Shown: one piece after another, positions 1-64,000 of the stretch
Layout of the letters: each line of letters opens with the position of its first letter
How positions within the stretch are numbered: position 1 is the stretch's first letter
NCBI RefSeq assembly: GCF_000317895.1
Contig: NC_019567.1
Coordinates: 1,860,001 to 1,924,000, forward strand
Source: Bdellovibrio bacteriovorus str. Tiberius
Lineage (GTDB): Bacteria > Bdellovibrionota > Bdellovibrionia > Bdellovibrionales > Bdellovibrionaceae
Direction: 5' to 3'
Length of the DNA: 64,000 bases
The notes under the pieces: generated by a model
The model's database searches: none
What the model saw: only the letters and a program-made list of their open reading frames with translations
Told to the model about the DNA's origin: nothing
Position numbers and translations under genes: made by a program

Positions 1-376
1 TCACTCCGGCTTCGACCAGTGCTTTTGCACGGGTTTTGAATTCTTCACCAACGCCCACGCTGCCAGAAATAACTTTTACGCCATTTTCTTTCAGGCGACG
101 GGCCTGAGCGGCTTGTTCTTCAATATCCAGGAAGCGGTGAAGAATCCCCATGCCACCCAGTTGGTTCATCGCAAACGCCATGTCGTATTCAGTGACCATG
201 TCCATGTTCGCACTGACGATCGGAGTTTCAATCGTGAAGTTCTTGGTCACTTTGGAAGTCAGACGCGGGTCACGGCGGGAACGTACGTCAGATCTTGCCG
301 GGATGATCAGCACGTCATCGAAGGTCAGGCCTTTGCCGCGATTCTTGATATCTTTCCAGTTAAACATGAGCGTCAT
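1..376 (-). CDS. IMP dehydrogenase / GMP reductase family protein without CBS domains (partial, N-terminal 125 residues)
   Basis: The gene runs off the left edge, so only the N-terminus is visible. It has the family signature LTFDDVLIIP, then PIVSANMDMVTE and GGMGILHRF, the first strands of the TIM barrel that binds IMP/GMP. In ordinary IMP dehydrogenase a CBS pair follows at about residue 95. Here the chain goes straight from the HRF helix to GSVGVGEEFKTRAKALVEAG, the barrel segment that normally lies after the CBS insert. It is therefore a CBS-less enzyme, either a GMP reductase type or a minimal IMPDH; the catalytic Cys loop is outside the window. ATG 376 has GAGG nine bases upstream; ATG 367 is a second in-frame choice. 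The start overlaps the end of the upstream membrane-protein gene, which suggests coupling. Confidence 0.85.
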   Translation of the reverse strand, partial: MTLMFNWKDIKNRGKGLTFDDVLIIPARSDVRSRRDPRLTSKVTKNFTIETPIVSANMDMVTEYDMAFAMNQLGGMGILHRFLDIEEQAAQARRLKENGVKVISGSVGVGEEFKTRAKALVEAGV

Positions 377-1040
377 GACGTCTTACCTCGCTTCTAAAAA
401 TATTGAACAGAATGTGAGTTGAAACCAAAAGCAAATAAGTATCCAGGGCGGAAAGCAGCAGGCTTTGCACCGGAGTTTTCCAGATCAGGCGATAGGCATC
501 AAAGACGGTGGTCAGGATGCCCGGAATGAAAAGGTGGAATAAAACCAAAATCGACAAAATCACAAACCAGCGGCGGCGCACGACTTGCGCGGAACCTTTC
601 AGTGCATCGATCCTGCCTTCATCATAGACCTGGCTTGAGGTCACCACAAAAGGCACCATGGAAAGCTCTACGTACTTCCAGATCCCTGGCAGAATCAGCA
701 GGATTGTCCACTGCAGGGTCTTTCCCCAGGCGCGCAGGGTTTCGATGTACATTTGATTCAGGTGCTTATCCCAGAAATCCTGAAGAGTTCGCGTCGTGGA
801 ATCCAAGTTGTTCAAAGCATACAGGGCGATGCTGATCAGCAGAACCGGAAACAGAACGCTGCTTAAAATAGAAAAGAAGCCATAGTAAATCACCTGGGTT
901 TGAACTCCCAAAGGGTCACGAAGGGCGGTTTCCATTTTAAGATTTAGGTACTGGTCTATGTTGCTCGACAGAACGACCAGCGCGAACAGGGGCAAGAAAA
1001 CTTTTTTAAAGACCTTCAGGTTCTCGGCAAAAAAATTCAC
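360..1040 (-). CDS. Polytopic inner-membrane protein, unknown function (226 aa)
   Basis: No family recognised. About five hydrophobic segments are visible: residues 14-26, 50-76, 108-122, 159-178 and 190-212, with amphipathic stretches between them. The loop after segment 3 holds a YDEGRIDALKGSAQVVRRRW stretch, which resembles the cytoplasmic helix of glycerophosphodiester-type membrane-domain proteins, but I would not assign a function on that. The last codons overlap the start of the downstream IMPDH/GMPR-like gene by about 17 bases, so the two are probably one transcript. Confidence 0.75.
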   Translation of the reverse strand: MNFFAENLKVFKKVFLPLFALVVLSSNIDQYLNLKMETALRDPLGVQTQVIYYGFFSILSSVLFPVLLISIALYALNNLDSTTRTLQDFWDKHLNQMYIETLRAWGKTLQWTILLILPGIWKYVELSMVPFVVTSSQVYDEGRIDALKGSAQVVRRRWFVILSILVLFHLFIPGILTTVFDAYRLIWKTPVQSLLLSALDTYLLLVSTHILFNIFRSEVRRHDAHV

Positions 1041-1148
1041 TTAAGTATTTACATCCCTAAAGCCTGTTTGAGTCAAGCGGACTCTTGCTAAGAAACAGAT
1101 GACGGTCCGAGCGAAGAATTTGTCATAATAAAGGCTCTGGGAGGCTTT

Positions 1149-2027
1149 ATGGAACTGCGAATTATGGTGACGGGCGCCACCGGAACCATGGGGTCGGAGT
1201 TGGTGCGCCAACTGCATTCAAAAGGCGCAGAAGTCGTGGCTATCAGCCGGGATTTGGAGCGCTTGCCAAAGGATATCAAGGGGATGCAGGTCCCACTTGA
1301 GAACCGCTATCTGTTGGAGCAGGCATTCCGGGATGTTGATGTTCTGGTTTTTATCCAGCCTCTTTGTGAAAATATGATTCAGCAGGCCGAAAACGTGATA
1401 GGCGCCGCCCGAGCTTCGGGGGTGCAGTTTGTCTTGAAAGTCTCAGGTTTAGGGGCGTCACCGATGTCTCGCTATTTATATCAACGGATACAAGGTGAGG
1501 CTGACGACATCTTGATGCAAAGTGGTCTGCGCTATTGCCTGCTGAAACCCAATATCTACATGCAATGCTTCTTAAAGTCGCATTATGAGTCCCTGATGGC
1601 CGGCACGCTGTATCTGCCTCAAGGGGAGGGGCGAACGTCTTTTGTGGATGCCCGGGACGTGGCCGACGTTGCAGCCCTTTTACTGCAAGACCCCTGGCGC
1701 TATCAAAAACGGGAACTGGTGCTGACCGGGGAAAGAGCCCTGTCCAATGCAGAAGCCGTGTCGATTATTTCTCATTATGCCCGAAGACGGGTTTCGTATG
1801 TGCCTGTGACCGAGGATGCGGCCCGGAAGACATTCAACCGGGAGCAGTCGCCGTGGATGATGGAGGCCCAGATGAGTCTGCACCGAGCGGCCCGGGAAGG
1901 GGCGGCGGCCGAAGTGTCGGGGGCCGTCGAAAAGATACTGGGTCGGGATCCTCGCAGCTTTGAAGAGTTCTGCGAGGATATGAAAAAGGCCTGGGTTTTA
2001 CCCGAGCCTCAGGAAGGCTTACTCTGA
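1149..2027 (+). CDS. NmrA-like NAD(P)-binding oxidoreductase or sensor (292 aa)
   Basis: An N-terminal Rossmann fold with the dinucleotide-binding motif VTGATGTMGSELVRQL (about residues 7-22) places it among atypical short-chain dehydrogenases of the NmrA/QOR2 type. Downstream features fit the group: KVSGLGASP in place of the catalytic serine region, the GLRYCLLKPNIYMQ segment, and FVDARDVADVAALLL, the usual family motif before the C-terminal domain. Such proteins reduce quinones or act as redox sensors; the substrate cannot be told from sequence. The ATG has GGGAGG just upstream. Its end overlaps the convergent small gene by 9 bases. Confidence 0.85.
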   Translation: MELRIMVTGATGTMGSELVRQLHSKGAEVVAISRDLERLPKDIKGMQVPLENRYLLEQAFRDVDVLVFIQPLCENMIQQAENVIGAARASGVQFVLKVSGLGASPMSRYLYQRIQGEADDILMQSGLRYCLLKPNIYMQCFLKSHYESLMAGTLYLPQGEGRTSFVDARDVADVAALLLQDPWRYQKRELVLTGERALSNAEAVSIISHYARRRVSYVPVTEDAARKTFNREQSPWMMEAQMSLHRAAREGAAAEVSGAVEKILGRDPRSFEEFCEDMKKAWVLPEPQEGLL

Positions 2028-2279
2028 CCAAAGTTCGCGAACATCCAGAATTTCACAACGTGGGCTGGTGGTCACTTCAGAAGCGGCATCGCCACCATGA
2101 TAGTTTGTGCGCACATGGTAGACCTTGTCGCCAGTTTCCAGTTCTTTTTGGAACTGCACCAGGCGAACCTGATAACCCTGCTGACGGAAGTGAGTTTCAA
2201 TCTGCCAGGAGCATGATTTCGATTTTGCGAAAGAAACAGAGGATAGCAAAAGAGTTGCGATAACTGCGAATGTCTTCAT
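2019..2279 (-). CDS. Small secreted protein, unknown function (86 aa)
   Basis: It has a clear signal peptide (MKTFAVIATLLLSSVSFA, cleavage after the second Ala-type site near residue 18). The mature protein is about 68 residues and has two cysteines that could form a disulphide in the periplasm. No known domain recognised. The ATG is preceded by an AGGGGC-type ribosome site. The gene's 3' end overlaps the end of the NmrA-like gene on the other strand. Confidence 0.7.
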   Translation of the reverse strand: MKTFAVIATLLLSSVSFAKSKSCSWQIETHFRQQGYQVRLVQFQKELETGDKVYHVRTNYHGGDAASEVTTSPRCEILDVRELWSE

Positions 2280-2365
2280 GAAAAGCCCCTTATTACTTGT
2301 GTGAAGTGACTTGGTTTCGGGGCTTTTATAAGAGGCCTTGCGGCCGTTTGCCAGTTAGGATTTTG

Positions 2366-2384
2366 TTTGGAAAACGTTTCCAAA
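2366..2384. repeat. 19-bp perfect palindrome, possible operator or terminator stem
   Basis: TTTGGAAA-ACG-TTTCCAAA reads the same on both strands. It is flanked by a looser outer pairing, AGGATT at 2357 and AATCCT ending about 2391. It lies just after the stop codon of the SRPBCC-domain gene (minus strand) and about 80 bases before the small secreted-protein gene on the same strand. It could end the first transcript, although there is no clear U-run, or bind a regulator of the second gene. Confidence 0.5.
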
Positions 2385-2390
2385 AATCCT

Positions 2391-2819
2391 TCAATCATCC
2401 AGATACGATTTAAGCTCTTTCAGGTGATAACCCCAGCCTACTTTGAAGTCCTTGATTGTTTTGGTGCGGATTTCTGCTGGCAGGGTGTCCCAGCCGGAGT
2501 GTTCCAGTGACAGAACACGTTCTTTGCCATTGTCTTCAATGGTGAAGGTGCATTCCGTGGTGGCGGTTTTGGGCCAGCTTTTTTCCTTCCAGGTGAAAGT
2601 GATGAACTGTTCTTTTTTCAGTTTCACCACTTTGCCCGAAGCCATTTGTTTATCGCCTTCGTCATCGATCCACGGCTCTTTGAAGGCACCGCCGACTTTG
2701 GGTTCAAGGACAACCGATTCACTCCACCAGTTTTCAAGTTCCCCGCGATCAGTCAGGGCATTCCAGATCCAGCCGCTGCTGGCTTTAAGTTTAATGGATA
2801 ATTCAATGCTGTCTTTCAT
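2391..2819 (-). CDS. SRPBCC (AHSA1-like) domain protein (142 aa)
   Basis: The whole protein is one START/Bet v1-like fold of the AHSA1 type. The N-terminal IELSIKLKASSGWIWNALTD matches the first strand and helix, followed by LENWWSESVVLEPKVGGAF, a central ITFTWKEKSWP strand, and the C-terminal helix with GWGYHLKELKSYLDD. Members bind hydrophobic ligands or act as Hsp90 co-chaperone-like domains; most bacterial ones have no assigned role. It has no signal peptide, so it is cytoplasmic. It lies 9 bases downstream of the secreted zinc peptidase gene, in the same direction, so co-transcription is likely. Confidence 0.85.
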   Translation of the reverse strand: MKDSIELSIKLKASSGWIWNALTDRGELENWWSESVVLEPKVGGAFKEPWIDDEGDKQMASGKVVKLKKEQFITFTWKEKSWPKTATTECTFTIEDNGKERVLSLEHSGWDTLPAEIRTKTIKDFKVGWGYHLKELKSYLDD

Positions 2820-2828
2820 CGGGAACTC

Positions 2829-3785
2829 CTAAGGTGAGGAACTGCATTGATCTTGCGACAGATATTCCTGAGAGGCAAACACCTGTTTTTTCAGGAACTG
2901 GTATTTTTGCGGCTGATGTTCCTTCAGACGTTGCCCGGTGAAGCGATAGGCCACCACGGATTCGGCAAAGTCTTCAGAAGGGTTCAGTTTGCCGTATTCA
3001 GAAACGGCTTTGGAAGGATCCGTCAGTGTGTATTCACGGTAAAGAACGCCTTTGACCGTGCGGCGGGTTTCTTGCCAGCCCCCCAGGCGCAGCCATTCTT
3101 CCGAAGTATCGAGCTTTCCACGGTAAGCCAGGGTGTGTCCCAGTTCGTGCAGGAAGGTCTGCTGGCGTTCCGGGGCGGAAAGTTCATTCCACAGATCAAA
3201 GATTTCCATGCTGGCATTGGCGACGATGTCCTGGCCGAAACCATAGCGTGCACCGCGCGGGAAGTGGATCAGACGTTTGTTGTATTCCACCGGGTAAAGA
3301 TGCAAGGGATAGTCCGCCAGGGCCTGCAGAATCTCGTTCAGTTCATCGGCGCGCCACGGGGAAGCAAGGTTCGTGCGCAGGTGCGATCCATTAAAGCCGA
3401 AGGTCTTTAGCAAATACAGCAGTTGAACGCCTTCGCTGTCGCCAAATATTTTTTTAACGGCGCAAAGAACCTTGTCGCAGGGAACAGTGAAAGTCAGTTC
3501 CAGGCGGCCACGCAGGCTGATGTCGAGCTTATGCAGATCCGAGAAAAGCTCCAGCAGGCGGGGGCTTTCGTTTTTGAAGCTGATGCCGTTAAGAACTTTG
3601 GAAGCCCGGGCACCCGGCAAAGCCAGCAGGGTGGATTCCATAGCCGCCAATGAGGGGGCGCTTTGGGTTTTGCATGGCGCCTTTTCCACATCTTCGGCGG
3701 TGGCCGCCCACCAAGTCAGCTCCTCGGCGCTGGCAGAGCCGGCGACGGTTAAAACTAGGGCTGTCAGGAGCAAAAGGACTTTCAT
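2829..3785 (-). CDS. Secreted zinc-metallopeptidase-like protein (318 aa)
   Basis: A signal peptide (MKVLLLLTALVLTVAGSASA) directs export. The zinc site is FLHELGHTLAYR, an HExxH motif at about residues 213-217. About 55 residues later NPSEDFAESVVAYRF offers a glutamate as third ligand, the gluzincin arrangement. The rest shows no recognised domain; several cysteines suggest periplasmic disulphides. Role inferred: periplasmic or prey-directed protein or peptide hydrolysis. The ATG is clear and its 3' neighbour on the same strand is the SRPBCC gene. Confidence 0.75.
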   Translation of the reverse strand: MKVLLLLTALVLTVAGSASAEELTWWAATAEDVEKAPCKTQSAPSLAAMESTLLALPGARASKVLNGISFKNESPRLLELFSDLHKLDISLRGRLELTFTVPCDKVLCAVKKIFGDSEGVQLLYLLKTFGFNGSHLRTNLASPWRADELNEILQALADYPLHLYPVEYNKRLIHFPRGARYGFGQDIVANASMEIFDLWNELSAPERQQTFLHELGHTLAYRGKLDTSEEWLRLGGWQETRRTVKGVLYREYTLTDPSKAVSEYGKLNPSEDFAESVVAYRFTGQRLKEHQPQKYQFLKKQVFASQEYLSQDQCSSSP

Positions 3786-3842
3786 GGGACCTAGATCGCA
3801 GGAAGCCCGCTTTGAGTCAAGAAAGGGTCCGAGTCAGCGGGG

Positions 3843-4586
3843 CTAATTGTAGGATTTGAGGATTTTTTCCAAGGTGCCGTTTTTCTTGATGTTGTCGATG
3901 GCCCGGTTCAGCTCGTCAAGGGTGATAGGGGCTTTACGGGAAAGGGCGCACTTGGTGATAATCTCGTCCATCCCGAGGTCGGCGGATTCCAGGCTGGGAT
4001 AGACTTTTTTGTAGTACTCAAATTCCAGGTTCGACATGATGATATAGTCGATGCGCCCGTTGAGAAGCTTTTGGATATTGCTTTCGTTGTTCGGGCCGTC
4101 TTCACGCAGGATCAGGCCCTTTTTGAAGTAGTCATCCATGTACTGATAAATGAAATTCAAGACTCCGCCCACGCGCTTGCCATAAAGGTCTTTGGCTTTA
4201 AGAATGGGCTTTCCGCCAATGTACACAATCAGATTTGAACTGCGATAAAGATCGTGGCTCCAGAAAACAGCCTCACGGATCGCCGGCTGCCAGACTTCAT
4301 TCAGATGACAGACCAGATGCACATTACCCGAGGTGAGGTTCGAGGCGACCCGGCTTTTGGGTAAAAGGATCCACGTGGGGGTGAGGTTGAGTTCTTTAAA
4401 CAGTGCCTGTCCCAAGTCCCGCAACAGTCCGCCTTCGAGCTTGGGGGTGTTCTGAACGCGTTCTACGTTTATCAAAGGCATCGCGTAATTGGAGTTGATG
4501 CCATAGCGAATGGCCTTTGGCTCCGGAGGTTTTGCCAAAGAACATAATGGGGTCAGAATGAAGGCCAAAGCCATCAACGCGTTCAT
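3843..4586 (-). CDS. Periplasmic solute-binding-like protein, SBP_bac_3 type (247 aa)
   Basis: It has a signal peptide (MNALMALAFILTPLCSLA). The mature part looks like the amino-acid-binding fold: IRYGINSNYAMPL as first strand, GGLLRDLGQALFKELNLTP, then a KDLYGKRVGGVLNF hinge-type segment and YIIMSNLEFEYY. No ABC permease or ATPase is next to it. Many Bdellovibrio-type genomes carry such orphan binding proteins. I chose ATG 4586 because it gives a compact signal peptide; GTG 4604 is an in-frame alternative. Ligand unknown. Confidence 0.75.
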   Translation of the reverse strand: MNALMALAFILTPLCSLAKPPEPKAIRYGINSNYAMPLINVERVQNTPKLEGGLLRDLGQALFKELNLTPTWILLPKSRVASNLTSGNVHLVCHLNEVWQPAIREAVFWSHDLYRSSNLIVYIGGKPILKAKDLYGKRVGGVLNFIYQYMDDYFKKGLILREDGPNNESNIQKLLNGRIDYIIMSNLEFEYYKKVYPSLESADLGMDEIITKCALSRKAPITLDELNRAIDNIKKNGTLEKILKSYN

Positions 4587-4673
4587 AGAGCTAAGGTCAT
4601 ACACCCACTGACTGTTGTCACTGCCTTTTTCGGGGGAGAGACTATTACGATTTGGAAATTTAGGACGGCTTTG

Positions 4674-5012
4674 TTAGCGCAGGTGAACGAAGCGAAGAAA
4701 ACGTTCCAGCAAATTAGCTGGAGGCGCGGATTTCACAAGAATGTCGATAATTTCCTGTCGGTTGAAGGCTTTGGCGGCCTGTAACGGGGTCATATTGTCG
4801 AACTCGGACAGCAAAGTCGGGTTGGCTCCATGCTCTAACAGGAACTTGGCGATTGTCAGATGTCCATAGGTGATGCTGGCGACCAGCGCGGTGGACAGGA
4901 TTTCGGGATGTTGATAGTTGGGATCCACACCGTTTTTGATGTGGTATTGAACCAGCTCCATATTGCCGGTGGCGGCGGCGTTGTACATTTCTTTCCAGTC
5001 CCCAGCTGACAT
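4674..5012 (-). CDS. Ankyrin-repeat protein (112 aa)
   Basis: About three ankyrin repeats fill the protein: AAATGNMELVQYHIKNGVDP, then ALVASITYGHLTIAKFLLEHGANP, then MTPLQAAKAFNRQEIIDILV. There is no signal peptide, so it should be cytoplasmic. Its ATG directly abuts the stop codon of the upstream secreted-protein gene (5013-5984), so the two are almost certainly translated from one mRNA. Ankyrin proteins of this size usually work by binding another protein. In Bdellovibrio an ankyrin protein is known to protect the cell from its own invasion enzymes (recalled, not checked); whether this one does the same is speculation. Confidence 0.85.
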   Translation of the reverse strand: MSAGDWKEMYNAAATGNMELVQYHIKNGVDPNYQHPEILSTALVASITYGHLTIAKFLLEHGANPTLLSEFDNMTPLQAAKAFNRQEIIDILVKSAPPANLLERFLRFVHLR

Positions 5013-5984
5013 TTATTCTCCGATACTGCCTTGTGGAAGGCCCAGAGCGCTTTCGATACGGGTTTGCATCACGGCGCGCTCGGCAGGTGTGGGCTCTTCG
5101 CCCCACTTCATCTTAAATCCTTCCAGGGCCTGGCGGAAGGCATTTTTTCCTTCTTCCAGTTTTACCTGAGGCAGAGCCTTATCCAGAGACTCGCGCTGCT
5201 GTTGCAGATCCTTGATCATGGTGTCGACAGCGTTATTGATTTCGTCCTGATACTGGTCGTAAGAGCGTTCGATGATAAAAATAAAAATCAAGGCAAAGAC
5301 CACGGGTTTGTAGATCTTGGCAAAAGTGTTGTAAGCGTCCCGGTAATTCTGGGACTTCAGAGCGATGGTGACCTCTTTTTGATGAGCGGCGTAGCCATCA
5401 CGGATGACCTTGAACATCAGCTCTTTGCTGATGGCTTTGTTGGGCATTTTCGGCAGCCAGTAAGGAATGCCGGCAAATTCCATGATGCGACTGTGCTGAA
5501 AGCGCCAGACACGGTCCATGACTTTGGAAAGAGCACTTAAGGTGGCAGCGTCGTGAGTCTGACCCCAGGTTTTAATCAGGCCTTCTTTCAGAAGCTGTTC
5601 TTTGACGATCAAAACGGCGGATTCCTCCAGGCGTTCCTGACCATTCTTTTTTATCCAGCGGGAGGGGGCGTCTTTGGCGCCAAACATCAGGGTGCCCAAT
5701 TCCACGGCCTGTCTTTCCAGGGTGACTTGGGACGGGACATTTTCGATTTCCAGTTGATTCAGAATTTTACGGATTTTTCTTTTGCGGTTCCAGGACAGGG
5801 TGGACGTGTGTTCCTGAACTGATTTGCCATTGAAAAGATACTGCGAGTTTTCGCGGTCAATGGTCTGCAGAACTTCTTTCAGGCTGGGAATGAAAACGGA
5901 CTCGCAGCGCAAAGCCGCGGCTGGGGCCTTCACAGGAAGGCCCAAAGACAGTGCCAGAATAAAGCACAAAGTCCGCTTCAGCAT
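5013..5984 (-). CDS. Exported protein with one internal membrane segment, unknown function (323 aa)
   Basis: A signal peptide (MLKRTLCFILALSLGLPVKAPA) is followed by a long, mostly helical, charged domain. One strong hydrophobic segment, KPVVFALIFIFIIE at about residues 227-240, then leads into a coiled-coil-like region rich in Q and E. No family recognised. It is the middle gene of a tight minus-strand unit: 7 bases after the 265-aa gene and directly before the ankyrin gene. The two exported proteins probably act together at the envelope (inference). Confidence 0.75.
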   Translation of the reverse strand: MLKRTLCFILALSLGLPVKAPAAALRCESVFIPSLKEVLQTIDRENSQYLFNGKSVQEHTSTLSWNRKRKIRKILNQLEIENVPSQVTLERQAVELGTLMFGAKDAPSRWIKKNGQERLEESAVLIVKEQLLKEGLIKTWGQTHDAATLSALSKVMDRVWRFQHSRIMEFAGIPYWLPKMPNKAISKELMFKVIRDGYAAHQKEVTIALKSQNYRDAYNTFAKIYKPVVFALIFIFIIERSYDQYQDEINNAVDTMIKDLQQQRESLDKALPQVKLEEGKNAFRQALEGFKMKWGEEPTPAERAVMQTRIESALGLPQGSIGE

Positions 5985-5991
5985 CAGAGAT

Positions 5992-6789
5992 TTATTCCAG
6001 TACGGTGGCTGCTGTGCGCAGGCTCATACGGGTGGCTTCGATTTCTTTCAAAACGGATTCAGCCTGAGAATCACTGAGTCCGGCCACAACACGGGTCAGG
6101 TTCCCGGCACTTAACAGAAGACCGCCGACAAGTGTAGCCTTGTTGCTGTTATGCTGAGTCAGAGAATAGAACAGCAAAGCCGTGCCAATCCCCTGAGTCA
6201 GGTGGGCCAGCATTTTAGTGCGATCGGTGTCGTCTTCAGCCTTTTGATATTCTTTCAGCGAGGCTTTCATGCCAGAAACAGAGTCGGAAAGTTGATTTAG
6301 AATTGCGGAGGCCTCTTTGCTTTGTCCTGCTCTGTTTGCCGCGATTTCTTTTTCGATGGCTTCAAGCTGGTCAGAAAGTGCTTTGGTGTCGACATCTTTT
6401 TTCAGCAGTGAACTGCCCGTGCCGGTAACAATGGAGGTCATTGAAGCGATCAGAGAACCAGCCACGCTGAACATTCCCAACAAGCCGGATCCTGTGGTGC
6501 GGGAATTCACGGCGAAATAAGAAATAACTGAAAGTCCCAGCCCAGCGGCAGCACCTGCAATAGTCAAAGCGTTGGTGATGCCACCAGAGTTGTCACGGGC
6601 ATCAATGGTTTTTGCGGTTTGTTCAAGTGCTGAGTCCAGCTGAACCAGATTGGTTCTGAGGGCCGTGATATTTTGCTGGGCCTGATTGATGGCCTGTCCG
6701 GTGACTTCGGCGGTGCGGTCCACTTGTGCAAAGGCAACGCTTTGGGAAATCATAACTGCAGCAACGGACAGTGTGACTGTTCTTTTCAT
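5992..6789 (-). CDS. Exported protein with hydrophobic core segments and coiled coil, unknown function (265 aa)
   Basis: Starting at ATG 6789, with GGAG seven bases upstream, gives a clean signal peptide (MKRTVTLSVAAVMISQSVAFA). After a Q-rich coiled-coil stretch come glycine- and serine-rich hydrophobic segments at about residues 75-95 and 100-125. A second coiled coil (ALSDQLEAIEKEIAANRAGQ) follows, and further small-residue helices near 195-235. Upstream in-frame codons exist but would destroy the signal peptide. First gene of the unit with the 323-aa and ankyrin genes. Function unknown. Confidence 0.75.
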   Translation of the reverse strand: MKRTVTLSVAAVMISQSVAFAQVDRTAEVTGQAINQAQQNITALRTNLVQLDSALEQTAKTIDARDNSGGITNALTIAGAAAGLGLSVISYFAVNSRTTGSGLLGMFSVAGSLIASMTSIVTGTGSSLLKKDVDTKALSDQLEAIEKEIAANRAGQSKEASAILNQLSDSVSGMKASLKEYQKAEDDTDRTKMLAHLTQGIGTALLFYSLTQHNSNKATLVGGLLLSAGNLTRVVAGLSDSQAESVLKEIEATRMSLRTAATVLE

Positions 6790-7008
6790 GGGTTTCTCTC
6801 CTTTTATTTGTTCTTTTCTCTGTCTCAGAATGAGACGTGCGAGGGCTCTCTCTGCCAATGCGATAAAGATTCAAGCTTTGGACCAGCTGCTTTGCATTCA
6901 GTAACATCTGGCCAGGTTGTTTGAGATCGATGGACAAAAAGTGCAACCGGCTGAAAACTTGCTTTTCAGCGATTGCTGTAATGGGAGTTGTGGCAGGTTT
7001 GAAAAAGA

Positions 7009-7033
7009 AAAAGCCGCTTTGGGGGCGGCTTTT
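7009..7033 (-). terminator. Rho-independent terminator
   Basis: A 9-bp stem (AAAAGCCGC / GCGGCTTTT) with a 7-base loop. Read on the minus strand it is followed by a T-rich run. It sits 5 bases past the stop codon of the 251-aa lipoprotein gene and separates that gene from the three-gene unit below. Confidence 0.8.
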
Positions 7034-7037
7034 GTCG

Positions 7038-7793
7038 TTAAGGCAATTTGTCGAAGGCTTCTTTGAGTTTTTGTGATTCCACCATCAGCTGATGGCTGAG
7101 GGGATAGTTCTCCGGGGACCTTTCGCGGGTCAACTGTTCCAGACGTCCTTGGATGCCTGCAATGTTCTGTCGCCATTCGATCAGGGATTTTTTTACGGCT
7201 TCATGGGGCAGGCCGTATTCCACCAGCACTCGCGCGCTGTAACACTGGCCGGGGTTGCTGACAGTGTTTTCCCAAATCATCACGGCCGGGGCTGCGATGG
7301 TTTTTTGGGGTGCGGCTTGATACTGGGGGGTGTAAGCATCGTAGTTAAAGTAATCAGAGTTCACTGTGTAGGCAGAGCTGGGACTGGCGTTGATCGCCAG
7401 GGAATATCCGCCCATTTGCAGGCTGCCGATACCCAGCGAGCTCATCTGGCCGCACAGCTGCCACACGTTCACACGGTTGATCACCAGACCGACTTGAGAG
7501 CTGTCAACACGAAGAGTTTGCCTGTCGGTCAAAGAGTCATAGAGATGGGCGTCGGTCATGCCACGCAAAGGGATGATGGCCTTAAGTTCGTTCAGCTGGC
7601 GATTTAGGAATTCCTGCTGGGTAGGGGCCAAAGTGCTTTCGCGGTCGTGGGTGCGAATGGTGGAATCAAATGAGGCCATGACGAATTCATACTTTTGCTG
7701 GAATTCAGCTTTGATGGACGGGACTTCCTCTTCAACCTTGGTGCAACCAGTAAGTGTCAAGGCCGCGATCAGCAGCAGGTGATATGTCTTCAT
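7038..7793 (-). CDS. Lipoprotein, unknown function (251 aa)
   Basis: From ATG 7793 (AGGGAG seven bases upstream) the protein begins MKTYHLLLIAALTLTGC, a type II signal with lipobox LTGC, so it should be lipid-anchored. The mature part contains a long polar helix-rich N-region and a tyrosine/asparagine-rich middle with YTVNSDYFNYDAYTPQYQ near residues 140-160. A C-terminal coiled-coil-like tail ends KLKEAFDKLP. No known family recognised. It is monocistronic, with its own terminator. Confidence 0.75.
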   Translation of the reverse strand: MKTYHLLLIAALTLTGCTKVEEEVPSIKAEFQQKYEFVMASFDSTIRTHDRESTLAPTQQEFLNRQLNELKAIIPLRGMTDAHLYDSLTDRQTLRVDSSQVGLVINRVNVWQLCGQMSSLGIGSLQMGGYSLAINASPSSAYTVNSDYFNYDAYTPQYQAAPQKTIAAPAVMIWENTVSNPGQCYSARVLVEYGLPHEAVKKSLIEWRQNIAGIQGRLEQLTRERSPENYPLSHQLMVESQKLKEAFDKLP

Positions 7794-7921
7794 GTTGTTC
7801 TCCCTGTCTAAAACTATAGGCAAAGGATGGGGCGTTGAGCAACTACTTGTGCCAGGAAAATGCAGGGAATAAACTTTGCCGTAATAAGGAGCTTTTATGA
7901 AATCTGTTGTGGGGGCGGTCT

Positions 7922-8329
7922 GTGATTAATCTGTCTTCGGGGTCCTGCCTTTGTCAAAGTGTGACTTTTGAAGTGACAGGCCCCTTTGAAAGTTTCTATC
8001 TGTGTCATTGTAAGCACTGCCAGAAGGACACAGGCTCTGCCCATGCGGCAAACTTGTTTTCTTCCAGTGCCAAGCTGAACTGGCTTTCTGGCGAAGATCA
8101 GATCACCACCTACAATCTGCCGTCGACAAGACACGTAAAGAGTTTTTGCAAGCACTGCGGAGCGGCCGTTCCCAACTTGCAAATGGATGGAAAGTTGCTG
8201 GTGGTTCCCGCGGGAAGTCTGAATACAGAGGTTTCGATCAAGCCCACGGCACATATCTTTTGTTCAAGTCAGGCCAGCTGGACCGTGGATTTGGACAAGG
8301 TTCGAAAATTTGATAAACTTCCTTCGTAA
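7922..8329 (+). CDS. GFA/CENP-V domain zinc protein (135 aa); 5' end possibly frameshifted
   Basis: It shows the full zinc signature of the GFA family (glutathione-dependent formaldehyde-activating enzyme-like): GSCLCQSVTFEV, then CHCKHCQKDTGSAHAANL, then FCKHCGAAVPN. These cysteines bind one or two zinc ions; most members have no proven substrate. The start is uncertain. GTG 7922 gives a normal-looking N-terminus but has no good ribosome site. A strong site (AAGGAG) and ATG 7897 lie upstream in another frame that stops after 10 codons. Removing one G from the G5 run at 7911-7915 would join them, so a sequence error or recent frameshift is possible. Confidence 0.8.
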   Translation: MINLSSGSCLCQSVTFEVTGPFESFYLCHCKHCQKDTGSAHAANLFSSSAKLNWLSGEDQITTYNLPSTRHVKSFCKHCGAAVPNLQMDGKLLVVPAGSLNTEVSIKPTAHIFCSSQASWTVDLDKVRKFDKLPS

Positions 8330-8339
8330 GGTGCGACGT

Positions 8340-8810
8340 ATGCTTTCTTTGATGTTTTCTTTATTGTTGGGTGGCGGCGCTTTTGCCGCTGATGTTCCCG
8401 CAGGTTGTGTGTCTTCTCGCAATTTTACGGCGGAAGCTTATAAAATCTGGATCAGCGAGGGGACAAAGGTGTCTGCGAGTGTCGAGCAGGCGCGGGGACC
8501 CGTCGTTGCCACGGGCCAGAGGATCGATCTGCAGTTAGTGTCGGGCGAATCCAGTGCGAATGGGTTTGTGAAGTTTGAAGTCGCGACACCTGGATCGTAC
8601 GTGATTGTATCTGATGCCTATCCACGCATGGATGTGACTGAACTTGCTTCTGGTGCTTCTTTTAATCCGGTGGATTTTGGCAAGATCCGCGACTGCGGAA
8701 CTGTCAGCAAAGCCCTGCGATTTGAATTCGCCAAGACCGGAAGCTACAGCCTGGGTTTTGTAAGCAGTCAGGGGCCGGGTTTGAACTTTATGATTATTAA
8801 AATGCCTTAG
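8340..8810 (+). CDS. Small secreted protein, unknown function (156 aa)
   Basis: ATG 8340 has AAGG upstream and gives the signal peptide MLSLMFSLLLGGGAFA. The mature region looks like a beta-rich fold with two cysteines (PAGCVSS and RDCGTVS) and a repeating pattern of small strands, such as VKFEVATPGSYVIVSDA and LRFEFAKTGSYSLGFVSS. The two similar strand-turn units (both contain TGSY or PGSY) suggest an internal duplication. No family recognised. It follows the GFA gene by 10 bases and overlaps the convergent membrane-protein gene at its 3' end. Confidence 0.7.
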   Translation: MLSLMFSLLLGGGAFAADVPAGCVSSRNFTAEAYKIWISEGTKVSASVEQARGPVVATGQRIDLQLVSGESSANGFVKFEVATPGSYVIVSDAYPRMDVTELASGASFNPVDFGKIRDCGTVSKALRFEFAKTGSYSLGFVSSQGPGLNFMIIKMP

Positions 8811-9207
8811 ACGAGTCCGCAGTTTTACCAAAGAAACTGCGGTACACCGACCATTCGATCAGGATGACGGCAAGCAGGACTAGAATTTCTGCCACCAGAA
8901 ATGAATAGCCCCACACGGTGATTCCCTGAACCGTCAGCATCACAGCCCCTGAAACAAGAACATAAAGTGCATTGGCAAAGAGGATGGTTAAAAGCATCCA
9001 CAGTTTTTGGTTTCGCTGCCTGTAGCAGATAAAAGAAAACACACAGTAAAGAAGCGGGAACGCTGCTAAGAAATAGAGAACACTCGGCTGCAACCCTGTC
9101 CATGTCGACAGGAACGGCAAAATCCCCGCCGTCAGGGTCAGGCTTAATAAGGCGCCCACGGCATCCATCAGAAAGATGTTCTGAACATTCAAAAATCTAA
9201 GATTCAC
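8797..9207 (-). CDS. Small four-helix membrane protein, unknown function (136 aa)
   Basis: I start it at GTG 9207 because AGAGGT lies six bases upstream; longer in-frame starts add a charged, non-membrane N-terminus. Four hydrophobic helices are visible: VGALLSLTLTAGILPFLS, VLYFLAAFPLLYCVFSFICY, LWMLLTILFANALYVLVSGAV, and a long YSFLVAEILVLLAVILIEW. It resembles small integral membrane proteins found beside DUF2834-type genes but no family is certain. Its 3' end overlaps the end of the secreted-protein gene on the other strand by 14 bases. Confidence 0.7.
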   Translation of the reverse strand: MNLRFLNVQNIFLMDAVGALLSLTLTAGILPFLSTWTGLQPSVLYFLAAFPLLYCVFSFICYRQRNQKLWMLLTILFANALYVLVSGAVMLTVQGITVWGYSFLVAEILVLLAVILIEWSVYRSFFGKTADSSKAF

Positions 9208-9332
9208 GCAAGACCTCTTTGGATATTTATAATGTATTCGATTCCAAAAATTGTTGAGTGCAAAAATAGTTTCTGACCTGCGATGTCGGATTTTACTCTT
9301 GTTTGCAAGTTGTGAGCCCGATAGCATGAGTT

Positions 9333-9641
9333 ATGCGACAAACTTGGATTATCCTGGCTGTTTTGGGGACCGTTGTCCCATTTTATTTTCTGGTTCCGTT
9401 CTTTGCAGAGCCGGGCGCGAGTGTTTCTCTTTTTCTTGAACTGCTGTTCGCAAACAGTGTTTCCAGATTCTTCGCGGTGGACTTGGTCATTTCGTCCCTC
9501 GCATTTCTGATCTGGTCGTTCGTTGATTCCAGGAAAAACAGCATCAACGGTTGGTGGATGGTTCTGGCATCCAATTTGATGGTAGGCCTGTCACTAGCCC
9601 TACCACTGTATTTCTATAAGCGCAGCTCTTCCCAAAAGTAG
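9333..9641 (+). CDS. DUF2834 family membrane protein (102 aa)
   Basis: Three transmembrane helices in the DUF2834 pattern: IILAVLGTVVPFYFLVPFF, then the conserved loop LFANSVSRFFAVDL, then VISSLAFLIWSFVDSR, and finally WWMVLASNLMVGLSLALPLYFY. The LFAN...FFA.DL and VGLS.ALPL motifs are the family marks. Function unknown; members are found in many proteobacteria. The start codon is ATG and the protein has the usual family length. Confidence 0.85.
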   Translation: MRQTWIILAVLGTVVPFYFLVPFFAEPGASVSLFLELLFANSVSRFFAVDLVISSLAFLIWSFVDSRKNSINGWWMVLASNLMVGLSLALPLYFYKRSSSQK

Positions 9642-9678
9642 CCAAGCATCACGCCTTCCGCTCGCAAGCTGAGTGGAA

Positions 9679-9828
9679 GCACCATTCCCTCTCCAAATTT
9701 CAAGTTCCGCAGGCCTTTGTAGCCACAACGAAGCCACAGAAAAACCATTGAACCAATCAATCAACAGAATGAAACAGAAGAAAAAAAGAACGAGGACTGT
9801 CCGAAGAAATTTGGAGAGGGAATGGTGC
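9679..9828. repeat. 23-bp perfect inverted repeat ending in the tRNA-Leu 3' end
   Basis: The arm at 9679-9701 (begins GCACCATTCCCTCTCC) is the exact reverse complement of 9806-9828. The right arm covers the last three acceptor bases and CCA tail of tRNA-Leu and 17 bases beyond it. The 104 bases between hold no gene. This may be a remnant attachment-site copy in inverted orientation, or a long hairpin in the tRNA trailer that helps processing or termination. Confidence 0.8.
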
Positions 9829-9914
9829 CCCGGGCCGGACTTGAACCGGCACGCCCGTTTAAACGAAGCTCAGGATTTTAAGTCCTGTGCGTCTACCGAT
9901 TTCGCCACCGGGGC
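9823..9914 (-). tRNA. tRNA-Leu (anticodon TAA), CCA encoded
   Basis: Read on the minus strand it folds as a class II tRNA. The acceptor stem GCCCCGG pairs with CCGGGGC, followed by A and an encoded CCA. The D-arm contains GAAATCGGTAGACGC. The anticodon stem-loop AGGACTTAAAATCCT gives anticodon TAA, reading TTA/TTG leucine codons. A long variable arm (GAGCTTCGTTTAAACGGGCG region) and the T-arm GCCGGTTCAAGTCCGGC follow. It starts 12 bases after the stop codon of the pseudouridine synthase gene in the same direction. Confidence 0.95.
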
Positions 9915-9926
9915 ACAAGGGTCAAC

Positions 9927-10622
9927 TCAATCATTTTTAGAGTGAAAGGTCAATGTCTTCATGAATTGCGCCATATCCGCAGGCACTGCACATTCTATAC
10001 GCACAAATTCATGGGTGAACGGATGAGTGAATTCCAGCGCATGGGCATGCAGCATCAGTCGCGGAGCCACGGGATTTTTCGGTGCCTGATAGATATCGTC
10101 ACCATAGATGCCCATGCCGCGATCAGCGAGATGCACACGGATCTGGTGCATGCGTCCAGTTAATGGTTGCGCCTCGATCAGCAACGCCTCGGGGAACACT
10201 TCCAGCTTGCGGAATTTGGTGTAGGCGCGATCGCCCCCGGACTGGGTACGAACCATCTTGGTTTTCTTAAGCTTTGTGTCCTTCATCTCGACCAGATGGT
10301 TGTCGACTTCCCAGGCGTCGGCGGCTTTCTGAGTTCGTTTGGTCAGACAAAGATAGGTTTTTTGAATCTTGTGGGTTTTGAACAGATCGGCCAGAGGCTC
10401 ATTGGCTTCTTTGGTTTTGGCAAAGATCATCACGCCGGATGTATCGCGATCCAGGCGGTGGTGCAGGGCCAGGTAGAAGTCATTGCCTCTTTCATTGCGC
10501 AGCTGGTTTTTAAGTGCGGTAAAGAAGTCCTGGCGGCTTTTATCAACTGTAGCCTGGGATGGCATGCCGGCCGGCTTGGCGGCGGCTAGAAAGAACGCGT
10601 CTTCGAAAAGAATCTCGATCAT
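9927..10622 (-). CDS. RluA-family RNA pseudouridine synthase (231 aa)
   Basis: It isomerises uridine to pseudouridine in rRNA or tRNA. The catalytic motif HRLDRDTSGVMIFAK contains the nucleophilic aspartate (about residue 58), and LTGRMHQIRVHLA is the second conserved motif. At 231 residues with no N-terminal S4 domain it resembles RluA/TruC-like single-domain members. Which RNA position it modifies cannot be read from sequence. It overlaps the upstream nuclease gene by 4 bases, so they are coupled. tRNA-Leu follows 12 bases after its stop. Confidence 0.9.
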   Translation of the reverse strand: MIEILFEDAFFLAAAKPAGMPSQATVDKSRQDFFTALKNQLRNERGNDFYLALHHRLDRDTSGVMIFAKTKEANEPLADLFKTHKIQKTYLCLTKRTQKAADAWEVDNHLVEMKDTKLKKTKMVRTQSGGDRAYTKFRKLEVFPEALLIEAQPLTGRMHQIRVHLADRGMGIYGDDIYQAPKNPVAPRLMLHAHALEFTHPFTHEFVRIECAVPADMAQFMKTLTFHSKND

Positions 10623-11500
10623 CTTTTATTGATCATGCAGAAATCAAGGTTGGCGTTGATATGTTCACGCTGGCCCTCAAGTTCGGCTTTGCTGAATTTG
10701 AAGTCAGAGGCTTTGCAGCCATAGTTGGTCACCACATCGTGGATCGCCTGAACTTCATCCATGGTCATGTTCAGCTTCCAGATCAGTTTTACTGCCAGCC
10801 AGTCGCGAACGTACTGACAGCGGTAAGCCAGATTGGATGGAAGGTACTTGTCAGGAGCGCGGTCGCCCTTGGACATGTTGGCGCTGGCATCCGCCGCAAC
10901 CAGGTGGTTTTTGTAGCCCATATAGTTCGCATACAGGCAGCGGGTTTTATAATCCCATTGCCAAGCACCGGACACGTAAGCATTTTTCAAAGGAACCATA
11001 TGGTCGATCTGAATTTCTTTGGCTACGACAACTTCTTTGCCTGCGTAAGGGTCGTTCCAGTGACCGGCATCCACCACGCACTGTCTGTTGCCGCGGTAAG
11101 TGACTTCCTGATTGGAATCACGAACCAGAACTTTTGCACGGGTGTTCATGCAAGTGTCATCCGTAGGATCATTGATCCAGCGGCCGAAGTGAAGTTTGCG
11201 CATGTATTTTTCTTCTGGCGTGGGAGGCGCTTCTTCGTGAAGAGTCCATTTCAGAAGGTTGATCACCACTTTTTTCAGTCCTTGGATGAACTGATCCGGT
11301 CCAAATTCAGGAGTGTACTCCATAAAAGAGTATTCATTTCTGCGGGTGGTGTCGGATTCCAGATTGTCCTCGTCCACTGTGAAGAATTCGTGGGCGGGAG
11401 CGGCGGTTGCGGGGGCTGCATAAACAGGTGCTGCGGACATTGCGACCATTAGCATAGTCACAAACTGCAAGCTGGCTGTCTTCAGTTGTAGGTGTTTCAT
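10619..11500 (-). CDS. Secreted HNH-type nuclease, DUF1524/GmrSD C-terminal-like (293 aa)
   Basis: A signal peptide (about MKHLQLKTASLQFVTMLMVA to residue 28, cut at VYA-A) marks export. The C-terminal half has the extracellular HNH/DUF1524 pattern: EIQIDHMVPLKNA with the DH pair at residues 166-167, a W-rich middle, NHLVAADASANMSKGDRAP with Asn near 208 and Lys 211, then YLPS. Cysteines at about 117, 141, 188 and 228 could form disulphides. This is the layout of secreted bacterial DNases. In a predator a role in digesting prey DNA is a natural guess. Coupled to the pseudouridine synthase gene by a 4-base overlap. Confidence 0.85.
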   Translation of the reverse strand: MKHLQLKTASLQFVTMLMVAMSAAPVYAAPATAAPAHEFFTVDEDNLESDTTRRNEYSFMEYTPEFGPDQFIQGLKKVVINLLKWTLHEEAPPTPEEKYMRKLHFGRWINDPTDDTCMNTRAKVLVRDSNQEVTYRGNRQCVVDAGHWNDPYAGKEVVVAKEIQIDHMVPLKNAYVSGAWQWDYKTRCLYANYMGYKNHLVAADASANMSKGDRAPDKYLPSNLAYRCQYVRDWLAVKLIWKLNMTMDEVQAIHDVVTNYGCKASDFKFSKAELEGQREHINANLDFCMINKR

Positions 11501-11806
11501 TCTCGGTTCCCCCTCCGCGAATCGGACCCATTAAGCCCCAGATCGGAGGCAGTTTCAAGAATTCATTTTGTCAGGATTTGGTTCAATTTAGCCACCTTGC
11601 ATTAAGTTCCCGATGGGACGTTTAAATGCCGTAAGTTTGCGCATTTTTAAGGGAATTTTCGCCTGAATAGCCGGTAAAAAAGGCAGAGGATTGGCGCAAA
11701 TTGTCACTGATTTTGGGGTTTGAGGACCAGAAGCCGGGGTGTTTGCTTGCCCCCGGATAAGGGCAGTCGCTAAGCTTAAGGCTCACTATTTTGGAGGATC
11801 GGTTCC
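11501..11806. other. 306-bp intergenic region between divergent genes
   Basis: It holds the upstream regions of the nuclease gene (minus) and the cysteine-rich lipoprotein gene (plus). The only structure I see is a short hairpin, CCGGGG at 11734-11739 pairing with CCCCGG at 11751-11756, about 50 bases before the lipoprotein start. The lipoprotein ribosome site TTGGAGGA lies at about 11790. I see no convincing promoter or coding region. Confidence 0.5.
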
Positions 11807-12001
11807 ATGAAAATGCTTTTGCTATCATCTGTTTTGGTTTTGGGTTTGGCTTCTTGTGCACACAAAGCACACAACCACGAAAATTGTGGCTGTGGCGCTG
11901 CGAAGGCTGAAAAGTCTGCGTGCTCCGGCACTGAGTGCGCTACGAAAAAAGGTGGATGCGCTGACTGTGCGAAAAAAGAAGAGGCTGCTGCAGCAAAATA
12001 G
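11807..12001 (+). CDS. Small cysteine-rich lipoprotein, probable metal binder (64 aa)
   Basis: The precursor begins MKMLLLSSVLVLGLASC with lipobox LASC, so Cys17 would be lipidated. The mature 48 residues carry three histidines (19, 22, 24) and six further cysteines (27, 29, 39, 44, 51, 54) in CGC, CSGTEC and CADC groups. The composition is like a small metallothionein, which suggests binding of Cu, Zn or similar in the periplasm. GGAGG precedes the ATG and a terminator follows, so it is its own transcript. Family unknown to me. Confidence 0.8.
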   Translation: MKMLLLSSVLVLGLASCAHKAHNHENCGCGAAKAEKSACSGTECATKKGGCADCAKKEEAAAAK

Positions 12002-12033
12002 TGCAGCGAATGCTCTAGTCTCAGTTTGCTTTC

Positions 12034-12058
12034 AAAACCCCGCCAGGCGCGGGGTTTT
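12034..12058 (+). terminator. Rho-independent terminator
   Basis: AAAACCCCGC pairs with GCGGGGTTTT around a 5-base loop, followed by more T. It is placed 33 bases after the stop codon of the cysteine-rich lipoprotein gene and well before the tolC-like gene. Confidence 0.85.
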
Positions 12059-12184
12059 TCATTTCTGGCGTATGAATTTACGCACCCCCGTCGGATTGAA
12101 ATCAAATAATGAAATGTTTTGATTTGGATAGGCCCCTAAATTAGGTTTTCTTCCGTAGTTTGTATTTCGGAAGGAAGTTGAAAA

Positions 12185-13630
12185 ATGAAAAAGGGCGCCC
12201 TTGTAGGACTTCTGCTCGGACTGTGGCAACCGCAAGCGCTGGCGATGAATCTTCAGGATTATCTTCAGGCTGTCGTTAATAAAAATAAATCCATTCAATC
12301 TTTGGATATCTCAAAAGAGGCCGCGGAAGACCGCCGCATCTCTGGCGATGTAGAGCTGGTACCAGTCTTTACCGCTGGTGTGAGCTACCTTAATGACAAA
12401 AGCCCTCTGGGGCAGTTTGCTCAGCTGGGGGGAACTCAAACCACGGCGACAGATCTGAAGCTGGGTCTTGCGAAAAGATTCTCTTCTGGTACGGATGTGT
12501 CTCTGACCGCCAACGCCACGGAAGTCGATAATGAAGGGGCGCTGTTAAATCCCAATTTCCAGAAATTCTCTTACGGCACTTTGGGGCTGGGGTTGAGCCA
12601 GTCTTTGTGGAAGAATTCTTTCGGTCATGCGACTCGTCTTCGTCAGGATCGTCAGGAAGCCGTGGCCTCTGCCGAGGTCGGTAAATTTGATCTGCAGAAA
12701 AAAGCCCTGCTGGTCAGTGCGGAAGCGGCGTACTGGGATTATGTCTATCAAAGTGAAAACCTGCGCATTGGCCGTGCTTCCTTGGAACGCGCCCGTCGTA
12801 TCGAAGCCTGGACCAGTCGTCGTGTGAACGACGGTATCAGTGAGCGTGCTGATCTGTTGTCAGCGCAGGCCCTGGTGGCGGCTCGTCAGCTTCAGTTGGT
12901 TTCTGCAGAAGATGATCTGGCGGCGGCGAAACGCCAGATTCGCGATTATTTGGAGCTTCGTGATGATGAAGCTTTGCCGGAAATCTCGGGCGACATTTCC
13001 CGTTCCCGCACTTTGAATTCGATGGTGGATGGCAACGGCGGCAAGGTCGTGGCTTTGGATGCTTACTTGTCTTCGCTGAATGCCAAGGCCATGTCCTTGG
13101 TGGCTAAAGAAACGGAAGACGTCTATCGTCCGGATCTGGTTTTGGGCGGGTCTTATAACACCAACAACTTCCAGCCGGATAAAAGCATCCCGGATGCGAC
13201 ATCAAAATGGACCGACAACAAGCTTCCGACCTGGAAGGTGGGGTTGAATCTGATTTATATGTTCGACACCGATGTGAAGGGCTCTGCAAAGTCGGCCGCA
13301 CGCAAAGACGCCTTGGCTGCCCAGTTGCAAAGTGAAAGAAAGATCCTGGACAGCGAAAGCGCGTGGATCGAGTTGAACCGTCGTTATTCTGAAATGAACA
13401 AACGCATTGATTCCGCCGGCGAAATTGCCCGTTTGCAGTCAGGTGCCGCCAAAGCCCAGGCTGATTTGTTCAACAAAGGCCGTTCGATCACTGCCAATGT
13501 GATCAATGCCGAAGAAGATGCCGCCGATGCGGAACTGAATTTGACCAAACTGAAATCTGAGCAGAGAAAAATGGAAGCTCAGGCCCGCTTGTTCATCACT
13601 TTGGATGAAAACAAACGGGAGGAGAAATAG
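12185..13630 (+). CDS. TolC-family outer-membrane efflux protein (481 aa)
   Basis: A signal peptide (MKKGALVGLLLGLWQPQALA) leads into two repeats of the outer-membrane efflux protein domain. Typical features are LQDYLQAVVNKNKSIQSLDI at the N-terminus, the LGLSQSLWKNSFG strand, and long alternating helices with heptads such as LLVSAEAAYWDYVYQSENLR. The second repeat ends with ELNLTKLKSEQRKMEAQARL. It forms the trimeric outer-membrane channel for a pump. The RND gene follows one base after its stop codon with the ribosome site inside this gene's end, so they are one operon. No adaptor gene is present. Confidence 0.9.
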   Translation: MKKGALVGLLLGLWQPQALAMNLQDYLQAVVNKNKSIQSLDISKEAAEDRRISGDVELVPVFTAGVSYLNDKSPLGQFAQLGGTQTTATDLKLGLAKRFSSGTDVSLTANATEVDNEGALLNPNFQKFSYGTLGLGLSQSLWKNSFGHATRLRQDRQEAVASAEVGKFDLQKKALLVSAEAAYWDYVYQSENLRIGRASLERARRIEAWTSRRVNDGISERADLLSAQALVAARQLQLVSAEDDLAAAKRQIRDYLELRDDEALPEISGDISRSRTLNSMVDGNGGKVVALDAYLSSLNAKAMSLVAKETEDVYRPDLVLGGSYNTNNFQPDKSIPDATSKWTDNKLPTWKVGLNLIYMFDTDVKGSAKSAARKDALAAQLQSERKILDSESAWIELNRRYSEMNKRIDSAGEIARLQSGAAKAQADLFNKGRSITANVINAEEDAADAELNLTKLKSEQRKMEAQARLFITLDENKREEK

Positions 13631-13631
13631 T

Positions 13632-16600
13632 ATGAATTTGCCTGGTCTATCGATTAAACGACCTATTTTTATTTCCTGTATCGTGATTCTGATGCTGATC
13701 CTGGGTGCTTTCTCTTTGAGAAAAATGCCTGTGGACATGTTTCCGGATGTGACCTTTCCGATTTTGTTTGTGCAGGTCACTTATCCGGGGGCTTCGCCTT
13801 TGGATCTGGAAAAACAGGTTTCAAAGCTTATTGAAGATGAAGTCGGCAGTATTTCGGGTCTTAAGAACTTAAGATCGAACAATCTGGACAGCGTGGCGAT
13901 CGTCATTCTGGAATTCCAGTTGGGGACGGACATCAAAGAAGTCGAGCAGGAGGTGCGCAACCGCATCGGCAACATCCGCCGGGACCTGCCGTCCGAGATT
14001 TATGAACCGGTGATCCGCCGTTTTGACCCGGCCGATCAGCCGATTGTGACCCTGGCCGTGACGACGGAAATGGACGAGGGTGCCGCTTATGACCTTGCGA
14101 ATGAAGTGATTAAGCCGCGTTTTGAGCGTATCAAAGACGTGGGCCAGGTGGACATTTTCGGTGGTCGTAAACAGGAAATTCACGTTCTGGTTGATAAGAA
14201 CAAGCTGCAGGATCGCAAGATCTCGATGTTGCAAGTGTCTCAGCGTGTGATTGACACCTCCAAAGACATCCCCATTGGTAAAATTGAAAACCCGATTGAT
14301 GAAACGACCTTAAGAACCAACGGGGAGTTTGAATCCCTGAAGCAGATCGAGGAAGTGAACGTCAACTTCGTGGGTTCCGACAAAGCCATCCTGGTGAAGG
14401 ATGTGGGCCGTGTTGTGAAAAGTCTGGAAGACCAGAAAACCATGGGTCGCGTGAAAGGCAAGCGCGCCCTTTTGATGAACGTGTACAAACAGCGTGGTGC
14501 CAACACCGTGGCTGTGTCTGATGCGGTTAAAAAGAACATTGAAGCCGTCAATGCGATGCTAAAAGAAAAAGGCCTGAAGGGCACTGTGACCATGGTCCGT
14601 GACACTTCTCGCCCGATTCAGATGAACGTGTATGACGTGAAGGAATCCATCATCATCGGTATCATCCTTTGCGTGATCGTGGTGTTTTTCTTCCTGGGGT
14701 CGGCGCGTTCGACCTTCATTACGGCCATGGCTTTGCCAAACTCCCTGTTGGGTGGTTTTGTCATTATGTGGGCCATGGGCTTTTCCATCAACTTGATGAC
14801 CTTGCTGGCGCTTTCTTTGGCGGTGGGGCTCCTGATCGATGATGCGATCGTCGTGCGGGAAAATATCTTCCGACATCTGGAAATGGGCAAAAAGCCCAAA
14901 GACGCTGCTTTGGATGGAACCAAAGAGGTGGCAATGGCCGTTATTGCCACGACACTTGTGGTGATTGCGGTGTTTGGTCCGATTTCCTTCCTGCAGGGGA
15001 TCGTCGGGCAGTTCTTCAAGCAGTTTGGTCTGACGGTCGTATTTACGATGCTGATTTCCCTGTTTGATGCCTTCACGGTGGCGCCGATGCTGTCGGCTTA
15101 TATGGCGCACCCGAACGAACACGTCAAAGGCACCGGCATTGTCGGTCGCATGTTGACGGCATTTGATAATTTCCAGACATGGCTTGAAGACTGGTATGAA
15201 AAAGCCCTGAAGTACACGCTTGGGAATCCGAAAAAAATTCTGGCCGGCGGGGTTTTGATCTTCGTGTCTTCTTTGGGCACGTTGGCCTTTATTCCGGCGA
15301 CCTTCCTGCCAGCGGCGGATAACGGTGAGTTTGTGGTGAACGTCGAGCTGCCGGTGGGAAGCTCTCTGATGGCGACAAGCAAGTTCACGGAAAAAGTTGA
15401 AAAGATCTTTGAAAACGATTCCGCGGTGGACATGGTGATGACGATTGTTGGTAACTCCAACAATGAATCGAATAAATCCATGTTGTTCATCCGCCTGGTG
15501 GAACGCAAACACCGCAGCATGAACACGACTGATTACAAAGAATCTTTGCGTAAGAAGTTCCCGCAGTTTGAAAAAGACGCCAATGTTTCCATTGGCGATA
15601 TCGATGCGGTGAACTCGGGCGAAAAACCACTGAATGTGAATATTCAGGGTGAGGATCTGGATCAGTTGAACGTCTATGCCACCAAGCTGGTAGAGCGTAT
15701 GAAAAAGATCCCGGGTCTGGTGGATGTGGATACGAACTTCCGGTCCGGAAAACCGGAATTCCATGTCGTGTTTGATCGTAAAAAATCCGAAGCGCTGGGG
15801 GTTTCCACGGTGATCGCGGGGGCGGAGCTGCGCAACCGTACCGAGGGTAACGAGCAGGCGATTTATCGTGAAAACGGTATCGACTATAAAATCCGTGTGC
15901 GCTTTGAGGAAATGTTCCGCGATCTGCGCAGTCAGTTCAAGACGACGCTGGTGCCGAATGCGAACTATAACATGATTCCGCTTTCGCGCATTGCTCAAGG
16001 GGAAAACGCGTCGGGCTTTTCTCAGATCAACCGCATGAACAAAGGCCGCTACATTCAGATTTCCGGAAACCTTGCCAAGGGCGGGGCTCTGGGGAACGTT
16101 TCTGCGGAAGTTGAAAGAATCATCAAGAAGGAAATGCCACCACCTCCGGGCGTGGACTTTGCCTTCAAAGGTCAGGCGGACGACTTTAAAGAGCTGATTG
16201 AAAACATGCTTCTGGCGGTTATTCTGGGGGTGATTTTCATCTATCTGGTTCTGGCAAGTTTGTATGAAAGCTTCATCACGCCGTTTACGATCTTGCTGGC
16301 ATTGCCGCTGGCGATGACCGGGGCGTTCCTGGCGTTGTTGATCTTTGGCAAGACCATCGACATCTTCTCGCTTATCGGGATTGTGTTACTGCTTGGGGTT
16401 GTGGCGAAGAACTCGATCCTGCTTGTGGATTATACCAATCACCTGATCCACGAAGGTATCGAGCGTAATGCGGCAATTATTAAAGCCTGCCGCACACGTC
16501 TTCGTCCGATTTTGATGACCTCGTTGGCGCTGATCGCCGGTATGATTCCAATCGCGATCGGCCTGAATGAAGCTTCCGCGATGAGAACATCCATGGGTGT

Positions 16601-16733
16601 TGCCATCATCGGCGGTTTGATCAGTTCGACGTTGCTGACGCTTTTGATCGTTCCCGCGGCCTTTGGCTTCGTGGAAGATTTCAAAGCATGGTTCCGCGCA
16701 AAACTTGCGAAACTTGCTGGCTATCAGCCGTAA
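13632..16733 (+). CDS. RND-family efflux transporter permease (AcrB-like, 1033 aa)
   Basis: A 12-helix inner-membrane pump driven by proton entry. The N-terminal MNLPGLSIKRPIFISCIVIL is the first helix and DMFPDVTFPILFVQVTYPGA starts the porter domain. The proton-relay pair lies in the fourth helix, SLAVGLLIDDAIVVREN. The second half has SLYESFITPFTILLALPLAM and LGVVAKNSILLVDYTNH. I chose ATG 13632 because GGAGGAG lies nine bases upstream; the longer reading frame begins inside tolC. It belongs to the HAE1-like drug/solute group rather than heavy-metal CusA. The last 10 bases overlap the convergent SelO-like gene. Confidence 0.93.
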   Translation: MNLPGLSIKRPIFISCIVILMLILGAFSLRKMPVDMFPDVTFPILFVQVTYPGASPLDLEKQVSKLIEDEVGSISGLKNLRSNNLDSVAIVILEFQLGTDIKEVEQEVRNRIGNIRRDLPSEIYEPVIRRFDPADQPIVTLAVTTEMDEGAAYDLANEVIKPRFERIKDVGQVDIFGGRKQEIHVLVDKNKLQDRKISMLQVSQRVIDTSKDIPIGKIENPIDETTLRTNGEFESLKQIEEVNVNFVGSDKAILVKDVGRVVKSLEDQKTMGRVKGKRALLMNVYKQRGANTVAVSDAVKKNIEAVNAMLKEKGLKGTVTMVRDTSRPIQMNVYDVKESIIIGIILCVIVVFFFLGSARSTFITAMALPNSLLGGFVIMWAMGFSINLMTLLALSLAVGLLIDDAIVVRENIFRHLEMGKKPKDAALDGTKEVAMAVIATTLVVIAVFGPISFLQGIVGQFFKQFGLTVVFTMLISLFDAFTVAPMLSAYMAHPNEHVKGTGIVGRMLTAFDNFQTWLEDWYEKALKYTLGNPKKILAGGVLIFVSSLGTLAFIPATFLPAADNGEFVVNVELPVGSSLMATSKFTEKVEKIFENDSAVDMVMTIVGNSNNESNKSMLFIRLVERKHRSMNTTDYKESLRKKFPQFEKDANVSIGDIDAVNSGEKPLNVNIQGEDLDQLNVYATKLVERMKKIPGLVDVDTNFRSGKPEFHVVFDRKKSEALGVSTVIAGAELRNRTEGNEQAIYRENGIDYKIRVRFEEMFRDLRSQFKTTLVPNANYNMIPLSRIAQGENASGFSQINRMNKGRYIQISGNLAKGGALGNVSAEVERIIKKEMPPPPGVDFAFKGQADDFKELIENMLLAVILGVIFIYLVLASLYESFITPFTILLALPLAMTGAFLALLIFGKTIDIFSLIGIVLLLGVVAKNSILLVDYTNHLIHEGIERNAAIIKACRTRLRPILMTSLALIAGMIPIAIGLNEASAMRTSMGVAIIGGLISSTLLTLLIVPAAFGFVEDFKAWFRAKLAKLAGYQP

Positions 16734-18136
16734 AGTCCCCGGAAGCTGCGAATTTCAACCAGCTTTCTTTCAAAGGGTCCCCAGTCGTCTTGTTCGGCGA
16801 TGGGGGCCCACAGAGCTTCCAACTCATCAATAACGAGAGCACAGGCCTTACCAGTTTGCAGATAGCTGTGGCGGGCTTTTTCTTCATCATCAATTTCAAA
16901 ACAAGACAGCGTCTCGTTTAATTTTTTGAAGGACTCTTTTTGGTATAGGTCTTTTTGAACGGATCTTTGCAGACGCTCTGGCAATGCGCCCGAGTGCAGG
17001 TCATACAAAGTTTGTTCAAAGGCGCATTTTTCAGTGTCCATGAACTGGAAAAGGCCTGATACCAGTTCCGCGTTGAGGTCATGAATCGCGCCGATGTCTT
17101 GCAAAGGATTTTTCAGATTCAGACGTTTCAACAGACGGTTTTGCACTTCCAGATTGAAGGCGTCGCCAAAATCTTCCAAAAGCTCCGGCACCGGAAGTTC
17201 CGGATAAGCCACTTTCAGTGCGCCACCCAGTTGGTGCAGATTCCACAGCACTGCTGAAGGCTGACGGCCAAAACAGTAAAGACCGCTTTGATCAAAGTAG
17301 GCGGCGGTGAAGGCCGGATCGTAAACCGGAAGGAAACGGTAAGGGCCGTAATCAAAGCTTTCGCCGGTGATGTTCATGTTGTCGGTGTTTAGAACCCCGT
17401 GAACAAAGCCGGCCATCATCCAGGCAGCGACGGTCTCGGCTTTTTTCTGAGCCACGGCACGCAGGAATTCGGCTGCCAGTTCAGCTTCGCTGAAACCTGC
17501 AAGGTGAGGATAGTAATGGCGTACGCAATACTGAATTAATTTTTTGATGTTGTCTGTCTGATTGAAAAACGCCAGTCGTTGAAAAGTGCCAAAGCGGATG
17601 TGGCTGTGGCTAAGACGCACTAAAACGCCCGCGCGGGTCGGAGAAGGTTCGTCATGTCTTTCCAAGTTTTCGCCGGTTTCAAACACCGAGAATGTTTTGC
17701 TGGTGTTGACGCCGTAAGATTGCAAAAGTTCAGTTGCCAGGATTTCGCGAAAGGCGCCTTTCAATGTCAGGCGTCCGTCTCCGCGGCGAGAATAAGGGGT
17801 GGTTCCGCTGCCCTTGGTGCCCAGGTCCAACAGACGGCTGTGGTCGCGGACTTGTGCGAACAAAAAGCCTCTTCCGTCACCCAGGTCTGGATTGTAGCTG
17901 CGGAACTGGTGGCCATGGTAGCGCAAAGCCAAGGGTGTTTTGATATTCTGAGGAAGGCTCTCAAAGGCCCAGAAATGATTTTGCCATTCTTGGGGGGTCA
18001 ATAGACCCAATCCAACGCTTTCTGCAGCGTCTTGGTTGCGATATCGCAACAGGGCCTTGGGGAATTGGGCAGGGCGGACTTCGTCGTAGAAATCAGGCCC
18101 CAGTTCGTAAATAGGTGGAATGAATGGAGTGCTCAC
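16724..18136 (-). CDS. SelO/YdiU-like protein adenylyltransferase, divergent (470 aa)
   Basis: A pseudokinase-fold enzyme that attaches AMP to proteins. Visible motifs are RYHGHQFRSYNPDLGDGRG, the nucleotide loop GTKGSGTTPYSRRGDGR, RLSHSHIRFGTFQ, and the metal-binding VHGVLNTDNMNI with DYGPYRF. I start at GTG 18136 (AAGGA upstream), which gives a length close to E. coli SelO (478). Longer in-frame starts add unrelated sequence. It differs from E. coli SelO in lacking the C-terminal NPxxVLRN-type motif, so it is a distinct branch. Its end overlaps the RND gene tail to tail. Confidence 0.85.
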   Translation of the reverse strand: MSTPFIPPIYELGPDFYDEVRPAQFPKALLRYRNQDAAESVGLGLLTPQEWQNHFWAFESLPQNIKTPLALRYHGHQFRSYNPDLGDGRGFLFAQVRDHSRLLDLGTKGSGTTPYSRRGDGRLTLKGAFREILATELLQSYGVNTSKTFSVFETGENLERHDEPSPTRAGVLVRLSHSHIRFGTFQRLAFFNQTDNIKKLIQYCVRHYYPHLAGFSEAELAAEFLRAVAQKKAETVAAWMMAGFVHGVLNTDNMNITGESFDYGPYRFLPVYDPAFTAAYFDQSGLYCFGRQPSAVLWNLHQLGGALKVAYPELPVPELLEDFGDAFNLEVQNRLLKRLNLKNPLQDIGAIHDLNAELVSGLFQFMDTEKCAFEQTLYDLHSGALPERLQRSVQKDLYQKESFKKLNETLSCFEIDDEEKARHSYLQTGKACALVIDELEALWAPIAEQDDWGPFERKLVEIRSFRGLYG

Positions 18137-18234
18137 TTGTTCCTTATCTTCTTTTCCAAGGGGAAACGCAAAAGGTAATCTAGTTGACAGTAACTTGCAT
18201 TTAGGAGACAACTGGATTTCCAAAGGCGGTATCC

Positions 18235-18708
18235 GTGGACGAAATCCTGAATCCAAATTCTGTAAACTCCGGCAAATCACATGATTCCTGCTGTGAGGTG
18301 GATCACACTCAGCACGAGGTCTTTGAAGAAAAGACGCTGACCTGGGATCGGATCGGGATTGTGCTTTCTTCGCTTTGTGCGATTCACTGTCTGGCGACGC
18401 CGCTGTTGATTCTGCTTCTGCCAGTGATGGGTGAAGTGTTTCATGCCGAATGGGTGCACATCCTGATGGCGGTGGTGATTTTGCCGGTGGGTCTGTTTGC
18501 GTTCTGGAGTGGTTACAAACATCACCGTCAGGTGAAAGTTCTGTCCATGGGAGTGCTGGGGCTAAGTATGATCTGTGCGGCATCCGTGCTGCCGCATGAG
18601 TGGGTGGAGGTGATGGAACACGACGTGGTGACCATCGTTGGAAGCTTCATTTTGATCGCAGCCCATATTCTGAATCGTCGTGCGTGCCTTTGTCACAAGC
18701 ATGCCTAG
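18235..18708 (+). CDS. MerC-domain membrane protein, probable metal uptake or handling (157 aa)
   Basis: Four transmembrane helices carry the MerC core: SSLCAIHCLATPLLILLLPV, where CxxxC next to a histidine is the metal site, then HILMAVVILPVGLFAFWSGY, LSMGVLGLSMICAASVLP and VTIVGSFILIAAHILN. Extra potential ligands lie at the N-terminus (SCCEVDHTQH) and C-terminus (CLCHKH). MerC proteins move Hg(II); many chromosomal members have no mer genes nearby, as here, and may handle zinc. Start is GTG 18235 with GGCGGT upstream, so the exact start is moderately sure. Confidence 0.85.
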   Translation: MDEILNPNSVNSGKSHDSCCEVDHTQHEVFEEKTLTWDRIGIVLSSLCAIHCLATPLLILLLPVMGEVFHAEWVHILMAVVILPVGLFAFWSGYKHHRQVKVLSMGVLGLSMICAASVLPHEWVEVMEHDVVTIVGSFILIAAHILNRRACLCHKHA

Positions 18709-18714
18709 AGTCTT

Positions 18715-18761
18715 AGGGGTGACGGTCTAAAGTCGCCCCTGTCAATGCCGCTTTTTGCGGC
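18715..18761 (+). terminator. Two small hairpins after the MerC-like gene, possible terminator
   Basis: A 9-bp stem with one G-U pair (AGGGGTGAC with GTCGCCCCT, 18715-18740) starts 6 bases after the stop codon. A 5-bp stem GCCGC-TTTTT-GCGGC follows at 18747-18761. Neither has a proper U-run, so termination is possible but not certain. Confidence 0.4.
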
Positions 18762-18838
18762 GCCATATGCAGCATTTCGTTGCGATTTTCATAACTTAGG
18801 TCAGATTTTTTCGCCGCAGGGTCGTTATTTGCCTTCTT

Positions 18839-18891
18839 TCTAATTGAAAACCAAGTGATTTCAGGTAGTGTCTAGTTGAAAACCAAATGAT
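18839..18891. repeat. Pair of 21-bp direct repeats upstream of the HiPIP gene
   Basis: TCTAATTGAAAACCAAGTGAT (split: TCTAATTGAA + AACCAAGTGAT) at 18839-18859 recurs at 18871-18891 with two changes. The repeat spacing is 32 bases, three helical turns, so a protein could bind both on one DNA face. The second copy reaches to about 10 bases before the start codon and would cover the ribosome-site region. Likely an operator pair or a small tandem duplication. Confidence 0.7.
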
Positions 18892-18901
18892 GGAGGCATC
18901 A

Positions 18902-19285
18902 ATGACTGAGACGAATATGAATCGCCGTGGTTTCTTCACGACCCTTGCGAAAATCACCGGTGTGGCGGTAGTTGCACCAACTATGTTGAACGCTATTTTC
19001 TCTTCTTCCGCTGAAGCTCAGAAAAAACGTGGAGCTCCTGCTGCAGGTGGCGCGGCCGCTGGTGGCATGGCTTTGGTTGATCCAAATGACTCTGTAGCAA
19101 AAGCAGTGAAGTACATCGAAGACTACAAGAAAGCTCCAGAAGCTAAAGGCAATCACTGTGTGACTTGCGGCTTCTACGCGAAAAAAGAAGTTCGTAACGG
19201 CAAAGAAGCCGGCACTTGCACAATCTTCGCTGGCAAACTTGTTCTAGGCGACGCGTGGTGCGCATCCTGGAATAAGAAAGCGTAA
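18902..19285 (+). CDS. High-potential iron-sulfur protein, Tat-exported (127 aa)
   Basis: A small periplasmic electron carrier with one [4Fe-4S] cluster. Four cysteines at 86, 89, 106 and 120 follow the HiPIP pattern CVTCGFY ... GTCTIFAG ... WCASW. The N-terminus has a twin-arginine signal, NRRGFFTTLAKITG, and a hydrophobic stretch, as expected because HiPIPs are exported folded. A Gly/Ala-rich linker separates signal and domain. I chose ATG 18902 because GGAGG lies five bases upstream. In respiration it could replace cytochrome c as donor to an oxidase. It lies behind the 21-bp direct repeats. Confidence 0.92.
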   Translation: MTETNMNRRGFFTTLAKITGVAVVAPTMLNAIFSSSAEAQKKRGAPAAGGAAAGGMALVDPNDSVAKAVKYIEDYKKAPEAKGNHCVTCGFYAKKEVRNGKEAGTCTIFAGKLVLGDAWCASWNKKA

Positions 19286-19292
19286 ATTAAAA

Positions 19293-19320
19293 AAAAAGCC
19301 GGGTTTTGACCCGGCTTTTT
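19293..19320. terminator. Bidirectional Rho-independent terminator
   Basis: A 12-bp perfect stem, AAAAAGCCGGGT / ACCCGGCTTTTT, around TTTG. It lies between the convergent HiPIP and acyl-CoA ligase genes and has A- and T-runs on both sides, so it can stop transcription from either direction. Confidence 0.9.
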
Positions 19321-19341
19321 AGTTTTTAAATCTGAAGTTTT

Positions 19342-21006
19342 TTATTTTGCATTATCGCGCAAAGCACGACGCAGGATTTTTCCGACATTCGTTTTCGGAA
19401 GCTCTGTGCGGAACTCCACCAAACGCGGAACTTTATAGTTTGTCAAACTCTTGCGGGCATGAGCAATCACATCTTCCGCCGTCAGGTTTGGATCTTTTTT
19501 AACCACGACCGCTTTGACGATTTCGCCAGAGTGCTGATCAACCACACCAATCGCCGCGACTTCCAGAACGCCAGGGTGGGACGCGATCGCCTCTTCCACT
19601 TCGTTTGGATAAACGTTGAAGCCTGAAACCAGGATCATGTCTTTTTTGCGATCCACGATTTTGAAGAAGCCATCATTGTCCGCCACAGCCACGTCGCCGG
19701 TTTTCAACCAGCCGTCATTCAATACCTGTGCTGTTTCATCCGGACGGTTCCAGTAACCTGCCATCACCTGAGGGCCACGGCAAACCAGTTCGCCGGGCTC
19801 GCCCATGGCGACTTCTTTACCATCGTCATCAATCAGCATGATGTCAGTGCTTGGGAATGGCAGGCCGATAGTGCCCACGCGGTCCGTGCCGTCAATAGGG
19901 TTGCAGCACACAACCGGAGAAGCCTCCGTCAAACCGTAACCTTCAACAATCACGGACTTGGTCAGTTCCATCCACTTTTCAGCCACTGGTTTTTGCAAGG
20001 TCATTGCGCCAGCGACGCTGACTTTCACGCGCGTGAAATCAATCGTGGTGAAGGCTGGATTGTTCATCAAGGCGTTGAACAGCGTGTTCACACCGGCCAT
20101 CAAAGTGAACGGAGTGTTCTTAAGTTCTTTGATGAAGCCAGGGATGTCGCGTGGGTTCAGGATCAGTACGTTTTCGCTTCCATAGCGCAAAAGACCCAGG
20201 CAGTTCAGAGTCAAAGCAAAGATGTGATACATCGGCAAAGCCGCAATTGCGACCTCTTCACCTTCGCGAAGCTTTGGTTTCATCCAGTCGCAGATCTGCA
20301 GCATGTTTGCAGCCACGTTTCTGTGTGTCAGCATCGCACCCTTGGCAACACCTGTTGTACCACCGGTGTATTGCAGGAAGGCGATGTCTTCCAGCGTTGT
20401 CGGAACTTTCGAGGAAGGTTTCATTGCACCCAGTTCCAAAGCCTGACGGAAAGTGTAGGCTTGTGGCAGGTGATAAGCTGGAACCATTTTCTTGATGTAT
20501 TTTACAACCGAGTTCACCAGGATTCTTTTCGGAGTCGGGAACAGGTCGGCCACTTCGGTGATCACAACACTTTCAATGTCTGTCTCTTTCAGGATTTCCT
20601 GAAGCAGATGAGCATAGTTCGCCAGAATCACGATGGCTTTTGCGCCCGAGTCCTTGAACTGGTGACGCATTTCTTTTGCTGTGTACAGCGGATTGGTGTT
20701 CACGATGGTCAGGCCCGAACGCAAGGCTGCGAAAGCCACGATCGGGAATTGCAGAAGGTTCGGCATCTGAATGGCGATGCGATCGCCTTTTTTCAGTTTC
20801 AGTTCGTTTTGCAGGAATGATGCAAACTGATCCACTTTGCGATCCAGCTCGCTGAAGGTGAGACTGACCCCCATGCTGGTGAAAGCTTTTTTGGACTGGA
20901 ATTTGCCGATGGCTTCTTCGTAGACATCCACCAGTGATCCATATTTGGAAAGATCCACCTCGTGGGGAACGCCTTTCGGGTAATTCTTAAGCCAAATTCT
21001 TTCCAT
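19342..21006 (-). CDS. fadD: Long-chain fatty acid CoA ligase (554 aa)
   Basis: It activates fatty acids with ATP to acyl-AMP and then acyl-CoA, feeding beta-oxidation. ANL-superfamily motifs are present: the P-loop YTGGTTGVAKGAMLTH, VEGYGLTEASPVV, the WLKTGDVA hinge region and GKILRRALRD with the C-terminal catalytic lysine. The N-terminal MERIWLKNYPKGVP is typical of bacterial FadD, and ATG 21006 has GGAGG upstream; the longer frame is not needed. fadA and fadB homologues lie 30 kb away. Peripheral inner-membrane or cytoplasmic enzyme. Confidence 0.93.
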   Translation of the reverse strand: MERIWLKNYPKGVPHEVDLSKYGSLVDVYEEAIGKFQSKKAFTSMGVSLTFSELDRKVDQFASFLQNELKLKKGDRIAIQMPNLLQFPIVAFAALRSGLTIVNTNPLYTAKEMRHQFKDSGAKAIVILANYAHLLQEILKETDIESVVITEVADLFPTPKRILVNSVVKYIKKMVPAYHLPQAYTFRQALELGAMKPSSKVPTTLEDIAFLQYTGGTTGVAKGAMLTHRNVAANMLQICDWMKPKLREGEEVAIAALPMYHIFALTLNCLGLLRYGSENVLILNPRDIPGFIKELKNTPFTLMAGVNTLFNALMNNPAFTTIDFTRVKVSVAGAMTLQKPVAEKWMELTKSVIVEGYGLTEASPVVCCNPIDGTDRVGTIGLPFPSTDIMLIDDDGKEVAMGEPGELVCRGPQVMAGYWNRPDETAQVLNDGWLKTGDVAVADNDGFFKIVDRKKDMILVSGFNVYPNEVEEAIASHPGVLEVAAIGVVDQHSGEIVKAVVVKKDPNLTAEDVIAHARKSLTNYKVPRLVEFRTELPKTNVGKILRRALRDNAK

Positions 21007-21119
21007 GAGAACCTCCTGCAAAAGTGCTTCAATTTGATTCTTAGAAAGTTTAGAGTAAAGATTCAAACGAGGTAAAGTAAATTCTTGTTTTCACAGGGCC
21101 TATTTGCAAGACTCTAGAT

Positions 21120-22268
21120 ATGAAGCTTTGCCGCCTGAATATTCTTTTTTTTGCTGCACTTATTGCCGCACTGGGGCTTTCCTCCTGTTTCTGGAAGAAA
21201 GAAGAAACGCCCGTCGTAAAAGAACAAGCCGCCAAAGTGCCTACTCCGAAGGCAGAAGACACCTCGCACAGAGATAAAAGTCTGGATCTTCTGGTGCGCT
21301 ACCTGGCTGAGGCCGACGGTATTCACCGTGAAGCGTGGTGGGTTTTGACCGCAGCACGCCCACCGGTCAGCAAATCTCCATTCGGAAAAGTTCAAAGGGC
21401 TTTGTTGGCCTCACAAAACATCAAATTGACCAACAAGTCGATGTTCCGCTGTGACCGCTACGTCGTAAAGCGCGATATCCTGGGTCTGTTGGGCTACCCG
21501 CAAAAGGGCGAGGTCTTTGAAAAATGCAGCGACAAAGCCGACGCCAAACGTCTTGCCAGTTTTGACGTTCCGAAAGAGGGCGAGCTGAATCTGGTTTTCT
21601 ATCCTGAAAATCTGCAGGAGGTCCTGGGTCTGGGGGCCGGCATTTTGAACCGTCAGATTCACTGTTCACTAAAAGGTAAAGAAAAACTGGAAAGCATGAA
21701 TTGTAAAGACTGGGCACAGGATCGCACGAAAGAACAAATGATCCGCCTGGATGTTTATGACTATCAGAAATCCGGTAAAAATCTGATCAAATTGCGCGGA
21801 AAAGTTTATGAGAATCTGACCGACATCCGCAAAATCGAAGCCGATGTTCCGATGGAAGGAAAGATCACCGTCACTGAAACTGAACTGTACGCTCCAGAAG
21901 AGCCGCCTGTGGCTCCGGCGCCAGCACCGGGGGCTGCTCCGGCTCCCGTTGCTCCGAAAGCCGGTGGGCCTGCGCCAATGCCGTCAGGCCCTGCTCCTGC
22001 GGGCAGCGAACCTCTGCATCCGGGAAATCCAGAGCTTGGAATGCCCGCAGGTCGGGATGTGGATCCGGATGTATTGTTGCAGCGTCAGCGCAGTCAGAAT
22101 CCGGGGATGGATATGATTGAAGTGCCTGAAGATGCGGATCCGTCGAATGAAGGTTTCCCGGAAGGATATGATCCGAACAATCCGCCGGAGCCTGAGCCTC
22201 AGGACGAACAGCAGCAACAGCAATTGCCACCGCAAGAACAACCACAAGGAATTCCAAATGGCCGCTAA
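21120..22268 (+). CDS. Proline-rich lipoprotein, unknown function (382 aa)
   Basis: Lipobox LSSC (MKLCRLNILFFAALIAALGLSSC) predicts a lipid anchor. Residues 50-255 form a compact domain with several cysteines (FRCDRYVV, FEKCSD, IHCSLKG, MNCKDW) that may pair in the periplasm. From about residue 258 the protein becomes a low-complexity Pro/Ala/Gly tail, ending in a Gln/Pro-rich stretch; such tails can span the peptidoglycan. No known domain recognised. The last 11 bases overlap the PrxQ gene start, so the two are translationally coupled. Confidence 0.75.
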   Translation: MKLCRLNILFFAALIAALGLSSCFWKKEETPVVKEQAAKVPTPKAEDTSHRDKSLDLLVRYLAEADGIHREAWWVLTAARPPVSKSPFGKVQRALLASQNIKLTNKSMFRCDRYVVKRDILGLLGYPQKGEVFEKCSDKADAKRLASFDVPKEGELNLVFYPENLQEVLGLGAGILNRQIHCSLKGKEKLESMNCKDWAQDRTKEQMIRLDVYDYQKSGKNLIKLRGKVYENLTDIRKIEADVPMEGKITVTETELYAPEEPPVAPAPAPGAAPAPVAPKAGGPAPMPSGPAPAGSEPLHPGNPELGMPAGRDVDPDVLLQRQRSQNPGMDMIEVPEDADPSNEGFPEGYDPNNPPEPEPQDEQQQQQLPPQEQPQGIPNGR

Positions 22269-22728
22269 AATTGAACTTGGTAAAAAAGTCCCGAACTTCA
22301 AAATTCCATCCTCCAGCGGAGAGACCTTGAGTCTTTCTTCATTGAAGGGGAAAAAGGTCGTGCTTTATTTCTATCCGAAAGACAGCACTCCGGGCTGCAC
22401 GACGGAAGGAATTGAATTTAATGACCTGCTGGCGCAGTTTAAAAAGCAAAACGCCGTGGTCTTTGGTGTTTCTCGTGATAGTTTGAAATCCCATGACAAG
22501 TTCATCTGCAAGTATGACTTTAAGTTTGAACTTTTGTCTGACGAAGAAGAAGAGCTTTGCCAGCTGTTTGATGTGATCAAAGAAAAGAACATGTACGGTA
22601 AGAAAGTGATGGGCATCGAACGCAGCACTTTTGTGATCGACGAGGATCAGAAACTTGTCGGGGAGTTCCGTAAAATCAAAGCACAGGGCCACGCGGCCGA
22701 GATGCTGAAGTTCATCAAAGATTTGTAA
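22258..22728 (+). CDS. bcp: Thiol peroxidase of the Bcp/PrxQ type (156 aa)
   Basis: It reduces hydroperoxides with a reactive cysteine. Motifs are VPNFKIPSSSGETLSLSSLKG, then VVLYFYPKDSTPGCTTEG with the peroxidatic Cys near residue 43, and VFGVSRDSLKSHDKF. The usual resolving Cys five residues later is replaced. Another Cys in KFICKYDF, in the next helix, matches the position used by PrxQ proteins with a helix-3 resolving Cys (from family knowledge). ATG 22258 overlaps the upstream lipoprotein gene; the longer frame is a shadow of that gene. A terminator follows. Confidence 0.9.
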   Translation: MAAKIELGKKVPNFKIPSSSGETLSLSSLKGKKVVLYFYPKDSTPGCTTEGIEFNDLLAQFKKQNAVVFGVSRDSLKSHDKFICKYDFKFELLSDEEEELCQLFDVIKEKNMYGKKVMGIERSTFVIDEDQKLVGEFRKIKAQGHAAEMLKFIKDL

Positions 22729-22740
22729 AGTTGAAATGAA

Positions 22741-22764
22741 AAAGGGCTCCCTTAGGAGCCCTTT
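22741..22764 (+). terminator. Rho-independent terminator
   Basis: AAAGGGCTCC pairs with GGAGCCCTTT around CTTA, 12 bases after the PrxQ stop codon. It ends the lipoprotein-PrxQ transcript and lies between convergent genes. Confidence 0.85.
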
Positions 22765-22832
22765 AAGTTTTAATCTGCTTCAGCTTCGCTCTGCTCGCAC
22801 GGCGGAGCAAAGCTCTGCCCGGCAGGGCCGGC

Positions 22833-24710
22833 TTAATGCTTCGTGCTGTCTGCGGCCTGCACCATCAGTTCAGCGATTTGCTGAGAGAACTTCACAGGGT
22901 CTGGCAGGTTGGAGCCTTCGGTCAGCAAAGCCTGGGCATAAAGGATTTCCGCCCATTTGGTTTGCTGTTCCGGAGACGCTTTCAGCATTTTTTCAAACAC
23001 CGGGTGATTCGGATTGATCTCCATGATGCGTTTGACCTGCTGGCCTGCGTACTCTTTACCCATTTGCGCCATCAGCTTTTGCATGTGCGCGGATGGGTCC
23101 GCAGAAGAAGCCACCAGACACGCTGGGGTGTTGGTCAGACGGTCAGAAAGAACCACGTCTTTCACATCGCTTTCCAAGGTCTTTTTCATGGATTCCAAAA
23201 CAGGTTTCAAGGTGACTTCGGCCTGCTTCTTTTCCTGTTCTTTTTGCTGTTTTTCTTCAGCGGTATCCAGGTCCAGACCTTCACGCATGATCGAATGCAA
23301 TTTCTTGCCTTTGAATTCGCTCAAAGCATCCACAACCCATTCATCCACAGGATCCACCAGCAACAGAACCTCAAAGCCTTTTTCTTTCAGTTTTTCAAGG
23401 TACGGGCTGTTTGAAACCTGAGACAGGGAATCACCCGTGATGTAGTAAATGTCCTTCTGCGCTTCCTTCATGCGAGAAACGTATTCATCCAAAGTCGTCA
23501 TCTTGTCAGAGGACGTGGAGTGGAACAGCAGCAGATCCTGAAGTTTTTCTTTGTTTGGAGCATCAGATGGCAGACCTTCTTTCAAAGTAGCACCAAATTC
23601 TGTCCAGAAGTCTTCATAAGCAGAGCGTTCTTTGGTCAAAAGATCTTTCAAAGTGGAAAGAGCCTTATTGGTCACGTTCTTGCGAATCTGTGTGACCTGA
23701 CGGTCCTGCTGAAGCAATTCACGGGACACGTTCAAAGACAAGTCACTGCTGTCCACCAGGCCTTTTACAAAGCGCAGGTAAGGCGGCAGCAAATCCTTAC
23801 AGTCAGCCATGATGAACACGCGCTTGATGTAAAGGCTCAGGCCGTATTCCATGTCACGCATGTTGTAGTTCCATGGCTTTTTGCCTGGAACATAAAGCAG
23901 AGTATTGAACTCCATCGTGCCCTCAGCGCGATAGTGAACGGTGCGCAGAGGCTCGTTCCAGTCTTGCGTCAGGTGCTGATAGAAGTCTTTGTATTCTTCC
24001 TTGGTCACATCAGACGGGGATTTCAGCCACAGAGCTTTTTGCGAGTTCAGGGTTTCTTCTTCGGTTTCGCCCATCATCTTGATCGGGTGAGCGATAAAGT
24101 CAGAATATTTTTTCACCAGGGATTTTAGAACCCACTTGTCGGTGAAGTTTTGAACTTCGTCTTCTTCTTTGAAGTCCTTCATGTGCAAAGTGATGGTGGT
24201 ACCGGTGCCTTCCGGGCGAGGCACGTTGTCCAAAGAATAAGTGCCATCACCCATGGATTCCCACACCGTGCCGTCATTGCTGCCAGCTTTTTGAGTGTGC
24301 AGGGTCACACGGTCTGCAACCATGAACGCAGAATAGAAGCCCACGCCGAACTGACCGATCAGTTCCGGTTTGGTTTTCATTTCGGCATTCATCTGCATGA
24401 AGGCTTTGGCGCCAGAACGGGCGATGGTGCCGATGAACTCGACAACTTCTTCCTGAGTCATGCCGATACCGTTATCGATGATTTTCAGGGTTTTGGTTTC
24501 AGAGTTTGGTTCCAGGCGGATCGCGGGCTGCCAGTTTTCCGGAAGCAACGACGGGTGAGTCAATGAATTGAATTTCAGTTTGTCGATAGCATCAGATGCG
24601 TTGGACAGAAGTTCGCGCAAAAAGATCTCTTTGTGCGAATAAAGGGAGTGGATCACGATATCCAGAAGTTGTTTGATTTCAGCGTTAAAGTTTTGAACCT
24701 GCTTGGCCAT
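22833..24710 (-). CDS. htpG: Hsp90-family chaperone HtpG (625 aa)
   Basis: A full-length bacterial Hsp90. The GHKL ATP-binding domain is at the N-terminus: FLRELLSNASDAIDKLKF, DNGIGMTQEEVVEFIGTIA, GQFGVGFYSAFMVAD and GTTITLHMKD. The middle domain contains KKPWNYNMRDMEYGLSLYIKR-type sequence and LNVSRELLQQDRQ. The C-terminal dimerisation domain ends near TKH. It is cytoplasmic and ATP-dependent. The start ATG has AAGGAGAAACC upstream. A sigma-32-like promoter is a candidate 70-90 bases upstream, fitting heat-shock control. Confidence 0.96.
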   Translation of the reverse strand: MAKQVQNFNAEIKQLLDIVIHSLYSHKEIFLRELLSNASDAIDKLKFNSLTHPSLLPENWQPAIRLEPNSETKTLKIIDNGIGMTQEEVVEFIGTIARSGAKAFMQMNAEMKTKPELIGQFGVGFYSAFMVADRVTLHTQKAGSNDGTVWESMGDGTYSLDNVPRPEGTGTTITLHMKDFKEEDEVQNFTDKWVLKSLVKKYSDFIAHPIKMMGETEEETLNSQKALWLKSPSDVTKEEYKDFYQHLTQDWNEPLRTVHYRAEGTMEFNTLLYVPGKKPWNYNMRDMEYGLSLYIKRVFIMADCKDLLPPYLRFVKGLVDSSDLSLNVSRELLQQDRQVTQIRKNVTNKALSTLKDLLTKERSAYEDFWTEFGATLKEGLPSDAPNKEKLQDLLLFHSTSSDKMTTLDEYVSRMKEAQKDIYYITGDSLSQVSNSPYLEKLKEKGFEVLLLVDPVDEWVVDALSEFKGKKLHSIMREGLDLDTAEEKQQKEQEKKQAEVTLKPVLESMKKTLESDVKDVVLSDRLTNTPACLVASSADPSAHMQKLMAQMGKEYAGQQVKRIMEINPNHPVFEKMLKASPEQQTKWAEILYAQALLTEGSNLPDPVKFSQQIAELMVQAADSTKH

Positions 24711-25014
24711 GGTTTCTCCTTAATGCACTCAATTTGGGGCCGCGAAGCGGGTTTGGCAAGGTCGGTGCGGGTGTTTCTTATGGGAAATCTAAAAAGTTCG
24801 ATTGGTCCGGGCAGGAAGCTTTGTGTTATTGTCGTTTTTATGAGCTTTGACCCGTCTTTCAACCTCATTCTAGCTTTCACCACCCCGGCGACCACCCCGT
24901 AGGGGTCTATATTCTATTGGCTGCCCAGTTCGCAGCACCGACGCATTTTTTCCCTATTTTTTAATTTATTGAATCGGCCTCTGCTTTATCTGAAGTGCCG
25001 AAAGAGAGCTATTT
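24711..25014. other. 304-bp intergenic region between divergent htpG and ThrRS-like genes
   Basis: It holds both upstream regions. Besides the possible htpG promoter (24778-24801) I see one small hairpin, ACCCC-GTA-GGGGT at 24894-24906, and an AT-rich tract at about 24946-24972. There is no T-box-like structure or leader peptide that I can support for the ThrRS-like gene. Confidence 0.5.
24778..24801 (-). promoter_or_regulatory. Possible heat-shock (sigma-32-like) promoter of htpG
   Basis: On the minus strand TCGAAC (24801-24796) is followed after 11 bases by CCCATAA (24784-24778). The model is TTGAAA, 11-16 bases, CCCATNT. The -10 is a good match and the -35 has mismatches. It sits 68-91 bases upstream of the htpG start codon. 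Confidence 0.4.
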
Positions 25015-26265
25015 ATGTCTTCCTTAAAAAAAGGACAGGCCGGGGCCTGTCATGTCCAAAAAGATCATCGTGAGTTGAATCAGGATCTTTCGTATTTCCA
25101 TAGTGATGAATCCATCGGCGCGGGCCTGCCGTTATGGCTGCCCGCCGGGGTGGTGATTCGCGATGAACTTGAAAAGCTGGCGCGGGAAATGGAATTCCTG
25201 GCCGGGTACCAGCGGGTGGTCAGCCCGCATCTGGCCAAAGAGGATCTGTATCATCAGTCCGGGCATTTGCCGTATTATGAAGATTCCATGTATCCATCGA
25301 TGGATCTGGAAAATGTGCGCTATCGCTTAAGGCCCATGTGCTGTCCGCATCATCACAAAATATTTTCAGCCAGGCTGCGCAGCTATCGCGAACTGCCTTT
25401 GCGGTTGGCGGAATACGGTCAGGTCTATCGTTACGAGGGCTCCGGTGCGCTTTCCGGGCTGATGCGGGTGCGTGGCCTCTGTCAGAACGACGCGCATCTT
25501 TATGTGCGGCAAAGTCAGGTGAAAGCCGAAATTCACAAGGTGCTTGAAATGTATCAGAAGGCTTACCGGATTCTGGGGATCTCTAATTACCGTCTGCGCC
25601 TGTCGCGCGGGGTGGAGGCTGGCGAGGCTTCACAAAAGTATGTCGCCAATCCGCTGTGGGACTGGGCCGAAGGCATTTTGCGCGAGGTTCTGATTGAAAG
25701 CGGCCTGCCATTTTTCGAAGCGCCGGGTGAGGCGGCCTTTTACGGTCCCAAGATTGATGTGCAGATCATGTCCGTGCATGGGAAAGAGGAAAGTGCTTCG
25801 ACTGTGCAAGTGGATTTCATCAGTGCCGAGCGCTTTGATTTGTCCTTCATAAATGAAGACGGCCACAAAGAGCGTCCGGTGATTTTGCACCGGGCTCCGC
25901 TGGGTTCACATGAACGCATGGTGGCTTTGTTGATTGAACAGTATCAGGGGGCGTTCCCATTGTGGCTGTCGCCTGAACAAGTGCGCATTGTGCCCTTGGC
26001 GGACCGGCATCAAGAGGCGGCAGAAAGTCTTCGCTTGCTGTTACATAATTCTTTTATTCGCGTCAGTGTCGATGACCGCGCGGAATCTCTTTCGCGCAAA
26101 GTGGCTGAATGCTGGCAGGCGAAGGTGCATTCGGTGGTGGTGATCGGAGACAAAGAACTGCAGGCGGGTAAGTTCAGTTTGCAGCGACGGGGCGTGGGTG
26201 CGCAAAGTGTGTCGTCTGAAGAACTGCTGTCCCTGCTGCAGAGTGAAATTCGCGACAGGAAATAG
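25015..26265 (+). CDS. Truncated threonyl-tRNA synthetase paralogue: catalytic and anticodon domains only (416 aa)
   Basis: Normal bacterial ThrRS is about 640 residues, with TGS and editing domains before the core. This protein begins only about 17 residues before the conserved DHRELNQDLSYF that opens the class II core, so both N-terminal domains are absent. The core is intact: RYRLRPMCCPHH (zinc Cys 110), motif 2 SGALSGLMRVRGLCQNDAHL (zinc His 161), AAFYGPKIDVQI and HRAPLGSHERM. The C-terminal HGTP anticodon domain starts near PLWLSPEQVRIVPL. It could charge tRNA-Thr without proofreading or modify another substrate. The family is clear; the job is not. Confidence 0.88.
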   Translation: MSSLKKGQAGACHVQKDHRELNQDLSYFHSDESIGAGLPLWLPAGVVIRDELEKLAREMEFLAGYQRVVSPHLAKEDLYHQSGHLPYYEDSMYPSMDLENVRYRLRPMCCPHHHKIFSARLRSYRELPLRLAEYGQVYRYEGSGALSGLMRVRGLCQNDAHLYVRQSQVKAEIHKVLEMYQKAYRILGISNYRLRLSRGVEAGEASQKYVANPLWDWAEGILREVLIESGLPFFEAPGEAAFYGPKIDVQIMSVHGKEESASTVQVDFISAERFDLSFINEDGHKERPVILHRAPLGSHERMVALLIEQYQGAFPLWLSPEQVRIVPLADRHQEAAESLRLLLHNSFIRVSVDDRAESLSRKVAECWQAKVHSVVVIGDKELQAGKFSLQRRGVGAQSVSSEELLSLLQSEIRDRK

Positions 26266-26363
26266 TGTCATTGCTCAAAAACGGGATCGGATTCTTTCGC
26301 ATTGTGGCTGGCAAAGTCATAATGATGTTTTGGGTCTTGATCCCGTGACTTGGAGGTTTAGCA

Positions 26364-27452
26364 ATGAAGTATTTCAACAGACTGGGTACGACGGGCAAAG
26401 TGATTCTGGGAATAGTTTTATTGCTGGTGGTGGTGCGCATCTTTCTGCCCACGGGGATGAAGTATGCCATCAACTGGTATCTCGGGAATAAAATGGAAAA
26501 CTATGAGGGTCGTATCGAGGATTTCGATCTGGCCTTGTATCGTGGGGCTTATCAGATTGAAGGTCTGAAGATCTGGAAAAAAGGCACCAGCCCCGAGCAG
26601 GCTTTGATTTCGACGGATCAAATGGATTTATCGATCGCCTGGCGGGGGATATTGAAAAAAGAATTTCTGGGGGACTTGTCCATTCACGGTGCCAAGATCA
26701 GCTTGAGCGACAGCAAGGATGAAAAGAAAGAGGATCTGGGGCAAGGACAGGACTGGCGTACGGTGTTTAAGAAATTGATTCCGATCACGCTGGAATCAGT
26801 GAAAATTGCCGACAGTTCTTTTCATTTTCTGAACCGTGATTTCAAAGTTCCAGTGGATGTGAAGGTCGACCGGATTGAGGGGCACATCGATAATATTCGT
26901 AACACCGACGACAACAAAGATCCCTTGCCCACGCGGGCCGCCGTGGTGGCGCGCATGCAGGGGCATGCTGATGTAAAGGGCAAAGCCCGTCTGAATCTGC
27001 TTTCAAAAGTTCCAAGCTTTGATACGGATGCGCAGTTGCAGAACTTAAAACTGCAAACCCTGAATGACTTCTTTATGGCGTATGGGCCATTCACGTTCAC
27101 CAAGGGTCAGTTTAGTCTTTATGTTGAAAGTGTCAGTCGCGATGGACGGATTAAAGGGTATGCGAAGCCCTTTATAAAAGACCTGGATGTTATTGATGAC
27201 AAAGAATCGTTCAAAAGTATGGGCCGTGCATTTAATGAAGTGGGTCTGGCATTGGTGAATCTGATTTTACGCGACGGGGACAGCAAGACCCTGGGGGCCA
27301 AGATCGAATTTGAAGGCGCTTCCAAAGCGCCCAGCATTGATAAATGGGGCGCTTTCTGGTCTTCAGTTCAAAACGGTTTCTTCGATGCAATCAAACAAAG
27401 CCTTGAACATTCCATTTCTCCCAAAGACCTGAAAAAACAGAAGTCGCCTTAA
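26364..27452 (+). CDS. AsmA/DUF748-like protein with N-terminal membrane anchor (362 aa)
   Basis: One N-terminal transmembrane helix (VILGIVLLLVVVRIFLPTGM) anchors a large periplasmic domain. The pattern YEGRIEDFDLALYRGAYQIEGLKI, with repeated beta strands and IHGAKISLSDS, is typical of AsmA/DUF748 proteins. These are thought to form lipid-transfer bridges or affect outer-membrane assembly. Compared with TamB-like relatives this one is short. The ATG has GGAGGT upstream. Its stop codon overlaps that of the convergent dioxygenase gene within TTAA. Confidence 0.75.
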   Translation: MKYFNRLGTTGKVILGIVLLLVVVRIFLPTGMKYAINWYLGNKMENYEGRIEDFDLALYRGAYQIEGLKIWKKGTSPEQALISTDQMDLSIAWRGILKKEFLGDLSIHGAKISLSDSKDEKKEDLGQGQDWRTVFKKLIPITLESVKIADSSFHFLNRDFKVPVDVKVDRIEGHIDNIRNTDDNKDPLPTRAAVVARMQGHADVKGKARLNLLSKVPSFDTDAQLQNLKLQTLNDFFMAYGPFTFTKGQFSLYVESVSRDGRIKGYAKPFIKDLDVIDDKESFKSMGRAFNEVGLALVNLILRDGDSKTLGAKIEFEGASKAPSIDKWGAFWSSVQNGFFDAIKQSLEHSISPKDLKKQKSP

Positions 27453-28528
27453 TAATGGAAGCTCATGCGGTCAGCAATAGCCTTTGGCAGTGGGGGCACC
27501 TGAGAACGCGGGATGAAGAACGTCGTCAGGTTGAAGAAATCGCCAAAGATCTTGTGCTTCGCTGTCGCATCGGCCAGATACTTGTGACCGCTGGAACCAC
27601 CGGTCCCGATTTTTTGTCCCAGCATACGCATCGCCATCAAGGCGTGGCGGTAACGCCAGGTTGTCATGGTTTCATCGATATCCAACAGCGCCCGGATGAT
27701 GCGGAACGGGGTCTGCAAAATCGGCTGGTCACGGTGAAGCTGAATCAACAGGGCTGCGTGCATCGCTTTATAACTCAGACGGAACTGACCTTCGGCGCGA
27801 AGCTTGTTGAAGGCTTCTTCGTCAAACAAGGCATCAAAGCTTTTTAGCGTCTGTTCAAGGCCAGCCACTGTTCTGGCTTTTTCCTCGTCTGGCAGGCGCG
27901 GATTGTTTTTCACGGTGCTGATGTCATCCTGGAACATTTTGTTCACAGCTTCTTTGTAAGAATCCCAGAAGTTGAAGTTTTCACCCTGCAGGAATGGAGT
28001 GCGCTCCAGCCATTTTTCAACGGAATCATGCAAAGAAGGCTGGTTCATGATGTTCATCATTTCACCCTGCTGGGATTCGCTCAAAGACTTATAGAACGGG
28101 GACTGGTTGTAAGCCAGACGGTCTGTGATGCGCAGACCCAGTTTTGTTTCAATCAAACGCCATTGGTAACTTTGGAAGCCGGAGGCAGGATAAAGCATGT
28201 CACGGAAATCCAGGAAATCCAGCGGAGTCATTGTTTCCAGCACATCCACCTGACCGATGATCAGTTTCAGGATGCTGACAATTCTTTCCAGTCGCGCGCT
28301 GGCGATACCCATTTCAGATTCCGCCACAGTGGGTTTTTGGAAAGTGGAAAGAACGGAATCCAATTCAAAAAGGATCTGCTTGAACCACAGTTCGTAAGTC
28401 TGATGCACGATAATGAACAGCAATTCGTCATGCGCCGGTTTTCCGTATTCGGTGCTTTTTGGGTGCTGGGCATTCAGAAGGGGGTTCAGCCCCAGATAGT
28501 CGTGATAATGAACCGGAGGGTATTTCAT
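27449..28528 (-). CDS. kynA: Tryptophan 2,3-dioxygenase (359 aa)
   Basis: A heme enzyme that opens the indole ring of tryptophan to N-formylkynurenine. It has YHDYLGLNPLLNAQ, then DELLFIIVHQTYELWFKQIL, the substrate/heme region, then FLDFRDMLYPASGFQS and a C-terminal IGTGGSSGHKYL, all standard. Start ATG 28528 has AAGGAG eight bases upstream and overlaps the stop of the threonine aldolase gene as ATGA. It is the last gene of a four-gene minus-strand unit (31097 to 27449). The usual next steps (kynurenine formamidase, kynureninase) are not here as recognisable genes. Confidence 0.95.
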   Translation of the reverse strand: MKYPPVHYHDYLGLNPLLNAQHPKSTEYGKPAHDELLFIIVHQTYELWFKQILFELDSVLSTFQKPTVAESEMGIASARLERIVSILKLIIGQVDVLETMTPLDFLDFRDMLYPASGFQSYQWRLIETKLGLRITDRLAYNQSPFYKSLSESQQGEMMNIMNQPSLHDSVEKWLERTPFLQGENFNFWDSYKEAVNKMFQDDISTVKNNPRLPDEEKARTVAGLEQTLKSFDALFDEEAFNKLRAEGQFRLSYKAMHAALLIQLHRDQPILQTPFRIIRALLDIDETMTTWRYRHALMAMRMLGQKIGTGGSSGHKYLADATAKHKIFGDFFNLTTFFIPRSQVPPLPKAIADRMSFHY

Positions 28529-29550
28529 AGACGTTGCTCCTTTAAAAGTGCGACGAAACCATCGATATCCGATTTTTGCGTGTCCCAGGAGGTCATCCAG
28601 CGGCACTCAAATGTGTTTTCGTCCCAGACATAGAAAAAATATTTTTCCCGCAAAGGTTTCACCCAGTGGCTGGGAATTGTCGCAAAGACGGCGTTGCTTT
28701 GCGGGATTTCACGCACGGTCACACCAGCAAGTCCTTTGCACTGTTCATACAGATACAGCGCCATCTGGTGGGAATGATCCGCAATCTGCTGCCATAGACC
28801 CTCTTTGAAGTAAGCTTCAAACTGACAGGCGATAAAACGCGTCTTGGAAGGCAGCTGCGCACTTTGTTTGCGGATGTATTTAAAATCCTGCGCCAGATCC
28901 TTATTCAGGATCACAACGGCTTCGCCCATCATCAAACCATTTTTGGTGCCGCCGAAAGAAACCACATCCACACCGAGGTCGGTGGTGATTTCTTTCAGGG
29001 TCTTTTTCAAGTACAAGGCCGCGTTGCCAAGTCGTGCTCCATCAATGTGCACCAGCAGCTTTTTGCTCTTCGCCCACGCGATCAGGGATTTAAGTTCTTG
29101 TGCAGAATAAGTTGTTCCCAGTTCTGTGGGTTGAGTCAGGCTAAGAACCTGAGTCTGCGAAAAATGCTGATCCCCACGGCGGATGAAAGCTTTTTCAAGT
29201 TCTTCCACAGACAGTTTTCCGTTGTGGGAAGGCAGTGGCAGAAGTTTGCAGCCACTTAAAAATTCCGGTGAACCGCATTCATCCACATTGATGTGGGCGA
29301 CGTCTGAACAGAAGACGGATTGCCAGGGACGGGCCATGGCTCTTAAGGCCGTGACATTGGCGGCCGTGCCATTGAACACAAAGAACACGTGGGCGTCTTT
29401 GCCGAACTGGTTTTTGAATTCAGCAACGGCGCGTTCGGTCCATTCGTCGGTCCCATAGGCCGGGGCGTGTTCGATGTTGGCGTCCAGGATAGATTGCAGA
29501 ATCCGTGGGTGGACACCGGCATGATTGTCGCTGCCAAAACCGCGTTTCAT
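28525..29550 (-). CDS. ltaA: Low-specificity L-threonine aldolase (341 aa)
   Basis: A PLP fold-type I lyase that splits threonine or allo-threonine to glycine and acetaldehyde. Motifs are GFGSDNHAGVHP at the N-terminus, FVFNGTAANVTAL, the PLP-contacting HIDGARLGNA (Asp170), and VVSFGGTKNGLMMGEAVV with the Schiff-base lysine at 203. This is the Pseudomonas-type branch. Cytoplasmic. It is coupled to the dioxygenase by a 4-base overlap and follows the ureohydrolase by 3 bases. Because of that setting, action on a kynurenine-type substrate is conceivable but not shown. Confidence 0.88.
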   Translation of the reverse strand: MKRGFGSDNHAGVHPRILQSILDANIEHAPAYGTDEWTERAVAEFKNQFGKDAHVFFVFNGTAANVTALRAMARPWQSVFCSDVAHINVDECGSPEFLSGCKLLPLPSHNGKLSVEELEKAFIRRGDQHFSQTQVLSLTQPTELGTTYSAQELKSLIAWAKSKKLLVHIDGARLGNAALYLKKTLKEITTDLGVDVVSFGGTKNGLMMGEAVVILNKDLAQDFKYIRKQSAQLPSKTRFIACQFEAYFKEGLWQQIADHSHQMALYLYEQCKGLAGVTVREIPQSNAVFATIPSHWVKPLREKYFFYVWDENTFECRWMTSWDTQKSDIDGFVALLKEQRL

Positions 29551-29553
29551 GCT

Positions 29554-30513
29554 TTAGCCTTTTTTAAGTGTGGCGAAAATGAAGTTGTGACAGATCAAGG
29601 CCGCCAGTTTGCTGGTGCGATTGTCCTGATCCAGAGGCGGTGATACTTCATAAATACCAATCCCGCGCACATCGAATGTTTCAGTCATCCACAGGAAGTT
29701 TGTCAGGAACTCTTTCGTGAACAGCCCCGTCGTCCAGGACTGACTGCAGCCCGGTGCTTCGCTGGAAGTGAAGGCATCGATGTCGATGCTTAGGAAAATC
29801 TTTTTCTTTTCTTTGCCCTTAAGATAGCCGGCAAGGACGGACTGCAAACCACGGTCATTGACGTCATCCAAAGTGAAAACATCGGCGCCGTGATTCTTCG
29901 CCCATTGAATGTGGGCTTTGCTGTTGCATTGGTTTTGGATGCCGACTTCGGCAAAATCCACCTGGCCTTTAAACTCAGACAAAACACGGTGGAAAGGGGT
30001 GCCGGAATTAAAACCCTTGTCCGTCGGGCGCACGTCCATATGGGCATCAAAGTTGATCAGAACGGCGTCGTTTTTAAAGACATCCAGGAAGCCTGCACCA
30101 TCGCAGTAACCATAGTCATGACCACCCCCCAGGGAAATCCAGTGTTTGCCACTGGACGCCAGTGTGCGCGTCGCCTCGCGGGCTTTTTCATGGCGTTCAG
30201 CCAAAGGTTTTTCTTTGTCGACCAGATCACCCATGTCCAGGATTTTTGGCAAGCGGGTGCTTTGCAGGTGCGGAGTCATTTTGTATAGATAAGTGCGAAT
30301 CTCGCGCGGAGCGATCTGGGCGCCCACGCGGCCACCGTTCAGGCCAATGCCTTCATCGTCCGGGAAGCCCAGAACTGCAAAGTCGAAAGTGTGATCAGGA
30401 AGGGTATTCAGGTCACCTTTATGAAGGAGCTGGACGCATTCTCCAAGACGCGGATCTTCTTTGTCGTTTTTGGTGAAAAGAAGATGTTTGTCGATGGAAT
30501 GAAACCAGCTCAT
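29554..30513 (-). CDS. Ureohydrolase (arginase/formimidoylglutamase family, 319 aa)
   Basis: The binuclear manganese site of the family is complete: GGGHDYGY (His132), NFDAHMDVRP (Asp156, His158, Asp160) and SIDIDAFTSSEAPG (Asp244, Asp246). The GGGHD form and the APGCSQS loop are nearer to formimidoylglutamase (HutG) than to agmatinase. No other histidine-degradation gene is nearby, so HutG activity is uncertain. ATG 30513 overlaps the stop of the upstream gene by one base (TAATG), and the aldolase gene follows. In this operon it might act on an amide-type intermediate such as N-formylkynurenine (inference). Confidence 0.85.
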   Translation of the reverse strand: MSWFHSIDKHLLFTKNDKEDPRLGECVQLLHKGDLNTLPDHTFDFAVLGFPDDEGIGLNGGRVGAQIAPREIRTYLYKMTPHLQSTRLPKILDMGDLVDKEKPLAERHEKAREATRTLASSGKHWISLGGGHDYGYCDGAGFLDVFKNDAVLINFDAHMDVRPTDKGFNSGTPFHRVLSEFKGQVDFAEVGIQNQCNSKAHIQWAKNHGADVFTLDDVNDRGLQSVLAGYLKGKEKKKIFLSIDIDAFTSSEAPGCSQSWTTGLFTKEFLTNFLWMTETFDVRGIGIYEVSPPLDQDNRTSKLAALICHNFIFATLKKG

Positions 30514-31097
30514 TATTTCAGGTTGCCCCACTTATTAAGGTAAAGAGTGCGCGTGACATTGCCCGTGTCAGAATCATAGATCTTCATGGTCGCGCGGGAT
30601 TTGTTAAAACGAATGGTCGCAAACGTCGTGCTGGTGGAATCAGACAGGAATAGCACCCAGTCTTTGCCATCAGAAGGAGTCATGCTGTAGCGATAAACAA
30701 TCGGATCCACTTCACTGTAAGACTGACCGTTTTGGAAGTCTTTCATTGTGATCGGGTAGAAGCTCAGATTGTTGAAGTCACGAACAGTGATCAGACCGTC
30801 AGAGCTGTGCCAGTAACCCAGCATTTTTCGCAAACCCACATAATCAACGCTTTCGATGATTGCTGCGCAAGTGTTTGATTCAAGAACGCCGGAAGCAGTC
30901 AATGTGTCGCCCGTTGTAAGTTTGCGAACGCTGACTTCTGCGTCGTTGGATTTAGTGATGATCATGTATCGAACACAAGAGGAATCAGCTCTCAGATAAA
31001 CGCCAGAAGCATCACGTTCCACTGTGCCGGAAATCGGACGAGCAGAATGCGCGGCGAAGCCTGAAATCAGAATGAGGACGAAAAGCAGAATTCTCAT
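30513..31097 (-). CDS. Secreted protein, unknown function (194 aa)
   Basis: The signal peptide MRILLFVLILISGFAAHSA is obtained from ATG 31097, which has an AAGGTGG-type site; a longer frame would bury it. The mature part is beta-strand rich and has cysteines in SSCVRYMI and SNTCAAII. The C-terminal segment (ATMKIYDSDTGNVTRTLYLN) looks like an edge-strand repeat. No family recognised. It heads the minus-strand unit with the ureohydrolase, aldolase and dioxygenase genes, joined by the TAATG stop-start overlap. Confidence 0.7.
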   Translation of the reverse strand: MRILLFVLILISGFAAHSARPISGTVERDASGVYLRADSSCVRYMIITKSNDAEVSVRKLTTGDTLTASGVLESNTCAAIIESVDYVGLRKMLGYWHSSDGLITVRDFNNLSFYPITMKDFQNGQSYSEVDPIVYRYSMTPSDGKDWVLFLSDSTSTTFATIRFNKSRATMKIYDSDTGNVTRTLYLNKWGNLK

Positions 31098-31273
31098 GCC
31101 CCACCTTTTTTCATGAGGAGAAATCCCGGTCAATAGTATTTCGACTCCATTTTCTGACTGCGCGAGTCAATTGCCAAAGAAATCAGCAATTTATGGCTAT
31201 CTCCAGAGTAATGCTCGGGATTTGTCGGCCTCAAGCTTGCTCGCTTCAAACACCGCCCGTAGGATGGAATGAA

Positions 31274-32125
31274 ATGTCCAACACTACCAGAACCCCTCAG
31301 CTTGTTTTTCCATGGAACGGAGTCCTTCCCGATCAGGACGCAATCGCCTTGCGCGATATCGATATCGTAGGGGTGGGGGCCTTCCGGCGGCATCAACTGG
31401 AAATCCTGTCGAAGAGCAAAAATCTGATCGTACAAACTCACGGTATGCAGATTCCTGAACAAGTCAGCTCTATTTATCAGGCAGAACTTCTGCGCACGCT
31501 GGAATGGCTTCGTCCCTTCAAGGTGACGGAAGGGGAGCGACTGAATTTGCGTGAAGAGCAAGAACGTCTGTTTGAAAGTCTTTTCCCGCGCACGCGCGAA
31601 CATCTGGGCGTAGCGGTGAATCGGCTGCGTGATGAGTATCTGGAAAACATGGAATGGAGCAGCTGGCTTTTGCAGGATCACTGGCGCTATTTTGTCGGAT
31701 ACCTGCGCCAGAAATTCCCGGGGCAGGCTGATATTCTGGAGCTGGCTCACTGGGAGTGGGTGCAAGCATGGATTGAAGTGCAGCCCTTTGACAGCGAAGG
31801 TGGTGAAGAACCCGGCGTGCTTTCACTGAATCCCAGTCTGCAGGTGGTGATTTTATCCCGAGACAATCTCGTCTTGAATCGAGACAAAGGTATGTATGCT
31901 TTTGTTTATAGTGGTACGAAGCATACTGTGGTGGAAAGGCCACTGGACGTGGTGGATTCGCTATTCATCGACTTGTTACAGGAAGATAGGAAGTATTCAA
32001 AAAAACAACTGCTGGAAATGGCCGCTATTTCCTTTAAATCCACACCCCCACCATCATCCGAGACACTGGAAAAAAAGTTTTTATCACTGCTTGGTGACGA
32101 TATAATCAGAGACGTTCCGACATAA
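31274..32125 (+). CDS. Cytoplasmic protein of unknown function, possibly HvfC-like (283 aa)
   Basis: I start at ATG 31274 (TAGGA upstream). There is no signal or membrane segment. A region near residues 95-165, RLRDEYLENMEWSSWLLQDH followed by RYFVGYLRQKFPG and LELAHWEWVQAWIE, resembles the helical domain of DUF2063/HvfC-type putative DNA-binding proteins. Its usual DUF692 partner is not nearby, so this is weak. The C-terminus ends with a small winged-helix-like segment, KYSKKQLLEMAAISFKSTPP. It precedes the outer-membrane protein gene by 20 bases in the same direction. Confidence 0.6.
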   Translation: MSNTTRTPQLVFPWNGVLPDQDAIALRDIDIVGVGAFRRHQLEILSKSKNLIVQTHGMQIPEQVSSIYQAELLRTLEWLRPFKVTEGERLNLREEQERLFESLFPRTREHLGVAVNRLRDEYLENMEWSSWLLQDHWRYFVGYLRQKFPGQADILELAHWEWVQAWIEVQPFDSEGGEEPGVLSLNPSLQVVILSRDNLVLNRDKGMYAFVYSGTKHTVVERPLDVVDSLFIDLLQEDRKYSKKQLLEMAAISFKSTPPPSSETLEKKFLSLLGDDIIRDVPT

Positions 32126-32145
32126 ACCGAAACAAGGAGTGTTGA

Positions 32146-32685
32146 ATGAATAAGATGATTCTGGCTTTGGCCGCTTTTATGGCAGGCAGTGTGGTTTCTT
32201 TGCAGTCGCAGGCAGCGACATCCAATGGTGTGTTGGTGAATGCAAATATCTTCATGTACAACAATAACACCGAGGCTTCTCCCGGTGGTGAAAGCAAATC
32301 CAATAACAGCATTTATGACATCAAACTGGGATACATCAGCGGCAATGGTTTGTATCTGGGGGGTATTTATACTCTTCGCAAGACAGAGACAGATTCCGGA
32401 TCCGTGGATGGAAATGCGCTGGGGGCTTCGATCGGCTATGTCGGGGCCAGCGGCTTTTATGTGAAGGGTCATTATCTTTTGTCAGCTGAATACGATAATT
32501 TGAAAGAAGGCACGGGCCTTCAGGCTGATTTTGGGTACATGACCAATGTGACCAGTTCCTTCTTTGTGGGTGTGGAGCTGACGTACAGAAGCATTGATTA
32601 TAAAAAGAGCGACACCAATGCGGCTTTGGACAGTTATAAAGTGACTGAAACATTTCCCATGCTGACAGTGGGATTCATCTTCTAA
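32146..32685 (+). CDS. Small outer-membrane beta-barrel protein (179 aa)
   Basis: A signal peptide (MNKMILALAAFMAGSVVSLQ, cut near AQA) is followed by alternating amphipathic strands rich in Gly and aromatic residues: GLYLGGIYTLRKT, ASIGYVGASGFYVKGHYLL, QADFGYMTN and FVGVELTYRSIDYK. The C-terminus ends MLTVGFIF, with the terminal phenylalanine recognised by the Bam machinery. About eight strands fit an OmpW/OmpX-size barrel. Function unknown. AAGGAG precedes the ATG; a terminator follows. Confidence 0.8.
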   Translation: MNKMILALAAFMAGSVVSLQSQAATSNGVLVNANIFMYNNNTEASPGGESKSNNSIYDIKLGYISGNGLYLGGIYTLRKTETDSGSVDGNALGASIGYVGASGFYVKGHYLLSAEYDNLKEGTGLQADFGYMTNVTSSFFVGVELTYRSIDYKKSDTNAALDSYKVTETFPMLTVGFIF

Positions 32686-32706
32686 CTTAAACTTAAAATG
32701 AAAATG

Positions 32707-32736
32707 AAAGGGCTTCCATCTTGGAAGCCCTTTTTT
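32707..32736. terminator. Rho-independent terminator between convergent genes
   Basis: AAAGGGCTTCCA pairs with TGGAAGCCCTTT around TCT, followed by TTT. It is 22 bases after the barrel-protein stop and 16 bases before the CLC gene's stop on the other strand, so it may serve both. Confidence 0.88.
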
Positions 32737-32751
32737 ATTTCCTCAGGCCAT

Positions 32752-34080
32752 CTATTTGGCTGCTTTGTGATGCTGGTGCATGAAGTCCTCTTTGACCAGG
32801 TCATAGAAGGATTTTTTATGGAATATTCGCGAGGTGCCGACGGCGATCGCCGAGCTGAGCATCATCGGAAACAGCGCGGAATGCCGATCTGTCATTTCAA
32901 AAATTAATATGAAGGCCGTAAACGGGGTCTGCATGAAACCGGACAGGAAGGAAATCATCGAGGTCATGATCAGCAGATGATGATTGTGCGGCCATACGAT
33001 CTGGGCCATGAATGATCCCATCACGGCACCAATGGTTAAAGACGGGGCAAACAAGCCACCAGCCGCCCCTGCAATGGCCATCAGAAGAGGGCCGCCGATG
33101 CGCACTAAAATATCCTGAGCCGTGGCAGCGCCATCACGGAATAACAGATCCAGGATAAGCATTTTGCCGCCGCCCACACCGTGATTGCTGATAAAAGTAA
33201 TGCCCAGCCAGAATAAAAAACCACAGCCCAGATTCAGCAGGCTTAAGCGGGTGAAAGACTGAATGCTTTTTCTTTTTTGATGCACGGAAAATAAAATCGA
33301 CCCATAGCTTGCGCCAAGGATGCCGGTGATGGCTGATGTGACAATCACCCACATGTAGGTTTCCCAGCTGATGGATTCCAGACTGGGAAAACCAATGTAA
33401 AGATAGCTGCCTTGGACAGTCTGAACCAGCAGACCCGTGGCGATCACGGACCAGATCACATAGGTTTTAAAGTTATTGAAATAGTCTTTGGACAGCTCCT
33501 CAAGCGCATAGGCGATTCCACCCAACGGCGTGTTGAATGCTGCCGCCAGTCCCGATGCGCCTCCGGCCAGAATGAACGGGCGCATGGAAAGCTGCTGAAT
33601 CCATTTTGTGGATTTTTCCCCGATGCGATAGAACAGCCCCGAGGCAATTTGTAAAGTGGGGCCTTCCTGGCCGACGGCGCCTCCGCCCAGAACGCAGGCG
33701 ATAGAGGCGATGATCTTCATGGTGATGGTGCGAATACCGATCAGCGAGCGAATAAGCGTTTTGTCTGATGCGGGATCCAGTTCGTTGGCAATCAGCATCT
33801 GCGGAATGCCGCTGCCTCCGGCCTGTTTGGCAAAACGATAGGGCAGGTACCAGCTCAGATAAATCATCGTCAGGGTGATGGTCAGCGAGAGCGCCCAGTG
33901 AAAGTTATCAACCACATGCAGGGCGACTTCTTCACCGAAGAAAAAAGCCTGGGAATACAGCAGCGAGGTTCCAGCAGCAACAAGACTTGCCAGCAGATAG
34001 GGGACAACACGCAAAGTGTCCTGATATTCCAGCTTATGCAGAATGTGGCGCCAGTTCTGGCGTAAGTCTGTAAGGGTCAT
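32752..34080 (-). CDS. CLC-family chloride/proton antiporter (442 aa)
   Basis: A polytopic membrane protein with all three selectivity motifs: GGSGIPQ, GQEGPTLQI with the gating glutamate (equivalent to Glu148 of CLC-ec1), and GGLFAPSL. The proton-transfer glutamate is probably in AYALEELSKDYF. With both glutamates present an exchanger is more likely than a channel (family knowledge). It has no C-terminal CBS pair. Start ATG with TAAGGG upstream. Such antiporters help acid resistance and charge balance. It is not clearly in an operon with its neighbours. Confidence 0.92.
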   Translation of the reverse strand: MTLTDLRQNWRHILHKLEYQDTLRVVPYLLASLVAAGTSLLYSQAFFFGEEVALHVVDNFHWALSLTITLTMIYLSWYLPYRFAKQAGGSGIPQMLIANELDPASDKTLIRSLIGIRTITMKIIASIACVLGGGAVGQEGPTLQIASGLFYRIGEKSTKWIQQLSMRPFILAGGASGLAAAFNTPLGGIAYALEELSKDYFNNFKTYVIWSVIATGLLVQTVQGSYLYIGFPSLESISWETYMWVIVTSAITGILGASYGSILFSVHQKRKSIQSFTRLSLLNLGCGFLFWLGITFISNHGVGGGKMLILDLLFRDGAATAQDILVRIGGPLLMAIAGAAGGLFAPSLTIGAVMGSFMAQIVWPHNHHLLIMTSMISFLSGFMQTPFTAFILIFEMTDRHSALFPMMLSSAIAVGTSRIFHKKSFYDLVKEDFMHQHHKAAK

Positions 34081-34134
34081 ACATAACCCTTACTCCTGTT
34101 AGGGGGTGATGGAAACCCTTTTTTGAATAAAAAG

Positions 34135-35061
34135 CTACAGACCTTTCAGGATGTCATTCAGATGCTGAATGTGTTGCAACGGGTGTTTGCCAACGTGATC
34201 GATCATCAGTTTTTTCGCGGCTTCGGCTTTGGCAACGCCTTCAAAAGTAATCAGGCGGTCCATCGCATTGGCTGATGAAACCAGAACCGCCAAAGGATCC
34301 ATATCCTTTTCGCGCATTCCTTTCGGGCCCGTGCCGTTGATGGTTTCTTCGTGCTGACCGATGATATTGATGACCGTCTGGTCAAAGTGCTTTTTATCCT
34401 GCACTTTTTGCGCGCCTTCAATGGGGTGCTTTTTCCACAATGCCAGATCTTCCGGGCTCATGGTGGCTAGCGGCTGTGACAGGTTCAAAGTGCTGTGGTG
34501 GTGACCATAGTCATGCAGCAAAGCGCCCAAAGTCAGAAGCTGCGTTTTCTTCGGATCATTAAGACCCAGTTTCTGCGCCAGTGCAATCGACAGGGTCGCC
34601 ACAGTCACGCCGTGGTGGGACACCGTCTTGTCCGTGTTCTCGATGTTCATCACCGCCGACATCGCCTGGGCGTTGCTCATGATAAAGTTCACATACTTGC
34701 CTGCGGCATCTTTGCAATAGTTGTAGCTTTCAACGTTCTCGGGATTTTCAAAAACCTCTTCCGCGTTGTTTTGTTGCGAACCCTGAATGATGTCGGCGCG
34801 GGTTTGGATGTCCTTCCCGGTGGTGTCGTCATAGGCCGTTTCAATATTCTTTTGCAGGTAACTGCGGTAGCTGACCTCTTCGTCGGTAAGGATGTACATT
34901 TTGCGCAGTTTTTTGTCCTTAAGGCGCTTCAGGCGTTCCCCCTCAAAGCTGTCGCCGCGACGAAGGTAGAGTATCATCTTGTCGTTGATTTTAACGTAAG
35001 CGTTGAAGTCGATCTTTTGATCGCCGCGCAGGGTGCTTACACGTATAGAAACATAATCCAT
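34135..35061 (-). CDS. HD-GYP-type phosphodiesterase with altered GYP motif (308 aa)
   Basis: Residues 1-70 form a small N-terminal domain (DFNAYVKIN, LYLRRGDSF). The HD-GYP domain follows with metal ligands His150, LLHDYGHH (His183-Asp184), His212 and QHEE (His237). Where the GYP loop should read GxGYPxGL it reads NGTGPKGM, so the tyrosine is missing. From memory, the crystal structure of Bdellovibrio Bd1817 was described as an HD-GYP protein lacking this tyrosine, and this looks like that protein; I cannot check. Predicted role: c-di-GMP hydrolysis or sensing. Divergent from the Hpt-like gene with 35 bases between. Confidence 0.88.
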   Translation of the reverse strand: MDYVSIRVSTLRGDQKIDFNAYVKINDKMILYLRRGDSFEGERLKRLKDKKLRKMYILTDEEVSYRSYLQKNIETAYDDTTGKDIQTRADIIQGSQQNNAEEVFENPENVESYNYCKDAAGKYVNFIMSNAQAMSAVMNIENTDKTVSHHGVTVATLSIALAQKLGLNDPKKTQLLTLGALLHDYGHHHSTLNLSQPLATMSPEDLALWKKHPIEGAQKVQDKKHFDQTVINIIGQHEETINGTGPKGMREKDMDPLAVLVSSANAMDRLITFEGVAKAEAAKKLMIDHVGKHPLQHIQHLNDILKGL

Positions 35062-35096
35062 TGCCTCTGTATCCTTCGATTGCTATCTTTGAGTGG

Positions 35097-35612
35097 ATGT
35101 CGATTGATAAAGAAATTGTAGAAGATTTTGTGAACGAGTCAAAGTCCTTGATTGAAGAGTTGTTGGACCTTCTCGAAGGTATTGAAGGCGACTTTTCTCA
35201 AGTTCGTAAACTTGCGGATTATGGCAATAACGTCGATCGAATTATGGGTGGCGCCAAGAGTCTTGCCCTGATGGCACCACCTGAACATGCATTGCACATG
35301 ATTTCGGACTATGCGGCTCTGTGTAAAGCTGTCGGTTACAAGGCGTCCCAGATCACTGGCAATGAACAGTTCTTTCATGTTTGTGTGGGTCTTTTGCTGG
35401 ACGCCACAGAGACTTTGGAAACCCTGCTTGAAAATATCCACAAAGATTCAAGCTTCCTGCGGGAAACGATCCCTCAGGCCTTTATCGAAAGACTTCGCTG
35501 GGTTTCAAATCAGTTCAATGAATCCTACAGTGCCAGCGTTGATACCGGTATGGCGCCGTCGAAGATGAATCAGTTTGAAATTGATGACCTGTTGAAAAAA
35601 CTGGGACTTTAG
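35097..35612 (+). CDS. Hpt-like (CheA P1-like) protein lacking the phospho-accepting histidine (171 aa)
   Basis: The N-terminus, EDFVNESKSLIEELLDLLEGIE, is the classic first helix of a CheA-type histidine phosphotransfer domain. The phospho-site helix reads NNVDRIMGGAKSLAL, where the family has (A)HxxKGGAxxL. Aspartate 47 stands at the histidine position and Lys is replaced by Met. It therefore cannot act as a normal phosphorelay donor and may bind a receiver domain as a decoy or scaffold (inference). Start ATG 35097 rather than the longer upstream frame, because the added residues overlap the divergent promoter region. Pairs head-to-head with the HD-GYP gene. Confidence 0.75.
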   Translation: MSIDKEIVEDFVNESKSLIEELLDLLEGIEGDFSQVRKLADYGNNVDRIMGGAKSLALMAPPEHALHMISDYAALCKAVGYKASQITGNEQFFHVCVGLLLDATETLETLLENIHKDSSFLRETIPQAFIERLRWVSNQFNESYSASVDTGMAPSKMNQFEIDDLLKKLGL

Positions 35613-36658
35613 TTTCCCAGTTTCTCAAGGCTCCACAAAGCCAGTTCCCCTAGCTTTTCATGTTCGCTCAGTGCTTGGATTTCCGGGCGCAGCTCTTTCA
35701 AACCCCGGTTGACGGCAACAATCATGGCATTGCGTTTTAAACCGAATGATCCCGCCCGGGCCAGCGGTGTTCCCAGAAAATCCCGACTGATTTTTTTGCC
35801 GGAAGCCGACAGAATATAGCGCAGGTCCTCGATAAGCAGAGCTTCTTCCGATTCATTTAAGCTAAGACTTGTTTCGATGGAAAGCTGGCCTTTAAAGGCC
35901 TTCTGATTCCACGGGCACACGGTTTGGCACAGATCACAGCCAAAGAACCAATCGCCAATTTGCGAGCGCAGGCTTTCTTCCGGGATCTGGCGGGATTCAA
36001 TAGTCAGATACGAGATGCATTTGCGTGCATCCATCTTGCGCGGCTCAATCAGCGCGCCGGTCGGGCAGATATCCAGACAGCGGGTGCAGGTGCCGCAGAA
36101 ATCCGGCAAGGGTGCAAACTCGGTGTGAATTTTCAGGGATGTGTAGATCTCGCCAATGAAAAACAGGCTGCCTTCTTTCGGGTGGATCAGGCAGGTGTTC
36201 TTTCCCACCCAGCCAAGGCCGGCTTGTTTGGCAAGGTCCCGCTCCAGCACCGGGCTGCTGTCGGTGAAGGCCAGGAATTCTTCCTCGGGGAAAAGCTTTT
36301 GTAAATCTGTGCACAAAGACTTCATGCGATCCTTGAACCAGAAATGATAATCCATGCCTTGCGCATACAGGCTGACGCGGGCTTGTTTCAGCGGGAATTC
36401 AGATTTTTTCTCGGGATGGGGAAAGTAAGGCATGGCAAACACCAAAGCGCTCTGGGCCCGGGGCCATTTGCTTTGGGGGTTTTCCTTGATCTGGGCGTGC
36501 TCGGCCAGATAGGTCATGTCTCCGTGCAGTCCCTGGTCAATCCATTCCCGGTAGAAATCAAAGCTTAAGGGTTTGCTCAATGGCGCAAAACCGAAGTGGG
36601 AAAATCCCAGATCGGTCAAGGTTCCATCGATAAGAGATTTCATCTCCTGTGGCGTCAC
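35609..36658 (-). CDS. queG: Epoxyqueuosine reductase QueG (349 aa)
   Basis: It carries out the last step of queuosine synthesis in tRNA, using cobalamin and two [4Fe-4S] clusters. The ferredoxin-like motif CGTCTRCLDICPTGAL and the second set in FGCDLCQTVCPWN bind the clusters. The N-terminal FSHFGFAPLSKPL and YHFWFKDRM segments are typical, and the length is normal. Start taken at GTG 36658. It is divergent from the CCA-adding-type gene 48 bases away, another tRNA-related function, and its stop codon overlaps that of the Hpt-like gene. Confidence 0.93.
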   Translation of the reverse strand: MTPQEMKSLIDGTLTDLGFSHFGFAPLSKPLSFDFYREWIDQGLHGDMTYLAEHAQIKENPQSKWPRAQSALVFAMPYFPHPEKKSEFPLKQARVSLYAQGMDYHFWFKDRMKSLCTDLQKLFPEEEFLAFTDSSPVLERDLAKQAGLGWVGKNTCLIHPKEGSLFFIGEIYTSLKIHTEFAPLPDFCGTCTRCLDICPTGALIEPRKMDARKCISYLTIESRQIPEESLRSQIGDWFFGCDLCQTVCPWNQKAFKGQLSIETSLSLNESEEALLIEDLRYILSASGKKISRDFLGTPLARAGSFGLKRNAMIVAVNRGLKELRPEIQALSEHEKLGELALWSLEKLGN

Positions 36659-36706
36659 GCGAACAAACTCTTTCTTTCAGGCCTGTCTTTTTCTACACTC
36701 TAGGAT

Positions 36707-37909
36707 GTGAATCAGGTGCAAAGTCTTATCGAATCTCATCCTCACTGGCCGGCTGTGGAGTCAATTTACCACAAGCTGCAGGCTCATGGCTATAAGGCCT
36801 TTTTGGCTGGCGGCTGCGTGCGCGACGCCCTGTTGGGCATTACCGCCAATGATTTGGATCTGGCGACGGATGCGACCCCCGAAAATGTTGAATCCCTGTT
36901 TAGTAAAACCGTCAATGTCGGCAAAAGTTTCGGGGTTATGCGCGTGATCGTGGAAGGCGCGGATATCGAGGTCGCCACCTTCCGCAATGACGGCACCTAC
37001 AGTGACGGGCGCCGCCCGGAAAATGTGGTTTTCTCAAGTCCTGAAGAGGATGCCGAGCGCCGGGATTTCACGGTGAATGCTCTTTTTTATGATTTGACCA
37101 CGCACCAGGTGCTGGATTTTGTCGAGGGCCAGAAAGATCTTAAAGCGCGCATCCTGCGCACCGTAGGGCAGGCCGAGCGTCGTTTTGAAGAGGACAATCT
37201 GCGCCTGCTGCGAGCAGCCCGTTTTTCCGCCCAGCTGAATTTTGAACTGGAACCGGCCAGCTTTGCCGCCGTGAAAAAAATGGCCCCTAAAGTGAAGTCT
37301 GTCAGTGGTGAACGCATTCGCGATGAAATGACCAAGCTGCTGAAAACAGAACACGCCAGTCGCGGTCTGCAGGTCATGAAAGACTCAGGCCTGATGAATG
37401 TGTTGTTCCCGTTTCGTCTGCGCAAAAATGAATGGGTGAAGAACCCGCTGGCCACCGAATCCTGGCAGCGTCTGGCGCTGTTTGTGCGCGGGGCTCAGGG
37501 GACGGAGCTTTCCCCGGTTTTGGATATGCTGAAGCTTTCCAGCCGGGATCGCCGGGCGATTGAGGATGCCTGGAAAATCTGGCAGGATCCGCAACTGGTG
37601 TTGAAGAACTCTTTGGGAAAACAGCTGCAGATGCTGGCCAAAGAGGGTGTTGTTTTTGCTTTAAGAATCTTACTGTCCGAAGCGGTTGAAAAAGCTGCCA
37701 TTGAACTTTTGCTGGCGGAATGGAAAAGCTGGCAGGAAATGCTGCCTCGGCCGTTTTTAAACGGCGAGGACCTGAAGGGGCGTCTCAGTGGGCCGGCCAT
37801 TGGGGTGTGCCTGGACAAGGCCTTTGAACAGCAGCTGGAACGCCAGCTGCAAAGCCGCGATGAAGCGCTGTTGTGGCTGAAAAAATATCTGGAAAGAGAG
37901 TCATCTTAA
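36707..37909 (+). CDS. tRNA CCA-adding enzyme / poly(A) polymerase family nucleotidyltransferase (400 aa)
   Basis: Class II nucleotidyltransferase. The head domain has AFLAGGCVRDALLGITANDLDLATDATP, with the DxD metal pair, then FRNDGTYSDGRRP and the template-side EEDAERRDFTVNALFYD. The neck follows with EDNLRLLRAARFSAQL. These features are shared by CCA-adding enzymes and PcnB; the missing HD domain and the size leave both open. The start is GTG 36707 with TAGGA upstream. The RDD membrane gene starts immediately after its stop codon (TAA-ATG), so they are one operon. Confidence 0.88.
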   Translation: MNQVQSLIESHPHWPAVESIYHKLQAHGYKAFLAGGCVRDALLGITANDLDLATDATPENVESLFSKTVNVGKSFGVMRVIVEGADIEVATFRNDGTYSDGRRPENVVFSSPEEDAERRDFTVNALFYDLTTHQVLDFVEGQKDLKARILRTVGQAERRFEEDNLRLLRAARFSAQLNFELEPASFAAVKKMAPKVKSVSGERIRDEMTKLLKTEHASRGLQVMKDSGLMNVLFPFRLRKNEWVKNPLATESWQRLALFVRGAQGTELSPVLDMLKLSSRDRRAIEDAWKIWQDPQLVLKNSLGKQLQMLAKEGVVFALRILLSEAVEKAAIELLLAEWKSWQEMLPRPFLNGEDLKGRLSGPAIGVCLDKAFEQQLERQLQSRDEALLWLKKYLERESS

Positions 37910-38512
37910 ATGGAATCCGCATTTGTTCCCAGCACCTGGAGACGTTTTTTCGCCTATGGCATTGATCAGATTATCAGTCTGCCGTTTTACCTGCCATTTG
38001 CCGGGGTGTTTTTAAGACTGATCTTTACTGAAGATGACGTCATCGTGACGTTGTTGCAGCTGTTTTTGCTGTTTTTGATTCCTGCAGTGTATGAATTCGT
38101 CTTTCTGGTGATGATGCAGGCCACGCCAGGCAAATGGTTTATGGGGCTTAAAGTGGTTCCGGCCACAAACTATACCGAAAAGCTGCACTGGTCGCAGTGT
38201 CTGTTGCGCCCATTGACGGGGCGTTTGAGTTTCTTTTTCTCATGGGGAATTTATGCCCTGGCGTTTTTCCGCTATGATCGCACGCATCTGTGTGATTGGG
38301 CGGCGGAAACCCGTGTGGTGCAGGATAAGCCTCGCGCGACTCAAGCACGCATGCGCTGGGTGTTGGGACTGGTATTTGTGTGTCTTTATTCCTATGAAGG
38401 ACTGGCTTCCGCCAAAATGATTCTGAAGTCCATTGACTGGTCCGAGCGTCAAGCCAACCTGCGTGAGGTGTTTGATCTTCAGGATTATATGGATGTGACG
38501 TTCGAAGATTAG
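37910..38512 (+). CDS. RDD-family membrane protein (200 aa)
   Basis: The RDD domain begins TWRRFFAYGIDQIISLPFYL, with the R...D pattern, and contains two further helices in LLQLFLLFLIPAVYEFVFLV plus the family motif ATPGKWFMGLKVV. A fourth helix lies at RWVLGLVFVCLYSYEGLA. RDD proteins are thought to act in transport or as stress-related membrane proteins; none is defined here. It is translated directly after the nucleotidyltransferase gene with no spacer. Confidence 0.85.
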   Translation: MESAFVPSTWRRFFAYGIDQIISLPFYLPFAGVFLRLIFTEDDVIVTLLQLFLLFLIPAVYEFVFLVMMQATPGKWFMGLKVVPATNYTEKLHWSQCLLRPLTGRLSFFFSWGIYALAFFRYDRTHLCDWAAETRVVQDKPRATQARMRWVLGLVFVCLYSYEGLASAKMILKSIDWSERQANLREVFDLQDYMDVTFED

Positions 38513-38520
38513 ATCGCTGA

Positions 38521-39912
38521 TTAAGCGGCCGGTTTCCATTTCTTGAAAATGGTCGTGGTCATCAACAGATCGACGTTGCCGGATCCAGACAGGGCCTCGT
38601 CGCGCAGATCCTGAATCGCCTGGGTCGCTGTGCGGGCTTGCTTTCCACCTTCAGTCAAAGCGGTCATTTCATGGAAACGATAAGCAAACCCCAATAGTTT
38701 GCCAAACTCAGAAATATCCGCATTAATAAGCTTCTTAGGGAAGCCTGTGCCGGCGCCATTTTCACGGTGCTGGCCGATGGCATCGGAAATCTCCTGCGGC
38801 AGCGGTACTTTTTTAGCTTTCACCATGACCACCGAGCGCTCGGGGTACAGCTGATACTGGCTGATCTCTTCCGGGGTGTAGTCATTCACGGGTTTCGAAC
38901 CCACGGTGACGGGCATCTGGGACAAGCCAATATTGTGCAGAAGGCCTGCGATGGCGGCAGTTTCGCGTTTGTCGGTACTCCAGCCCAGCAATTGGGCGAA
39001 ATAAGCGGCGTATGCCGACAGACAGATGCAGTCATGGTAAAGGGTTCGCACATTGCCTGAGAAACGGAAGACCTCATCAAAGATCTCCTGCGGGGGAAGA
39101 TCTTTGGTCAGTTCAAAGTCGGCAACGATGGATTTGCATTTATCAAGGATCACTTTGCCTTCGGAATAGTCCGTGGAAGCACCATTCAGGAACTGCGCCA
39201 TGATTTCATAGATGACTTTTTTCGAGCGGTGGAATTTTTCTGTCATCGAGATCGGCAGGGGCATGTTGCGCATGCTCATCACCGTGCGGGCGTATTCAAA
39301 GAACGGTTTCATCTGGGTCTTTTTGATGTACATCTGCTGTTTTAAGGCATTGAACTTGTCCAGATGCTTTTGGTCGACGATGTCGCCGGATTTACGCATC
39401 ATCACGGATCTGTGATTGGCGGGCAGGTGGACAAAGACATCAAAGTTGATGTTGGTTCCGGCGTCCATATCGCGCAGATCCACGGGCATTAGCGCTGTGA
39501 TCGGGATCTGGTCGCCTTCCATTTCAATCGGGGCCAGTTGCAGAACCATGTCGGAAATGAATTCACGGTCGAAATTGATGTGCATGATTTCATTCGCACC
39601 GTTTTTCTTCACGACGGAGAAATCCAAAGGGGCGGCGGAGGAATGCAGAACGATGACCGGGCAGTCGGGATAGTTCATTTTGGTGGACTGCACCCATTCA
39701 TTGGTCAGATTGGTGCCGTCCTGTCCGTCGACAAGGGCTAAAATAGGTTTGAAGTTTTCGGAAGTGCCGTGATCCAGGGCTTCGTCGATGGATTTGAAGT
39801 GCTTGAGCTGGTACGGATAGTAACCCTTCAGGATAGAGGTGATGGCTTCCCAGAAGGAGTCACGGGGACTCCCGATGAGAACATCAACCGTCTTTCCTGA
39901 AGTGGAACTCAT
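38521..39912 (-). CDS. Receiver-like plus degenerate HD-GYP signalling protein (463 aa)
   Basis: Three parts can be seen. Residues 1-130 resemble a receiver domain (DVLIGSPRDSF, ILALVDGQDG, CPVIVLHSS). Residues 150-215 are a small domain similar to the N-terminus of the 34135-35061 protein (NFDVFVHLPANHRSVMMRKS). Residues 280-440 are an HD-GYP domain in which the HD pair is HN (His326-Asn327) and GYP is GFP (GTGFPKK). Loss of the metal-binding Asp argues against normal c-di-GMP hydrolysis, so it may bind or relay the signal. Its start overlaps cheX by 4 bases; cheY is upstream, all transcribed together. Confidence 0.85.
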   Translation of the reverse strand: MSSTSGKTVDVLIGSPRDSFWEAITSILKGYYPYQLKHFKSIDEALDHGTSENFKPILALVDGQDGTNLTNEWVQSTKMNYPDCPVIVLHSSAAPLDFSVVKKNGANEIMHINFDREFISDMVLQLAPIEMEGDQIPITALMPVDLRDMDAGTNINFDVFVHLPANHRSVMMRKSGDIVDQKHLDKFNALKQQMYIKKTQMKPFFEYARTVMSMRNMPLPISMTEKFHRSKKVIYEIMAQFLNGASTDYSEGKVILDKCKSIVADFELTKDLPPQEIFDEVFRFSGNVRTLYHDCICLSAYAAYFAQLLGWSTDKRETAAIAGLLHNIGLSQMPVTVGSKPVNDYTPEEISQYQLYPERSVVMVKAKKVPLPQEISDAIGQHRENGAGTGFPKKLINADISEFGKLLGFAYRFHEMTALTEGGKQARTATQAIQDLRDEALSGSGNVDLLMTTTIFKKWKPAA

Positions 39913-40409
39913 TGCTGCACCGAAATCTCCACATAGAAAGTGGAGCCGTTCGTCAGGTTGAAGGGGATGACGAGTGTGGCACTTTTATCAGCGTGGGTGA
40001 TCTTGAAATCACCGGAAATCACGGTTGGAATTGCCATCTCGAAGTTGTAACCCAGTTGATTCAGAGTTGTCTTGGCAGAACCGTAAATCATGTTGGTCAT
40101 TTCACCAACGGCGTCCGACACATCACCATTGATGGAGGTGTGCTTTTCGCCCAGCATGTTCTCAAGAATGTGGAAGATACTGTCTTTGCCATAAGAGATC
40201 AGCAAAGTGCCTTTCAAAGGAGGCGCAACCATACCGACCATGCCGGCGATTTCCCCTTTAAGCACGAATTGCGGCTCAATGAAGGGCTTGCCAGGTGTTG
40301 CATCGGTCTGAGCGATGGTTTTCAGGGTCTTGATAACGCCTTCGACGAAAGCATTGATCAAGCGCTTGTCAAACAGGGGATTGATAGCTTCTTTTGGTGC
40401 TGCAGACAT
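39909..40409 (-). CDS. cheX: CheX-like CheY-phosphatase domain protein (166 aa)
   Basis: The CheX/CheC/FliY family dephosphorylates CheY-P through a Glu-Asn pair. Here it is in DVSDAVGEMTNMIYGSAKTT (Glu103, Asn106). Flanking family features are INAFVEGVIKTLKTI at the N-terminus and GLKGTLLISYG-like strands (LKGTLLISYGKDSIFHILEN). The protein is cytoplasmic and probably dimeric. It lies 21 bases after cheY and overlaps the HD-GYP-like gene at its end, so the CheY signal, its phosphatase and a c-di-GMP-type domain are produced together. Confidence 0.88.
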   Translation of the reverse strand: MSAAPKEAINPLFDKRLINAFVEGVIKTLKTIAQTDATPGKPFIEPQFVLKGEIAGMVGMVAPPLKGTLLISYGKDSIFHILENMLGEKHTSINGDVSDAVGEMTNMIYGSAKTTLNQLGYNFEMAIPTVISGDFKITHADKSATLVIPFNLTNGSTFYVEISVQQ

Positions 40410-40430
40410 TTATTTCTCCAGATCCAGATC

Positions 40431-40856
40431 TTAGGAAGCTTTTGCTTGCGCAGAAGGGTTGTGTTTGGCCCAAACGCGTTCCATCTTGCCCTTCAGAGTG
40501 GCAGAGTTGAACGGTTTAACCACGTAGTCAGAAACGCCGGCTTTAGCGGCTTCCAGGATGTGCTTTTGCTCGGACTCTGCAGTCACCAGCATGAATGGCA
40601 CAGACTTAGTGCGGGGATCGGCTTTGCAGGCCTTCAAAAGGTCGATACCCTGCATTCCGGGCATATTCCAGTCCGAAATGACAAAGCCGTAAGGCTGGCC
40701 TGCATCATGAGCGGCCTGGATCATCGGCAGGGCCGTTTTACCGTCATCAGCTTCCTCTACGTTGGTGTAGCCAAGCTCATTTAGCACTTTTTTAATGATT
40801 TTTCGCATAGTTGCGAAGTCATCAACGACCAAAAACTTCGTATTTGTGGGAAACAT
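40431..40856 (-). CDS. cheY: CheY-like response regulator (141 aa)
   Basis: A single receiver domain. It has the acidic pair VVDDFATMRK (Asp12, Asp13), the phospho-accepting Asp62 in VISDWNMPGMQG, the switch Thr in LVTAES, and the conserved Lys in VVKPF. The sequence VDDFATMRKIIKKVLNELGY is very close to flagellar CheY. It should bind the motor switch or another target when phosphorylated. ATG 40856 has AGGAG five bases upstream. A FliA-type promoter lies 42-68 bases upstream, which ties the operon to motility. Confidence 0.93.
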   Translation of the reverse strand: MFPTNTKFLVVDDFATMRKIIKKVLNELGYTNVEEADDGKTALPMIQAAHDAGQPYGFVISDWNMPGMQGIDLLKACKADPRTKSVPFMLVTAESEQKHILEAAKAGVSDYVVKPFNSATLKGKMERVWAKHNPSAQAKAS

Positions 40857-40897
40857 AATATCTCCTGAATGTTGGAAACTGTGTAAAATCCTCATGC

Positions 40898-40924
40898 TTA
40901 TCGGTCTAGTTTTTTAAAACTAGA
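40898..40924 (-). promoter_or_regulatory. Probable FliA (sigma-28) promoter of cheY-cheX-HD-GYP operon
   Basis: On the minus strand TCTAGTTT (40924-40917), then exactly 11 bases, then ACCGATAA (40905-40898). The consensus is TAAAGTTT-N11-GCCGATAA, so 6 of 8 and 7 of 8 positions match with ideal spacing. The predicted start of transcription is near 40890, about 35 bases before the cheY ATG. Confidence 0.7.
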
Positions 40925-41065
40925 GTCCAAAGCTATTGCGAATTTCAGTTTTTGTTGTCAGACTTTATTACAGGTGGTCGAGGCTACTTTTGGACATGAG
41001 TCCTGGGTGGCGTTGAAGGTTTAGACGGATTTAAAAACAAAAACAATTAGCGGGAGGGAGCAAGG

Positions 41066-41455
41066 ATGCTCAGAGATGTCCTGATTCAAAAAGGTCTTTC
41101 AAATAGAGAGGCAGAAGTTGCTGAACTTGTGTCTAAAGGCTTGTCCAACAAGGAAGTTGCGAACCAGCTTTTTGTAACTGAGAAAACAGTTAAATTTCAC
41201 CTCACAAACATCTACAAAAAAATGAATGTGAAGTCTCGTGCACAGTTGATCGTATGGTGCTTGCCTCACCTGGGCTTCGTTGAAACTGAAGTTCGCGCTG
41301 AGAACAACAACCAAGCAGCTGCTGCAACTGCATTCAATAACAATGCAACACAAACGATCCCAGCTGGATCTGCGACTGTTGCAGGTACTACAACTCTACC
41401 AGGTAGCGGTTTGAACCGTGGCGGTAACTCCGATATTGGTATGGGCGGCATCTAA
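41066..41455 (+). CDS. LuxR/GerE-type HTH protein with low-complexity tail (129 aa)
   Basis: Residues 1-70 are a complete LuxR C-terminal DNA-binding domain: LSNREAEVAELVSKGLSNKE, ANQLFVTEKTVKFHLTNIYK and KMNVKSRAQLI. There is no N-terminal receiver or ligand domain, so it is a stand-alone HTH. The last 50 residues are low in complexity, rich in Ala, Asn, Thr and Gly, with no predicted structure. The ATG has GGGAGGGAG upstream and a terminator follows, so it is monocistronic. It is divergent from cheY, and its target genes are unknown. Confidence 0.88.
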   Translation: MLRDVLIQKGLSNREAEVAELVSKGLSNKEVANQLFVTEKTVKFHLTNIYKKMNVKSRAQLIVWCLPHLGFVETEVRAENNNQAAAATAFNNNATQTIPAGSATVAGTTTLPGSGLNRGGNSDIGMGGI

Positions 41456-41478
41456 TCTTTATTGATTAGATTGGTTCT

Positions 41479-41520
41479 AAGGCGCAGGATGTGGAGACAC
41501 AGACCTGCGCTTTGTTTTTT
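41479..41520 (+). terminator. Rho-independent terminator
   Basis: AAGGCGCAGG pairs with CCTGCGCTTT (one G-U pair) around a 15-base loop, followed by G and six T. It lies 23 bases after the LuxR-type gene. Confidence 0.75.
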
Positions 41521-41537
41521 CAGAAAGGGGCTGCATC

Positions 41538-42008
41538 TTGGCTGCTTCAAAACCCGTCTCATCATCTCAAGTGGTAATGACTCAATTGGTTCTTCCTTCC
41601 CATACCAACTCTTTGGGAAGTGTCTTTGGCGGAACGATCATGTCCTGGATCGATATCTGCGCCGCGATCTGCTCACAACGACATTGTAACAAGGAAACCG
41701 TCACGGCCAGTATTGACCGTTTGGATTTCGTGGCACCTGTTTACAAGGGCTGGGTGGTAAATCTGAAGGCCAGCGTGAACTACACTTCCAGAACGTCAAT
41801 GGAAGTCGGGGTTCGTGTGGATGCAGAAAATCCAAAAACCGGAGAGTCCTTCCATACGGCTTCTGCGTATCTGACTTTTGTGGCTTTGGGCTCTATGGGA
41901 AAACCAACAGAAGTTCCGGGCTTGGTGCTGGAATCCGACGAAGACAAACGCCGTTTCGAACAGGCGAAAAAACGTCGCGAGATTCGCCTGCAGAATAAAA
42001 CCAGATAA
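41538..42008 (+). CDS. Hot-dog fold acyl-CoA thioesterase (156 aa)
   Basis: A YciA/ACOT-type thioesterase that hydrolyses acyl-CoA to free acid and CoA. The signature is LPSHTNSLGSVFGGTIMSWID, with the Asn, Gly and Asp of the hot-dog active site, then ASIDRLDFVAPVYKGWVV and SMEVGVRV. A charged C-terminal helix (DEDKRRFEQAKKRREIRLQ) is typical of the larger members. Start appears to be TTG 41538 with AAAGGGG upstream; the frame further up has no better start. Cytoplasmic. Confidence 0.9.
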   Translation: MAASKPVSSSQVVMTQLVLPSHTNSLGSVFGGTIMSWIDICAAICSQRHCNKETVTASIDRLDFVAPVYKGWVVNLKASVNYTSRTSMEVGVRVDAENPKTGESFHTASAYLTFVALGSMGKPTEVPGLVLESDEDKRRFEQAKKRREIRLQNKTR

Positions 42009-42105
42009 TTTTTGTTTTTCATTTTCTATTATTGCTCATGTTCGTTGTTAGATTACATTTGCTAATCAACAGCGAACTGCCGAGTGCGTCTGCTTAAAAA
42101 TCTCT

Positions 42106-44220
42106 TTGAAATGTTCGGGCCCTGGGTTAGAAAATACTGTGGGGTCAGAATATCCGGTTAATCCATTTGGCGAATACGCAAACATCAGTTTCATGGTTAA
42201 GGCCACGTTGGGCTTCGATTGGTCCAAAACTGAACTTGGCCCCATTGAAAATTGGGATTCCGGCCTTATCAATTCTTTGCGCATAGTATTTAGTTGTCCC
42301 GTGGGGATGTACTGCACTTGGGGACCCGAGCGTCGGGTCTTTTACAACGATGCCTATGCTCCGATTTTAAAACATCGTCATCCGCGGGCATTGGGGTCGC
42401 CTCTTCGTGAAGTGTGGCCTGAGGTTTGGGATCAGGTGGATGCCATTGCCAGCACTGTTGAATCCGGCGGTGTCGTCCTTGAGTCTGACGTGCAGTTCGA
42501 CATCGAAGTCGATGGCAAGCCTCAGGGCAATTACTACACCTACGGAAATTCGCCACTGTTTGATTCCGCAGGAAAAATTTCAGGAATGTTGTGCACAATT
42601 CTGGATACGACAGTTTCCGTAACAAGAAATCAAGCAGCCGAAGAAAGTCTGGCCAGATCCAATCAAGAGGTCCGCGCTGAGCGCCGAAAACTGCGTTCTA
42701 TCCTGGAAAAAGCCCCGATTGCCATGGCGGTTCTGGACGGGCCCGAGCACCGTTTTGCAATGGTGAATGATTCTTACCGGGAACTTTTTCTGGGGGACTG
42801 TGATGTGTCCGGGCAAAGAATGAAAGATGTTTTTCCAAAAACGGAAGATATCGGATTGATTGCGCAACTGGATGACATTTATCGAACAGGAAAGGTTTTC
42901 GAAGCCAGAAATTTTGAAGTTCGTGATCGCCGGGCCGACGGAGTGGAATTTTCTGTCTTTGTTGATGTGGTCTATCAGCCGATTTATGATTTTAACGACG
43001 AAATCGAAGGTCTTGTTCTTGCCGCCAATAACGTCACTGAACAGGTGATGGCAGAGCGTGCTTTGCAGTCAGCCAAAGAGGCCGCTGAAAATGCCAATCA
43101 GGCGAAATCAGCGTTTCTGGCCAATATGTCTCATGAAATCCGCACTCCTTTGGGGGTTATTCTGGGCTTCTCGGAAATCATCGGCACACAGGATCTGGAT
43201 GAAGAGGATCGTAAAAAATACTTCGAAATCATTCATCGCAATGGCATGTCGCTGACTCGAATCATTGATGACATTCTGGATCTTTCCAAAATCGAAGCGG
43301 GCAAGTTTGAAATCGAAAACAAACCGGTCCGACTGAAAAAACTTCTTCAGGAAGTTCTGACCATGTTCTTTGATCAGGCTTCGCGAAAAAGTATTTATCT
43401 GAATTATGATTTGGCCGAGATCGGCAATCTGGTGATTTTGTCGGATGTCGTTCGCATTCGTCAGGTGCTGGTGAATCTTATCGGGAATGCGATCAAATTC
43501 ACGCTGAAGGGTTCGGTAAAGGTTTCCTGCCGGGCTGAGCAGGTGAATGGTGTGCGCAAAAGAATAACCTTCAGTATCGAAGACACCGGTATCGGTATGA
43601 CGACAGAGCAGGCGGATCGTCTGTTCCAGCCGTTCACTCAAGCTGACGCCACCTCAACCCGCCGCTTTGGCGGGACCGGATTGGGACTGGCGCTTTCCCG
43701 AAATCTGGCCCGAGCCCTCGGGGGGGATGTCAGAATTGCTCACTGCGAACCTCATAGGGGATGCACGTTTGAGTTTTCCTTTGAGGCCGAGGACGCCAGT
43801 CCCGGTGCCGCCACGGTTTTGGAAGGTGTCGAGGTCGAGACTGAAAATCCTTTGGCGGGTGTGCGAGTTCTGGCTGTGGATGATTCGGCGGACAACCGCG
43901 AGCTTATCAGTAAAATCCTCAGCAATGCGGGGCTGGATGTGACTGAAGCTGAAAGCGGTGAAGAAGCTTTGAATCAGGCCTTTAAGTCGCGTTATGATCT
44001 GGTTCTGATGGACATTCAGATGCCGGGATTGGATGGGTTTAGCACGCTGTCCGGGCTTCGCAAGCAGGGTTTTCAGGGGCCGATTATCGCCCTGACTGCA
44101 CACGCAATGCGGGAAGATCGTGATCGGGCCTTTGCGGCTGGATTTGCAGATCACCTGACAAAGCCGATCAATTCAAAGCTTTTGCTTCAATCGATTCAGT
44201 CGCACCTGCGTTTGGCTTAA
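42106..44220 (+). CDS. PAS-domain hybrid histidine kinase with C-terminal receiver (704 aa)
   Basis: Order of domains: an N-terminal PAS-like sensor (DWSKTELGPIENWDSGLI, CTWGPERRVFYNDAYAPIL, about residues 45-190), a second PAS (about 205-330), HisKA with ANMSHEIRTPLGVILG (His near 343), and HATPase with VNLIGNAIKF, DTGIGM and GGTGLGLALSR. A receiver follows with VLAVDDSADN and DLVLMDIQMPG (Asp near 635). There are no membrane segments, so it is a soluble sensor. Start is uncertain: TTG 42106 is used; a methionine at 42193 would cut into the sensor. No partner regulator is adjacent. Confidence 0.88.
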   Translation: MKCSGPGLENTVGSEYPVNPFGEYANISFMVKATLGFDWSKTELGPIENWDSGLINSLRIVFSCPVGMYCTWGPERRVFYNDAYAPILKHRHPRALGSPLREVWPEVWDQVDAIASTVESGGVVLESDVQFDIEVDGKPQGNYYTYGNSPLFDSAGKISGMLCTILDTTVSVTRNQAAEESLARSNQEVRAERRKLRSILEKAPIAMAVLDGPEHRFAMVNDSYRELFLGDCDVSGQRMKDVFPKTEDIGLIAQLDDIYRTGKVFEARNFEVRDRRADGVEFSVFVDVVYQPIYDFNDEIEGLVLAANNVTEQVMAERALQSAKEAAENANQAKSAFLANMSHEIRTPLGVILGFSEIIGTQDLDEEDRKKYFEIIHRNGMSLTRIIDDILDLSKIEAGKFEIENKPVRLKKLLQEVLTMFFDQASRKSIYLNYDLAEIGNLVILSDVVRIRQVLVNLIGNAIKFTLKGSVKVSCRAEQVNGVRKRITFSIEDTGIGMTTEQADRLFQPFTQADATSTRRFGGTGLGLALSRNLARALGGDVRIAHCEPHRGCTFEFSFEAEDASPGAATVLEGVEVETENPLAGVRVLAVDDSADNRELISKILSNAGLDVTEAESGEEALNQAFKSRYDLVLMDIQMPGLDGFSTLSGLRKQGFQGPIIALTAHAMREDRDRAFAAGFADHLTKPINSKLLLQSIQSHLRLA

Positions 44221-44222
44221 AG

Positions 44223-44633
44223 TTATTTACAAAGAAGTTCAATCCAGCGAAGGGCTTCCTTCGCGTTCGGACTGGTCGGGGCCTCGTCGGGCTGATTGTC
44301 GCCAGACAGGACATCCTGCTTTTTTCGAGCACAGTCCTTCTTGGTTTTTTCTTTTAATTTCGCCAGTTCAAATGCGGGTTCTAAAGTATAGAACAGACGC
44401 GCGACGTCCTGCTCTTTTTCGTCGCCTTCAGCGGGGTTGGACTTTTCATACTGATCCAAAGTGGCTTCAAATGATTTTTCCAAGGTCTTTAAAACAGAAC
44501 TTTTTTTCTGAAAAGTGGTTTCCTTCGAGGCTTTTTCAAATGCAGTCTGTGACTCTTTGAAAAAGTCTTCGGTGTTTTTAAGTGTTGCTGCCTGGGCGGT
44601 CAGCAGGGTTAGGGCCAATGCTATTTTAAACAT
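44223..44633 (-). CDS. Small exported helical protein, unknown function (136 aa)
   Basis: A short signal peptide (MFKIALALTLLTAQA) is followed by a charged, all-helical domain with coiled-coil-like heptads (FFKESQTAFEKASKETTFQK and LEKSFEATLDQYEKSNP). There are two cysteines, in KKDCARKK and ELLCK. It starts 13 bases inside the end of the lysozyme-fold gene upstream, so the two are translationally coupled and probably act together in the periplasm. Confidence 0.7.
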   Translation of the reverse strand: MFKIALALTLLTAQAATLKNTEDFFKESQTAFEKASKETTFQKKSSVLKTLEKSFEATLDQYEKSNPAEGDEKEQDVARLFYTLEPAFELAKLKEKTKKDCARKKQDVLSGDNQPDEAPTSPNAKEALRWIELLCK

Positions 44634-45772
44634 GTGTCGCCCTTTTTGTCGGCCGGGGTGTGAGGCACGCCGGGTTTGTATTCATCCAGCAGCTCATTCA
44701 TTTTTACTTCGGTCTGACGAACATAGGAATTGTTTTTGATGATTTTGGAAACGGCCTCACCCGGAGCTGTCGTGTTGGACAGGCGCAGCTTTCGGATCAA
44801 TGCTTTGGCTTCGGCAGGGCCTTGCGGTCCATAGGCCACCAGGGTCAGATAGTTCAGCACGTCCTGATTCGCGGCCAGTTTCCCTGCGCGGGAGGCAAGG
44901 GCGGGTTTCACAATGCTGTCGCGCACATGCACGTAATATCCGAGGGAATAAATCAGGTTGCGAGCGACACCTTTGCCGGGACTGACCCAGGTGCAATAGT
45001 TCTTGGGATTGCCGGGGCGGGGTGGTGGATTCACCAGATCATCTTTCATGATTTCACGGAAGGGTTTGCAGGCCGGGTTCTGGCTCTTCATCAAAGTTTC
45101 CAGAATGTTGCGACCATTGCCTTCAATGAATTCTCCGTCTTCTTTCCAGCCCGCCAGTTCTTTCACCGGATTGGAGGTCAGCTGGCCCATGCCGACGCCG
45201 CCGTTATAGGCGATGTAAAAGTTAAAGGCGGTTTCGTTGTTGATTTTTTTAAGAATGAAACGGGGGTCGATCGGCATGCGATCGGAAGACATGCAGTTCA
45301 GGGCCTGATTCAAAGAATACTCGATAAAGTCCACGGTGGAAGAATTCAGGCAAGGCGCTGATTTTCCGGCGTTTTCAAACTTCTTCGGAGTGTCTTTCAA
45401 GCAGCTGTAGCCCTGATTGCCGACCTCGCGTTGCAGGGAAGCTTCGATGCATTCGCGGCGGATGGCTTTGACATTGCTTTGGGCTTTGGTGACCTTGGCG
45501 ATGTCCTTGGTGGTTTTCTTCAGGGATTTAAAGCGGTCTTCCAGTTCGCAGGCCACGACGTAGCCGGCTTTTTGGGACGCTTCAAAGTTGCTATAGGCAA
45601 AAGCCTGAGTCAGCGGATCCGTGGCCTGAACCAGAGACTGATTGACCTCGAGGTTTGAGACCCCTTTTTTGCCGGACTTGTCGTTCACACATTGAGGGCC
45701 ATCGGCCGCAGCATGGAACGCAACAACGCATGAAAAGGCGACTATAAATAGTTGAATGCAAAGGTGTCTCAC
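44621..45772 (-). CDS. Exported protein with lytic-transglycosylase-like (SLT-fold) motif (383 aa)
   Basis: An N-terminal signal-like segment (HLCIQLFIVAFSCVVAFHAAA) precedes a cysteine-rich helical region. The segment PIDPRFILKKINNETAFNFY followed by GGVGMGQLTS matches the SLT lysozyme-fold core, where ESxF and GxxGLMQ surround the catalytic glutamate; here Glu is at about residue 180. After it comes an ELAGW-type helix and a C-terminal helical region. It would cut peptidoglycan if active (inference). Start is uncertain: GTG 45772 or TTG 45775, no strong ribosome site. Coupled to the small exported-protein gene by a 13-base overlap. Confidence 0.6.
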   Translation of the reverse strand: MRHLCIQLFIVAFSCVVAFHAAADGPQCVNDKSGKKGVSNLEVNQSLVQATDPLTQAFAYSNFEASQKAGYVVACELEDRFKSLKKTTKDIAKVTKAQSNVKAIRRECIEASLQREVGNQGYSCLKDTPKKFENAGKSAPCLNSSTVDFIEYSLNQALNCMSSDRMPIDPRFILKKINNETAFNFYIAYNGGVGMGQLTSNPVKELAGWKEDGEFIEGNGRNILETLMKSQNPACKPFREIMKDDLVNPPPRPGNPKNYCTWVSPGKGVARNLIYSLGYYVHVRDSIVKPALASRAGKLAANQDVLNYLTLVAYGPQGPAEAKALIRKLRLSNTTAPGEAVSKIIKNNSYVRQTEVKMNELLDEYKPGVPHTPADKKGDTCLK

Positions 45773-45878
45773 CAAAGGCTTATCGGACAGATTGTGGAAG
45801 AGATGAGCTTAAAAGACAAAACATCAGGACGATGGTCCTGAGGTTTTCTGAGGTCATTCCATTTTTGTGTTCCGGAAG

Positions 45879-47144
45879 CTATTTAACAAGATAGTCCTTC
45901 CAGCGATTGATCAGGGTCGGAGTCAGCTGCGTATAACAAACGGTGCCTTCGGTGGCGGTTTCTTTGCGCAGGATCTGTGCTTCGCGGCCCAAATCAAAGA
46001 TCTTGTATTCTTCAGCGCGTGGGAAGTACAGCTGCACATCCTGCTGCATTTCGCTCACAGTCTGGGCCATCAGTTTTTTAAGTTGTTCCATGCCCTGGCC
46101 AGTCAGTGCGCTGACGAACACGCGAGGATAAGCCTTCACTCGGAATTGTCGCTCCAAAGGTGCGACATCACACTTGTTAAAGACGTGGATGATCTTTTTA
46201 TCCTGCCAGTTGAACTCTTTAATCAAAGCTTCAACCACCTCGATTTGTCTTTCCATGTTTGGGGAAGACAGATCCACCACGTGCAAAAGCACGTCGGCTT
46301 CAGAAGATTCTTCAAGTGTTGCTTTAAAGGCCTCAATCAATTGAGTGGGCAATTTACGGATGAATCCCACGGTGTCAGTCACGACAGCAGGGGGTGCATC
46401 CGGCAGGAAGATCTTGCGGGTTGTAGGATCCAGAGTCGCAAAGACCTGGTTTTTCGTCATCACCTGAGCGCCGGTCAGGCGGTTTAGAATCGAGCTTTTT
46501 CCGGAGTTGGTGTAGCCCACCAACGCGAAAGAAGGGATTTCGTGACGACGACGGGATTGTCTGTGCTGCGCACGGTTTTGGCGCACACTTTCAAGTTTTT
46601 TCTTAATAAGGGCCACACGCTCACGGATGCGACGACGGTCGTTTTCCAAAGCGGTTTCACCCGGGCCTCGGGTTCCGATACCACCACCCTGACGGGAAAG
46701 TGAATCAAGCCAGGCGCCGACGTTCCGGGGCATTTGATCCAGAAGTTGTGCAAGTTCCACTTGAAGTTTTCCTTCAAAGGTCTGCGCACGCTGGGCAAAG
46801 ATATCCAGAATCAGCTGATTGCGATCGATCACGCGGGCTTTCACGATCTGCTGCAAGTTTCGTTGCTGCACTCCGGAAAGCTGGTGGTCCATCACTACAA
46901 TCGTGGCTCCGCTGTCGCGAACCATCTCAGCCACTTCCTCAACTTTACCGGTGCCGATCAAGGTCGCCGGGTTCCATTGCGGAAGAACCTGAATGATAGA
47001 GCCTACGACTTCGCCGCCAGCGGCAGAAACCAGCTCTTCAAGTTCCAACAGATTTTCTTTGATTTCAGTAAGGGGCTCGGTCTTAAGGCCGACACCAATG
47101 ACGATCGCTCTATCCTGGTCTTTGACTTGGGCTTGATTATTCAA
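45879..47144 (-). CDS. hflX: GTPase HflX (421 aa)
   Basis: A ribosome-associated GTPase that rescues or splits stalled 70S ribosomes. The HflX N-terminal domain includes LVSAAGGEVVGSI, PATLIGTGKVEE and VMDHQLSGVQQRNLQ. The linker has RQGGGIGTRGPGETALE and the G domain starts GYTNSGKSSILNRL. Further G motifs are DTVGFIRKLP and NKCD. The apparent start is TTG at 47144 with GGGAGG upstream. It lies 61 bases after the chrA gene on the same strand. Confidence 0.95.
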   Translation of the reverse strand: MNNQAQVKDQDRAIVIGVGLKTEPLTEIKENLLELEELVSAAGGEVVGSIIQVLPQWNPATLIGTGKVEEVAEMVRDSGATIVVMDHQLSGVQQRNLQQIVKARVIDRNQLILDIFAQRAQTFEGKLQVELAQLLDQMPRNVGAWLDSLSRQGGGIGTRGPGETALENDRRRIRERVALIKKKLESVRQNRAQHRQSRRRHEIPSFALVGYTNSGKSSILNRLTGAQVMTKNQVFATLDPTTRKIFLPDAPPAVVTDTVGFIRKLPTQLIEAFKATLEESSEADVLLHVVDLSSPNMERQIEVVEALIKEFNWQDKKIIHVFNKCDVAPLERQFRVKAYPRVFVSALTGQGMEQLKKLMAQTVSEMQQDVQLYFPRAEEYKIFDLGREAQILRKETATEGTVCYTQLTPTLINRWKDYLVK

Positions 47145-47205
47145 TCAGGAAAACCCTCCCTTAGTCTTAATTTTAGCACGGTCAGGGGTGGGCACAAAGT
47201 TAAAT

Positions 47206-48324
47206 TTACAGAAGCAAAGTCAGGATTCCGCCAGCAAGAATCAAGGCCGCGCTGGGCAGGCGTCGGCGCAGCAAAACCAGACTAACCAAAAAGAGTCCCC
47301 ATGACAGGGGGGTGATTAATGAGTCCCGCCCCAGTTGTACCAGGGTTGAAAACAGCAATCCCACGGAAACCGCCACAACTCCTTGCAGGAATTGTTTCAG
47401 AGTTTCGGAATTCTTCATCCATTGATAGGCCGGAATGCTAAGCGCGACAAAGATGAAAGCCGGCAGAAATATCCCGATGGTCGCAATCAGGGCGCCAGTG
47501 GGGCCCTGTAACAGATAGCCAATGAAGCTTGCTGTGGTAAAAACGGGGCCGGGGGTGAACTGGCCAACGGCAATGGCGTCCATCAGTTGGGTTTCGGTAA
47601 GCCAGCTGCGTTTTTCAATCAATTCACTTTTCAGAAAACTAAGCAGAACATAACCACTGCCGAATAAGACGGAGCCCACTTTGAAAAACACCCAGAAAAG
47701 GGCGCCCGCATTCCAAAGGCGGGTGTTGGTTTTTAAAAGAGGCAACGCCAGAATTCCCCCTGCCAGCAGCAAAGGAATTTCTGCCATCCCTGATGAATGC
47801 AGCAAGGCTGAGGTCACTACCAGCAACAACAGAAACAGGGCAGACGGGGATCTTAGTGAACGAAGGCTTTCCGCATTGAGCGAACTGACTTTTAAAAGAC
47901 TCAGCAGAAATCTTGAAGCGGCCTGAAGAATCACCGCCAGCACTACGGCTTTGACTCCCATTAGAAAGCTTTCCATTTGCGGAAGTTTTGCATAATGCAC
48001 ATAAAAGGCGGCAATCAGAGTGACGATCAGGAACGCGGGCAGAATAAAGCAGATACCCGCCACACCCAGGCCTTTCCAGCCGGCACGGCGATAGCCAATG
48101 TGAATCGCAAGTTCTGTAGAATTGGGACCGGGGATCAGATTGGACAAAGCCAGAAGTTCCAGAAACTCAGGACCGGTAATCCACCGGCGGCGATGGACAA
48201 ATTCATCTTCCATCAGTGAAATGTGTGCGGCGGGGCCACCAAAAGAGGTGGCTCCCAGTTTAAGAAAAATCCAGGCAAGCTCCCAAAGGGACCCTTGAAA
48301 GCGTTCCGGATTACTTTTTGCCAC
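47206..48324 (-). CDS. chrA: Chromate transporter ChrA-type membrane protein (372 aa)
   Basis: Two tandem CHR domains of about 180 residues. The first has FLKLGATSFGGPAAHI, LALSNLIPGPNSTELAIHIG and GFILP-like turns. The second repeats FFKVGSVLFGSGYVLLSFL and DAIAVGQFTPGPVFTTASFIG. The FGG/GPN and PGP motifs are diagnostic. It exports chromate or a similar oxyanion in exchange for sulphate-type ions; the natural substrate here is not evident. It starts with GTG 48324, 14 bases inside the end of the malic enzyme gene, so the two are coupled. Confidence 0.92.
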   Translation of the reverse strand: MAKSNPERFQGSLWELAWIFLKLGATSFGGPAAHISLMEDEFVHRRRWITGPEFLELLALSNLIPGPNSTELAIHIGYRRAGWKGLGVAGICFILPAFLIVTLIAAFYVHYAKLPQMESFLMGVKAVVLAVILQAASRFLLSLLKVSSLNAESLRSLRSPSALFLLLLVVTSALLHSSGMAEIPLLLAGGILALPLLKTNTRLWNAGALFWVFFKVGSVLFGSGYVLLSFLKSELIEKRSWLTETQLMDAIAVGQFTPGPVFTTASFIGYLLQGPTGALIATIGIFLPAFIFVALSIPAYQWMKNSETLKQFLQGVVAVSVGLLFSTLVQLGRDSLITPLSWGLFLVSLVLLRRRLPSAALILAGGILTLLL

Positions 48325-50653
48325 GGGCTTTCAAAGCATCCTTGATGAACTGTGCTTCTAAAGCCGTGAACACCACGGAATTCACGATGCCATCGACAGT
48401 CGTGGTTCTTTGCAGAACGTTGGCAGAACGGCGTATGCCCGTCAGGAATGGCCCGATCACTTCCGCTTTGCCGATTTGTTGAATCAGCTTGTAAGCGATG
48501 TTGGAGGATTCCAGATTTGGGAAGACCAGCACGTTTGCGCCACCCTTAAGGCCCGAGAACGGGAACAGGCGTTCCATGATCTCTGGATTCACAGCCGTAT
48601 CGGCCTGCATGTCACCTTCGATCATCAGATCCGGGCGCAAAGAGCGGGCGATTTCGGCCGCTTTTTTCATCTTGCGAGGAGTGCCGTCGGCACCGCTGAA
48701 GTTGGAATAGCTCAGCATCGCCACGCGAGGCTCGATACCGAAGTACTCAACAATCTTTGCTGCTTGCAGGGCGATTTGCGCGCACTGTTCAGCCGTCGGG
48801 TTGAAGTTTACGGTCGTGTCAGCCAATACCAGGAATTTATCCTCAAGCAGGACAAAGTTCAGACCCGCAGGAATGCCTTCTTTGTAAGTGCCGATAGTTT
48901 GCAGGATCGGTCGAACCGCATCCGCATAGTTGATGGAAGATCCGCTGACCATGCCGTCAGCTTCACCCTGATTTACCATCATCGCCGCGAAGTAATTCGG
49001 ATCCGCCATCAGGCGCTCGGCTTCACCCAGGTTGATGCCCTTGCGCTGGCGCAGGGAATACAGCTTTTCAACAAAGCTGAAATACTTCGGATGAGAAGAC
49101 GGGTGGACGATCTGTACATCGTTCAAAAGCGGAATATCCAAAGCTTTGATTTTTTCTTTCACGCGCTCTGGGTAACCCAGCAAAATCGGCTGGCAGATTC
49201 TTTCTTCAACCAAAGTTGCCAAAGCTTTCAAAACCTTGGTGCTGGTGCCTTCCGGGAAGACAATGCGGGGTAATTCGCCGCCGTTGGCTTCAGAATTCTG
49301 GTGCACGCGGTTGATCGCTGAACGGATGAAGACTTTGGACGGGCCCTGTTGGGCTTCCAGGGATTCACGGTATTGATCCCAGTCTTCGATTGCACGAGTC
49401 GCCACGCCGGATTTCATCGCAGCTTTCGCCACTTCCGGTGCCACCCACAGCAACACACGGGTGTCGAATGGTTTCGGGATCAGGTAATCGCGACCGAATT
49501 TGAAGCTTTTTCCTCCGTAAGTGGCCGAAACTTTATCCGGCACATCCATACGGGCCAGCTTCGCCAATGCATGAACTGCTGCCAGTTTCATGTCTTCGTT
49601 GATTTGGGTGGAGCGTGTATCCAAAGCCCCGCGGAAGATGGACGGGAAGCCCAGAACGTTGTTCACCTGGTTCGGATAGTCAGAGCGACCCGTGGCGATA
49701 ATAGCATCCGGACGAGCTGCGCGAGCTTTGTCCGGAGTGATTTCCGGCTCTGGGTTGGCCATGGCAAAGATGATAGGGTCTTTAGCCATGTCCTTCAGCA
49801 TTTCAGGGGTCAAAGCACCCGCCACAGAAAGGCCGACAAAGACATCCGCACCACGCAGGGCTTCAGTCAATGTGCGCGCTTCGGTTTCTGATGCGAAGTA
49901 TTCTTTGTACTTGTTCATGCCGGCGGTGCGGCCTTTGTAGATAACACCTTGAGAATCGCACATGATGATGTTTTCACGGCGAGCACCCAACGCGATAAAG
50001 ATCTTCGCGCAAGAGTTTGCAGATGCCCCCGCGCCATTCACGACGATGCGAACTGTTTCCATTTTACGGTTGGTGATAGAGCACGCATTCAATAATGCGG
50101 CACCGGACACAATCGCAGTTCCGTGCTGGTCATCGTGGAAGACCGGGATGTTCATTTCTTTTTTCAGGCGTTCTTCGATTTCAAAGCACTCGGGTGCTTT
50201 GATGTCTTCAAGGTTGATACCGCCGAAGGTTGGTTCCAGAACGCGAACCGCATTACAGAACACGTCCACATCGGTTGCTGCAACTTCGATGTCAAAAACG
50301 TCAATACCGGCAAATTGTTTGAACAAGATGCCTTTACCTTCCATCACCGGCTTGCCTGCTGCAGGGCCGATGTTTCCCAAACCCAGTACCGCAGTACCGT
50401 TAGAGATCACCGCCACCAGATTGCCTTTGGCAGTGTAATCGTAAACTTTTGCCGGATCCTTCGCGATGGCTTTACAAGGTGCTGCCACTCCCGGAGAGTA
50501 CGCCAAAGAAAGATCTTTTTCCGTAGCACATGGCTTGGAAGAAATGACTTCGATTTTGCCCGGTTTGCCTTGCTGGTGGTACAGCAGGGCTTCTTGGTCG
50601 AAGTTCGTCGTGCCTGTTTTAGACTCGGGTTTGGTTTCGGTTTTGTTGTCCAA
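48311..50653 (-). CDS. maeB: NADP-dependent malic enzyme with C-terminal phosphotransacetylase-like domain (780 aa)
   Basis: It decarboxylates malate to pyruvate with NADP. The malic domain (about 1-430) has SLAYSPGVAAPC, FKQFAGIDVFDIEV, FHDDQHGTAIVSGAALLNA and a Rossmann motif VVNGAGASANSC. The C-terminal half (about 450-775) matches phosphotransacetylase (FPEGTSTKVLKALATLVEE, MVNQGEADGMVSGS), a typical MaeB fusion, usually regulatory rather than catalytic. The start is TTG with AAGGAG five bases upstream. A 16-bp palindrome lies at 50707-50722. It supplies NADPH and pyruvate when C4 acids are used. Confidence 0.95.
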   Translation of the reverse strand: MDNKTETKPESKTGTTNFDQEALLYHQQGKPGKIEVISSKPCATEKDLSLAYSPGVAAPCKAIAKDPAKVYDYTAKGNLVAVISNGTAVLGLGNIGPAAGKPVMEGKGILFKQFAGIDVFDIEVAATDVDVFCNAVRVLEPTFGGINLEDIKAPECFEIEERLKKEMNIPVFHDDQHGTAIVSGAALLNACSITNRKMETVRIVVNGAGASANSCAKIFIALGARRENIIMCDSQGVIYKGRTAGMNKYKEYFASETEARTLTEALRGADVFVGLSVAGALTPEMLKDMAKDPIIFAMANPEPEITPDKARAARPDAIIATGRSDYPNQVNNVLGFPSIFRGALDTRSTQINEDMKLAAVHALAKLARMDVPDKVSATYGGKSFKFGRDYLIPKPFDTRVLLWVAPEVAKAAMKSGVATRAIEDWDQYRESLEAQQGPSKVFIRSAINRVHQNSEANGGELPRIVFPEGTSTKVLKALATLVEERICQPILLGYPERVKEKIKALDIPLLNDVQIVHPSSHPKYFSFVEKLYSLRQRKGINLGEAERLMADPNYFAAMMVNQGEADGMVSGSSINYADAVRPILQTIGTYKEGIPAGLNFVLLEDKFLVLADTTVNFNPTAEQCAQIALQAAKIVEYFGIEPRVAMLSYSNFSGADGTPRKMKKAAEIARSLRPDLMIEGDMQADTAVNPEIMERLFPFSGLKGGANVLVFPNLESSNIAYKLIQQIGKAEVIGPFLTGIRRSANVLQRTTTVDGIVNSVVFTALEAQFIKDALKARGKK

Positions 50654-51029
50654 GGATTCTCCTTTGGTGTTGCAGTTTTTGGGCTCCCGAAGCCAGGGAT
50701 TTTACGACCCATTTCAATGGGTTAGAGGGAGTCCAGTTACAAGTGCCATTACTCTACCGAGGGGGGTGAGGTGGGTCAATGAATGGGGGACTTGGCGCGC
50801 TGAGCCTTTGAGGCAAAAAATATTTCTCCGAGCGAAAACTGCTCACTTTTAGAGCAATATTTCTAGTAATTGCGGAAAATCCGCGATCTGTGGGCATTTG
50901 CTGTTCCTAGACCAAAATCCTCGAGTGTTCGATACTTCGGGGGGAGATCCAGAACAGCCTTTTACTATTTGGTGGAACTGCCGAAAAGACATATCATTTT
51001 AATGGTTTATACAACTAAGGAGACTGTTC
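50654..51029. other. 376-bp intergenic region between divergent maeB and fadA-like genes
   Basis: Both promoters should be here. Structures seen: a 16-bp palindrome at 50707-50722, a short hairpin GCGGA-AAA-TCCGC at 50872-50884, GAGCGAAAACTGCTC near 50829-50843, and two AATATTTCT copies near 50820 and 50856. The fadA ribosome site AAGGAG is at about 51017-51022. No coding region is convincing. Confidence 0.5.
50707..50722. promoter_or_regulatory. 16-bp palindrome upstream of maeB, possible operator
   Basis: ACCCATT-TC-AATGGGT is a perfect inverted repeat, 54-69 bases before the maeB start codon. A dimeric regulator would fit; it is not followed by a T-run, so it is not a terminator. Confidence 0.45.
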
Positions 51030-52373
51030 ATGAAATCACCACGTGATGTTGTTCTTGTAGAAGGTGTTCGCACTCCCTTCGCGAAAGCAGGAACAAAACT
51101 TAAAAAAGTACACCCGGCTGAATTGGGTAAAGTCGCTCTGAAACAAGTTATCGCCCAGACAAATCTGGATGTGAACCTTGTTGATGAAGTGATCATCGGG
51201 AACACTGGAAATCCTCCGGACTCTGTGAATATCTCGCGCGTGGTGGCATTGAACGCTGGCATTCCTTTGAAAACATCTGCATACACAGTTCACAGAAACT
51301 GTGCGTCTGCACTTGAGTCCATCTCCAATGGTTTTGAAAAAATCAAATCCGGCACCATGGATGTGATCCTTGCGGGCGGGACTGAAAACATGTCCCAGAT
51401 GCCGACGCTGCCGCCGAAAAAGTTCCAGGAAATTTACGAAAAACTTTTCGCTGCGAAAGGACCGAAACAAGCATTGCCGCTGTTGTGGTCTTTGTTCAAA
51501 GCAGACGTGAAACAGATCAAAGCTTTGTTGTCCGGTAACATGCGTGATGAATACTTCCCGGTGATTTCCGTGATGATGGGTCTGACAGATCCTTTTGTCG
51601 GTATCAACATGGGGCAAACAGCCGAGATCCTGGCAAAAGAGTGGGGTCTGTCCCGTGAAACTCAAGACAGATTCGCTCTGCGCTCGCACCAGTTGGCTTC
51701 CAAAGCCATGAAAGAGGGCCGCATGCGTGAAGAGATCGCGCCGGTTTACCTGGCTCCTGAATACAAAGAAGTGATCAGCGATGACATCGGTCCGCGTGAT
51801 ACGCAAACAATGGAAGCCCTGGCGAAGCTGAAGCCGTTCTTTGATAAGGCGACAGGTTCCATCACGGCCGGGAATTCATGCCCGATCACAGATGGCGCGG
51901 CGATGGTGCTTATGATGTCCCGTGAAAAAGCCGAAGCCCTGGGTTACAAGCCACTGGCAACAATCCGTTCTTACGGTTTTGCGGGTCTTGAACCAGAGCG
52001 CATGGGCTTGGGCCCGGTTTATTCCACTCCGGTGGCGTTGAAGCGTGCGGGTCTTTCCATGAAAGATATCGGCCTGGTTGAATTGAACGAAGCTTTCGCG
52101 GCTCAGGTTCTTTCCTGCCAAAAGGCATTTGATTCTGACAAATTCGGTCAGGAAAAATTGGGATTGTCTTCCAAGATTGGTGAAATCCGTGATGATATTC
52201 TGAATGTCAACGGCGGAGCCATCGCACTTGGTCACCCAGTGGGCGCAACCGGCACCCGTATCGTTCTGACTTTGGCCAAAGAAATGAAACGCAGAAACAC
52301 CCAGTTTGGTCTGGCGACTTTGTGTATCGGTGGTGGCCAAGGGGGATCCATGATCCTTGAGAACGAGGGCTAA
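51030..52373 (+). CDS. fadA: Acetyl-CoA acyltransferase (3-ketoacyl-CoA thiolase, 447 aa)
   Basis: Last step of beta-oxidation. The nucleophilic cysteine is in TVHRNCASALESI (about residue 92). The C-terminal GHPVGATGTRI and LCIGGGQGGSMILE provide the catalytic His and Cys. The N-terminal DVVLVEGVRTPFAKAGTK is standard. At 447 residues it is longer than the usual 390 and resembles FadI/trifunctional-beta-type thiolases with an extra loop (TLPPKKFQEIYEKLF to about residue 185). AAGGAG precedes the ATG. fadB-like gene follows in the same direction past a strong hairpin. Confidence 0.93.
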   Translation: MKSPRDVVLVEGVRTPFAKAGTKLKKVHPAELGKVALKQVIAQTNLDVNLVDEVIIGNTGNPPDSVNISRVVALNAGIPLKTSAYTVHRNCASALESISNGFEKIKSGTMDVILAGGTENMSQMPTLPPKKFQEIYEKLFAAKGPKQALPLLWSLFKADVKQIKALLSGNMRDEYFPVISVMMGLTDPFVGINMGQTAEILAKEWGLSRETQDRFALRSHQLASKAMKEGRMREEIAPVYLAPEYKEVISDDIGPRDTQTMEALAKLKPFFDKATGSITAGNSCPITDGAAMVLMMSREKAEALGYKPLATIRSYGFAGLEPERMGLGPVYSTPVALKRAGLSMKDIGLVELNEAFAAQVLSCQKAFDSDKFGQEKLGLSSKIGEIRDDILNVNGGAIALGHPVGATGTRIVLTLAKEMKRRNTQFGLATLCIGGGQGGSMILENEG

Positions 52374-52445
52374 AAGAAGCTCTCGGTACCGAAGCCCTTG
52401 GGACAGAGCCCGGCTCTATCCCAAGGGCTTCGGAGTGCTTCTTTT
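52372..52445 (+). terminator. Large nested hairpin between fadA and fadB-like genes
   Basis: Three nested stems. The outer AAAAGAAGC pairs with GCTTCTTTT (52372-52380 with 52437-52445). The middle CCGAAGCCCTTGGGA pairs with TCCCAAGGGCTTCGG (15 bp). The inner AGAGC pairs with GCTCT. It starts at the fadA stop codon and ends in TTTT, so it is a terminator or an mRNA-stabilising structure that uncouples the two genes. Confidence 0.8.
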
Positions 52446-52521
52446 GCAAAGTTCGCAAGGACTGATGTTTGGTGTTTTAGATTTAGAATGTTTTTAGATT
52501 TGCAACTTAGGAGTTTTCAGA

Positions 52522-54675
52522 ATGTCTATTCAGGAAAGTATTAAAATTGTTCCTCAGGGTGAGGTTGCTGTTGTTGAGTTTGATCTGGTGGGGGAGAAAG
52601 TTAATAAGTTCTCTACGCCGGTGATGATGCGCCTTAAGGAAGTTGTTGAGGAGTTGAAGAAGTCCTCGTACAAGGCTGTTATTTTTAAATCCAACAAACC
52701 CAAGATCTTTATTGCGGGTGCGGATATTGAAGAAATCAAAAGCATGACCAAGGCTGAAGAATTTGAAGCTGCGGTGAAGGGTGGTCAGGAAGTTATCAGT
52801 ATGGTTGAAGACCTGCCGATGCCGACGATTGCTGCTGTCAATGGGGCTTGTATGGGCGGGGGTTGTGAATTCATCCTGGCTTGTGATTACCGTATTGCTT
52901 CTGAGGATTCTTCCACGAAAATTGGTTTGCCGGAAATTCAACTGGGCATCCTGCCTGGTTTTGGTGGTTGTATTCGTCTGCCTCGCGTGATTGGTTTGCA
53001 GGCGGCTTTGGATATTATCCTGGCTGGTAAGTCTGTGAATTCCAAAAAGGCTTTGAAACTTGGTCTGGTGGATAAAGTTGTTCACGCGAACCTGCTTGAG
53101 TCCTTCTCTTTGAAATGGGCGAAAGAAATCATCGCGGATGGCGCTAAGAAACGTCGTAAAACATTCAAGCCACAAGGGGCTGTGAATGTGATTCTGGAAA
53201 GCGCTTTGGGTCGCAGCATTGTCTTTAAGAAAGCCCGTGAGGGTGTGTTGAAGGCGACGAAGGGTCATTATCCAGCACCTTTGCAGGCGTTGGAAGTGAT
53301 TCAGAAAACTTATGGTATGTCTGATCGCGATGCGGCTTTGCGTGTAGAGCGTGAAGGCTTCTGCAAGCTGGGTGTGACTGATATTTCCAAAAACCTGATC
53401 CACGTTTTCTATTTGACCGAGATGGTGAAAAAACAAAACGGTGTGACGGGTGTGGATGTAAAGCCACGCGATGTGAAAGGTCTTGGTGTTTTGGGTGCTG
53501 GCACCATGGGTGGCGGTATTGCTTACGTGGCGGCAGACAAGGGCATTCAGGTTCGCATGAAGGACTTGAACACCGATGCGCTGGGTAAGGGTTTGAAGCA
53601 CGCCAGCGATCTTTGGATGAAACTTGTGAAAAGAAAATCCATCGACAAGTATCAGTTCCAGCAAAAAATGGATCTGGTGTCTGTTTCCACTGATTACGCA
53701 GGTTTCAAAAATCTGGATGTTGTCGTTGAAGCCATCGTTGAAGACATGGGTGTTAAGCAAAAAGTTATAGGTGAGTGCGCAGGTCAAATGCGTCCTGACG
53801 CCATTATCGCGACCAACACCAGCTCCCTGTCTGTGACTGAAATGGCCAAAGGTCATCCACGTCCGGAGTATTTCGCGGGTATGCACTTCTTCAATCCGGT
53901 GAATAAAATGCCATTGATCGAAGTCATCCGTGGTGAAAAGACTTCTGACGAAACAATTGCAACTATTTACGAGCTGTCCAAAAAAATGGGCAAGATGCCA
54001 GTGGTGGTAAAAGACGGTCCGGGCTTCCTGGTGAATCGTTTGCTTTTGCCTTACATGGGCGAAGCGGCGTTCTTGCTTCAGGAAGGCATGAGCATCGAAT
54101 TCGTCGACAAGGTTTACGTGAAAGAATTCGGTATGCCGATGGGTCCATTTGAATTGATGGATGAAGTTGGTTTGGATGTTTGTTTGAAGGTTCTTAAAAT
54201 CTTCAAAAAAGCCTTCGGCGAGCGTATCGAGCTGGCGGCTTGTATGGAAGCTCTGGGGAATTCCGGTCGCCTGGGTCGTAAGAACGGCAAGGGGTTCTAT
54301 ACATACGGTGAAGACGGTAAGCGTGGCGCTGTGGATCAGACTGTGTATGCAGCTTTGGGTCTGGGTCAGCCGACCAATCCATACGATGGCAAAGAGTGCA
54401 TCGAGCGTGGTGTCTTTGCGATGATCAATGAGTGCTCTTTGGCGCTGGTTGAAGATCGTATCGTGGAAACTCCGCACGAAGTGGATCTGGCGATGATCAT
54501 GGGTACGGGCTTCCCGCCGTTCCGTGGTGGTCTGATGAAGTACACCGACAGCATTGGCACTCAGTATGTGGCCGACCAGCTGGCGATGTACGCTTCCAGC
54601 CGCAAAGCAGCTCGCCTGAAACCGGCGACTCCGCTAACGAACATGGCAAAATCAAACAGCAAGTTCTACAAATAG
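52522..54675 (+). CDS. fadB: Enoyl-CoA hydratase / 3-hydroxyacyl-CoA dehydrogenase (717 aa)
   Basis: A bifunctional FadB/FadJ enzyme. Residues 1-190 are the crotonase domain (FIAGADIEEIKSM for the oxyanion hole, GACMGGGCEFILACDYRIA with the catalytic glutamates, GLPEIQLGILPG). Residues 315-500 are the NAD-binding dehydrogenase domain, starting GLGVLGAGTMGGGIAYVAAD, with GMHFFNPVNKMPLIEV. The C-terminal domain ends near GTGFPPFRGGLMKY. Length is normal. AGGAG is upstream of the ATG. It works with the fadA thiolase and fadD. Confidence 0.95.
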   Translation: MSIQESIKIVPQGEVAVVEFDLVGEKVNKFSTPVMMRLKEVVEELKKSSYKAVIFKSNKPKIFIAGADIEEIKSMTKAEEFEAAVKGGQEVISMVEDLPMPTIAAVNGACMGGGCEFILACDYRIASEDSSTKIGLPEIQLGILPGFGGCIRLPRVIGLQAALDIILAGKSVNSKKALKLGLVDKVVHANLLESFSLKWAKEIIADGAKKRRKTFKPQGAVNVILESALGRSIVFKKAREGVLKATKGHYPAPLQALEVIQKTYGMSDRDAALRVEREGFCKLGVTDISKNLIHVFYLTEMVKKQNGVTGVDVKPRDVKGLGVLGAGTMGGGIAYVAADKGIQVRMKDLNTDALGKGLKHASDLWMKLVKRKSIDKYQFQQKMDLVSVSTDYAGFKNLDVVVEAIVEDMGVKQKVIGECAGQMRPDAIIATNTSSLSVTEMAKGHPRPEYFAGMHFFNPVNKMPLIEVIRGEKTSDETIATIYELSKKMGKMPVVVKDGPGFLVNRLLLPYMGEAAFLLQEGMSIEFVDKVYVKEFGMPMGPFELMDEVGLDVCLKVLKIFKKAFGERIELAACMEALGNSGRLGRKNGKGFYTYGEDGKRGAVDQTVYAALGLGQPTNPYDGKECIERGVFAMINECSLALVEDRIVETPHEVDLAMIMGTGFPPFRGGLMKYTDSIGTQYVADQLAMYASSRKAARLKPATPLTNMAKSNSKFYK

Positions 54676-54740
54676 TTTTTTAGTATTTTTGTAAGCAACA
54701 GCTGTTGGTTTTTTATTCGACAGCTAAGCTGGTTTTCAAA

Positions 54741-54773
54741 AAAAAAGCCTTCAACAATGTTGGGGGCTTTTTT
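54741..54773 (+). terminator. Rho-independent terminator
   Basis: AAAAAGCC and GGCTTTTT close an outer stem with CAAC/GTTG pairing inside, then a T-run. It is about 65 bases after the fadB-like stop codon and ends that transcript. Confidence 0.75.
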
Positions 54774-54828
54774 ATTTCTATTCATGATTTCTGCACGCCG
54801 CCATCGCTACGGCGGCGGAAAGCGTCAA

Positions 54829-56013
54829 CTATCCCGTGATTTGATCCTGAAATCGAGATAATTGTAAATGCGCCGGAATCTGTTTGCCGGAAAGACTTTC
54901 TGCCAGCACGCGGGCAGCGTGGAAGCTTAATCCCATGCCGTGTCCAGAGCATCCCGCCATCACATGCAGACCCTGACGGTTGGGAACTTCGCCAATCATC
55001 ATTTGTCCATCCGGGGAATAACCCATAATGCCGGACCACTGATAGGCAATGCGCGCGTCTTTGCCGTGTTTAAAGTGACTGCGCACAAAATCAATCAAAG
55101 CTTGCTGAATCAGCGGAGTGGTCGCATCGGCCCAGGTGTTTTCGGTTTCAACCGATAGATTTCTAAACCCACCAATCAACAGGTGTCCCGACGGCAGTTG
55201 GCGGAAATAACAAAGATGCTTCGTCAGGTAGCACGGTCCTTTTACGAACGCTGGCAGGGGTTCTGTGACCAGAATCTGTCCACGGCCAGCGCGAATAAGG
55301 TTTGCGAACTCGGGCGCCACCAGGGGCAAATAGGCATTCAAAGTCAATAGCACTTTCGGTGCGCTGAACAGGCCTCGGTCCGTTTGCAGGACATGGCCTT
55401 GAGCTTCGTGAACCACCGAAAACACTTCTGTGCTTTCAAAGATTTCAGCCTTCAAACGAGCACGCAGTTTTTCAAGCAGCTTTACCGGGTGCACATAACC
55501 ATCCCCCGTGTACTGAATGCCGCCTTCAAAGCCCGTCACCCCATAGTCGCGTTCCATATCTTCCGGGCCCACTTCCAAAACATCTATACCGACGGAGCGC
55601 ATGATTTGCGCGGCTTTCTGGTATTTTTCCCAGTGCGCGGCGCTCGGTGCGACGGTGCAGGATCCTGTGTGGCGGAAGTCCACAGCATCCAGATCCTTGC
55701 CGATGATTTCGTCTAAAAGCAGTCGGCGGTTTTCTTCAGAAAACTTCCAGATCTCGGCGGCTTTTTCCAGGCCGAATTGTTCCTGCAGTTTCATGAAATG
55801 TTCCGTCGATCCGCAGGTCACAAAGCCCGCGTTGCGGCCCGAGGCCCCGAAAGCCACGCGATGTTTTTCAAGGATTGCGATCTTCAGGGACGGGTTTTCT
55901 TTTTCCAGCCAGTAGGCGGTGGACAGCCCGGCAATGCCGGCGCCGACGATGACGACATCAAATTGTTTTCTTTTTTGCGAAGCGGATTGGTCAAGCCACA
56001 GCGAGATACTCAT
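54829..56013 (-). CDS. FAD-dependent amine/amino-acid oxidoreductase (DAO family, 394 aa)
   Basis: The N-terminal FAD-binding motif DVVIVGAGIAGLSTAYWLEK and the following ILEKHRVAFGASGRNAGFV place it in the DAO group, closest in layout to gamma-glutamylputrescine oxidase and similar enzymes. The C-terminus has YQWSGIMGYSPDGQMMIG and CSGHGMGLSFHAARVLAE, the second FAD contact. The substrate could be an amino acid, sarcosine-type or polyamine compound. ATG 56013 has AAGGA upstream; the longer frame runs into the acetyltransferase gene. It is 8 bases after that gene, so they form an operon. Confidence 0.9.
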   Translation of the reverse strand: MSISLWLDQSASQKRKQFDVVIVGAGIAGLSTAYWLEKENPSLKIAILEKHRVAFGASGRNAGFVTCGSTEHFMKLQEQFGLEKAAEIWKFSEENRRLLLDEIIGKDLDAVDFRHTGSCTVAPSAAHWEKYQKAAQIMRSVGIDVLEVGPEDMERDYGVTGFEGGIQYTGDGYVHPVKLLEKLRARLKAEIFESTEVFSVVHEAQGHVLQTDRGLFSAPKVLLTLNAYLPLVAPEFANLIRAGRGQILVTEPLPAFVKGPCYLTKHLCYFRQLPSGHLLIGGFRNLSVETENTWADATTPLIQQALIDFVRSHFKHGKDARIAYQWSGIMGYSPDGQMMIGEVPNRQGLHVMAGCSGHGMGLSFHAARVLAESLSGKQIPAHLQLSRFQDQITG

Positions 56014-56021
56014 AAAAGTCC

Positions 56022-56573
56022 TTAAAGATACTTGATCATTTCTTCGGCCGTGCAACGGCAGGGTTTTCCATCGCGGATGCAGGTGTAATCGACATCAATC
56101 CAGTAATTCGGGTGCGTCGCCACACTTGTAAAACCGTATTTCGTCAGATAGCGGATGGAAGAATTGTTCGGGGATTCTTTCCAGGCGTGGGTGATCACGG
56201 CTTTCGCGCCCAGTTTGCGGAAGCATTCCAAGGCCGCATCAGAAAGTTTCGGCCCCCAGCCGCCACCCTGAACTTCCGGCGCAATGAAAAGACTTTGAAA
56301 ATAGGCGGCACTTTCCAAGGGCACATTCCAAAGCTCCGGATGCAGTTTTGAGCCTTTGCCTTTGCTCCACGCGCCGGGAGGATAAGCCAGACGGAAGCCT
56401 TTGATATGGTTCTGATCATCGATCAAAACAAAGGAACACATCACGCCTTGGGATTGGGATTTATTGAAGCAGTCTTGCAGTTCGCTTTCGGAAAAGTAGC
56501 CCATGCCGATCGTCGAATCGGTAAAAGCTTTCACCAGAGGCAGGTCGGTCAGTTCCAGCGGGCGCAGTTTCAT
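56022..56573 (-). CDS. GNAT-family N-acetyltransferase (183 aa)
   Basis: The acetyl-CoA binding motif is in YFQSLFIAPEVQGGGWGPKLSDAALECF, where V-x-G-G-G-x-G fits motif A of the fold. Later KAVITHAWKESPNNSSIRYLTKYGF matches motif B. The cysteine pair near the C-terminus (CIRDGKPCRC) is unusual and could bind metal. The substrate is unknown. It is followed by the FAD oxidoreductase gene, so the two may act on the same small amine. Confidence 0.85.
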   Translation of the reverse strand: MKLRPLELTDLPLVKAFTDSTIGMGYFSESELQDCFNKSQSQGVMCSFVLIDDQNHIKGFRLAYPPGAWSKGKGSKLHPELWNVPLESAAYFQSLFIAPEVQGGGWGPKLSDAALECFRKLGAKAVITHAWKESPNNSSIRYLTKYGFTSVATHPNYWIDVDYTCIRDGKPCRCTAEEMIKYL

Positions 56574-56609
56574 GCCCTCATAAACTCATATCCCGAAAAC
56601 GGGGTCAAG

Positions 56610-56813
56610 TTATATGGGCATTTCGTCATAGCCATCGCCGCGGCCGACGTTCAGGGAAAAGCGACGGTGTTCCTGATCCCAGTGCGCCTGAATGGCGATA
56701 GGGTGGCAGCACACTTCGCAGTCATAGATAAACTCCTGATCGTCGCCGTCCTCATGGTAAAGGGTCATCGCAAATTTTTCCCGGCAATGCGGGCAGATGA
56801 CTTTATAGTCCAT
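56610..56813 (-). CDS. CPXCG-motif cysteine-rich protein (67 aa)
   Basis: A small cytoplasmic zinc-ribbon-like protein of the CPXCG family. CPHCREKF and YDCEVCCHPI give two CxxC pairs, and the ending with GRGDGYDEMPI is typical of the family. Function unknown in general. It lies upstream of the acetyltransferase gene with a 36-base gap. Confidence 0.85.
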   Translation of the reverse strand: MDYKVICPHCREKFAMTLYHEDGDDQEFIYDCEVCCHPIAIQAHWDQEHRRFSLNVGRGDGYDEMPI

Positions 56814-56885
56814 AGGGCCTTCTTTCTGCTTTCATTGTCTGAAATCTGAATGAACAAGCAAAGAAGGCCTGCTAAGAAACAGCGC

Positions 56886-58244
56886 TTAAGTCTCTTTTCC
56901 CAGGGCTTGAGTCAGGAATTTATGGCAGGCAAAGAACATAACTCCGGGGATCAGACTTAAGACTGCCAAGAGCAGCCAGAACTGGTCTTTCCCCATGGTC
57001 TCATAGAACATGCCCACGTAACCTGCGACGTAGTTTCCGAAGAAGGCCGCCAGGAACCACACACCCATCATCATCGATACAATTTTGGCCGGGGAAACTT
57101 TCGTCACCACCGACAGACCGATCGGTGAAATGTAAAGCTCTGCCATAGTCAGCAGGAAGGTCGAACCCAACAGCCACATCACAGATCCTTGGCCGCCGCC
57201 CACGATTTTTGCCGCGAAGTACATGACCACCAAGGCCACCGCACCCAGCACACAACCGAGGGCCATCTTGGTGACCGTGGAAGGAGCCTTGCCATACTTA
57301 GCCTGCCATGCCCAGAAACGGTCCAATAGCGGCGCAAACAGAATGATGATAAGAGGGTTGAAGCTTTGATACCACGTGGAAGGAATCTCCCATCCGAAGA
57401 AGTTCCAGTCGGTCTGCTGATCCGCCCACAATTGCATGGTGTTACCCTGCTGTTCGTAAACCCCCCAGAAGAAGATCGTGACCATGCACAGGACCGTCAG
57501 GGCGATGGTGCGGGTCCATTCTTCGCGGGTCATCGGTTTGTGCGCGACAGCTTCGACTTCCCTGATGGATTTTTTGTGTTCAGTTTCAGGCAGGTGTTTG
57601 CCGCCGAAGTGATAGATCGCCAGGGATAAAAGCATGCCCACGCCCGCAGCGCCAAAGCCCCAGTGCCAGCCGACTTTTTGCCCCAGAGTTCCGCAAATCA
57701 GTGGCGACATAATCGCCCCCAGATTGATACCCATATAGAAAATCGTGTAAGCCCCGTCGCGGCGGTTGTCACCTTGAGCGTAAAGGCCGCCCACTTGGGT
57801 CGAGATGTTGGGTTTAAAGAAGCCGTTCCCCACGATCAGGAAAAGCAAGGCCGGGAAGAACAGGCTTTCCACCGCCATCAGGAAGTGGCCGATGGCCATC
57901 AAAAAGCCGCCGACATACACCGAACGGCGCTGGCCGATGAAGCGATCGGCGATAATTCCGCCGAAAAAGGGTGTAAAATAAACAAGGCCCGTGTACAGCC
58001 CGTAAATTTGTGAGGACATGGCCTGCACGGACATTTCGCCATAGAAGTATCCCAGGAAGGATTTAAGGGCCGAAAAGCCCCAAATTTCTTTGCCGTGCTG
58101 AGCTTCCAGGAACAGGTACTGAGTCATGTAAAGCACCAGAAGCACTCTCATGCCGTAATATGAGAATCTTTCCCACATCTCAGTGAAGAAGAGTGTAAAA
58201 AGTCCTCGTGGATGCCCCATGAAGGTGGTGGAATCTGCGGCCAT
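56886..58244 (-). CDS. POT-family proton-dependent oligopeptide transporter (452 aa)
   Basis: MFS-fold importer of di- and tripeptides driven by protons. The POT signature FTEMWERFSYYGMRVLLVLY (with the ERFxYY motif) is at the N-terminus. FKPNISTQVGGLYAQGD and YTIFYMGINLGAIMSPLICG are the other conserved blocks. It has the expected 14-helix pattern (12 core plus two inserted), although I counted by eye only. ATG with AGGAG upstream. Peptide uptake suits a predator living on prey protein. Confidence 0.92.
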   Translation of the reverse strand: MAADSTTFMGHPRGLFTLFFTEMWERFSYYGMRVLLVLYMTQYLFLEAQHGKEIWGFSALKSFLGYFYGEMSVQAMSSQIYGLYTGLVYFTPFFGGIIADRFIGQRRSVYVGGFLMAIGHFLMAVESLFFPALLFLIVGNGFFKPNISTQVGGLYAQGDNRRDGAYTIFYMGINLGAIMSPLICGTLGQKVGWHWGFGAAGVGMLLSLAIYHFGGKHLPETEHKKSIREVEAVAHKPMTREEWTRTIALTVLCMVTIFFWGVYEQQGNTMQLWADQQTDWNFFGWEIPSTWYQSFNPLIIILFAPLLDRFWAWQAKYGKAPSTVTKMALGCVLGAVALVVMYFAAKIVGGGQGSVMWLLGSTFLLTMAELYISPIGLSVVTKVSPAKIVSMMMGVWFLAAFFGNYVAGYVGMFYETMGKDQFWLLLAVLSLIPGVMFFACHKFLTQALGKET

Positions 58245-58368
58245 GAAACTCCTGTCAATGTAATGAACATTGCAATTTTCTTTTTTTCAGAACTCTTTTG
58301 ATCTTGGCAATACTTTGGCATAAATGCACTGAAATTAAATGCATCAGAAATTTCAGAGGGGGCCATTC

Positions 58369-61059
58369 ATGGCGGTTAAAAAGAACATCCTGGTTGTGGG
58401 CGCATTGCTTTCTTCGACGCTTCTTTCGGCGTGCACCCAGTTCGAGGCAAAGCCGCTGGATCAAATCATCCAGGCCAAGCAGGCTCCTGCAAACTCTCTG
58501 AGTACCTTCAGCAATCCGGCTGACATCCCGGCAAATGCCGCGTGCAAACAGGCTTCCTGTGTCACCATTCAAAAAAGCTCTTTGGGGAAGATCTTCCTGC
58601 TGATGGCTTCTGGTATCACTTCCGGAATGACGCCACAGTGGTACGACCTGAAACCTTTGGTGGTGAGCTTTGAAAAATCCGGCAACCGCCTGGCTTTGAT
58701 CGGCGAAAACTACAACAGCATCTATTCTGAAATCCGCACCGTGAATCTGATCCAGAGCTTCGAAGTGATTTCTGAAGACGCAAATTCCATCACGTTCGAC
58801 TGGGGACAGGGGCTTAAGAGTTTTGTCCTTCAGCGTTCCTATGACGTGGATGCCCCTCGCGGAAATGTGGATCTGACCGACAGCTCCTTGGCGTCTTTGC
58901 CGGTGATTGATTCTTTTGTGACTGGAATCAAGTTTGATGAAAAGAACATCGAGCTGAATCAGTTGTCCAAGATCCGCAGCGACAATATCAAAGTCGGTTC
59001 TGACAAGTCCCTGAATCACGAACCGCGTGAAGAAACTCTGAATATGAACATTCAGATTCGCGCCTATGATCTTTCCAAGAACTTCAAGGCCAAAGAATAC
59101 GACAGCTCCCGCCGGGTGGGTTTCTTCGTTACCAAATACCGTAAGCTTGGCTACAGCAAGGAAATGACGAACCTGATCACCAAGTGGGATATTTCCCCGG
59201 AAAAAGGCCCGATCAAGGTGCGTGTTTCAGAAGCGGTTCCAGAAGACTATCTGACAGCTGTGACTGAAGGCGCGCTTTACTGGAATAAAGTTTTTGGCCG
59301 TGATGTGATCCAGGTGGTGACGGGTGTTCCTGTGGATGCCAAGCCGGAAGATCGCAGCATCATCGTGCGCTGGATTCCCTGGCTTGATTCCGGTGCGGCC
59401 TATGCAATTGGTCAGTCAGATCCTTTGACGGGCGAGCTTTTGCGCGCTCAGGTGTTTATGCCTTCCGTGTTCACCTCTGTGGGCTCTGCCGATCTGGTGA
59501 AGCTGAACGGTGATGTGCCGGTGGTGGCTGCAGGTGCGATTGCCTGTGACTTGACCCCGTCATTGCTGGCCCTGAATAAGATTGCCCGTGAAGCGGGGGA
59601 TTCTCAGCGTCTAAGACTGGCTCAGGACAGTGTGCGTGCCACGGTGGCGCACGAACTGGGGCATGCTTTGGGGATGCGCCATAACTTCGCGGGTTCTTCT
59701 TCCGCGAAAGTATCCACTCAGGAAATTTACGAATCAGCCAAGACTTATTTGCGTGATCCAAATCACCAGGGTCTGGAAACATCCACCAGTATCATGGACT
59801 ATGTCAGCGGTATTGATGACATCCTGATGTCGGGCCGTATCAAGTATGCGGCGCTTTCTTATGACAAGATGGCGATGGACTGGGCTTATTCTGACAACAA
59901 CACGGCTTTGGATGAAAAAATCAGCCGTTATTGCACGGATGATGATATCGCCGTGGCGAATTCTCAAGGTTTGCAGATCTATGGTTGCGAGCGTTTTGAT
60001 GCTGGTAACAACCCATTGCTGCGTAAGTATCTGGATGCGGTGGATGAGCGTGATGATCTGGTGAAGGTTCTGTTTGCCTCCATCATTGGTCGTTTGTACC
60101 CGGCTGATCAGCCGGGCGTGGTTCGTAATCTGGAAACGGTATTGGCGGACACTGTAAAATGGGGTCGTGCGAATATTGATCTGTCTTTTGTTTCTCAGGT
60201 TCTTTTTGACAGTACAAAGGCGGGGCAGCCGGCAGCAAGCTTTGCTTCTTTGACGGCAGTGAAAACCGGCAAGATCATGTATGCACGTCTGGGTCTTGAT
60301 GAACAGCTGATGAAAGAGCGTGCGGCATCCTTGAAAGAAGTCGGCGGCTATGCGGCGATGCTGAATGGTTTGATGCGCGATAAAAACGGCAACATCAACA
60401 TGAAATGGCTGGATCAGCAGATTGAAGAGCTGAAAGCGGCCCCGTACCTGGCTGGTGGTAAAACTTTGGGTGGTCGTGAGTATGTTCTGACCGAGGCCCA
60501 ACAAAGAAAGATCCTGAAGTTCATGGACAGCCTCCGTCCGGTGAATGACAAGATTTTGTTGGCTGGTGGCGCGACCTTGTTGCCGAAATTGAACGAAGCC
60601 GTGGAAGATGCCAATGGCGCTAAATCCATCGTGACCTCTTTGCTGGGTCAGAACCTGTTGGATGAAGCGGAAGCAGAGTCCCTGACGGCGTTGTATCTGG
60701 ATCTGGCGCAGGCAGCGACGGGGACAGTGGTGGTGAAAGTGGGCCCGGGCCTTGCTAAAGAAGTGACCTTGCCCTATTCCTGGTTGAAGGCGGATGAAAA
60801 GGCTTACTTCGGGAAGTTATTGTCTTCTCAGGGGCTGCGCTTTGATATGACTTTGCGTGTGGCGAAAGCCCGCTCTGAACAGCTGCAAAAGATCGCGGGC
60901 TTGTTATCTGAGATTGATCCATCTTTGGATCCGGTGACTGAGCCGAACCTGACCGCTTTGCCATTGCGTCTTTTGACCGGAGGTTTGGTGGATGCCGCAG
61001 CGGCGGCTTGGTTGAAGGCTGAAATTGAAGTTCTGACAGCTTTGAGCAAGATTCAATAG
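58369..61059 (+). CDS. Large zinc-metalloprotease lipoprotein, metzincin-like (896 aa)
   Basis: The lipobox LLSAC (MAVKKNILVVGALLSSTLLSAC) anchors it in a membrane. The zinc motif VAHELGHALGMRHNF (HExxHxxGxxH) at about residue 427-439 marks a metzincin, with a plausible Met-turn TSIMDYVSG further on. Upstream is an about 400-residue region with GVPVDAKPEDRSIIVRWIPW-type strands; downstream is a long helical C-terminal domain. This resembles the DUF5117/DUF5118 zinc-dependent protease group (recalled). ATG 58369 was chosen with AGAGGGGG upstream. Possible role: processing or attack on extracellular or prey proteins. Confidence 0.8.
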   Translation: MAVKKNILVVGALLSSTLLSACTQFEAKPLDQIIQAKQAPANSLSTFSNPADIPANAACKQASCVTIQKSSLGKIFLLMASGITSGMTPQWYDLKPLVVSFEKSGNRLALIGENYNSIYSEIRTVNLIQSFEVISEDANSITFDWGQGLKSFVLQRSYDVDAPRGNVDLTDSSLASLPVIDSFVTGIKFDEKNIELNQLSKIRSDNIKVGSDKSLNHEPREETLNMNIQIRAYDLSKNFKAKEYDSSRRVGFFVTKYRKLGYSKEMTNLITKWDISPEKGPIKVRVSEAVPEDYLTAVTEGALYWNKVFGRDVIQVVTGVPVDAKPEDRSIIVRWIPWLDSGAAYAIGQSDPLTGELLRAQVFMPSVFTSVGSADLVKLNGDVPVVAAGAIACDLTPSLLALNKIAREAGDSQRLRLAQDSVRATVAHELGHALGMRHNFAGSSSAKVSTQEIYESAKTYLRDPNHQGLETSTSIMDYVSGIDDILMSGRIKYAALSYDKMAMDWAYSDNNTALDEKISRYCTDDDIAVANSQGLQIYGCERFDAGNNPLLRKYLDAVDERDDLVKVLFASIIGRLYPADQPGVVRNLETVLADTVKWGRANIDLSFVSQVLFDSTKAGQPAASFASLTAVKTGKIMYARLGLDEQLMKERAASLKEVGGYAAMLNGLMRDKNGNINMKWLDQQIEELKAAPYLAGGKTLGGREYVLTEAQQRKILKFMDSLRPVNDKILLAGGATLLPKLNEAVEDANGAKSIVTSLLGQNLLDEAEAESLTALYLDLAQAATGTVVVKVGPGLAKEVTLPYSWLKADEKAYFGKLLSSQGLRFDMTLRVAKARSEQLQKIAGLLSEIDPSLDPVTEPNLTALPLRLLTGGLVDAAAAAWLKAEIEVLTALSKIQ

Positions 61060-61086
61060 CATCTATATATAGAGCACGTTTTGATG

Positions 61087-61115
61087 AAAAGGCCGGCTTT
61101 GCACCGGCCTTTTTT
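61087..61115 (+). terminator. Rho-independent terminator
   Basis: AAAAGGCCGG pairs with CCGGCCTTTT around a 7-base loop, followed by TT. It is 28 bases after the metalloprotease gene. Confidence 0.9.
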
Positions 61116-61291
61116 ATTTGTCTCAAAGCGAGACGGGAATCAGTGACTGTCGAAAGTTTTTGCGCCTGCGTCCCTGAAATGGCGCCCTTGGCATCTTCGT
61201 ATCAGCGCGAAACGAAAAAGGGGTGCCAGATCGATTATAGGTATGGCACGACTGGTCCGCCTCTTGCCTTAGGGATATGCAGGAGGCGATT

Positions 61292-61966
61292 ATGACAAAC
61301 TCTATCTTTAAAAATAAAATGCTGGGTGTGTTGCTGCTGGCGGTTCTTTCCCTCAGTGCATGTGCCAAGAAGGATAGCAGCTCTGTTCGCGTCGCAGGCC
61401 GCACAACCAACACAGGAACAACTTCCGGTGGCGGTGTCAGCCAGGGTGGAACGACAACAAGTGGTACTTGCGGTACTTCCTCTGCCGGTAAAATCTTTGA
61501 TCAGTATGCTTCCCCTCAATTTGAAACTCAGGTGAAGAACTTTGTTTCTGCTACTTTGGACCCACAATCATTGGGCACGGTGAGCGGCAACATCAATGAC
61601 AGAACCGGTGTGGATCTTTTTGCAACCTTCAAATTCGACAGCGCGGGCAGCCTGATTCCGGCTGAATCCAACATGTTGATCAAGATCTTCGATTCTTATG
61701 CGAATCAGGTTTATCAGGGGCAAGTGATCCAGCCTTACTCTGTGTCTTTCTCTCAGGCTTCTGAGGGCATGATTGATCGCAATACGCGTCAATTCCAGGT
61801 TAAATTCAGAGACGGTTATGGTGAAATCATCTTCCAAGGTGCTTACGATAACAGCATCGCCGAAGGCACTGTTTACTACCAGAACTATACAGCGGTTTCC
61901 GGTTATCAGCCAGCCAGCGGTACTCTGGGTAACTTCCGCATGTATGCCTGCTCCTTGATCAAATAA
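61292..61966 (+). CDS. Lipoprotein, unknown function (224 aa)
   Basis: Lipobox LSAC (MTNSIFKNKMLGVLLLAVLSLSAC) predicts a lipid anchor. A Thr/Gly/Ser-rich linker (residues 35-70) is followed by a compact domain with CGTSSAGKIFDQYASPQFE and strands such as QFQVKFRDGYGEIIFQGAYD and TVYYQNYTAVSGYQ. It has two cysteines besides the lipid one. No known family recognised. The ATG at 61292 has GGAGG five bases upstream. Confidence 0.7.
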   Translation: MTNSIFKNKMLGVLLLAVLSLSACAKKDSSSVRVAGRTTNTGTTSGGGVSQGGTTTSGTCGTSSAGKIFDQYASPQFETQVKNFVSATLDPQSLGTVSGNINDRTGVDLFATFKFDSAGSLIPAESNMLIKIFDSYANQVYQGQVIQPYSVSFSQASEGMIDRNTRQFQVKFRDGYGEIIFQGAYDNSIAEGTVYYQNYTAVSGYQPASGTLGNFRMYACSLIK

Positions 61967-61985
61967 GCGCCGCGTCTTGCTTCAC

Positions 61986-62010
61986 CCCCTATCGAGTTTG
62001 AAGATAGGGG
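61986..62010 (+). promoter_or_regulatory. Hairpin that buries the ribosome site of the next gene
   Basis: CCCCTATC (61986-61993) pairs perfectly with GATAGGGG (62003-62010) around a 9-base loop, and the ATG starts two bases later at 62012. AGGGG is the only possible ribosome site, so translation may be held back until the stem opens. No T-run follows, so it is not a classic terminator. Confidence 0.5.
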
Positions 62011-62011
62011 A

Positions 62012-63109
62012 ATGCCTCAACGTTTCATTTTCGAATCATCTATTTTAGACTCCGTTGTCGGAGGACATTCAGCCATCGATATTCCAAGGCTGAATATTCA
62101 TTCCCTCGAGGCTGCCAGTTCCTTCTTATTAAGCTATGGCTTTGATATCACCCGCGAAGACGACCTGGAAAGGTTGTGGTACTTCCATCGTCGTGCTTTG
62201 GTGTTGATGCTGGAAAAGCTGGGTTTTCAGGACACCGATCTTCCTGAAGTATTCCGTGACCGCAAAAAACTGGGCGACATCCGCCAGCTTCTGATTTTTG
62301 CAAGTTCCCAAAATCCGGAAGAACAACAGCTGCAGCGCTGGGCCTGTGCGATCATCCGCTGCATGCACGTCTTTGTGCATGCGGAAAATGACCTGTTCAG
62401 TTCATTTTCTGAAGAAATCCAGTCCCAGATCCTGACGCCTTTCCAGAACTGCATCCTGCATGACGGAAACACCCATCGCACCTTTATGAAAAGCCCCACC
62501 GACCAGTTGGATCAGGTGGAGCTGATGGGCTTTGAAGTAAAACCCTTCAAAACTTCATCCAGCACCGTGATCAAACTTTTGGCCAAGCCCGATGCGCTGG
62601 CAATGAAGATCTTTGACAAGCTGGGGGTTCGCTTTGTGACCCGCAATCTGTTTGATTCCTTCCAGGTCGTGCGCTTCCTGATCAAAGAAGACATCATCAG
62701 CTTTCCGCACATCATGCCGGATCAAAGTTCGAACAATCTTTACCCGGTGAATCTGTTCATGAGCGTGTGTGATGATCTGTCCCACCGTCTGGACACCCTG
62801 GATGAAAAAAGCATTCAGGAAGCCTTTGACCAGAAACTGGCCGAAGAAGGCGAGAACGTAAAGTTCCTGCGCAAGGAAAACTTCTTCTCGGGTGAAGACT
62901 ATAAATTTATCAAATTCATTTCCCGTAAGCTGGTTCATATCAAACCTCAGGGGGGCAAAGAGGCCTTTAGCTTCTTCTATCCATTCGAGGTTCAGATCAT
63001 GGATAAGTCCGCTCACGATCGCATTTTGTCCGGTCCCAGCGAACATCAGGCTTACAAGGAACGTCAACGAACAGCCGCGAGAAAACGCCTGTTCCCGGAT
63101 CCAGGTTAA
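62012..63109 (+). CDS. Protein with RelA/SpoT nucleotidyltransferase-like motifs (365 aa)
   Basis: No annotated family is certain; it may match the deltaproteobacterial TIGR04552 group (from memory). Residues 175-350 show a RelA/SpoT synthetase-like pattern: KLLAKPDALAMKIFDKLGVRF, with Asp202 and Arg207 in the DxxGxR position, then PFEVQIMDKSAHD (Glu326, Gln328), then GPSEHQAYKE (Glu344-His345, Tyr348-Lys349). The usual YxxxH G-loop region is changed (SSNNLYPVNLF). The N-terminal 170 residues are helical and unknown. So it may be an altered alarmone synthetase or a nucleotidyltransferase with another substrate. Two bases separate it from the PlsC gene. Confidence 0.65.
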   Translation: MPQRFIFESSILDSVVGGHSAIDIPRLNIHSLEAASSFLLSYGFDITREDDLERLWYFHRRALVLMLEKLGFQDTDLPEVFRDRKKLGDIRQLLIFASSQNPEEQQLQRWACAIIRCMHVFVHAENDLFSSFSEEIQSQILTPFQNCILHDGNTHRTFMKSPTDQLDQVELMGFEVKPFKTSSSTVIKLLAKPDALAMKIFDKLGVRFVTRNLFDSFQVVRFLIKEDIISFPHIMPDQSSNNLYPVNLFMSVCDDLSHRLDTLDEKSIQEAFDQKLAEEGENVKFLRKENFFSGEDYKFIKFISRKLVHIKPQGGKEAFSFFYPFEVQIMDKSAHDRILSGPSEHQAYKERQRTAARKRLFPDPG

Positions 63110-63111
63110 TT

Positions 63112-63849
63112 ATGTTTTTAAAACTTCTTTCTTATCCTCGTTCTTTGCTGGGTGCGATTCTGCTGCCGATTCACACGGTGTTGTGTTCAGCGGCGATGGT
63201 CATCTGCAATATTCTGTTTAACAACCGCAAGCTGGAAGACCACATTGTCGAGTTCTGGACCCGCAACTGCTGCCGCATGTTCAATGTGAAAGTGGAAGTT
63301 AAAGGCCTGGAAAACCGTCCTGATGGCGGATTCCTGTACGTCTTTAATCACACCAGTTTCTTCGACATCTTTGCCATGAACGGCTGGTTGGGATCTTTCC
63401 GTTTCGGGGCTAAAATTGAACTTTTCAGCATTCCGGTGTTTGGCGCCGGCATGAGACGCGCGGGCATTTTGCCGATTGCAAGAAATCGCCGTGATGAAGT
63501 TTTCAAAGTCTATCAGGCCGCCGAAGCCCGCATTAAGGCCGGGGAGCGTTTTGCCCTGGCGCCGGAAGGCACCCGTCAGAAAACTGAAACTTTGGGATCA
63601 TTCAAATCCGGTCCGTTCATCTTCGCTATCAGCGCCAAGGCACCCATCGTGCCGGTGATCGTGAAGGGGGCGGCAGCGATCATGTCCAAGGGGCAGCTTG
63701 TGCCTAACTGGGGCGTGTGGAGTCGCACAATAACGCTCGAGGTCCTTCCTCCGGTCAGCACCGAAGGATACACTATTGAAGATCGTCCTATTCTGCAGGA
63801 AAAGGTTCGCAAGATGATGGAGCCGTACTTCGCAGTGGATAACTTCTAA
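63112..63849 (+). CDS. plsC: 1-acyl-sn-glycerol-3-phosphate acyltransferase (PlsC family, 245 aa)
   Basis: It adds an acyl chain to lysophosphatidic acid to make phosphatidic acid. The catalytic HX4D motif is NHTSFFDIF (His80, Asp85). Block II is GAGMRRAGILPIARN, and block III ALAPEGTRQKTETLGSFKSGPF holds the EGTR phosphate-binding motif. Block IV is KAPIVPVIVKGA. An N-terminal membrane segment precedes the domain. It is coupled to the RelA/SpoT-like gene. Confidence 0.93.
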   Translation: MFLKLLSYPRSLLGAILLPIHTVLCSAAMVICNILFNNRKLEDHIVEFWTRNCCRMFNVKVEVKGLENRPDGGFLYVFNHTSFFDIFAMNGWLGSFRFGAKIELFSIPVFGAGMRRAGILPIARNRRDEVFKVYQAAEARIKAGERFALAPEGTRQKTETLGSFKSGPFIFAISAKAPIVPVIVKGAAAIMSKGQLVPNWGVWSRTITLEVLPPVSTEGYTIEDRPILQEKVRKMMEPYFAVDNF

Positions 63850-63888
63850 CGTCCAATTTCGAATTTCCAATTTCCAAACGGGGGTTTG

Positions 63889-64000
63889 GTGAAAAGCTTT
63901 CAGGAGTTCTGGCCTTTTTATCTGCAAGAGCATTCCAACCCCTTCAATCGTCGTCTGCATTTTGTCGGGACGCTGCTGGTACATCTTCTGATTCTGGCAG
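63889..64000 (+). CDS. DUF962/Mpo1-like membrane protein (partial, 37 residues)
   Basis: GTG 63889 opens the frame VKSFQEFWPFYLQEHSNP followed by FNRRLHFVGTLLVHLLILA, which matches the start of the DUF962 family (FxxFYLxEHxNPxNRxLHFxGT). Members are small membrane proteins related to yeast Mpo1, an iron-dependent dioxygenase acting on 2-hydroxy fatty acids (family knowledge). The window ends inside the gene. The 40 bases before it contain repeats of AATTTC. Confidence 0.75.
   Translation, partial: MKSFQEFWPFYLQEHSNPFNRRLHFVGTLLVHLLILA

Follow-up and report, generated by a model that had tools for sequence, protein, structure and literature searches.

Two HD-GYP-fold proteins of Bdellovibrio bacteriovorus str. 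Tiberius, here called A (308 aa) and B (463 aa), have each lost active-site residues, and the losses are conserved among their relatives. With confidence that stands about level, we read both as having ceased to be c-di-GMP phosphodiesterases (PDEs) and as protein-level components of a CheY–CheX phospho-signaling module. They are encoded ∼3.5 kb apart in the window, that is, the whole stretch of 64,000 nucleotides analyzed here (Table 1). A is the orthologue of Bd1817 and is encoded beside a helical-bundle protein with Asp at the phospho-His position (pseudo-Hpt), and B comes third in the operon cheY-cheX-B. What is new is the order-wide, largely phylum-wide fixation of the odd Bd1817 residues, together with the pseudo-Hpt/CheY/CheX context. 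In the literature covered (titles and starts of abstracts, mostly without subscription papers), no link between HD-GYP proteins and CheX or CheY is described, which does not establish its absence from print, and no Bdellovibrio paper on Bd1818, Bd1819, or Bd1822–Bd1825 was found; an excerpt of a Bdellovibrio RNA-seq table has Bd1820 as poly A polymerase.

Table 1. Features of the A/pseudo-Hpt and cheY-cheX-B regions (positions in the window).
Feature	Position	Strand	Remark
A: Bd1817 orthologue, 308 aa, N-terminal domain (NTD) + helical linker + HD-GYP-fold	34135..35061	-	ORF
A N265 at last metal-ligand Asp position	34267..34269	-	N in 55/56 within order
A GTGP: GYP motif without tyrosine	34324..34335	-	alignment of relatives
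A H183-D184 (HD motif, retained)	34510..34515	-	55/56 each, X in remaining one
A NTD, residues 1-75	34837..35061	-	profile match to B domain, 96%
Pseudo-Hpt: CheA-P1-like helical bundle, CheZ-tail-like C-terminal helix, 171 aa	35097..35612	+	
Pseudo-Hpt D47 at phospho-His position	35235..35237	+	aligned to CheA phospho-His
Pseudo-Hpt C-terminal peptide NQFEIDDLLKKLGL	35568..35609	+	conserved
B: receiver-like + NTD + HD-GYP-fold pseudoenzyme, 463 aa, last gene of cheY-cheX-B	38521..39912	-	
B HD-GYP-fold domain	38590..39087	-	HD_5 276-441, E 7.1e-37
B H326-N327 (HN replacing HD)	38932..38937	-	N in 24/24 B1, D in 8/8 B2
B shared NTD, residues 140-215	39268..39495	-	profile match to A domain
B receiver-like domain, residues 7-129	39526..39894	-	(beta-alpha)5 in AF2 model; PDB receivers Z 14-16
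CheX-family CheY phosphatase	39909..40409	-	PF13690 2.5e-21; overlaps B start by 4 nt
CheY-type single receiver	40431..40856	-	PF00072 6.1e-26

The match of A to PDB 3tm8 spans residues 1–308 (E 8.4e-198), which identifies it as the solved Bd1817; it is 96% identical to the G028 copy. Pfam HD_5 was found at residues 140–283 (E 2.7e-13; 50.4 bits against a cut-off of 27.2), which places A in the HD-GYP fold. In the ligand set H...HD...H...HH...D, E238 stands in for the second His of HH and N265 for the final Asp. As a preceding sequence-only reading had stated, A keeps HD and has no GYP tyrosine; the tyrosine is a gap (GTG-P), not a substitution, and GFP or GYP is present in many relatives outside the genus. 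The decisive altered residues are E238, N265, R269, and E274, the Bd1817 residues named in the accessible part of PMC3774798. Outside the order, the position of N265 is occupied by N in 13, C in five, S in one, and D in one of 20 A-like proteins. In these alignments, the changes in A (E238, and the last Asp replaced by Asn or a different residue) are order-wide and for the most part phylum-wide, and the gene is under purifying selection (dN/dS 0.03).

The structure of Bd1817 dates from 2011 (PDB 3TM8, 3TMB, 3TMC, and 3TMD); the available text on the crystal describes a di-iron centre and a lid fixed shut. As far as the accessible portions of PMC4159591 and PMC3774798 go, Bd1817 has no detectable PDE activity and does not bind c-di-GMP (that of PMC8177086 says likewise on inactivity toward c-di-GMP), and, according to PMC4159591, its regulatory role had yet to be uncovered. 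As A retains metal ligands, it may have a catalytic role on another substrate. A would then be a working metalloenzyme with an altered di-iron site behind a closed lid, and B a separate pseudoenzyme, a reading that we regard as somewhat unlikely. It fits the di-iron centre in the crystal and the fixed H150/H183/D184/H212/H237 set, present along with E238 and Asn/Cys at 265: among the 56 non-redundant members of the A family (>200 bits, those scoring lower being left out), H150, H212, and H237 are invariant (56/56) and H183 and D184 are kept in 55, and outside the order H237 and D184 are kept in 20/20 A-like proteins. It is, however, opposed by the reported inactivity on c-di-GMP, by the shut lid, and by the last Asp, which 74 of the 76 proteins examined have exchanged for Asn, Cys, or Ser.

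B belongs to the same fold, according to its HD_5 score (127.2 bits, cut-off 27.2), its AF2 model, and structural matches. The model of residues 139–460, NTD included, aligns to Bd1817 crystal chains (3tmd: Z 19.7, rmsd 6.0 Å, 284 residues). Its metal-ligand positions read D294, H326, N327, Y356, H382, R383, and Y411, with two of seven kept and five lost (D294, N327, Y356, R383, and Y411), and the HDxxK lysine is lost as well. B relatives were divided into close members (B1, n = 24) and more distant ones (B2, n = 8), with those <100 bits left out and, as throughout, identical proteins counted once; N327 and Y356 are fixed in 24/24 B1 relatives, and dN/dS is 0.05–0.06, indicating purifying selection. 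The sequence-only reading was right that B has HN and GFP and that A and B miss different active-site residues, but its use of GFP as a sign of loss fails, because F is frequent in canonical relatives too and occurs where every metal ligand is kept (e.g., L027 and L030).

Residues 7–129 of B adopt a receiver fold in the AF2 model, with matches in the PDB. As hhalign of the B1 receiver profile versus the CheY family reached 0.38% only, the assignment rests on the model and the PDB matches. The phosphorylation residues are incomplete: the Asp pair is replaced, and Ile stands at the CheY Lys position, in a register that depends on that weak alignment. D62 is kept in 23/24 B1 rows, the remaining row being a gap.

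A and B are related, as had been claimed (25% identity across 156 residues, E 2e-10), and do share a small domain before the HD-GYP fold: hhalign of the two family profiles gave 96.2% probability (E 2.6e-9, 69 columns), compared with <1% in all three control pairings. The domain is not special to the pair, as it aligns in the HD-GYP paralogues L062 and L063 too (a multiple alignment of it misplaced the L159 row and was taken no further), and hhalign gave no match between the helical linker of A and that of B (0.19%). In a tree of HD-GYP domains (B1 rows L002, L005, L012, and L024 omitted; only every fourth A row used), A falls with canonical proteins of the Bd2325 type and B with REC-like/NTD/HD-GYP proteins that are likewise canonical, with deep SH-aLRT of only 81–85. 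On these sequences, A and B appear not to be sister paralogues, and the separate groups, together with purifying selection on both, speak against the earlier notion of paralogues that decay differently.

Divergent from A, with start codons 35 bp apart, lies the pseudo-Hpt gene. Its AF2 model (pLDDT 86.9) matches CheA P1 (1i5n) with Z 14.4, 2.5 Å, and 125 residues aligned; as helical bundles reach Z 13–14 by arrangement alone, the call of a P1-like helical bundle was made from the structure match together with hhalign, which gave 69% for CheA P1 and ≤0.74% for 20 shuffled templates. A profile search of the PDB gave no significant match, with CheA P1 2ld6 in second place (E 0.61). The phospho-His position is Asp in 59 and Glu in two of 61 relatives. 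A Pfam scan of 43 members returned weak matches to 52 families in all, among them CheZ in 10 members (best 0.034) and Hpt in four (best 0.021). The best member scored 14.5 bits for CheZ against a cut-off of 30.7, on the C-terminal tail only, and the sub-threshold matches fall on positions 176–202 of the 203 in the CheZ profile. The last 25 residues searched alone found no match, and no CheZ was found in the organism's own genome.

Among 98 genomes from the order, pseudo-Hpt was present in 46 and never without A: it was found in none of the 44 genomes lacking A, and 45 of the 46 carry A at >200 bits, the other (G083) having only part of A, where a contig begins. Eight A-bearing genomes of the order have no pseudo-Hpt. 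Counted by locus, the two genes are divergent at 44/56 A loci, and pseudo-Hpt is missing beside A at 12. Within genus g2, both are absent from five genomes and both present in a sixth. Outside the order, 20 A-like loci were chosen from the top of a longer list, and 16 of them have a pseudo-Hpt match on the short stretch that carries A, a rate that this choice biases upward; in many genomes there, the two are on different contigs.

Upstream of B, the CheX homologue carries the catalytic Glu...Asn motif (E103 and N106 in 36/36), and CheY has D12, D13, D62, T92, and K114 in 33/33. The order cheY-cheX-B is found at 23/24 B1 loci, the exception being cut by a contig end. Five of eight B2 relatives adjoin cheX and/or cheY, two have neither within 1.5 kb, and at L108 a cheX/cheY pair lies ∼4 kb away. 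Each of eight genomes searched has only one or two CheX. In the genus, queG, pcnB, and an RDD gene sit between the two halves, so that the link between these rests on other lineages. At L159, pseudo-Hpt/A is adjoined by cheX-cheY. Outside the order, at L221, pseudo-Hpt-cheY runs divergently from A, after which come cheX and cheA; L218 and L219 have an HD_5 gene-cheY-pseudo-Hpt-cheX, the HD motifs of the HD_5 proteins being broken too; and at L214, a REC-Hpt-HATPase-CheW kinase gene is beside pseudo-Hpt/A. cheY and/or cheX also occur near A with no B there (L129, L134, L138, and L157). Elsewhere among the Bdellovibrionota, a single cluster can hold cheY, pseudo-Hpt, cheX, and a gene of the HD-GYP fold, in some cases with cheA next to it.

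That A/pseudo-Hpt and B/CheY-CheX are two unrelated systems, 3.5 kb apart by chance in this family, would agree with the housekeeping genes between them and with the genomes that hold one system without the other. The adjacency of cheY and/or cheX to pseudo-Hpt plus an HD-GYP-fold gene at L159 and L195 (L221 being the longer stretch of the latter), and again at L198, L208, L211, L218, and L219, makes it unlikely.

The sequence-only reading had split the roles, with A as enzyme and B as signal binder. Different roles are indeed likely, given the different fixed changes and different conserved partner genes, but the roles assigned find no support. A as c-di-GMP enzyme and B as c-di-GMP receptor would suit the HD pair kept in A and the precedent that degenerate signaling domains can turn receptor, such as CdgA (in the accessible part of PMC3271064); given that Bd1817 is published as inactive and non-binding (PMC4159591 and PMC3774798), and that B is without the HDxxK lysine and five of seven metal-ligand positions, this is improbable. 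That both genes are decaying relics, as missing catalytic residues might suggest, is contradicted by dN/dS of 0.03–0.06 and substitutions fixed over whole clades and is very improbable.

The folds (by model and profile), the lost residues and their fixation, and the conserved operon and neighbors are what the analysis shows. In the CheY–CheX module favored here, the contacts, the direction of control, and the output would be as follows. CheY, with all phosphorylation residues, would be the phosphate carrier, and CheX would take the phosphate off. Pseudo-Hpt, a CheA-P1-like fold with Asp for the phospho-His, should be unable to relay phosphate; it probably docks CheY via its P1-like face and C-terminal helix and so presents or sequesters CheY. 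A would partner pseudo-Hpt, and B would partner CheX and CheY via its receiver-like and NTD/HD-GYP-fold domains; together, A and B may set the lifetime of CheY phosphorylation or the location of the complex. More tentatively, and with some doubt, Bdellovibrionota may possess a Che-derived signaling branch in which CheY/CheX and pseudo-Hpt are repeatedly joined by HD-GYP-fold proteins, altered or non-catalytic, that regulate CheY phosphate lifetime. If true, second-messenger enzyme folds, Bd1817 among them, came to control how long CheY keeps its phosphate. Bd1817, whose structure has lacked a known function since 2011, would gain a testable setting; a bacterial pseudo-Hpt kept under selection would be added, as would a case of HD-GYP folds, their metal sites altered or broken (A; B1; L218 and L219), that recur beside one signaling gene set. 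For the unusual HD-GYP proteins in these predators, the prediction is that a CheY/CheX phospho-circuit, and not c-di-GMP turnover, is the place to look.

Among known systems, A has its counterpart in Bd1817. Canonical HD-GYP PDEs (PmGH 4MCW, PA4781 4R8Z, and Bd2325) have the same fold, with B matching 4mcw at Z 17.6 and 4r8z at Z 16.9; in contrast to them, A is without the last Asp and second His, and B without five of seven ligand positions. Pseudo-Hpt shares fold and register with CheA P1/Hpt domains (1I5N, 3KYJ, and 1TQG) but has Asp or Glu for the phospho-His in 61/61 and no kinase domains. Plant pseudo-HPts such as AHP6 have an Hpt fold without phospho-His; these belong to another kingdom and have other partners, and no relation is claimed. 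In its tail, pseudo-Hpt is similar to the C-terminal end of CheZ without a significant CheZ match, which does not imply phosphatase status; among the CheX/CheC/CheZ phosphatases, it is the local cheX that encodes a CheX-family member with the motif intact.

A, the 308-aa HD-GYP-fold protein, is the orthologue of Bd1817, for which published work reports neither detectable PDE activity nor c-di-GMP binding (PMC4159591, PMC3774798, PMC8177086). For the 463-aa protein B, a PDB sequence search returned no close solved relative. Its AF2 model (mean pLDDT 86.4, from 9 sequences) predicts a receiver-like domain (residues 7-129), a small N-terminal domain (NTD, about 139-215) and then the HD-GYP-fold domain, and Bd1817 entries topped both structure searches with this model.

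Positions of A, B and neighbouring genes
Feature	Position	Strand	Remark
A	34135-35061	-	full-length match to Bd1817 crystal sequence, E 8.4e-198
pseudo-Hpt	35097-35612	+	start 35 bp from A
B	38521-39912	-	top PDB sequence match Bd1817, E 6.3e-9
cheX	39909-40409	-	precedes B, overlapping it by 4 nt
cheY	40431-40856	-	precedes cheX and B
GerE gene	41066-41455	+	small LuxR-type protein, 129 aa, upstream of cheY
thioesterase-like gene	41538-42008
704-aa ORF	42106-44220	+	close to cheY; putative PAS hybrid histidine kinase, C-terminal receiver

That A and B have the NTD in common, as the sequence-only reading had proposed, was borne out by profile comparison between the families (96%, E 2.6e-9; three control pairings <1%). 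The NTD could also be aligned in the paralogues L062 and L063, and a review places it in Bd2325 and Bd1817 (PMC10482364), so it is a common front end and does not mark out a recent pair. The same reading had taken A and B for paralogues decaying differently, one an enzyme and the other a signal binder. A tree of the HD-GYP domain (65 rows, including 14 of A and 20 of B1, the 24 close members of the B family) speaks against such a pair: A grouped with Bd2325-like proteins, and B1 with B2 (eight more distant relatives of B) and a third set, the deep branches having an SH-aLRT of only 81-85. A and B1 each formed one clade at 99; two B2 rows (L026, L027) were placed on the A side. The sole non-self match of A in its own genome, among the matches listed, was the L062 gene (E 3.7e-21). 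Decay is contradicted by the dN/dS values from pairwise comparison with the two nearest genomes: A gave 0.027-0.032 and B 0.050-0.063.

Among 56 non-redundant A proteins of the order Bdellovibrionales, H150, H212 and H237 were invariant, H183 and D184 were each present in 55 (X in the remaining one), E238 in 54 and N265 in 55. In the 20 top-scoring A-like proteins from outside the order, position 238 was E in 19, and position 265 was N in 13, C in five, S in one and D in one. Thus, the unusual active site of A is old. Loss of the GYP tyrosine is narrower in the A family, with GFP or GYP in many more distant relatives. B keeps two of seven ligand positions (D294, H326, N327, Y356, H382, R383, Y411), N327 and Y356 being invariant across the 24 B1 members. 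As B2 mostly retains the canonical ligand set (D at 327 and H at 356 in 8/8), the B1 state is probably derived from it. The third set (L063, L178-L184, L190) carries other ligand replacements. L063 (G000:C1:1846568-1848016 of the same genome, about 12 kb before the window) is a third degenerate receiver-like/NTD/HD-GYP protein, with TD for HD, TH for HH and E for the last D; its relatives in other genomes (L178-L184, L190) are a set separate from B1.

A belongs with pseudo-Hpt, a divergently encoded 171-aa protein that adjoins it in 44 of 56 A loci. Profile searches found pseudo-Hpt in 46 of the 98 genomes of the order, and our comparison of the two search tables placed A in 45 of these (>200 bits); in the other, A is truncated because a contig starts there. 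None of the 44 genomes lacking A had pseudo-Hpt, and eight had A only; in one genus both were missing from five genomes and present in the sixth. B belongs to cheY-cheX-B, a gene order found in 23 of 24 B1 loci, the remaining one being cut by a contig end. cheX and/or cheY adjoin five of the eight B2 loci (L025, L028, L029, L030, L123) and lie about 4 kb off in L108; neither occurs within 1.5 kb in L026 and L027. Five key CheY residues were intact in 33/33 relatives, as were the Glu and Asn of CheX in 36/36, and CheX is rare (one or two copies per genome in eight genomes searched). The GerE and thioesterase-like genes are conserved beside cheY-cheX in most loci with cheY-cheX near B.

The two neighbourhoods, which would form one module, meet in L159, where cheX-cheY adjoins pseudo-Hpt/A. 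Among 20 loci from outside the order, cheY adjoins pseudo-Hpt in L195, L198 and L211, and cheX adjoins A in L195, L198 and L208 (followed by cheY in L208); L221, a longer version of L195, runs on into a full cheA. In L214, a REC-Hpt-HATPase-CheW kinase adjoins pseudo-Hpt. A and pseudo-Hpt lie on separate contigs in many genomes outside the order, so the link with A is looser there. In the three such loci examined (L218, L219, L220), pseudo-Hpt stands between cheY and cheX; A is about 2.3 kb away in L220, and L218 and L219 have the row HD_5 gene-cheY-pseudo-Hpt-cheX, the HD_5 proteins (L218:2501-3574, L219:2585-3622) having AH or SH for HD and an intact GYP. B was not found at its expected place in L129, L134 and L138, where cheY-cheX is near pseudo-Hpt/A, or in L157, where cheX alone, at a contig end, is near them.

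An enzymatic A, for which its altered but metal-retaining site speaks, appears rather unlikely. Non-catalytic regulation of CheY phosphorylation would be the most likely role for A and B, with an even chance of being right. Pseudo-Hpt had no Pfam match. The best structural matches of its AF2 model (pLDDT 86.9, from 43 sequences) were CheA P1 domains (1i5n, Z 14.4, 125 residues, 2.5 A), which also took Foldseek rank 1, but at E 0.061. Because helical bundles obtain high structure scores by chance, profiles were compared too: hhalign against a CheA P1 profile drawn from two neighbouring clusters gave 69% (E 4.3e-5), and 20 column-shuffled templates at most 0.74%. In this register, D47 falls on the CheA phospho-His; of 61 pseudo-Hpt proteins, 59 have Asp at this position and two have Glu. 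Weak Pfam CheZ matches occurred in three of seven pseudo-Hpt relatives examined, confined to CheZ positions 176-202 of 203. The C-terminal QxEIDDLLKKLGL peptide of pseudo-Hpt resembles the CheY-binding CheZ tail and the FliM N-terminus.
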